Origin: a virus
Strand: one strand, 5' to 3'
Length of the DNA: 26,583 nt
Virus record (IMG/VR): IMGVR_UViG_3300021962_000549
Coordinates: 1-26,583 of that record
Positions 1 through 26,583 of this stretch are shown here, piece after piece. The notes under the pieces are model-generated. The model saw nothing but the letters and a program-made list of their open reading frames with translations, had not been told where the DNA came from and ran no database searches. The translations under genes and the position numbers were made by a program. Each line of letters opens with the position of its first letter. Positions within the stretch are counted from its first letter, which is position 1.

Positions 1-1
1 T

Positions 2-67
2 GGCAATACGATTGTTGAAAGAATTCTAGAAGGTAGAGTCCAAGTAATGCCAAGTGTAACCAAATAG
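2..67 (+). CDS. 3' end of an upstream gene (partial)
   Basis: An open frame enters from the left edge and ends at TAG 65-67, giving 21 visible C-terminal residues that end in VMPSVTK. The next gene starts 9 bases later on the same strand, so this is most likely the preceding gene of the same structural operon. Too little is visible to name the product; a baseplate or fibre protein is likely from context only. Confidence 0.55.
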   Translation, partial: GNTIVERILEGRVQVMPSVTK

Positions 68-76
68 GATTAAGAA

Positions 77-3000
77 ATGACAATCGTAAAAAACATCACA
101 GTAGGAATACCGAGTAAAAGAGTTACAGGTAGTTGGGACATTAATAATTTAGTTGGTGTTAATACTACTGGTAAACAAAATGGTGATATATTAGTATATG
201 ATTCAGGTACTTCAAAATATGTAACAACAACATTGGCAGGTCAAGATGGTTTGGCATTCACATGGGATTCTGCAAATGACAAATATACAGTTGCAATAGA
301 TTCTGCTCTAAAAGTTTCATCTATTGAGGGTGATTCAAACAACATTTATATTAATACATTTTCAGGACAAACACTTCATATCAATGGTCAAATAATTGCC
401 GATAGTTCAACAGTGGGTCGTTTAAGAACTACTGCATATTCATTCCCTGCAACTGATGGTACCCAAGCAGGTATGGCAATTGTTACTGATGCTTCAGGTA
501 ACTTATCATTTGCATTTGCTGGTGCAGCAGGTGGTGGTGTTGTCGTTTCAGAAATGAAAGACCTTAATGATGTTCAAGATAATTTAAACAACTTTAAATA
601 TGGCGACCATTTCTTACTTTGGGATTCATCATTCACAACATATGAAGCAAGTGGACAATATGTCCCTAAAGTATTTGGCGATGAAGTTCACTCACGATTT
701 GCATCAAGTAGTGATTTAACATATGATTCTGCTACTGGTAGATTCAGTATAACAGCAACTGGTGTTACTGCAGGAACATATGGTTCTGCGACACAAATAC
801 CAGTCTTAACAATTAGTGCCGAAGGGCAAGTAGACTCTGCAGGACTTGTATCAGTCGCAGGAGTATCATCAACTACATATGATTCTGCAACTGGTGTATT
901 AACAATTAATACTGCAGACGGAAATAGTTTCTTAACAACATTACATGATTCAGATGACAGAATATCAGAAATTAGAAATGCGATTAGTTCATCTGGTGAT
1001 TTAAGTTATAACTCAACTACTGGTGTATTCAGTTTTGATGTTGAAGATGTTTATACAAAATCAAACTTCGATTCAGACTTTGATTTAAGAATAAGCGAAA
1101 CAGATCTATTAGATTCAACAGACGCAAAAAATATATTCTCTGTAACTGATGTTGGTGGAGATGGAAGTCTTTCATATAATACTGGTACAGGAGTATTCAC
1201 TTATACAGGTCCATCAGCTTCAGAAGTAAGATCTCACTTCTCTGGTCAAGGGGATTTGACATATGATTCGACCACCGGTGTTTTCAGTATTGATGTAGAA
1301 CAAATCTATACAGAAGCAAACTTCGATTCAGATTTTGGAGTTGCTATTCAAACAATAGATGGAAGTTTAGTTCCTAATCTTGATAGTACATACGATTTAG
1401 GGTCTCCGACTAAAAAATGGAGAGAATTGCATTTAAGTGGTGGTACAATCTTCTTAGGTGGTATAATTCTTAAAGATGAGGGAGGAACACTTAAAGTTAC
1501 AGATTCTGCTGGTACACAACAAGCAGTTGACTTAGGTGCAAACACAACTGATAGTTTAGCTGAAGGATCAACTAATTTATACTATACTGATGCTAGAGTT
1601 AGAGCGGCTGTATCTGCTGCTGGCGACTTATCATATAACTCATCAACTGGTGAATTTAGTTTTGATGTTGAAACAGTATATACAAAATCAAACTTTGATA
1701 GTGATTTAGATGAAGCGATTAATGGTGGTATAGGATTATCTTATGATTCAGGTACTAATAGAATAAACATAGATTCTACTGGTGTTGTGGAAGGTGATTA
1801 TGGCTCTGCAACACAAATACCTCAAATTAGTATTAATGCTCAAGGACAAATTGATTCCGTAAAAGAAATTGCAGTAGCCGGCGTATCAAGTGTTAGTTTT
1901 GATAGTGCGAATTACAACTATACAATATCAACTGCAGATGGTGGTTCATTTGCACAAATGATTCATACAAAAATGCCAGGAACATCAGGAACATTTGGTT
2001 CTTCTTCTGCTGTTCCAATTGTAACAGTTAATGATTTTGGTTTGGTTGATAGTATCTCAACAGTTGCAGTTGCTGGTGTTGAAAGTTCTACATTTGATTC
2101 AACAACAGGTGATTATACAATTAACTTATCAACTGGTGGTACAGTAGTAACAAGATTAAGAGATTCAGCTGATATAATGAATAGGGCAAGAAATGCTCTA
2201 CAAGTTTCAGATATAGGTGGTGATGGTTCATTATCATACGACTCAAACACAGGTGTATTCACATATACAGGACCAAGTGCTTCTGAAGTAAGGGCTCATT
2301 TATCTGGTTCAACTGGAGTAACTTATAACTCTGGTACAGGTGCAATCTCAATTGGACAAGCAGTTGCTACAAATAGTAATGTCGCATTTAATTCAGTATC
2401 AGTCAATACAACAAACATATATGGACAAACTGGTGGTGGTTTATCAATAAACAACGACCAAACAAAAGGTGATGCAAGTCAGTCAATATTAAATGTTGTA
2501 TCAGAAGATTCATCATATACTGCAGGTGTTGCCATTGGTGTTAAAAATCAAATAGACCATGTAATTGGTGTAAGAGGAACAACTGCAAGTAATGAATTTG
2601 TAATAGGATTATCAGACACAACTGGTACATTTACAGTCAAAAATAATGTTGGTACTGCACCATTTGATTTAAATGGTGGTACAGACTTATTAACAATTGG
2701 TTCAACTGGTATCACAAGAGTTACAAGTACAGTAGAAGCAACAAACAAAACATCTGGTGCATTTATTGTCGCTGGTGGTATCGCCGCAGATAAGAATATT
2801 CGTGCCCAAGACTTTATCGCATCTGGAAACGTTCAGGCCGCAGGTACTATTTCTGGTAACTTACAGGCCTCTGCATTATCATCAAGGTCAACAACAGACC
2901 TTTCAGAAGGTACAAACAAGTATTATACAGATGCAAGAGTTGATTCATATGTAAGTGCAAACATAGTAACAACTGATATTGCAGAAGGCACAAACAAGTA

Positions 3001-4003
3001 TTATACAGACGCAAGAGCAGATTCTGCCGTACGAACTGGTGTATCGGCAAATGATGCTGGTGGTGATGGTAGTTTCACATACAATGATGGAACTGGTGTA
3101 TTTACTTACACAGGACCTAGTCCATCAGAAGTAAGGGCACACTTCTCTGGTGGTACTGGAGTTACTTACAATTCTGGTACAGGTGCTATATCAATAGGAC
3201 AATCAGTTGGAACTGCTGACTCTGTTGAGTTTGGTGGTCTAACAATTCCTGGTACAGTTACAATTGGTGGAGACTTAAACGTTTCTGGTGGTTATAATGT
3301 TGCATCAAATAATGACTTGCGTGTAACAAATGCGTTAATTAAACTCGCAGACTCAAGTGTACAAGATATATTTGATATTGGTGTAGTTGGTAGATATTCA
3401 CAAGATGCTGGTGTAACTATAAGAAGAGCAGGTTTCTTCAGAGATGCTACAAATGGTGAGTGGTATACATTTAATAATTTAATTCAAGATGATTTAGATT
3501 CAAATCCTGCCGCACAGACAATCAATAGAGCAGCACCATCATTTGAATTAGGAACATGGAACTTTAAAGCATTGAGAGGTTCATATTTAGGATTTGACTC
3601 TGACTTTGCTGTATTCTCATCAAACTATACACAACAAGATTCATCATTTACTGCCGTAAATGCTGGTAGATACGCAGTTAGTACTACAGACGGACCTGTT
3701 ACTGTAACACTTCCTGCTTCACCAACAACTGGTGATTATGTAAGATTGATTGACGTATCAAACTGGGCAACTGATAACTCAGTTATCGTTAATAGAAATG
3801 GTTCAACAATTGAAGGATATTCGGATAATTTTGAATTGGATTTAGGACAATCCATAGTTGAGTTTATCTATATAAATAGTTCATGGCAAGTATATTCATC
3901 TATTGGTCAGAGAGGTGCTCAAGGACCTAAAGGTGATAGTGCTGAAGTTGCAAGTTTCGCATCACCAGCACAAGCAATAGCATACTCAATCGCATTGGGA
4001 TAA
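77..4003 (+). CDS. Large repetitive tail fibre-like virion protein
   Basis: This 1308-residue protein is rich in Ser, Thr, Gly and Asp and built from short beta-strand repeats, as in phage tail fibres and other adhesive virion proteins. Three repeat families are visible: a ~54-residue unit containing YGSATQIP and VAGVSS (residues ~232-285, 572-625, 637-690); a unit with LSYNSTTGVFSFDVE and YTKSNFDSD (~309-336, 394-421, 518-545); and a GGDGSLSY...TGVFTYTGPS unit (~360-401, 714-761, 995-1042). The EGTNKYYTDAR motif common in phage fibres occurs three times (near 494, 942 and 968). A non-repetitive segment follows (~1085-1275), and the C-terminus has a single collagen-like GAQGPKGD stretch. AGGA precedes the ATG. 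It is probably exported only as part of the virion, for host adsorption. Which fibre it is cannot be said from sequence alone. Confidence 0.8.
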   Translation: MTIVKNITVGIPSKRVTGSWDINNLVGVNTTGKQNGDILVYDSGTSKYVTTTLAGQDGLAFTWDSANDKYTVAIDSALKVSSIEGDSNNIYINTFSGQTLHINGQIIADSSTVGRLRTTAYSFPATDGTQAGMAIVTDASGNLSFAFAGAAGGGVVVSEMKDLNDVQDNLNNFKYGDHFLLWDSSFTTYEASGQYVPKVFGDEVHSRFASSSDLTYDSATGRFSITATGVTAGTYGSATQIPVLTISAEGQVDSAGLVSVAGVSSTTYDSATGVLTINTADGNSFLTTLHDSDDRISEIRNAISSSGDLSYNSTTGVFSFDVEDVYTKSNFDSDFDLRISETDLLDSTDAKNIFSVTDVGGDGSLSYNTGTGVFTYTGPSASEVRSHFSGQGDLTYDSTTGVFSIDVEQIYTEANFDSDFGVAIQTIDGSLVPNLDSTYDLGSPTKKWRELHLSGGTIFLGGIILKDEGGTLKVTDSAGTQQAVDLGANTTDSLAEGSTNLYYTDARVRAAVSAAGDLSYNSSTGEFSFDVETVYTKSNFDSDLDEAINGGIGLSYDSGTNRINIDSTGVVEGDYGSATQIPQISINAQGQIDSVKEIAVAGVSSVSFDSANYNYTISTADGGSFAQMIHTKMPGTSGTFGSSSAVPIVTVNDFGLVDSISTVAVAGVESSTFDSTTGDYTINLSTGGTVVTRLRDSADIMNRARNALQVSDIGGDGSLSYDSNTGVFTYTGPSASEVRAHLSGSTGVTYNSGTGAISIGQAVATNSNVAFNSVSVNTTNIYGQTGGGLSINNDQTKGDASQSILNVVSEDSSYTAGVAIGVKNQIDHVIGVRGTTASNEFVIGLSDTTGTFTVKNNVGTAPFDLNGGTDLLTIGSTGITRVTSTVEATNKTSGAFIVAGGIAADKNIRAQDFIASGNVQAAGTISGNLQASALSSRSTTDLSEGTNKYYTDARVDSYVSANIVTTDIAEGTNKYYTDARADSAVRTGVSANDAGGDGSFTYNDGTGVFTYTGPSPSEVRAHFSGGTGVTYNSGTGAISIGQSVGTADSVEFGGLTIPGTVTIGGDLNVSGGYNVASNNDLRVTNALIKLADSSVQDIFDIGVVGRYSQDAGVTIRRAGFFRDATNGEWYTFNNLIQDDLDSNPAAQTINRAAPSFELGTWNFKALRGSYLGFDSDFAVFSSNYTQQDSSFTAVNAGRYAVSTTDGPVTVTLPASPTTGDYVRLIDVSNWATDNSVIVNRNGSTIEGYSDNFELDLGQSIVEFIYINSSWQVYSSIGQRGAQGPKGDSAEVASFASPAQAIAYSIALG
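770..2146 (+). repeat. Three ~54-residue coding repeats in the fibre gene
   Basis: Copies lie at about 770-931, 1790-1951 and 1985-2146. Each reads [YF]GS..[QAV]xP near its start, a VDS in the middle, and VAGV.S..[YF]DS followed by a T-I-x(3)-G-G/DG tail. The second and third are almost adjacent, the first is ~860 bases away. The divergence between copies suggests old duplication followed by drift. Confidence 0.75.
1154..3202 (+). repeat. Three GGDGS...TYTGPS...SEVR coding repeats in the fibre gene
   Basis: Copies lie at about 1154-1279, 2216-2359 and 3059-3202. The second and third are the closer pair and share the ending TGVTYNSGTGAISIGQ; the first ends differently, in a TYDSTTG unit. The conserved core TGVFTYTGPS followed by SEVRxHxSG marks each copy. 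Confidence 0.75.
2900..3016 (+). repeat. Tandem EGTNKYYTDAR fibre motif
   Basis: Two near-identical coding copies (about 2900-2956 and 2978-3016) encode [LI][SA]EGTNKYYTDAR. They differ by only a few silent bases, so they look like a recent or conversion-homogenised duplication. A more distant copy, LAEGSTNLYYTDAR, starts near 1556. The motif is widespread in phage fibre proteins. Confidence 0.75.
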
Positions 4004-4024
4004 TAAAGATAGGATAAAAAACTA

Positions 4025-6985
4025 ATGGCAAAACAACTACAAAGAGATTATGTATTCACTCCTGGGGCTGCTGGAGTTGGAACTATCAAGATCCCTGGAA
4101 GATATACTCTCGACAAAATTTTATTAATAACAAACGTAACAGATAACATCATTATGTATAACTTTGCAGATACTACATTTGCTGGTACGACTGCAACGTT
4201 TACTGCTGATAATGATGCAACAAATTTCCCTACTATACTTCAAGCAGATGATGGTTATACTACAATTACATTACAGTATAATTCATCTTCTATGAGTGCG
4301 AATGACCAACTTCAAATTTATACAGAAGATACACAAGATTACGGTCAGAAAATTAGACCATGGGATTTTGGTACAGACGCAATCGAAAGAATGAGAGTAT
4401 CAAATCCACAGGCGATGATTGATGCTGACTTTGAATACGGATTACAACCTACAAAATGGGCAGGTTATGGTACTGTTAAAGGATATCCATCAACATACGA
4501 ATTGCCTGGAGTTGATTTAACACCTGCTACAATTGTAACAGACTATCAAACAACTAGTACGACTAACTCTTTAATTACAGTTACATTTACTACTGTACAT
4601 GCACTTGCAGTAGGTGATGTAATAAATGTAACAGGATTAGATTCTGGTATTAATGGATTCTCAAGAGCAGATGGTAACTGGATTATATTTTCTGTTCCTA
4701 ACACTACTACTATAACATATTTTGCTCGTGGTACAGTTGGTGCTTCAGATGGTGATTCATTAAGAACTGAAGAAACACTTGTTAAAAAAGGTAAATTATA
4801 CGATGGTGCGAGTATACCTGTTTCAAGTATCGCATCAAATGGTGCAGACCCATCAATTATTACTGTTACTTTTGCTAGTCCACATGGACTTATTCCAGGC
4901 ACAAATATACACGTTGATGTAGGAACTGGTACAAACAAAGAATACGCATCTGGACCATTCTTTATCAAATCAACACCTACATTGAGTTCACTTACATATA
5001 CTGCAAGAAGTGGTGCTAGTGTTACATCGCCTGGTTCTGCAACATTCTACGCATTATCTAACGCAACAATTATTCATAGACCATTTGATGGTGGTGTTAT
5101 CCTATCTACTAAAACACCAACATATGCGGCCTCTGTTGTTCGTCAGACTAAAAGATATTTCAGATATCAATCTGGTAAAGGTTTCTTATGGTCATCAGGT
5201 ACACTATTTGCACCTAAGTACGATATACAAAGTGTAAGTGCATCTGGTACAGCGAGTGGTTCTACAATTACAGTAAAAACAGACGACATAGACCATGGAT
5301 TACAAGTAGGAGCATCTATACAATTATATGGTATCACTACATCAGGATATGAAGGAACATATTCTGTTAATAGTATTGTTGACGACTATACATTTACAGT
5401 TTTGGCAACTACTACACTTGGTGATACAACTGCCGCTCTTGAAGAAGTATCTAGTATCTATGTGAAAGCATGGATTGGTTCTGCTGTTAGGGCAGGATTG
5501 TTTGATGACCAAAACGGTGTGTTCTTTGAGTTTGACGGAAACCAAATGTTCTGTGTTCAAAGGTCTTCTGTTCAAAATGTTACTGGTACTATATCTGTTA
5601 CAAAAGACAGTCAGTCCATAACTGGTACAAATACACGATTCACAGAACAATTAAAAGCAGGTGAAAGAATTGTTATCAGAGGTATGACTCACTTTGTAAC
5701 ACAAGTTGTTAGTAACACATCATTATTTGTTTCACCTGACTATCGTGGTATTACTGCATCTGGTGTTCGTGCCCAAAAGATTAAAGAAAAAAGAGTACCA
5801 CAATCTAAATGGAATTTAGATAAAGTTGATGGTACTGGTTCATCTGGTTACAATTTCGATATCAACAAAATGCAGATGATTGGTATTGAATATTCATGGT
5901 ATGGTGCTGGTTTTATTCACTTTATGATTCGTGGTTCTGATGGTAAATGGAATTATGTACATAGAATGAAAAACAACAACATAAATGATGAAGCATATAT
6001 GAGGTCTGGTAACTTACCTGTACGATATTCAATTGAAAATGACGCACCATTAACATATCTAACTGCTACAATTGATAGTGCTGATTCAGACATACCTGTT
6101 AAAGACTTACTAGAATTTACAGATACTGGTACATTGATGATTGACAACGAAATTATCACATATACAGGTCGTTCTGCAACTGATGGACCTGGTAACTTTA
6201 CTGGGTGTACAAGAGGTGCAACATTCAGTCAGTATCAACAAGGTACAACAAATTCTTTATCTGGTGGACCAGTTGCACAACACAGTTCAAATACTGGTAT
6301 TATTGAAATATCTAACACTTGTTCACCAACTCTAACCCATTGGGGTTCTGCTCTGATGATGGATGGTGGATTTACTGAAGATAGAGGATATATGTTCAAC
6401 TATCAGATTACACCAACTGGCCAAAGAAATGTATTCCAAAGAGAAAGAACATACTTTGGACTTCGTCTTTCACCATCAGTTGATAATGGTCAAGTTGGAA
6501 GACTTGGTGCTAAGAACTTGTTGAATAGGTCTCAATTACTACTTTCAGGACTAACAGTTGTTGGTACAAATGGTACAACTAACTCTGCACTAGTTGTTGA
6601 AGGTATATTAAATCCTAAAAATTATGATAGTGCAACATGGCATCCATTAACTGGTGAAGATGAAGGAGGTCTACCAAGTTTTGCACAGGCCGCTGAAAGA
6701 GGTTCTTTATGGTTCGTATCAACAGATTCAAGTTCGCCATCAGTTAGGGCAGATTATCCTGCTGAACCTGGAGAACAGATATTTGGTTCTGTGTTCCCAT
6801 GTGCCGCTGAAGGTTCAACATCAGATACACTCGATTTAACAAGACTAAAAGAATTAACAGGTGCTCCATTAGGAGGTGATTATAAATTCCCAGATGGGTC
6901 AGATATTCTATGTATTAATGGTAGAACAACTGATGATGAAGCAAGAATGGGAATTATGTTGAGATGGATGGAAGCACAAGCATAA
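4025..6985 (+). CDS. Large virion structural protein with HGL-type repeats
   Basis: This 986-residue protein looks like a large structural protein of marine T4-like phages, probably attached to baseplate or fibre. The N-terminus (about 1-130) has a compact beta region, then an RPWDFGTDAIERMRVSNPQ segment that begins a conserved-looking core. Three ITVT/K...HGL/HAL..G..I.V.G modules follow (residues ~180-240, 275-335, 411-478). A ...FTGCTRG... segment lies near residue 727, a motif often seen in phage structural proteins. The C-terminal third is globular and Trp-containing. It starts 21 bases after the preceding stop, with a purine-rich AGATAGGAT upstream, and is followed 14 bases later by the next fibre-like gene. 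The exact virion location is not readable from sequence. Confidence 0.75.
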   Translation: MAKQLQRDYVFTPGAAGVGTIKIPGRYTLDKILLITNVTDNIIMYNFADTTFAGTTATFTADNDATNFPTILQADDGYTTITLQYNSSSMSANDQLQIYTEDTQDYGQKIRPWDFGTDAIERMRVSNPQAMIDADFEYGLQPTKWAGYGTVKGYPSTYELPGVDLTPATIVTDYQTTSTTNSLITVTFTTVHALAVGDVINVTGLDSGINGFSRADGNWIIFSVPNTTTITYFARGTVGASDGDSLRTEETLVKKGKLYDGASIPVSSIASNGADPSIITVTFASPHGLIPGTNIHVDVGTGTNKEYASGPFFIKSTPTLSSLTYTARSGASVTSPGSATFYALSNATIIHRPFDGGVILSTKTPTYAASVVRQTKRYFRYQSGKGFLWSSGTLFAPKYDIQSVSASGTASGSTITVKTDDIDHGLQVGASIQLYGITTSGYEGTYSVNSIVDDYTFTVLATTTLGDTTAALEEVSSIYVKAWIGSAVRAGLFDDQNGVFFEFDGNQMFCVQRSSVQNVTGTISVTKDSQSITGTNTRFTEQLKAGERIVIRGMTHFVTQVVSNTSLFVSPDYRGITASGVRAQKIKEKRVPQSKWNLDKVDGTGSSGYNFDINKMQMIGIEYSWYGAGFIHFMIRGSDGKWNYVHRMKNNNINDEAYMRSGNLPVRYSIENDAPLTYLTATIDSADSDIPVKDLLEFTDTGTLMIDNEIITYTGRSATDGPGNFTGCTRGATFSQYQQGTTNSLSGGPVAQHSSNTGIIEISNTCSPTLTHWGSALMMDGGFTEDRGYMFNYQITPTGQRNVFQRERTYFGLRLSPSVDNGQVGRLGAKNLLNRSQLLLSGLTVVGTNGTTNSALVVEGILNPKNYDSATWHPLTGEDEGGLPSFAQAAERGSLWFVSTDSSSPSVRADYPAEPGEQIFGSVFPCAAEGSTSDTLDLTRLKELTGAPLGGDYKFPDGSDILCINGRTTDDEARMGIMLRWMEAQA
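4562..5455 (+). repeat. Three HGL-type beta modules in the structural protein
   Basis: Modules at about 4562-4741, 4847-5023 and 5255-5455 each encode a strand of form ITVT/K, then an H-[GA]-L-x(2)-G turn, then a hydrophobic strand and a closing [TS]-[FY]-[TF] strand. They are divergent at the DNA level. Such small beta domains usually form surface decorations or fibre shafts. Confidence 0.55.
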
Positions 6986-6999
6986 AGAAAGAAAAATAG

Positions 7000-7821
7000 A
7001 TGGTAGTAAAACTAAGTACCTTTCTAGGAACATCATTCTCCGACCAAGCAGACTCGGCAACAGTTCGTGCGATTGTTCAGTCTGAAACCGTTAAGTTAGA
7101 CTCTGGTACATCTGGTGATTATATAAAAACTATAAGAGGTATCGCTGGAGGAGGGATAGAAGTTGTTGGTGGAATAGGACACGCAACAAATCAAGAAATA
7201 AGAGCAGACTCTGCCGTTATTGCTTATTTAAGTTTAGCACAAACTCTATCAAATAAAACGATAAACTTAAATACAAATACTCTACAAGGTACTACTGGTC
7301 AGTTTAACAACTCGTTAACTGATGGCAGTTTTACTACACTTGCTGGAACTGAAACTCTTACGAACAAAACTCTAACATCACCAACAATTACAGGACCTAC
7401 TATTACAGGGCCTGGGTCTATAACTGATATTAGTACATTTGGTTTGAGAGATACAGTCGCAACTTCCTTTGAAACAAGAATTACATCAACAAGCGGTGAT
7501 ACACTAACTGCAGATAGAACACTTACACTTGATGTGCAAAACGCAAATAGAACACTTAGTTTAGCAGGAAACTTAACATTAACTGGTGGACATGCGTCTA
7601 CATTTACTACAACAGGTACAACAAGTGTTAAACTACCAACATCAGGAATTTTAGTTTCACAAGAAGATAGTGCTAATGGTATTGCTGTTGCACCATTCTT
7701 TAGTGGTTCTGGATATTATTTGACAGGGTTGTATTCTGGAAACTTTGCAACATCATCAACACTACTTATTAAAAACTCTGCAGGGAGTACGCTAAAAACT
7801 GTAATTGGTTCTGCTAGTTAG
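7000..7821 (+). CDS. Tail fibre-like virion protein
   Basis: The 273-residue product is low-complexity and beta-rich. Residues ~110-145 contain LAGTETLTNKTLTSPTI and a TITGPTITGPG repeat, a signature of many phage fibre and tail-spike-associated proteins. A second region (~165-215) has LTADRTLTLDV, NRTLSLAGNLTL and GTTSVKLPTSGILVSQ, again typical of fibre shafts. The C-terminus (~225-273) is more globular. The ribosome site is only a purine-rich AAAGAAAGAAA run, so expression may depend on coupling to the gene ending 14 bases upstream. A structural role is well supported; assignment to proximal or distal fibre is not possible. Confidence 0.75.
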   Translation: MVVKLSTFLGTSFSDQADSATVRAIVQSETVKLDSGTSGDYIKTIRGIAGGGIEVVGGIGHATNQEIRADSAVIAYLSLAQTLSNKTINLNTNTLQGTTGQFNNSLTDGSFTTLAGTETLTNKTLTSPTITGPTITGPGSITDISTFGLRDTVATSFETRITSTSGDTLTADRTLTLDVQNANRTLSLAGNLTLTGGHASTFTTTGTTSVKLPTSGILVSQEDSANGIAVAPFFSGSGYYLTGLYSGNFATSSTLLIKNSAGSTLKTVIGSAS

Positions 7822-7832
7822 GAGTATATATT

Positions 7833-8783
7833 ATGGCAACTAGAACACCAGTCTACTTTGATGGAACAGACATAGTAGATATGACTTCTGATCAATTAGA
7901 GAAAGTCTACAACTATGCAAAATATCTTTATTCTTTAGATCCTTCTGTTACTCTTTCTTATGTGGCTAGTGGTGGAAATATTGGTTCGATTACTGATAAC
8001 AGAAAAATTTCTACTACAACATATACCAACATAACCACCTATCCTACAAGCACTTCGTCGTCTGCATATAGTAGTATTAACAATCCTTTTGGTGCAACAG
8101 TTTCTTTTTCTCGTATAAACCAAAACAGAACAGCACTTTCTTTAGCTGTTGATTCAAATAATATTAAATTTCCTATGTATCGTGATGCTAGTAACGACCT
8201 TGTGGCGATGACTGATTCTGATTTTATTGACACATTTTGCGTACCTGCTTTACGAACATATAGAACTACTGATACGACAGAAGATAGTTTTGGTGGTATA
8301 TACCACATTCAAACCGCAACTTCTTTTACAGGAAGTACAATTGTTGATGCGAATTCAATATTCATTGATACTAGAAATATTGGTACTGCTTCTGCTACCG
8401 GCCAAACACAAGACCAACCTACCACTATTCAAGAATATTATCTGTATTTGAAAAATTTTGATTCAACTAACCAAAAAGACTTTGACCTTCCATCTTTTGT
8501 TTATGATTCAACCGGCGATATTTACACAGATGATAGTGCAGGATTTAATACAATACTATCCCAAATGGTTAGATGGACTGCTTCACATGGAGTTGGCGGA
8601 AAAATTACTTATCAATATAGTTCCGGTAATGCTCAGAGAGGCTCATCAATGACTGATACATATTTGAATAGTACCAGCACTGGCATCTTATTCGGTGGCT
8701 CTGATGATTATAGAGCACAGACACATCCAGCTGGAACTGCAGTAACAAATCAAACTCATTATTTAGGTATTACAGTTACTTAA
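7833..8783 (+). CDS. Virion structural protein
   Basis: The 316-residue product starts MATRTPVYFDGTDIVDMTS and continues with YLYSLDPSVTLSYVASGGNIGSITDNR, a form I associate with structural proteins encoded just before gene 13 in marine T4-like phages. The rest is Ser/Thr-rich with mixed strands and no enzyme motif, signal peptide or membrane segment. AGGAG lies 8-12 bases before the ATG. It is the last gene of the fibre/baseplate block; a late promoter and a 36-base gap separate it from gene 13. The name is from recognition of the family, not a defined T4 homologue. Confidence 0.7.
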   Translation: MATRTPVYFDGTDIVDMTSDQLEKVYNYAKYLYSLDPSVTLSYVASGGNIGSITDNRKISTTTYTNITTYPTSTSSSAYSSINNPFGATVSFSRINQNRTALSLAVDSNNIKFPMYRDASNDLVAMTDSDFIDTFCVPALRTYRTTDTTEDSFGGIYHIQTATSFTGSTIVDANSIFIDTRNIGTASATGQTQDQPTTIQEYYLYLKNFDSTNQKDFDLPSFVYDSTGDIYTDDSAGFNTILSQMVRWTASHGVGGKITYQYSSGNAQRGSSMTDTYLNSTSTGILFGGSDDYRAQTHPAGTAVTNQTHYLGITVT

Positions 8784-8786
8784 ACA

Positions 8787-8794
8787 TATAAATA
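8787..8794 (+). promoter_or_regulatory. T4-type late promoter for gene 13
   Basis: An exact TATAAATA lies in the intergenic gap 8784-8819. If spaced as in T4 (octamer at about -13 to -6), transcription would start near 8800, leaving a 20-base leader containing TTGGAG, a good ribosome site for the ATG at 8820. The flanks AACA and GTAA are shared with the element before gene 18. Confidence 0.7.
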
Positions 8795-8819
8795 GTAAGG
8801 TAATATTGGAGTAATATTT

Positions 8820-9575
8820 ATGGCTAATCCAACAACAAGAGATACATTAATAGACTATTGCAAAAGGAGACTTGGCGATCCTGTAATTGAAATTAATATT
8901 GATGAAGACCAAATAGAAGATAGGGTCGATGAAGCATTACAAATATTTCAAGAATATCATTCCGAAGCAACATATAGAACATATGTTAGTTATCAAGTAA
9001 CTGCAGATGATGTTACTAATAAGTATGTATCTGTTGATTCAAGTATTTTATTTATTTCAAGAATGTTTGCGATTGATGCAACATTCGGTTCAAGTATAAA
9101 CTTCTTTGATATTAAATATCAAATGATGTTAAATGACATAGCCGATATGCATAATTACATCGGCGACTTGGCATACTATGAACAAATGCAACAATATCTA
9201 TCGTTATTAGATATGAAATTAAATGGCACACCTCAAGTTGAATATGCAAGAAAACAAGATAGACTTTATATATTTGGTGAATTTGCTGATGGTGATTTAA
9301 AAGCTGGTGACTATATTGTATACGAAGCATATAAAATTATAGATCCGGCTTCTTTTAGTAAAGTTTGGAACGATATGTGGTTGAAAGAATATACAACTGC
9401 ATTATTCAAACAACAATGGGGGCAAAATTTAATTAAGTTCGAAGGAATGACACTTCCAGGTGGAGTAACACTAAATGGGAGACAACTATATGATGATGCA
9501 AGTACAGATTTAGAGAGATTAAGAGAACGATTACGACTTGACCATGAAGAACCAATAGACTTTTTTGTAGGATAG
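8820..9575 (+). CDS. 13: Neck protein gp13 (head completion)
   Basis: Gp13 and gp14 form the neck that seals the filled T4 head and connects it to the tail. The start MANPTTRDTLIDYCKRRLGDPVIEINIDEDQIEDRVDEALQ is the conserved N-terminal region of marine T4-like gp13, with a helical acidic segment (~25-50) followed by QEYHSEATYRTYV. At 251 residues it is shorter than T4 gp13 (about 309). A Trp-rich region near residues 180-200 (VWNDMWLKEY) is also typical. It leads a tight run 13-14-15-16-17; only 3 bases separate it from the next start. Expression should be late, from the TATAAATA 33 bases upstream. Confidence 0.9.
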   Translation: MANPTTRDTLIDYCKRRLGDPVIEINIDEDQIEDRVDEALQIFQEYHSEATYRTYVSYQVTADDVTNKYVSVDSSILFISRMFAIDATFGSSINFFDIKYQMMLNDIADMHNYIGDLAYYEQMQQYLSLLDMKLNGTPQVEYARKQDRLYIFGEFADGDLKAGDYIVYEAYKIIDPASFSKVWNDMWLKEYTTALFKQQWGQNLIKFEGMTLPGGVTLNGRQLYDDASTDLERLRERLRLDHEEPIDFFVG

Positions 9576-9578
9576 AGC

Positions 9579-10478
9579 ATGGCTAGAAACATGTACTTCA
9601 CAAGTGCTGTGAGGTCTGAACAGAATTTATATGAAGATATAGTCATCGAATCATTAAAAATTTATGGTCAAGATGTTTATTATCTTCCAAGAGATATAGT
9701 AAATGAAGATACTATACTAGGTGACGATGTTGTCTCATCGTTTAATTCCGCACATGTTATAGAAATGTACATCGAAAATACTGAAGGATTCGATGGAGGA
9801 GGAGATCTATTTACAAGATTTGGTGTAGAGATTCGTGATGAAGCAACATTTGTAGTATCAAGAAGAAGATGGCAACAAACTGTTAAGAAGTGGGATACAG
9901 AATTAGTATCAGTAAGACCTCGAGAGGGAGATCTAATTTATTTACCGATGACTAATAAGATATTCCAAATATCTCATGTAGAACACGAACAACCATTTTA
10001 TCAATTACAAAACTTACCTGTATTTAAACTTCGTGCTAATTTATTCGAATACAATGATGAAGATCTTGACACTGGTATTGAAATTATCGACCAAATTGAA
10101 AAAGATTACGCATACTCTTATATACTTACACTAGATAGAAACAGTGATACTATTGTTCCTGGAAATACTGTAAGTATGTTATTAGATAGTGCTACTAACT
10201 TAATCATGACTGGTGAGATAGAAAAATGGTCAGACTCTGATAATAAACTACATGTTGTACATGCGGGCGCGAACGATGGTAAATATCATACGTTCTTACC
10301 AACTTATAATGTAAGTATTACTGGATCATTAAGAGCTGATTCTGATTTTACTGTAAGTGTTGTTGCTGAAGAAAATCAAATATCCTCTAATGAACAAAAT
10401 GATTTCTTTAGTACTGGTTCTGTAAACTTCTTAGACTTCAGTGAAAATAATCCATTCGGTGATGCGGAGAATCAATAA
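9579..10478 (+). CDS. 14: Neck protein gp14
   Basis: This is the second neck protein, needed with gp13 for head completion. Its N-terminus (MARNMYFTSAVRSEQNLYEDIVIESLKIYGQDVYYLPR) carries the conserved motif around IYGxDVYYxPR. A second recognisable block is DLFTRFGVEIRDEATFVVSRRRWQ (~85-108), followed by RPREGDLIYLP. The 299 residues are somewhat longer than T4 gp14 (256). AGGAT lies before the ATG. The stop overlaps the gene 15 start as TAATG, so translational coupling is likely. Identification rests on these motifs plus its place between 13 and 15. Confidence 0.9.
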   Translation: MARNMYFTSAVRSEQNLYEDIVIESLKIYGQDVYYLPRDIVNEDTILGDDVVSSFNSAHVIEMYIENTEGFDGGGDLFTRFGVEIRDEATFVVSRRRWQQTVKKWDTELVSVRPREGDLIYLPMTNKIFQISHVEHEQPFYQLQNLPVFKLRANLFEYNDEDLDTGIEIIDQIEKDYAYSYILTLDRNSDTIVPGNTVSMLLDSATNLIMTGEIEKWSDSDNKLHVVHAGANDGKYHTFLPTYNVSITGSLRADSDFTVSVVAEENQISSNEQNDFFSTGSVNFLDFSENNPFGDAENQ

Positions 10479-11269
10479 TGTTCGGTACTCATTTTTATCA
10501 TCAGAAAATAAAAAATTCAGTTGCGATATTTGGTCGTATATTTAACAACATATATGTTATAAGAAGTAATTCTTCAGGACAAGTTATTAGTCAAGTTAAA
10601 GTTCCATTATCTTATGCTCCTAAACAAAAGTATCTTGAAAGAATTAGAGAACAAGCTGACCTTTCAGCTAATTCACAAGTAGCAATTAAATTACCGAGGA
10701 TGTCATTTGAGATTACAAGTTTCAACTATGACTTGACTAGACAATTAACAAAGATTAGTACATTCAATAGTATTGGTACAGCAAAAGAAAATAGAAGAAA
10801 ATATTTTACACCAGTTCCATATGATATAAACTTTCAATTAAATGTGTATGCTAAAGCACAAGATGATGCTTTACAAATAGTTGAGCAAATACTTCCATAT
10901 TTTAATCCTCAATATGCTTTAACTATAAAACCATTTCCAACTGATTATCCTGATTTAAAAGAAGATATTCCTATAACAATAACTGGAGTTAGTTTTAGCG
11001 ATGATTTTGAAGGAGATTTGGCATCAAGAAGAACAATAGTTTATACTATGGACTTTACAATGAAAGTAAACTTCTATGGACCAATAAATACAAGTGATGT
11101 TATTCGTAAATCAATTACAGATTTATCGCAAATAAAAGTTGGTTTATCTGATAGTGATATACAAACATCAAGGATTACTATTACACCAGATCCACTTACT
11201 GTAATAGGAACTGCTGATAGTGACTTTGGGTTTACGACATTAATAGAATTAATAGGTGATAGTGCATGA
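10478..11269 (+). CDS. 15: Tail sheath stabiliser and completion protein gp15
   Basis: Gp15 caps the T4 tail and provides the surface that joins the neck. The start MFGTHFYHQKIKNSVAIFGRIFNNIYVIR, then VPLSYAPKQKYLERI (~45-59) and LPRMSFEI (~75-82), are conserved family features. The 263-residue length is close to T4 (272). The gene overlaps gene 14 by one base (TAATG) and gene 16 by four (ATGA), so the four neck/terminase genes probably share one message. No signal peptide or membrane segment is expected or seen. Confidence 0.9.
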   Translation: MFGTHFYHQKIKNSVAIFGRIFNNIYVIRSNSSGQVISQVKVPLSYAPKQKYLERIREQADLSANSQVAIKLPRMSFEITSFNYDLTRQLTKISTFNSIGTAKENRRKYFTPVPYDINFQLNVYAKAQDDALQIVEQILPYFNPQYALTIKPFPTDYPDLKEDIPITITGVSFSDDFEGDLASRRTIVYTMDFTMKVNFYGPINTSDVIRKSITDLSQIKVGLSDSDIQTSRITITPDPLTVIGTADSDFGFTTLIELIGDSA

Positions 11270-11616
11270 GTGATGATAAGAATATAAACGATGATTTTGA
11301 ATACTCCCGAGCAACATATTACGAACTTCTAGAAAAAGGCAAAGAGTCTTTAATGGATATGATGGAAGTTGCTAGATCCTCAGAACACCCACGAGCATAC
11401 GAAGTATTGTCTAATCTTATTAAGAATATGGCAGATGTCAATGACAAACTGATGGAACTGAATAAGAAGAAAAAAGATTTAGATAAAAAAGAAGAACAAA
11501 AACAGGTAGGTAACACCACTAATAATTTATTTGTTGGTACTACAGCTGACTTACAAAAACTATTAAGAGATGATGAGCAAGTGATTGATGTTACTAACGA
11601 GAACAATGCAGAATGA
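11266..11616 (+). CDS. 16: Small terminase subunit gp16
   Basis: The small terminase subunit recognises or regulates DNA for packaging and stimulates the large subunit. This 116-residue protein is mostly helical and charged. Residues ~15-45 (YYELLEKGKESLMDMMEVARSSEHPRAYEVLSNLI) match the typical N-terminal part, and a Lys/Glu-rich coiled-coil stretch follows (~50-80). The end contains NNLFVGTTADLQKLL, which I recognise from other gp16 proteins. It is shorter than T4 gp16 (164). The start overlaps the gene 15 stop (ATGA) and the stop overlaps the start of gene 17, supporting coordinate expression of both subunits. Confidence 0.88.
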   Translation: MSDDKNINDDFEYSRATYYELLEKGKESLMDMMEVARSSEHPRAYEVLSNLIKNMADVNDKLMELNKKKKDLDKKEEQKQVGNTTNNLFVGTTADLQKLLRDDEQVIDVTNENNAE

Positions 11617-13216
11617 ATATTATCTTGGTAATCCACTCGTAAAAAGAGATGGTGTTGTCCAAGACTGGACTCAAGAGCAGTTAAAAGAATATGCCAAATG
11701 TATGAAGGATCCTTCGTACTTTACCGAAAAATATATTAAAATTATTTCACTTGATAAAGGACTAGTTCCTTTTGAATTGTATCCATATCAAAGGAAGATG
11801 TTTAAACAGTTTCGAGAAGAACGATTTAATATCGTATTAGCATGTAGACAGTCAGGGAAGTCTATTTCTGCTTGTGCTTTTCTATTATGGTTTGCTTTAT
11901 TTAACCCAGAAAAAACCATCGCTATAATGGCAAATAAAGGAGCTACGGCGAGGGAGATGTTAGGTCGTATAACTTTAATGCTTGAAAATTTACCATTCTT
12001 TTTACAACCTGGATGTAAAGCTCTAAACAAAGGCTCAATTGAGTTTTCAAACAATTCAAGAATAGTTGCGGCTGCTACATCAGGAAGTTCTATTCGTGGT
12101 ATGTCTGTTAACTTACTATATCTTGACGAGTTCGCATTCGTAGAACACGCCGCTGAGTTTTATACATCAACTTATCCTGTGGTATCAGCTGGAACAAATA
12201 CTAAGATTATTGTTACATCAACAGCGAATGGTGTTGGTAATATATTTTATAATATATGGCAAGGAGCTGAACAAGGTGTTAATGAATTTAAATCATTTAG
12301 AGTTGATTGGTGGGATGTTCCAGGAAGAGATGATAATTGGAAAGTATCAACCATAGCCAATACTTCTCAATTACAGTTCGACCAAGAGTTCGGTAATACG
12401 TTTTTCGGTACAGGTGATACATTAATTAATGCTGAAACATTAATGAAATTAAAGGCAAAAAATCCTATTGAAGCACTAGAAGGAGGAAAACTTCTAGTCT
12501 ACGAAAAGACTGTAAAAGACCATGCGTACATCATGACTGTTGACGTAGCAAAAGGTAGAGGACAGGATTATTCTACTTTTACAATAATCGATATATCTAC
12601 TTCGCCGTTTAGGCAAGTGGCTGTGTATCGCAACAATGTTATTTCTCCGATACTCTACCCTAACATTATATATAAGTTTGCGAAAGTCTATAATAATGCT
12701 TATGTTGTTATAGAAGCAAACGACCAAGGCAGTATCGTATGTAATGGTTTATATCACGAGTTTGAATACGAAAACATGTATCTAGAATCTGCAATCAAAG
12801 CAGATAAGATTGGTGTTGAAATGACTAGGAAAACTAAAAGAATTGGTTGTAGTTCATTTAAAGATTTAATAGAAAATGACAAACTTGACATAGTAGACCA
12901 AGAAACTATTATGGAAATATCTACATTTGAAGCAAGGGGACAATCTTACGAAGCAACTCCAGGAAACCATGATGATTTAGTTATGAATCTTGTGATGTTT
13001 GGATATTTCGTATATACCGAAGCATTTCAGGATATATCTAATATTAATTTAAAAGAAATGTTATTTGATGATAGAATGAAACAAATAGATGATGATGTCG
13101 TTCCATTTGGTTTTCACGATGATGGTGTTGATTTTGTTGAAGAACAAGATAGACGTGATGAGTGGTATCAAACATACAACCCAGAATGGGGTGACAAATA
13201 TAGGGATGAATTTTGA
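11606..13216 (+). CDS. 17: Large terminase subunit gp17
   Basis: Gp17 is the ATP-driven packaging motor and headful nuclease. With the ATG at 11606 the protein has 536 residues and starts MQNEYYLGNP, the usual start in marine relatives; a TTG at 11585 and an ATG at 11588 would add 6-7 residues. The Walker A is CRQSGKS (80-86), Walker B LLYLDE (170-175), and the coupling motif TSTANG (204-209). The RNase H-fold nuclease shows D313 (VDVAKG), E370 (VIEAND) and D456/D457 (HDDL), matching the acidic triad of T4 gp17. It is shorter than T4 (610). The start lies inside gene 16 and the stop overlaps the next gene by 4 bases (TTGA). Confidence 0.95.
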   Translation: MQNEYYLGNPLVKRDGVVQDWTQEQLKEYAKCMKDPSYFTEKYIKIISLDKGLVPFELYPYQRKMFKQFREERFNIVLACRQSGKSISACAFLLWFALFNPEKTIAIMANKGATAREMLGRITLMLENLPFFLQPGCKALNKGSIEFSNNSRIVAAATSGSSIRGMSVNLLYLDEFAFVEHAAEFYTSTYPVVSAGTNTKIIVTSTANGVGNIFYNIWQGAEQGVNEFKSFRVDWWDVPGRDDNWKVSTIANTSQLQFDQEFGNTFFGTGDTLINAETLMKLKAKNPIEALEGGKLLVYEKTVKDHAYIMTVDVAKGRGQDYSTFTIIDISTSPFRQVAVYRNNVISPILYPNIIYKFAKVYNNAYVVIEANDQGSIVCNGLYHEFEYENMYLESAIKADKIGVEMTRKTKRIGCSSFKDLIENDKLDIVDQETIMEISTFEARGQSYEATPGNHDDLVMNLVMFGYFVYTEAFQDISNINLKEMLFDDRMKQIDDDVVPFGFHDDGVDFVEEQDRRDEWYQTYNPEWGDKYRDEF

Positions 13217-14010
13217 CTTTAGAACATGGACTTTTTACTCCTTCTAGGATTCCAGAGCTATTAGGATTAGTTTCAATAGTCATAAGTCCAACCGACTTAT
13301 GTAATCGTACCTGTGAGTTTTGCCCCCACTCAATGGGATTTCCAAATAAAAAGAATTATATGAAAGTACATTTAGCTGAGATACTGGCTAAAGAATTGGC
13401 ATACTATAAATGGGATGGTGTTATCAGTGTATCAGGATATGGCGAACCATTATTACATCCAAATATTGGTAGTATTATAAAACAATTTACATCAAAAGGT
13501 ATATCTACAAGACTGATTACAAGTGGTGATAGAATATTAAATGGCAAATTTACGTCAGAAGAAATAGATAGTTGGGGTCTGTTGTCTATAAAGATTGATT
13601 GTTATGATGGTCAAAATGATGTGGATAAGATGAATGAAATATTAAAAGATTTAAAAACATATAAAAGAATTACAACTGGACCAACAGATTTATCTAATCG
13701 TGCTGGTTATTTGTGGTTTGCGAATAATATAAAGAAACCTTGTTATCAACCAGCGCTCAAATCTATTGTCGATTGGGATGGTAATGTATATATTTGTTGT
13801 GAAGATTGGTCTAAAGAAATATCATTCGGAAGTATATATGAAAAAACATTTTCTTCGATATGGCTATCAGAAGATCTAAATTATGTAAGGCAAAATCTGC
13901 TAAATGGTATAAGAACGTTTCCAACTTGTCAAAATTGTAACCTTTTACCAGAAAATTCACAAAATGAGCGAGAAGCAGATGAAATTTGGCAAAGTTATAA
14001 ATATATGTAA
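13213..14010 (+). CDS. Radical SAM/SPASM-domain enzyme
   Basis: The protein is 265 residues if it starts at the TTG at 13213. There is no in-frame ATG until after the cluster motif, and AGGGA sits 6 bases before the TTG, so a TTG start is likely. C30-X3-C34-X2-C37 is the classical radical SAM iron-sulfur motif, and GYGEP (75-79) is the SAM-binding GGEP-type motif. The C-terminal part is SPASM-like: C177, then VDWDGNVYICC (C195, C196), a G-S-I-Y-E turn with IW, and C239-X2-C242. Such enzymes use a 5'-deoxyadenosyl radical for peptide, sugar or cofactor chemistry; the substrate here is unknown and no precursor peptide gene is obvious nearby. It overlaps the terminase stop by four bases, an unusual place for an enzyme within the 17-18 gene pair. 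Confidence 0.88.
   Translation: MTLEHGLFTPSRIPELLGLVSIVISPTDLCNRTCEFCPHSMGFPNKKNYMKVHLAEILAKELAYYKWDGVISVSGYGEPLLHPNIGSIIKQFTSKGISTRLITSGDRILNGKFTSEEIDSWGLLSIKIDCYDGQNDVDKMNEILKDLKTYKRITTGPTDLSNRAGYLWFANNIKKPCYQPALKSIVDWDGNVYICCEDWSKEISFGSIYEKTFSSIWLSEDLNYVRQNLLNGIRTFPTCQNCNLLPENSQNEREADEIWQSYKYM
13996..14003 (+). promoter_or_regulatory. Possible late promoter inside the radical SAM gene end
   Basis: An exact TATAAATA overlaps the last codons (SYKYM) of the radical SAM gene, 74 bases before the gene 18 ATG. It could add a late start for gene 18. Chance copies of an AT-only octamer are expected in a genome this AT-rich, so support comes only from position. Confidence 0.35.
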
Positions 14011-14037
14011 ATTGAATATAACCGCATTATGAGAACA

Positions 14038-14045
14038 TATAATTA
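14038..14045 (+). promoter_or_regulatory. Late promoter-like element before gene 18
   Basis: TATAATTA differs from TATAAATA at one base. Its context (aacatataattagtaac, 14034-14050) matches the gene 13 promoter region at 15 of 17 positions, and its distance to the ATG (32 bases) is almost the same (33). A start near 14051 would give a ~19-base leader with AAGGA before the ATG. Confidence 0.55.
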
Positions 14046-14069
14046 GTAACCGAAAATAAGGAAAACACA

Positions 14070-15812
14070 ATGGCACTTTCAACTCCTTCCGAATCTCCTG
14101 CGGTTGTAGTCAAGGAAATTGACCTCACTAGTTCTGTACCTGGAGTTCAGAGTACAACTGGTGCGTTCGTAGGAAACTTTAGATGGGGTCCAGTAGGGCA
14201 AAGAGTGCAAGTATCTACCGAAACAGAACTCGTTGATACATTTGCCAATCCAGACTCCTATAATACAATAGATTTCCATACGGCTGCTTATTATCTGAAA
14301 TATGGTAATAATCTTCAAGTTGTTCGTGAAGCAACTTCCGATGCAGTTAATGCATGGGGATCTATTTTTAACACTGCTTCTGATTCTGCAGATGGCGGTG
14401 ACACGATTAATAATAAGGTTGCATTTGATGCAAACCTATCATCACTAGGAACTAAAGGATATACTTTTATTGGTAGATATCCTGGGGAACTAGGGAACAG
14501 TTTAAAAGTAAGTATATGTCCTGGAGCAGACTCTGCAGGAGCTCTCTTTAATGGTTGGGCATATAAATCTTCATTCGATGCATTTCCAAGCACTTCAACT
14601 TATGCATCAAATAGAAGTTCAACCAATGATGAATTGCATATCATAGTCGTTGACGAAGATGGTAGATTTACAGGAACTCCAGGTGAAGTTCTTGAAAGAT
14701 TCCCATTTGTATCACAGGCTGCTGATGCTAAGGCTGCTGATGGAACATCAATCTTTGCGAAAGATGTAATCAACCAAACATCCGAATATGTTTATCTCTT
14801 AAATTTAGTAGATTCAACTCATGCGGCATTTGGTCAAAGCTCATCAGCTGGTAACACGTATACAGGGACAGCAACAACTGATATCGTAATTGCTGGTGGT
14901 GTTAATTCAGAAACATTAACAGCTACTGAAATACTAGCAGGACACGATCTGTTTGAAGATAAAGATATCGTAGAAGTTGATTTCTTAATTGCTCCAGATG
15001 CAACAAGTTCAGCTCACACTACTATCGTGAACGATCTTGTGGCTAATGCGGCTGCTAGGAAAGACTGTATCGCAGTTGCTTCACCAAAAAGAAGTGATAT
15101 TGTTGGCCAAACAAATGCAGCAACTATTACAACTAATATTGAAACAACAGCAAATGCGTTAACGAATTCATCATACTTGGTACTTGATGGTGGCTACCTA
15201 AAAGTATATGACAAGTATAATGACCAATACATTCAGATCCCTGCATCATCATCAACAGCTGGTATAATGGCGGCCACAGATAGAGATAGAGCTCCTTGGT
15301 TCAGTCCTGCTGGACAAAGAAGAGGTACTTATCTTGGCGTAACAGCGATTGATTATATACCGACTAAAGCACAAAGAGATACTTTGTATAAAGCTGGTGT
15401 AAACCCTGTTGCCAATATACCTGGACAAGGAATTGTATTGTTTGGTGATAAAACTAAACTTGCAAGACCTTCTGCGTTTGACAGGATTAATGTTAGAAGA
15501 CTATTCTTAGTACTTGAAAGAGCAATTTCAAGAGCTGCAGAAAGTGTTCTATTTGAATTCAATGACGAATTTACAAGAGCTGAGTTCGTAAACATTGTTG
15601 AACCATTACTTCGTGAAGTGCAAGGTAGAAGAGGAATTACTGACTTTAGAGTTGTTTGTGACGAATCAAACAATACAGCAGCAGTAATTGATAGAAATGA
15701 ATTTATCGCATCAATCTTCATCAAACCTGCTCGTTCAATTAACTATGTAACACTTAACTTTGTTGCAGTTAGAACTGGCGTGGACTTTGAAGAAGTTGTA
15801 GGCACAGTGTAA
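14070..15812 (+). CDS. 18: Tail sheath protein gp18
   Basis: Gp18 polymerises around the tail tube and contracts during infection. The N-terminus (ALSTPSESPAVVVKEIDLTSSVPGVQSTTGAFVGNFRWGPVGQ) contains the conserved sheath signature with the P-G-V turn and G..G.F..GP. The C-terminal domain has the usual sheath features: RNGVDRINVRRLFLVLERAIS-like sequence (here FDRINVRRLFLVLERAIS), a FEFNDEFTRAEF block, and an end at GVDFEEVVGTV. It is 580 residues against 659 in T4; the variable surface domain between about 150 and 300 is where the shortening would be expected. AAGGA precedes the ATG. It is followed after 10 bases by the tube gene. Confidence 0.95.
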   Translation: MALSTPSESPAVVVKEIDLTSSVPGVQSTTGAFVGNFRWGPVGQRVQVSTETELVDTFANPDSYNTIDFHTAAYYLKYGNNLQVVREATSDAVNAWGSIFNTASDSADGGDTINNKVAFDANLSSLGTKGYTFIGRYPGELGNSLKVSICPGADSAGALFNGWAYKSSFDAFPSTSTYASNRSSTNDELHIIVVDEDGRFTGTPGEVLERFPFVSQAADAKAADGTSIFAKDVINQTSEYVYLLNLVDSTHAAFGQSSSAGNTYTGTATTDIVIAGGVNSETLTATEILAGHDLFEDKDIVEVDFLIAPDATSSAHTTIVNDLVANAAARKDCIAVASPKRSDIVGQTNAATITTNIETTANALTNSSYLVLDGGYLKVYDKYNDQYIQIPASSSTAGIMAATDRDRAPWFSPAGQRRGTYLGVTAIDYIPTKAQRDTLYKAGVNPVANIPGQGIVLFGDKTKLARPSAFDRINVRRLFLVLERAISRAAESVLFEFNDEFTRAEFVNIVEPLLREVQGRRGITDFRVVCDESNNTAAVIDRNEFIASIFIKPARSINYVTLNFVAVRTGVDFEEVVGTV

Positions 15813-15822
15813 GGAGGTAATC

Positions 15823-16362
15823 ATGGCTATACTAGGAGTAGACGATTTTAAAGCGAAACTTCGTGGCGGTGGTGCTCGTCCAAATTATTTCCAGGTAACA
15901 CTTAATTATCCTGGATATGCGAATGGTGATCCAGAGCTGACCTCATTTTTAGTGTCCGCAGCACAGCTACCGGGTTCAACATTTGGAGCCATTGATGTTA
16001 ATTATAGAGGAAGAGTATTAAAAATGGCTGGTGACAGAACATTTGAAACATGGACTGTTACAATCATTAACGATACTGACTTCGCTATAAGAAACGCAAT
16101 GGAAAGATGGTCAAATGGTATTAATAACTTTAAAACTAATACTGGTTTGAATTCACCAATCCAATACGAAGCAGACTTAAAAGTCGATCAATTAGACAGG
16201 AATGGCGATTCTCTAAAAACATATACGTTTAGAGGAGCATACCCTGTAAATATCGGATCGATTGAATTAAGTTACGATAACACTAATGCTATCGAAAACT
16301 TTACAGTCGAGTTCGCTTATCAATATTGGGAAGCATTGGCACCAGTGCCGACCACTTCTTAA
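15823..16362 (+). CDS. 19: Tail tube protein gp19
   Basis: Gp19 forms the inner tube of the contractile tail, through which DNA passes. The 179-residue product is close to the T4 length (163). It has GGGARPNYFQVTLNYP near the N-terminus, then an FLVSAAQLPGSTFGAIDVNYRGRVLKMAGDRTFETWTVTIIND segment that is the core tube signature, then AMERWSNGIN. The ribosome site is unusually strong: AAGGAGGTAA directly follows the gene 18 stop and sits 4-10 bases before the ATG, consistent with high expression. A GC-rich stem-loop follows the gene. Confidence 0.95.
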   Translation: MAILGVDDFKAKLRGGGARPNYFQVTLNYPGYANGDPELTSFLVSAAQLPGSTFGAIDVNYRGRVLKMAGDRTFETWTVTIINDTDFAIRNAMERWSNGINNFKTNTGLNSPIQYEADLKVDQLDRNGDSLKTYTFRGAYPVNIGSIELSYDNTNAIENFTVEFAYQYWEALAPVPTTS

Positions 16363-16384
16363 TATTGTACTAAATATTACTAAA

Positions 16385-16402
16385 GGGGGTCGAAAGACCC
16401 CC
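16385..16402 (+). other. GC-rich stem-loop with GAAA tetraloop
   Basis: Seven perfect base pairs (GGGGGTC/GACCCCC) close a GAAA loop in the gap between genes 19 and 20. No T run follows on the plus strand (AAAGTAAC) and only three Ts on the minus strand, so it is a poor intrinsic terminator. It may be an RNA end, a stabiliser of upstream sheath/tube message or a pause site. Confidence 0.75.
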
Positions 16403-16423
16403 AAAGTAACATAGGAATTACAC

Positions 16424-17980
16424 ATGGCAGACGAAAGAGGTTTTACATTATTTGGATTTGAGATAAAGAGACAATCCTCAAAAGACGAAACTATGAAGAA
16501 TCGTCCATCTATCGTTCCCCCAAGGGATGAAGATGGTGCGGGCTATATTACAGCATCAGGATCTCATTATGGTCAATACGTTGATATAGAAGGCAACGAT
16601 AAAGTAAAAGATAATAGAGATCTTATTATGAAATATCGTGGTGTTTCTATGCATCCCGAAGTTGATGCGGCTATTGAAGATATTATAGATGCGGCGATAA
16701 CATTCGGTGAGACGAAACAATCTATTGATATTATATTAGATAATGTCGATACTACCGACCAAATTAAAAAATTGGTAAAAGAAGAATTCGATAGAATCTA
16801 TACTATGTTAAACTTTGATGAAAATGGTCATGACATTTTCAGAAGATTCTATGTAGACGGAAGAATGTATCATCACTTAGTTGTAGATGAAAAGAATTTA
16901 AAATCTGGTATTCAAGAAATACGACCGATAGATTCAGCAAAAATACGAAAAGTAAAAGAAATTAAAACTAAGAATGACGAGGCTACAGGAGCAAAAGTTG
17001 TAGTCAATGTAAATGAATACTATGTTTATCAAGAAAAGCCTGGAGAACAAAGAACAGGAGTAAGATTAACAGAGGATTCAGTCAACTATGTAACTTCGGG
17101 TCTATTAGACGAACAACGTAAAAAAGTTATATCATATCTTCATAAAGCATTAAAACCAATCAATCAGTTAAGAATGATGGAAGATGCACTTGTTATTTAC
17201 AGACTTGCAAGAGCACCAGAAAGAAGAATATTCTATATTGATGTTGGTAACTTACCGAAAGGTAAAGCTGAAGAATATATGAAACAGATTATGTCACGTT
17301 ATCGTAACAAGTTAGTATACGATGCTAATACAGGACAGATTCGTGATGATAGAAAACATATGTCAATGTTGGAAGATTTCTGGCTACCAAGACGAGAAGG
17401 TGGTCGAGGAACACAAATCGAAACACTTCCTGGAGGAGATAATCTCGGTCAAATAGATGATATTGTTTATTTCCAAAGAAGATTATATCGTTCGCTTAAT
17501 GTTCCGATTAGTAGATTAGAAACAGATAATGCGTTTAGTCTTGGAAGAACAACGGAAATTAATAGAGATGAATTAAAATTCCAAAAATTTATTGACAGAC
17601 TAAGAGCAAGATTCTCACATCTATTTAAAGATATCCTTAAAAAACAATTGATGTTAAAAGGTATTATCACTGAAGAAGATTGGGAAAATTGGAGAAGTGA
17701 TATAGTAGTTGATTTCTTAAAAGATAACAACTTCTACGAACTTCGCGAAGCAGAACTTATAAGAGAAAGAATTAATACATTAGATATTTTACAAAATTAT
17801 ATTGGTTCTTTTTATTCTAAAGAATGGGTAATGAAAAATGTTCTTATGTTCTCAGAAGAAGATATTTCAACTATGAAAGACCAAATAGATGCTGAGAGTG
17901 ATACTGGGGATGATGGTTCCGATGACTTTGGTAACAATCCAGGTGACGATCCAGCAATAACTAAAAATTATGATTTTTAA
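16424..17980 (+). CDS. 20: Portal vertex protein gp20
   Basis: Gp20 forms the dodecameric portal where head assembly starts and DNA enters. At 518 residues it is nearly the T4 length (524). Recognisable features are LIMKYRGVSMHPEVDAAIEDIIDAAI (~65-92), ALKPINQLRMMEDALVIYRLARAPERRIFYIDVGNLPK (~243-280), the RNKLVYDANTG block, and the FWLPRREGGRGTQIETLPGG segment (~315-335). The acidic C-terminus is probably disordered. AGGA precedes the ATG. The gene lies between the tube and the small prohead core gene, as in other T4-like phages. Confidence 0.95.
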   Translation: MADERGFTLFGFEIKRQSSKDETMKNRPSIVPPRDEDGAGYITASGSHYGQYVDIEGNDKVKDNRDLIMKYRGVSMHPEVDAAIEDIIDAAITFGETKQSIDIILDNVDTTDQIKKLVKEEFDRIYTMLNFDENGHDIFRRFYVDGRMYHHLVVDEKNLKSGIQEIRPIDSAKIRKVKEIKTKNDEATGAKVVVNVNEYYVYQEKPGEQRTGVRLTEDSVNYVTSGLLDEQRKKVISYLHKALKPINQLRMMEDALVIYRLARAPERRIFYIDVGNLPKGKAEEYMKQIMSRYRNKLVYDANTGQIRDDRKHMSMLEDFWLPRREGGRGTQIETLPGGDNLGQIDDIVYFQRRLYRSLNVPISRLETDNAFSLGRTTEINRDELKFQKFIDRLRARFSHLFKDILKKQLMLKGIITEEDWENWRSDIVVDFLKDNNFYELREAELIRERINTLDILQNYIGSFYSKEWVMKNVLMFSEEDISTMKDQIDAESDTGDDGSDDFGNNPGDDPAITKNYDF

Positions 17981-17992
17981 AGGAGATAAATT

Positions 17993-18253
17993 ATGGCTGA
18001 TAATGCGATAACAAATGATTTGATTAATAGTATTTTAGCAGGAAGTTTTAATAATGCTGAAAAAATGCTACATCAAAATTTAGCACAAAAACAAAATGAT
18101 TTGCTCGACCAAGAAAAGATTAAAATGGCTGGGCAAATGTATAATAACGTTCAACCTGAAGAAGATGAAGAGGTCGAATTAACTGATGATGATATAGAAA
18201 ATGCTATTGATGATGAAGCAGAAGAACTTGGAAATGACGAGGAACAAGAGTAA
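17993..18253 (+). CDS. 67: Prohead core protein gp67-like
   Basis: This is an 86-residue, strongly acidic protein. The N-terminal half is helical (NDLINSILAGSFNNAEKMLHQNLAQKQNDLLDQEKIKMAG) and the C-terminal half is a Glu/Asp run. In T4, gp67 (80 residues) is an internal core protein encoded directly after gene 20 and cleaved by gp21 into internal peptide. Size, composition and place all agree. AAAGGAG lies before the ATG. Its last 20 bases are overlapped by the KdsB-like gene in another frame. Confidence 0.8.
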   Translation: MADNAITNDLINSILAGSFNNAEKMLHQNLAQKQNDLLDQEKIKMAGQMYNNVQPEEDEEVELTDDDIENAIDDEAEELGNDEEQE

Positions 18254-18929
18254 TACTTGTATATTAATCCCATCTAGACTTAAAAGCACAAGATTTCCAA
18301 ATAAACCTTTAATAGATTTAAATGGTAAATCTATGATTCGTACTGTATTCGACAGGTGCGAAAGTTTTGGTTACGACACTATTGTTGTGACTGATTCAGA
18401 AAAAATAGCAGATGAAATCCCTTTAGAAAATATAGTTATGACTGACCATCATTATGATAATGGTACAGATAGACTTATGCGAAGAGTAGTTGATGCTGTA
18501 TGGTGCGACTATGATAATTATATTAATGTTCAAGGAGATAATCCTGATGTTACTTTGGATATTATTGAAGCCATTGATAATAAATTAGATAATGCTACTG
18601 TTGTAAATGCTTACACTATAATGACTACTGGTGAATGTAAGGATAATAATTCTGTTAAATGTATAGTTTCTGATGATAATATAAATTGGTATACAAGAGC
18701 AGAGGTGCAATACGGATTTAAAGCACTAGGGTTTCATGGTTATAAAAAAGGAACATCAGAACTTTGGTCAAAATTTAAAAGGCACCAAGAAGAAAAAATA
18801 GAAGATGTAGAACAACTTCGTTGGATACAAAATGGTATAAACCTTAAAGGAGTGTTTGTAGATTTTTATGGAGTCGAAATAAACGAACCAAAAGATTTAA
18901 AAAAGTGGAAATTTAAGCAAAATCTTTAA
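18234..18929 (+). CDS. KdsB-like CMP-sugar synthetase (nucleotidyltransferase)
   Basis: KdsB couples CTP to Kdo to give CMP-Kdo for lipopolysaccharide core synthesis. The family pattern is clear: IPSRLKSTRFPNKPLIDLNGKSMI (residues ~12-35), VVTDS (51-55), YDNGTDRL (74-81), NVQGD (98-102), VSDD (145-148), ALGFHGYKKG (164-173) and VEQLRWIQNG (192-201). Length is 231 residues against ~248 in E. coli. The usual QGDEP reads QGDNP, the usual VDTPEDL reads INEPKDL, and the loop between TRA and the HGY strand is shortened, so substrate or activity may differ. The ATG at 18234 has only a weak ribosome site and lies inside gene 67; upstream ATGs at 18201-18213 are possible. Its position between prohead genes is unusual. 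Confidence 0.8.
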   Translation: MTRNKSNTCILIPSRLKSTRFPNKPLIDLNGKSMIRTVFDRCESFGYDTIVVTDSEKIADEIPLENIVMTDHHYDNGTDRLMRRVVDAVWCDYDNYINVQGDNPDVTLDIIEAIDNKLDNATVVNAYTIMTTGECKDNNSVKCIVSDDNINWYTRAEVQYGFKALGFHGYKKGTSELWSKFKRHQEEKIEDVEQLRWIQNGINLKGVFVDFYGVEINEPKDLKKWKFKQNL

Positions 18930-18932
18930 TTA

Positions 18933-18940
18933 TATAAATA
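18933..18940 (+). promoter_or_regulatory. T4-type late promoter before the prohead/capsid block
   Basis: An exact TATAAATA lies in the 41-base gap after the KdsB-like gene. The expected start near 18946 would leave a ~25-base leader carrying AAAAAAGGA before the ATG at 18971. It would let the 91-residue gene and genes 21-22-23 be transcribed late, independently of the upstream enzyme gene. Confidence 0.65.
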
Positions 18941-18970
18941 TATACAAACTTAAAAAAGGATTTACAACCA

Positions 18971-19246
18971 ATGGTAAGCTTCTATAAACCCAAATCTACG
19001 GAGATAAATGCTCCTACAACAGTTGGCACTGCATCAACTGTAAGTTCAGCCAGAGTAGTAAGAGCCGTTAACACTAGTGCATCGACAGCATACCTCGTAT
19101 CTTATTACGATGAAAATTTTGATGACAGTGCATCTTTTACACTAGCACCAATGGAAACAGTATTGATTCCGAAAGCAAGTGGTGATAAAATATGGGCGGC
19201 TGATGCATCAGTTAAGTTATCAAAAATAACATATCCAAAAGGATAG
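18971..19246 (+). CDS. Small beta-rich protein, possible virion component
   Basis: The 91-residue product begins MVSFYKPKSTEINAPTTVGTAST and is rich in Ser, Thr, Ala and Val with an alternating strand pattern. It has no Cys, no membrane segment and no catalytic motif. Small proteins of this look (a strand, a polar turn, then L.PMETVLIPK and a KITYPKG-like end) occur in marine T4-like phages, and I infer a structural or decoration role. It occupies the place between genes 67 and 21 where T4 has gene 68, but I see no gp68 similarity. AAGGA precedes the ATG and a late promoter lies 30 bases upstream. Function unknown. Confidence 0.7.
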   Translation: MVSFYKPKSTEINAPTTVGTASTVSSARVVRAVNTSASTAYLVSYYDENFDDSASFTLAPMETVLIPKASGDKIWAADASVKLSKITYPKG

Positions 19247-19250
19247 TAAA

Positions 19251-19907
19251 ATGAAATTAATCGCAGAATATACTGAAAGCAACCTCGAATTTATTACCGA
19301 AGAAAAGAACGGTACTAAAAAATATGCTATTGAGGGTGTTTTCATGACAGCCGAAACAAAGAATCGAAATGGTAGGATATATCCTCGTGAGGTAATGGAA
19401 AGTGCCGTAAACAAATACGACAACGAACAAGTGAAAACAGGAAGAGCAGTTGGAGAGCTGAATCATCCTGAAGGACCTACCGTAAATCTCGACAAAGTTT
19501 CTCATAAGATTGAATCTCTCAATTGGGAGGGAAACAATGTTATGGGCAAAGCAACTATTTTGAACACACCGATGGGGGAAGTTGTAAAAGGTCTCCTTGA
19601 TGGCGGTGTCAAACTAGGTGTTTCAACTCGTGGTATGGGAAGTTTAGCAAGAAGTAATGAAGCAATGATCGTCAAAGATGATTTTATTCTTAACGCAGTA
19701 GACATTGTGCAAGATCCATCTGCTCCATCAGCATTTGTAAATGGAGTTATGGAGGGCGTAGAATGGGTCTGGAATAACGGAATTATTGAAGCTAAACATA
19801 TTGAACAAATTGAGACTGAAATTAAGAACGCTGCAAAGACGAATCTCCCAGAGACAGAAATTCGTGAGTTTAAAAATTTCCTCTCGTTACTCAAATCTAA
19901 AATATAA
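19251..19907 (+). CDS. 21: Prohead core protease gp21
   Basis: Gp21 is the serine protease that cleaves scaffold and capsid proteins during head maturation. The 218 residues match the T4 size (212). The likely catalytic His is H72 in GELNHPEGP and the Ser is S125 in LGVSTRGMGS; the third residue is probably D151 or D155 in NAVDIVQDPSAP. These motifs correspond to the T4 prohead protease family. AAGGAT lies before the ATG and only four bases separate it from the preceding stop. Scaffold gene 22 follows after 11 bases. Confidence 0.93.
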   Translation: MKLIAEYTESNLEFITEEKNGTKKYAIEGVFMTAETKNRNGRIYPREVMESAVNKYDNEQVKTGRAVGELNHPEGPTVNLDKVSHKIESLNWEGNNVMGKATILNTPMGEVVKGLLDGGVKLGVSTRGMGSLARSNEAMIVKDDFILNAVDIVQDPSAPSAFVNGVMEGVEWVWNNGIIEAKHIEQIETEIKNAAKTNLPETEIREFKNFLSLLKSKI

Positions 19908-19918
19908 GGAGCCTGATT

Positions 19919-21022
19919 ATGTCTGAAAAAGAAATAATCGATAACGAAACGGTTCAGGAGCTCCACTCAGAAGAAGTTGAGAACGAAGTAGTGGAATCAA
20001 CTAAAGCTAAAGTAAAGGAAGCAGAAGCTCCGACAACCGATGCCGAAGAAAAATCAGCTGAAACCGTTGATAAGGCAGGAGATGCAACAAGCGTCTCTAA
20101 AAAAAGAACAGGCGACAAATCAAACTCAGAGCCTTCACATCTACCAGGAACTAAAGCTGGTATGATTAATGCGGCTTATAGTGAAATGAATAACATGTCA
20201 ACAGCTAAACTAAAAGAGCTGATGAACCAATCATTCGGTTATAAGTACGAAGTTAAAGAAGGCGTTGAAGCAGAAGAATCACAAGAACCTGCAATTAACT
20301 ATCAAGCAGATTTCTCTGGTGATTTAAATGCATTGATAGAAGGTGAAGCAACTTTATCTGAAGAATTCAAAAGTAAAGCTGCAATAATCTTCGAAGCCGC
20401 AATTAAATCTAAACTCGCAGATGAGATCAATCGTCTTGAAGAAAAATACAACGAGGAAGTATCAGTAGAAGTTGAATCAACTAAAGCTGACCTAGTTGAA
20501 AAAGTCGATAACTATCTAAACTACGTTGTTGAAAATTGGATGAAAGAAAACCAAGTAGCAATACATCAAGGTTTAAGAACAGAAATCGCTGAGAACTTTA
20601 TGAATAGTCTAAAAGACCTATTTGTAGAATCTTATATTGATGTTCCTGAGTCCAAAGTAGACCTAGTTGACGAGCTATCTGGAACAGTTAGTGATTTAGA
20701 AGAAAAACTAAATTCAACAACTGCTTCAGCAATCGAGATGGCTGAGAAACTTGAAGGATACCAAAGAGAAGCAATCATTCGTGAAGCATCAAAAGATTTG
20801 GCTGACACTCAAGTTGAAAAGTTAAAATCATTAGTTGGAGATATAGACTTTGACAATGAAGAAGCATTTTCTAAAAAAGTTTCTACAGTTAAAGAATCAT
20901 ATTTCTCTAAAAAAGTAACCGAGTCAAAAGAGGAGATCGAAGAATCATATGATGATGAAGTCGAAACTTCCGATGTTATGGCTCAATACATTTCTGCAAT
21001 TAAAAAGCAGACAAAACAATAA
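19919..21022 (+). CDS. 22: Prohead scaffold protein gp22
   Basis: Gp22 is the major scaffold inside the T4 prohead and is degraded by gp21 after assembly. This 367-residue protein is highly charged and largely helical, as expected. The N-terminal ~75 residues are acidic and low-complexity (EEVENEVVESTKAKVKEAEAP...), followed by a conserved-looking MINAAYSEMNNMSTAKLKELM segment (~80-105). Long coiled-coil regions with VDLVDELSGTVSDLEEKL (~237-254) and a KDLADTQVEKLKSLV block follow. It is longer than T4 gp22 (269). AAGGAG precedes the ATG. Several LxE tripeptides could be gp21 cut sites. Confidence 0.9.
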   Translation: MSEKEIIDNETVQELHSEEVENEVVESTKAKVKEAEAPTTDAEEKSAETVDKAGDATSVSKKRTGDKSNSEPSHLPGTKAGMINAAYSEMNNMSTAKLKELMNQSFGYKYEVKEGVEAEESQEPAINYQADFSGDLNALIEGEATLSEEFKSKAAIIFEAAIKSKLADEINRLEEKYNEEVSVEVESTKADLVEKVDNYLNYVVENWMKENQVAIHQGLRTEIAENFMNSLKDLFVESYIDVPESKVDLVDELSGTVSDLEEKLNSTTASAIEMAEKLEGYQREAIIREASKDLADTQVEKLKSLVGDIDFDNEEAFSKKVSTVKESYFSKKVTESKEEIEESYDDEVETSDVMAQYISAIKKQTKQ

Positions 21023-21034
21023 GGAAGACTTAAA

Positions 21035-22369
21035 ATGCAACAACCATTATCTTACGATAAATTGGTAGAAAAATGGGCTCCGGTTCTTAACGAAGAATCA
21101 GCTGGAGTTATCAAAGACTACCATAGAAAAGCAGTTACTGCTGCGATTCTAGAAAACCAAGAAGTGGCAATGCGTGAAGAGGCTGCTCAGTATACAGGAT
21201 TCCTCGACGAGGCTGCTCCTGCAACTAATACTACATCAGCCGCTAACTGGAACCCAGTTCTAATTTCACTAGTAAGACGTGCTATGCCAAACCTTATGGC
21301 ATACGATGTAGCTGGTGTACAACCAATGACTGGTCCAACTGGCTTAATCTTCGCGATGAAATCACGTTATACAGCTGGTGGTACTGGTAATACAGAAGCA
21401 CTATTCAACGAAGCTGACACAAGATTCTCTGGTACACAAACTGGAGCCGCTCAGCCTGCTGATGGTTCTGGTATTGCTGCCGCAACTGATTCAGACTCAA
21501 CAGCTGATGACGACAGAAGCACAGCACTAGCAACTCCAGGAATGACAACAGACTCTGCTGAAGCAATCGGCGATTCAGCTGCAAATGCAATTGCTAATAT
21601 GGGTTTCACCATTGAAAAAGCAACTGTAACAGCTAAGTCTCGTGCACTAAAAGCTGAGTACACAATGGAATTGGCTCAAGATCTTAAAGCCATCCATGGT
21701 CTAGACGCTGAAACAGAGTTAGCAAACATTCTATCAACAGAAATCCTTGCTGAAATCAACAGGGAAGTTATTAGAACAATTAACTCTCAAGCTAAGACTG
21801 GTGCTCTTCAAACAAACACTGCTGTCAATGGTATCTTCGACGTTCAAACAGACGCTGATGGTCGTTGGTCAGTTGAAAAATTCAAAGGTTTGGTTCTTCA
21901 AATCGAAAGAGAAGCAAATGTTATCGCTAAAGAAACTCGTAGAGGTAAAGGTAACTTTATTATCTGCTCTTCAGATGTAGCATCTGCTCTATCAGCATCA
22001 GGTATGTTAGACTACACACCTGCTATGTCAGTTTCTCTACAAGTAGATGACACTGGTAACACATTCGCTGGTACTCTTAATGGAAGAACAAGGGTTTACA
22101 TTGACCCATATGCAACTACTGATTATATCACAGTTGGATATAAAGGTACAAACCCTTATGATGCTGGTATCTTCTATTGCCCATACGTCCCACTCACAAT
22201 GGTTCGTGCTGTGGCTGAAGACAGCTTCCAACCAAGAATTGGATTTAAAACAAGATATGGCATGGTATCTAACCCATTCGTTGGATCAACTCCAGCTGAT
22301 GGTCTAGCTGCTGCTAAATCTAACCAATACTATAGACTATTCAGAGTCGACAGTATTCTAGGTGCATAA
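21035..22369 (+). CDS. 23: Major capsid protein gp23
   Basis: Gp23 builds the head hexamers. The 444-residue product is shorter than T4 gp23 (521), as in marine relatives. The N-terminal ~59 residues look like the removable prohead peptide: L57-D58-E59 followed by AAPATN fits the gp21 LxE cleavage pattern. Downstream the capsid signatures are clear: NPVLISLVRRAMPNLMAYDVAGVQPMTGPTGLIFAM (~74-110), SRALKAEYTMELAQDLKAIHGLDAETELANILSTEI (~203-239), and a C-terminal KTRYGMVSNPF. AAGGA precedes the ATG. It is followed by a strong terminator, consistent with being the end of a highly expressed unit. Confidence 0.97.
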   Translation: MQQPLSYDKLVEKWAPVLNEESAGVIKDYHRKAVTAAILENQEVAMREEAAQYTGFLDEAAPATNTTSAANWNPVLISLVRRAMPNLMAYDVAGVQPMTGPTGLIFAMKSRYTAGGTGNTEALFNEADTRFSGTQTGAAQPADGSGIAAATDSDSTADDDRSTALATPGMTTDSAEAIGDSAANAIANMGFTIEKATVTAKSRALKAEYTMELAQDLKAIHGLDAETELANILSTEILAEINREVIRTINSQAKTGALQTNTAVNGIFDVQTDADGRWSVEKFKGLVLQIEREANVIAKETRRGKGNFIICSSDVASALSASGMLDYTPAMSVSLQVDDTGNTFAGTLNGRTRVYIDPYATTDYITVGYKGTNPYDAGIFYCPYVPLTMVRAVAEDSFQPRIGFKTRYGMVSNPFVGSTPADGLAAAKSNQYYRLFRVDSILGA

Positions 22370-22395
22370 TCTAGATATTAGATCCGAAAATTAAG

Positions 22396-22422
22396 GGAGC
22401 GACTTCGGTCGCTCCTTTTTTT
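22396..22422 (+). terminator. Intrinsic terminator after gene 23
   Basis: GGAGCGAC (22396-22403) pairs perfectly with GTCGCTCC (22408-22415) across a TTCG tetraloop and is followed by seven Ts. The UUCG loop is the standard very stable terminator loop. It would end the capsid message just before the next gene. Confidence 0.92.
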
Positions 22423-22423
22423 G

Positions 22424-22431
22424 TATAAATA
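22424..22431 (+). promoter_or_regulatory. T4-type late promoter for the gp3-position gene
   Basis: An exact TATAAATA follows the terminator T run by one base. With T4 spacing the first transcribed base would be about 22437, which is the A of the ATG itself. That predicts a leaderless message, and indeed no ribosome site is present before this ATG. Confidence 0.65.
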
Positions 22432-22436
22432 AAGTT

Positions 22437-23033
22437 ATGGCTACACTAACTAAAAATATAAACTATTTACAACCAACTTCTTTTAAGTTGCTTATAGATA
22501 GAAAGCATTATCCTAATTTAGAATTTTTCGCACAGTCAGTTTCTCATCCCTCAATGACGATGACTAGTGTCGATTTACCATTCAGAAAAACTTCTGTCGC
22601 TTTTCCTGGAGATACTTTAGATTTTGGCGAATTAACTGCCAATATAATTCTTGATGAGGATATGAATAGTTATACAGAAATGTTTAACTGGATGCGTAGA
22701 AATTTGGATAATAATAGTTCGAATCCATTAAATAGAACTAGTAGGGATGCTTCTTCTTATGCAGATGTAACACTTTCTATACTATCAAGCCATAATAATC
22801 AAACGAGACAAGTTAGATACATAGATTGCGTTCCTACAGCATTGGGTGCCATAGAATTCCAATCAACTTCTTCTGGCACTGAATATATAACATTTCAAGT
22901 ATCTTTTAGTTATAGTTATTTTGAATTGTTTGGTGTAAATTCAACAACAGGTAATATAAATGTATCACTTGAGAAACGAACACTACAAGACGGAAGTACA
23001 ATATTAACACCGAGAAATTATGATTCAGCATGA
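22437..23033 (+). CDS. Tail tube-like / tail completion protein (gene 3 position)
   Basis: The 198-residue product begins MATLTKNINYLQPTSFKLLIDRKHYPNLEFFAQSVSHPSM. The pattern of FKLLIDR, a FFAQSVSHP turn, PFRKTSVAFPGDTLDFGELTANIILDED and EMFNWMRRN resembles the tail tube fold and aligns by eye with gp19 in this window. In marine T4-like phages the gene between 23 and uvsY is, as I recall, annotated as gp3, the tail completion and sheath-stabiliser protein (T4 gp3 has 176 residues). I support a tube-like tail protein but not a firm gp3 assignment. There is no ribosome site before the ATG. The stop overlaps the next start as ATGA. Confidence 0.75.
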   Translation: MATLTKNINYLQPTSFKLLIDRKHYPNLEFFAQSVSHPSMTMTSVDLPFRKTSVAFPGDTLDFGELTANIILDEDMNSYTEMFNWMRRNLDNNSSNPLNRTSRDASSYADVTLSILSSHNNQTRQVRYIDCVPTALGAIEFQSTSSGTEYITFQVSFSYSYFELFGVNSTTGNINVSLEKRTLQDGSTILTPRNYDSA

Positions 23034-23713
23034 AACTAGCGATTTGGGGATCAACACAAACTGGTAAAGCCAGTTTGGTTTTTAACTTTTTAAATTATTA
23101 TAACTTAGAAAAAGTACGATATAAAGGTGAGTTTGAATTTGAACCACCGAAAACAGATTCGTATGTAATCAAAGTCCTTTACGATTATAGAATAACCAAT
23201 AAAATACTTAACGAATATCTATTGGATAGAATAGAAGAAGATTGTGTTCATTTATTCATGTATAGGCAAAACTTGTTATCGCAATATCTTGCTTTACATC
23301 ATAACGAAGCAATTGATAATGGAACCGACCCTGATGTTCTAGATGTACATGACTGTAAAGCATTTATAGAAAGTCAAAAAAATAATACAGCAAGAATATA
23401 TGATACTATAAAAGATTTAAATGTAGTCGCTGGTTCTTATGAAGAGATATTCCACTCTGATAAAGTTTTTGATATATTTAACAAACTTAATGTAGATATA
23501 AAAGAAGAAGATGTTCCGCATCTTATAGGTCCAATCAAGTGGGAAGTACAAGGAAAAAATAAACATACACAAGCAAGATTTACAGTAAATAAAGGGATAG
23601 AACACTTTACTTACAAAGAAAATTATAGTATAATAAAGAATATGTTCTGCGAAGAATATATGTATATAGATAATGATACAAGGGAAGTAAAATTTTTACA
23701 CCATGAAACTTGA
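23030..23713 (+). CDS. P-loop protein, possible sulfotransferase-like
   Basis: The 227-residue protein starts MKLAIWGSTQTGKAS, a beta strand followed by a P-loop-like G-S-T-Q-T-G-K-A-S (7-15). A later stretch, HLFMYRQNLLSQYLALHHNEA (~74-94), recalls the YR-N-LL-SQ helix of sulfotransferase-fold proteins, and VVAGSYEEIF recalls their YE motif. The sulfotransferase reaction would move sulfate from PAPS to a sugar or other acceptor. The match is by eye and distant; a kinase or other P-loop enzyme remains possible. The start overlaps the previous stop (ATGA) and the stop overlaps uvsY by 11 bases, so it is fully integrated in the operon. Confidence 0.5.
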   Translation: MKLAIWGSTQTGKASLVFNFLNYYNLEKVRYKGEFEFEPPKTDSYVIKVLYDYRITNKILNEYLLDRIEEDCVHLFMYRQNLLSQYLALHHNEAIDNGTDPDVLDVHDCKAFIESQKNNTARIYDTIKDLNVVAGSYEEIFHSDKVFDIFNKLNVDIKEEDVPHLIGPIKWEVQGKNKHTQARFTVNKGIEHFTYKENYSIIKNMFCEEYMYIDNDTREVKFLHHET

Positions 23714-24146
23714 TGATATAATAAAACAATGGCAAGAAGATTGTGAAATTCCTAGTATGCATTTAGACGATGCGTCAAGGAAAACACCAACTCTACACTC
23801 CAAGTACATAGAATTATTAGCCAGAGCCAAACTTACTTTAAAGAAGTTAGAGTTTGAACAAAAGACTTTACTCAAACAAAAGTGGTTATATTATAATGGT
23901 AAGATGGACGAGGCAACTCTTATTGAATTAGGATGGAATCCTGATCCATTTGATGGTCTCCGTGTACTTAAAGGAGAGATGGATTATTATTATGATGCCG
24001 ACCCAGAGATACAAAAATCAGAAGAGAAAATACAATACTATAAAACAATTATAGATACTCTTGTGAATATAATTGATACAATAAAATGGCGACATCAAAC
24101 GATACGAAACATTATAGATTGGAAAAGATTCGAGTCGGGCTCATAG
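23703..24146 (+). CDS. uvsY: Recombination mediator UvsY
   Basis: UvsY loads the UvsX recombinase on gp32-coated single-stranded DNA. The 147-residue product is near the T4 size (137), helical and charged. Characteristic are MKLDDIIKQWQEDCEI at the start, then a SKYIELLARAKLTLKKLE helix, YYNGKMDEATLIELGWNPDPF, and the C-terminal IKWRHQTIRNIIDWKRFESG. Its position before uvsW agrees. The 5' end overlaps the upstream gene by 11 bases and no clear ribosome site is seen, so coupled translation is likely. The 3' end overlaps the uvsW reading frame. Confidence 0.92.
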   Translation: MKLDDIIKQWQEDCEIPSMHLDDASRKTPTLHSKYIELLARAKLTLKKLEFEQKTLLKQKWLYYNGKMDEATLIELGWNPDPFDGLRVLKGEMDYYYDADPEIQKSEEKIQYYKTIIDTLVNIIDTIKWRHQTIRNIIDWKRFESGS

Positions 24147-25585
24147 ACCATGCCAATCTTCAAGTAGAATGTGATAGATCTATTGCTTACGAGTTAATAG
24201 ATTATTTCTCATTTTATGTCCCTGGATATAAGTACATGCCAGCATACCGAAATAAAGTATGGGATGGCAAGATAAAACTATTCAATCAAAATGGTCAACT
24301 TCCTGTTGGCTTATTTCAGCATTTAAATCAGTTCTGTAAAAATAATAATTACGAAGTTGAATTAATGGAAAGCAAATATGGCTATCCATTACAGACGCAA
24401 GAAATAAATCCTGATGATGTATACGAGTATATAAAGAAACTAAATGTACCATGGGAAATTAGAGATTATCAGTTCGATGCCATAGTAAATGGTCTTAAAA
24501 GGAAACGAGCTATCCTCCTGAGTCCTACAGGCTCCGGTAAATCCCTAATTATATACATACTAGCCAGATATTATCTTGAGTTAGAAAAATCCAAAGTTTT
24601 AGTTATTGTACCAACAACATCTTTAGTTGAACAAATGTATAATGACTTTAAACACTATGGTTATGAAGAACAGCAAATGCATCGTATATATTCTGGTAAG
24701 GATAAGAAAACAGATGCTCCTATAATCATTAGTACATGGCAATCAATTTATAAACTTGGTCGCGATTGGTTTGAACAGTTTGGAATGGTTATCGGTGATG
24801 AGTGTCATGGATTTAAATCTAAGTCGCTTATGTCAATTATGAATAAATGTTCAGAAGCAGGGTATAGATTTGGTACTACTGGAACTCTTGATGGTGCGTT
24901 GACTCACGAGTTAGTATTACAGGGATTATTTGGTCGTATTATGAATGTAACAACTACTAAGTCATTACAGGAAAGTCAAACTCTAGCACAACTTGATATA
25001 AAAAGAATTACACTTGAGTATGAAAAATCTATCCGTCAATACTTCGGTAAAAGAAAATATGCTGATGAAATAGATTATATTGTAACGAATGAAAAGAGAA
25101 ATAACTTTATTACTAATTTGGCTCTAGACCAAAAAGGAAATACATTGGTATTGTTTCAGTTCGTAGAAAAACATGGTCAACCATTATTTAATATGATAAG
25201 AAGTAAGGCAAATGAAAATCGCAAAATTTTTTATGTGTCTGGACAAGTTGATACTTCAGATCGTGAACAAATTAGAAATATTACTGAGAAACAAAAAGAT
25301 GCTATAATAGTTGCTTCGATGGGTACATTTAGTACTGGAATAAATATTAGGAACTTACATAATATCATATTTGCATCTCCGAGTAAATCGCAAATAAGAG
25401 TATTACAAAGTATAGGTCGTGGATTAAGACCGAGTGATAATGGTGAACCAACAAAGTTGTATGATTTGATAGATGATATTAGTTGGAAAGAACAAAAGAA
25501 TTTTGCTCTCCTTCATGGCTTCGAAAGATTAAGAATATATAAAAGAGAGAAATTTAATCACAAAACATTTAAGGTAGAGATATAA
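24086..25585 (+). CDS. uvsW: Superfamily 2 DNA helicase UvsW
   Basis: UvsW is the RecG-like helicase that unwinds branched DNA and R-loops, and in T4 shifts replication from origin to recombination mode. Starting at the ATG at 24086 the protein has 499 residues (T4: 503). The N-terminal domain shows HANLQVECDRSIAYELIDYFSFYVPGYKYMPAYRNKVWDGKIKL, as in the family. Walker A is SPTGSGKS (146-153), the Walker B box is DECH (238-241), motif III lies in GTTGTLD (263-269), and motif VI is QSIGRGLR (441-448). The start gives a 61-base overlap with uvsY; a TTG at 24119 would fit T4 homology better and remove 11 residues. Confidence 0.92.
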   Translation: MATSNDTKHYRLEKIRVGLIDHANLQVECDRSIAYELIDYFSFYVPGYKYMPAYRNKVWDGKIKLFNQNGQLPVGLFQHLNQFCKNNNYEVELMESKYGYPLQTQEINPDDVYEYIKKLNVPWEIRDYQFDAIVNGLKRKRAILLSPTGSGKSLIIYILARYYLELEKSKVLVIVPTTSLVEQMYNDFKHYGYEEQQMHRIYSGKDKKTDAPIIISTWQSIYKLGRDWFEQFGMVIGDECHGFKSKSLMSIMNKCSEAGYRFGTTGTLDGALTHELVLQGLFGRIMNVTTTKSLQESQTLAQLDIKRITLEYEKSIRQYFGKRKYADEIDYIVTNEKRNNFITNLALDQKGNTLVLFQFVEKHGQPLFNMIRSKANENRKIFYVSGQVDTSDREQIRNITEKQKDAIIVASMGTFSTGINIRNLHNIIFASPSKSQIRVLQSIGRGLRPSDNGEPTKLYDLIDDISWKEQKNFALLHGFERLRIYKREKFNHKTFKVEI

Positions 25586-26064
25586 TGGATAAAAATGAAC
25601 CAATATTAAAACAATTTAAAATGTCGAATGACGAAGAGATTGTTTGCGAGATTATTAGTTTTCCTGATGACGAAGAAAACGATGTTATTGTAAGGAAAGT
25701 TTTAAAAATATCTTCTGTAGATAATTATCTTTCAGGTTCAAAATATTATTCTTTACGACCTTGGATGTCTTTCTATGATAATATAAATTTACTTTATGTT
25801 TTAAATCCTTTTCATATTATTGCTGAAATAGAACCATCTGATGATTTGAAATCTCTTTACTTTGAAACATTACAAATGATTGATGAAGATTTAAAAGATG
25901 GTAAACATAAAATGTCTCGACAGAAAGTAAAAGATTCTTCTGCTAGAGAAGCCGCTGAAGAAATATTGAAAAGTAATTCTGAGTTGTTTGATAGTTTAGA
26001 AACCGATTCAGACTTTATAAGTAATATTGTTAGATTCTCAAAACCGAAAGGGACCGTTCATTAG
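25585..26064 (+). CDS. Uncharacterised protein, possibly Sm/LSm-fold
   Basis: The 159-residue acidic protein starts directly at the uvsW stop (TAATG). Residues ~6-85 read as short strands around LKQFKMSNDEEIVCEIISFPDDE, VIVRKVLKISSV, YYSLRPWMSFYD and ILNPFHIIAEIEPSDDL-like sequence. This resembles the small Sm-like proteins (K-x-G-EEI...PWM...EP) found in this region of marine T4-like phages. The remainder is helical and charged. I do not recognise a defined function; RNA binding would follow only if the Sm-like reading is right. It is the last gene before the promoter-bearing gap. Confidence 0.6.
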   Translation: MDKNEPILKQFKMSNDEEIVCEIISFPDDEENDVIVRKVLKISSVDNYLSGSKYYSLRPWMSFYDNINLLYVLNPFHIIAEIEPSDDLKSLYFETLQMIDEDLKDGKHKMSRQKVKDSSAREAAEEILKSNSELFDSLETDSDFISNIVRFSKPKGTVH

Positions 26065-26160
26065 AGGGATCCACCGACTCCTTAAAGGGACATCTTTATT
26101 ATAACCTAAATTTGGCAGTTAGTAAATACTTTTTTGAAAAAAAATAAAAAAAAATATCTA

Positions 26161-26189
26161 TTTACTTTGAATGATAAAAATTATATAAT
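26161..26189 (+). promoter_or_regulatory. Candidate sigma70-type promoter
   Basis: TTTACT (26161-26166) and TATAAT (26184-26189) are separated by exactly 17 bases. A run of As lies at about 26137-26158, in the place of an UP element. It would start transcription near 26196, just before the 39-residue ORF and gene 55. This fits early or middle expression, since gene 55 must be made before late promoters can be used. Confidence 0.6.
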
Positions 26190-26213
26190 ATACTGATAAA
26201 TAAGGAATTTATT

Positions 26214-26333
26214 ATGTGGATATACAAATGTAAAGCAGGAACATATTCCTCACATACTTTACTCGGATTATTATGGGAACGATTAACTCATAAGTTCTGG
26301 CATTTAAAACAAGGACATGGGTGGGTCGATTAA
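26214..26333 (+). CDS. 39-residue hypothetical protein upstream of gene 55
   Basis: The ORF encodes 39 residues (start MWIYKCKAGTY, end KQGHGWVD) with four Trp and several His and Lys. It starts 8 bases after an AAGGA ribosome site and ends one base before the gene 55 ATG, suggesting coupled expression. There is no signal peptide or confident membrane helix; LLGLLW gives a short hydrophobic patch. I do not recognise the family. The good start context and tight spacing are the reason to list it. Confidence 0.6.
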   Translation: MWIYKCKAGTYSSHTLLGLLWERLTHKFWHLKQGHGWVD

Positions 26334-26334
26334 G

Positions 26335-26583
26335 ATGAGAAGAAACAAACACCACGCACATTATGTAAACAACAAAGAATTTTCACAAGCTGTTGTTGAA
26401 TATGTAAAAAAGATTGACGAAGCAAAAAAGACTAGATCTAATCAATTACCAATAGTTCCAGATTACATAGCAATTTGTTTTATGCGTATCGCTGAAGGAT
26501 TATCGCATAAGTCAAACTTCGTTGGCTATACATATCGAGAAGAAATGGTAATGGATGGTGTAGAGAACTGTTTAAAAGCGATT
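26335..26583 (+). CDS. 55: Late transcription sigma factor gp55 (5' part)
   Basis: Gp55 is the minimal sigma factor that directs host RNA polymerase to TATAAATA late promoters, with gp33 and the gp45 clamp. The 83 visible residues run to the window edge. HYVNNKEFSQAVVEYVKKI at the start matches YVNNKE in T4 gp55, and IAICFMRIAEGLSHKSNFVGYTYREEMVMDGVENCLKAI matches the conserved core (IAEGLS...F.GYT...EM..DG). No strong ribosome site precedes the ATG; TAAGATG coupling to the 39-residue ORF is likely. The rest of the gene lies outside the window. Confidence 0.9.
   Translation, partial: MRRNKHHAHYVNNKEFSQAVVEYVKKIDEAKKTRSNQLPIVPDYIAICFMRIAEGLSHKSNFVGYTYREEMVMDGVENCLKAI

Follow-up and report, generated by a model that had tools for sequence, protein, structure and literature searches.

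A BtrN-type radical SAM protein in the gp17–gp18 cargo slot of a marine T4-like phage, with a possible role in making an aminated envelope sugar

The gene at positions 13213–14010 of the window (the whole stretch of viral DNA analysed, 26,583 nucleotides) is assigned, from its sequence and a predicted structure, as encoding a BtrN-type radical SAM protein. Its family, cluster ligands, fold, conservation, gene partners and gene-cluster context are established below. Because BtrN is its nearest characterised relative, its cellular relatives lie in polysaccharide clusters, and aminotransferase and KdsB-like genes accompany it in phages, we see slightly better than an even chance that the enzyme dehydrogenates a sugar alcohol, as part of a phage route to an envelope sugar that is aminated and possibly derived from Kdo.

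Location of the gene in the gp17–gp18 slot

The open frame is uninterrupted and begins with TTG. This start is supported by the divergent members L014 and L015, in which ATG replaces TTG at the identical codon and the downstream residues align. A sequence-only reading of the window had placed the gene between terminase and tail sheath, with a four-base overlap of the terminase stop; the overlap is TTGA, and PHROG matches confirm both flanking identities. The true start of gp17 is probably the ATG at 11609. The TTGA overlap suggests that translation of the radical SAM gene may be coupled to that of gp17. The features of this region are as follows.

11585–13216, + strand: gp17, terminase large subunit, flanking gene (PHROG terminase large subunit, 2e-59)
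13213–13216, + strand: TTGA, 4-bp overlap of the radical SAM start codon with the gp17 stop (read from the sequence; most sister loci alike)
13213–14010, + strand: 265-aa radical SAM enzyme of predicted BtrN type, with a Twitch domain and a TTG start (both PF04055 and PF13186 exceed their cut-offs; BtrN the nearest solved protein)
13996–14003, + strand: TATAAATA, late-promoter element of T4 type for gp18, lying within the 3′-terminal part of the insert (place conserved in 73/73 junctions)
14070–15812, + strand: gp18, tail sheath, flanking gene (PHROG tail sheath, 7e-122)

A survey of the intergenic regions between genes 17 and 18, which the sequence-only reading had suggested, was begun from gp17 and yielded 73 readable junctions. 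No more than 201 bp separates the gp17 and gp18 matches in 61 of them. The other 12 hold inserts, the radical SAM gene in five and other genes in seven, the latter being a RimK-type ATP-grasp fused to a Zn_protease-type domain (L089–L094) and a 268-aa protein without known function (L055). The 17–18 gene pair, which had been described as conserved, forms a cargo slot that is filled recurrently.

The sequence-only reading also noted late-promoter-like elements at the end of the gene. The element TATAAATA is indeed present there, and in 13/13 carriers it falls within the 3′-terminal part of the frame. It occurs five times in the AT-rich window against 4.25 expected by chance, and is therefore not enriched by count; its place 64–105 bp upstream of gp18, conserved with or without an insert, is the reason for assigning it to gp18. 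It is therefore a promoter element of gp18, which the last codons of the insert happen to spell out. The alternative that it serves the insert itself was considered and rejected, since every junction, empty or filled, has the element upstream of gp18.

Radical SAM core and Twitch domain

A Pfam search for the two profiles that the sequence-only reading had named recovered both Radical_SAM (PF04055, 1.3e-9) and SPASM (PF13186, 2.7e-11) above their gathering scores. The C30-X3-C34-X2-C37 and GYGEP motifs and the cysteines at 177, 195, 196, 239 and 242 that it had listed are all found in the translation, and the cluster motif is intact with the supported TTG start. The motifs and domain are placed as follows.

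13300–13323, + strand: radical SAM cluster motif C30-N-R-T-C34-E-F-C37 (C30, N31, R32, C34, F36 and C37 invariant in 41 relatives; aligns with C16/C20/C23 of BtrN)
13435–13449, + strand: GYGEP, residues 75–79, a GGEP-type SAM-binding motif (G75 and E78 invariant in the same relatives)
13690–13701, + strand: LSNR motif, with R163 corresponding to Arg152 of BtrN (R163 invariant in the same relatives; position taken from the BtrN alignment)
13741–13938, + strand: Twitch (half-SPASM) domain with C177, C195, C239 and C242 and one predicted auxiliary cluster (all four invariant in the same relatives; they align with C169, C187, C232 and C235 of BtrN)

The invariance of C30, C34 and C37, the PF04055 match above cut-off and the fold match described below place the protein in the radical SAM superfamily. 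Across the 41 aligned relatives, from phages and from cells, P38, T103, G105, Y131, D187, G190 and W217 are invariant as well. By contrast, C196 varies in distant relatives.

The cysteines of the C-terminal half follow the pattern C-X12-G-X4-C...C-X2-C, with none beyond C242. A full SPASM domain, which binds two auxiliary clusters, carries the seven-cysteine motif CX9-15GX4C-gap-CX2CX5CX3C-gap-C (PMC6231123). The later cysteines of this motif are absent from the phage enzyme, and a full SPASM enzyme was rejected on that ground. Because only the first half of the motif is present, the C-terminal domain is classed from its sequence as a Twitch domain with one predicted auxiliary cluster. The four invariant cysteines that align with those of BtrN are its likely ligands, C196 being left out because it is not conserved in distant relatives. 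The enzyme had been described beforehand as a complete two-cluster SPASM enzyme; a second, predicted cluster stands, whereas the full SPASM assignment and the inclusion of C196 do not.

BtrN as the nearest characterised protein

BtrN is the nearest solved protein by phmmer (1e-16, full length, about 25% identity). With a profile built from the 41 relatives, it is matched over its whole length at E 8e-44, while the next solved protein reaches 1.7e-9 over the core only. An AlphaFold model made from 41 diverse rows (pLDDT 85.7, pTM 0.87) replaced a poor one from 13 near relatives (pLDDT 57). Structure prediction had been proposed as a check on the enzyme assignment, and the better model finds BtrN as its best Foldseek match (E 1.3e-17, TM-score 0.74/0.80), the runner-up protein scoring 7.5e-8. 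The similarity to BtrN thus extends over both core and Twitch domains and exceeds that to other solved families.

BtrN is the 2-deoxy-scyllo-inosamine dehydrogenase of the butirosin pathway (PDB 4M7S and 4M7T). The phage enzyme shares its size, Twitch architecture, radical SAM motif, four auxiliary-cluster cysteines, LSNR arginine and overall fold. Arg152 of BtrN, the counterpart of R163, is a proposed catalytic residue and the proposed base. BtrN works with the aminotransferase BtrS, and relatives of the phage enzyme are likewise paired with PLP aminotransferases. These partners, however, belong to other PLP classes than in the BtrN system, HisC-like in phages and class III in cells, and the phage gene occupies a structural-gene slot whereas that of BtrN lies in an antibiotic cluster. 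BtrN makes a ketone from a cyclitol alcohol and is proposed to pass electrons to its auxiliary cluster, which is fully ligated (PMC9012708). Among SPASM/Twitch enzymes, similarity is a poor predictor of function (PMC6231123), and an identity of about 25% to BtrN does not fix the reaction of the phage enzyme.

Relatives in phages and marine bacteria

The radical SAM gene was found at 16 IMG/VR loci, in each case next to gp17 and/or gp18 sequences that belong to this phage type. It is under purifying selection, with a median dN/dS of 0.17 among 13 members down to 65% identity and with the radical SAM and ligand residues invariant in all 13. Among 50,697 phage records, only Synechococcus phage S-SCSM2R matches the radical SAM query over at least 80% of its length. 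Its gene SSCSM2R_39 is the closest relative among isolated phages (27% identity), yet unlike the gene in the window it lies near tail genes, outside the gp17–gp18 slot, and belongs to a separate, distant clade. A search of the carriers for the Fe-S assembly scaffold (PF01521) did not find it.

A first scan of bacterial genomes with a phage-only alignment found no relatives. When 84,980 species genomes were scanned with the mixed alignment A2, a cellular group emerged at E 1e-25 to 1e-40, with 28–35% identity and nearly all of its members marine. Its carriers include Pelagibacteraceae (SAR11), Rhodospirillaceae, Nitrospina, Nitrosomonadaceae, Magnetococcales and Litoricola. Their neighbouring genes encode an EPS-associated MarR regulator (TIGR04176, 3e-38) and, above cut-off, PseB and PseC; an ABC transporter, NeuB- and NeuA-like genes and glycosyltransferases were recognised there by eye or by weaker matches. 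A class-III PLP aminotransferase lies no more than seven genes away in 18 of 31 cellular loci, mostly one or two genes off. These gene neighbourhoods place the cellular relatives within clusters for surface polysaccharides, in SAR11 as well as in other marine bacteria. In the tree, all phage sequences group together beside the cellular ones, on long branches. An origin of the phage gene from a SAR11 host was considered; such branches leave both the donor and a common origin of the phage sequences uncertain.

Partner genes

A second cargo slot in the virion-gene block lies between a gp67-like gene and gp21, and in the window it holds a proposed partner gene.

18201–18929, + strand: KdsB-like (CMP-Kdo synthetase family) cytidylyltransferase, between gp67-like and gp21 (PF02348, 7.6e-24)

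All 13 of its PDB matches are KdsB, while its score falls under the NCBIfam KdsB cut-off. The aspartate of the VDTPEDL motif is replaced by N in the window and its sisters, whereas cyanophage KdsB proteins retain D. A scan for relatives of kdsB returned only the same phage, and its spread was therefore judged by profile searches. KdsA and KdsB are known viral auxiliary metabolic genes (PMC10653327).

The gp67–gp21 interval holds the KdsB-like gene in L004 and L015 as well, an aminotransferase gene overlapping kdsB in L006, and a homologue of the cyanophage aminotransferase (33%, 2e-46) in L002, a sister phage of the window whose radical SAM protein is 88% identical. Among the eight distinct carriers in which this interval is visible, five have kdsB and/or the aminotransferase and three have neither there. 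Neither partner was found above cut-off in 28 related contigs that lack the radical SAM gene (22 of which include gp21). The association gives a Fisher p of 4e-4 using the 22 gp21-containing contigs, a statistic that ignores kinship.

In the cyanophage relatives, the aminotransferase gene lies directly upstream of the radical SAM gene, with overlapping frames, in every locus where the upstream region is covered. It likewise directly precedes the radical SAM gene in S-SCSM2R, the only one of the 50,697 phage records to cover at least 80% of the aminotransferase query. Both S-SCSM2R and the metagenomic cyanophage G015 also encode KdsA and KdsB. Radical SAM, aminotransferase and KdsB-type genes thus occur together in L006 and S-SCSM2R, and two of the three are seen in the window. 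The parts of the proposed pathway are spread over two cargo slots within an otherwise rigid virion-gene block.

The contig IMGVR_UViG_3300021959_000092 overlaps the window at 99.9–100% identity and prolongs it upstream. No Pfam class I/II or III aminotransferase was found in the 43 kb of this phage that are seen, its genome being larger. An upstream island between tail-fibre genes contains three more radical SAM genes, a stand-alone SPASM ORF, an oxygenase-like gene and several glycosyltransferase-like genes, the last recognised by eye and with little Pfam support. Similar combinations have been described in other marine, T4-like phages: a passage on pelagimyophages reports radical SAM cassettes with LPS genes in the host-recognition region (PMC7029224), and another reports a genome with 12 radical SAM genes (PMC5332604). 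Surface modification and exclusion of other phages are proposed in these passages, which deal with the host-recognition cluster or with gene counts and name neither a BtrN-type enzyme between gp17 and gp18 nor a link to an aminotransferase or KdsB.

Proposed role

What the evidence shows is a protein of the BtrN type in the setting of surface glycans; the reaction, the substrate, the order of steps and the benefit are what we infer beyond that. SAM would be cleaved by the [4Fe-4S] cluster that C30/C34/C37 hold, and the resulting 5′-deoxyadenosyl radical would abstract a hydrogen from a hydroxyl-bearing carbon of a sugar or polyol. The hydroxyl proton would go to a base, probably R163, and the auxiliary [4Fe-4S] cluster, fully ligated by C177/C195/C239/C242, would accept the second electron to leave a ketone or an aldehyde. 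A PLP aminotransferase, encoded by the phage in several sister phages and otherwise supplied by the host, would convert the carbonyl to an amine, and the KdsB-like enzyme could then activate the product with CMP for transfer to a host outer-membrane glycan. The likely benefit would be an altered host surface from which competing phages are excluded.

The most specific version of this scheme is an amino-Kdo route like that to Kdo8N in Shewanella, in which KdnA is the transaminase and KdsB activates the product. The logic would be shared, a hydroxyl being oxidised, transaminated and CMP-activated, and a KdsB-type partner is present in the phage. KdnB oxidises Kdo at C8 in that pathway (PMC5125639, citing Gattis et al. 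2013). KdnB is an iron-containing alcohol dehydrogenase, unlike the phage radical SAM enzyme, and amino-Kdo production by the phage is putative. In this version the BtrN-type enzyme would stand in for KdnB and the HisC-like aminotransferase for KdnA, followed by KdsB-type activation; by making aminated Kdo, or a closely similar ulosonic acid, through radical SAM chemistry, the phage would rebuild the host LPS inner core with a different sugar. In so precise a form the proposal is tentative, and we rate it as possible although rather improbable.

A surface-glycan sugar could also undergo another reaction in the same setting, such as epimerisation, deoxygenation, deamination or some other radical rearrangement, as with other Twitch/SPASM sugar enzymes. 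The polysaccharide-biosynthesis context of the cellular relatives would suit this, the sugar-acting radical enzymes DesII and BlsE are among the fold matches, and the 43 kb seen of the window's phage show no aminotransferase. BtrN is, however, far nearer than any non-dehydrogenase by both profile and fold, the predicted auxiliary cluster has four cysteines as in BtrN, and the recurrent pairing with an aminotransferase fits the formation of a carbonyl; we regard such a reaction as unlikely, while giving it some weight. A substrate that is a peptide or a protein of the virion, perhaps the tail sheath or fibres encoded nearby, with sactipeptide, anSME-like or RiPP-type maturation, appears considerably less probable still. 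The gene does lie among virion genes, more radical SAM genes of the window's phage lie near tail-fibre genes, and SuiB and EpeE occur among the fold matches. But there is a single predicted auxiliary cluster, the core starts near residue 22 of 265, which leaves no room for an N-terminal peptide-recognition domain, and the closest relatives are in polysaccharide clusters, peptide maturases being far weaker matches. As the sequence-only reading had already noted, no precursor peptide is visible: no unassigned small ORF lies between gp17 and gp18, and a RiPP maturase was rejected for want of one.

A nucleotide- or DNA-related substrate, as for a viperin-like ddhNTP synthase, a QueE-like deazaguanine enzyme or a MoaA-like cofactor enzyme, is very improbable. 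It is suggested by weak matches to prokaryotic viperin (1e-10, PADLOC) and to MoaA and QueE (NCBIfam), but all of these cover the core domain only and fall far under curated cut-offs, and no nucleotide-modification genes adjoin. Viperin and QueE are not known to carry a Twitch domain. The auxiliary cluster of MoaA is held by three cysteines, not four (PMC9012708). A viperin-type defence enzyme was rejected at 30.4 bits against a cut-off of 180, and identity with QueE or MoaA was rejected as well. That the gene is a passenger with no present function could be argued from its variable cargo slot and its absence from most relatives; the low dN/dS and the invariance of all catalytic and ligand residues disfavour this, and we give it almost no credence. 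Of the substrates that the sequence-only reading had offered, a host glycan is favoured by the nearness of BtrN, the polysaccharide clusters of the cellular relatives, and the KdsB-like gene and the aminotransferase of sister phages, while a virion protein and a nucleotide-derived cofactor gained no support.

Implications for marine T4-like phages

Marine T4-like phages often carry radical SAM genes, most of which lack an assigned role. Here, one such gene is tied to an enzyme type (BtrN), to partner genes and to a cellular setting, which yields a short list of testable substrates. Within the block of virion genes, the gp17–gp18 and gp67–gp21 intervals serve as slots for cargo, the gp17–gp18 slot lying just upstream of a conserved late promoter. 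If the pathway reading is correct, these phages would carry the genes for building, in several steps and with unusual radical chemistry, an amino sugar destined for the host envelope.

Other cargo of the gp17-gp18 and gp67-gp21 slots

In related phages, the junction between the terminase (gp17) and tail sheath (gp18) genes carries other cargo:

L089 1923-3392 and L091-L094 5548-7026: fusion of a RimK-type ATP-grasp and a Zn_protease-type domain
L055 4331-5134: 268-aa protein

The fusion is the cargo of this slot in a different branch of these phages. The L055 protein found nothing above the cut-off in Pfam. The gp67-gp21 interval, the second cargo slot, contains:

Window 18201-18929: KdsB-like cytidylyltransferase, between a gp67-like gene and gp21
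L011 6061-6669: further insert (~200 aa), oxygenase-like by eye

The cytidylyltransferase has a conserved aspartate-to-N substitution in the KdsB motif VDTPEDL. At its position, sister phages have the gene, lack it, or have an aminotransferase instead. A Pfam search with the L011 insert returned no match.

Paralogue-like and sulfotransferase-like genes

Window 23030-23713: 227-aa protein, with the second tail-tube-like gene on one side and uvsY on the other
L104 8383-10382: three tandem genes of a sister phage, sulfotransferase-like by eye, flanked by its recombination genes and its clamp genes
L101 12826-16853: four paralogue-like proteins (~300 aa each), between tail-fibre genes

The window protein, P-loop or sulfotransferase-like by eye, had no Pfam match, and its L214 counterpart is only 33% identical. 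One of the three L104 genes was tested, without Pfam support. One of the four L101 proteins is weakly GT9-like.

Further radical SAM genes

L101 9654-11764 (-): two separate but overlapping ORFs (223 and 100 aa), one for the radical SAM core, the other for the SPASM domain
L020 1237-7453: BtrN-like gene of Campylobacter phage vB_CjeM_WX1, clustered with several radical SAM genes, an amidinotransferase gene and an aminotransferase gene

The split pair adjoins an N-terminal-twitch radical SAM protein (NF033640, 2.5e-73), and a similar two-ORF layout occurs at L104 12688-13609. In cyanophages L217 and L218, KdsA is followed by an amidinotransferase distantly related to that of vB_CjeM_WX1.
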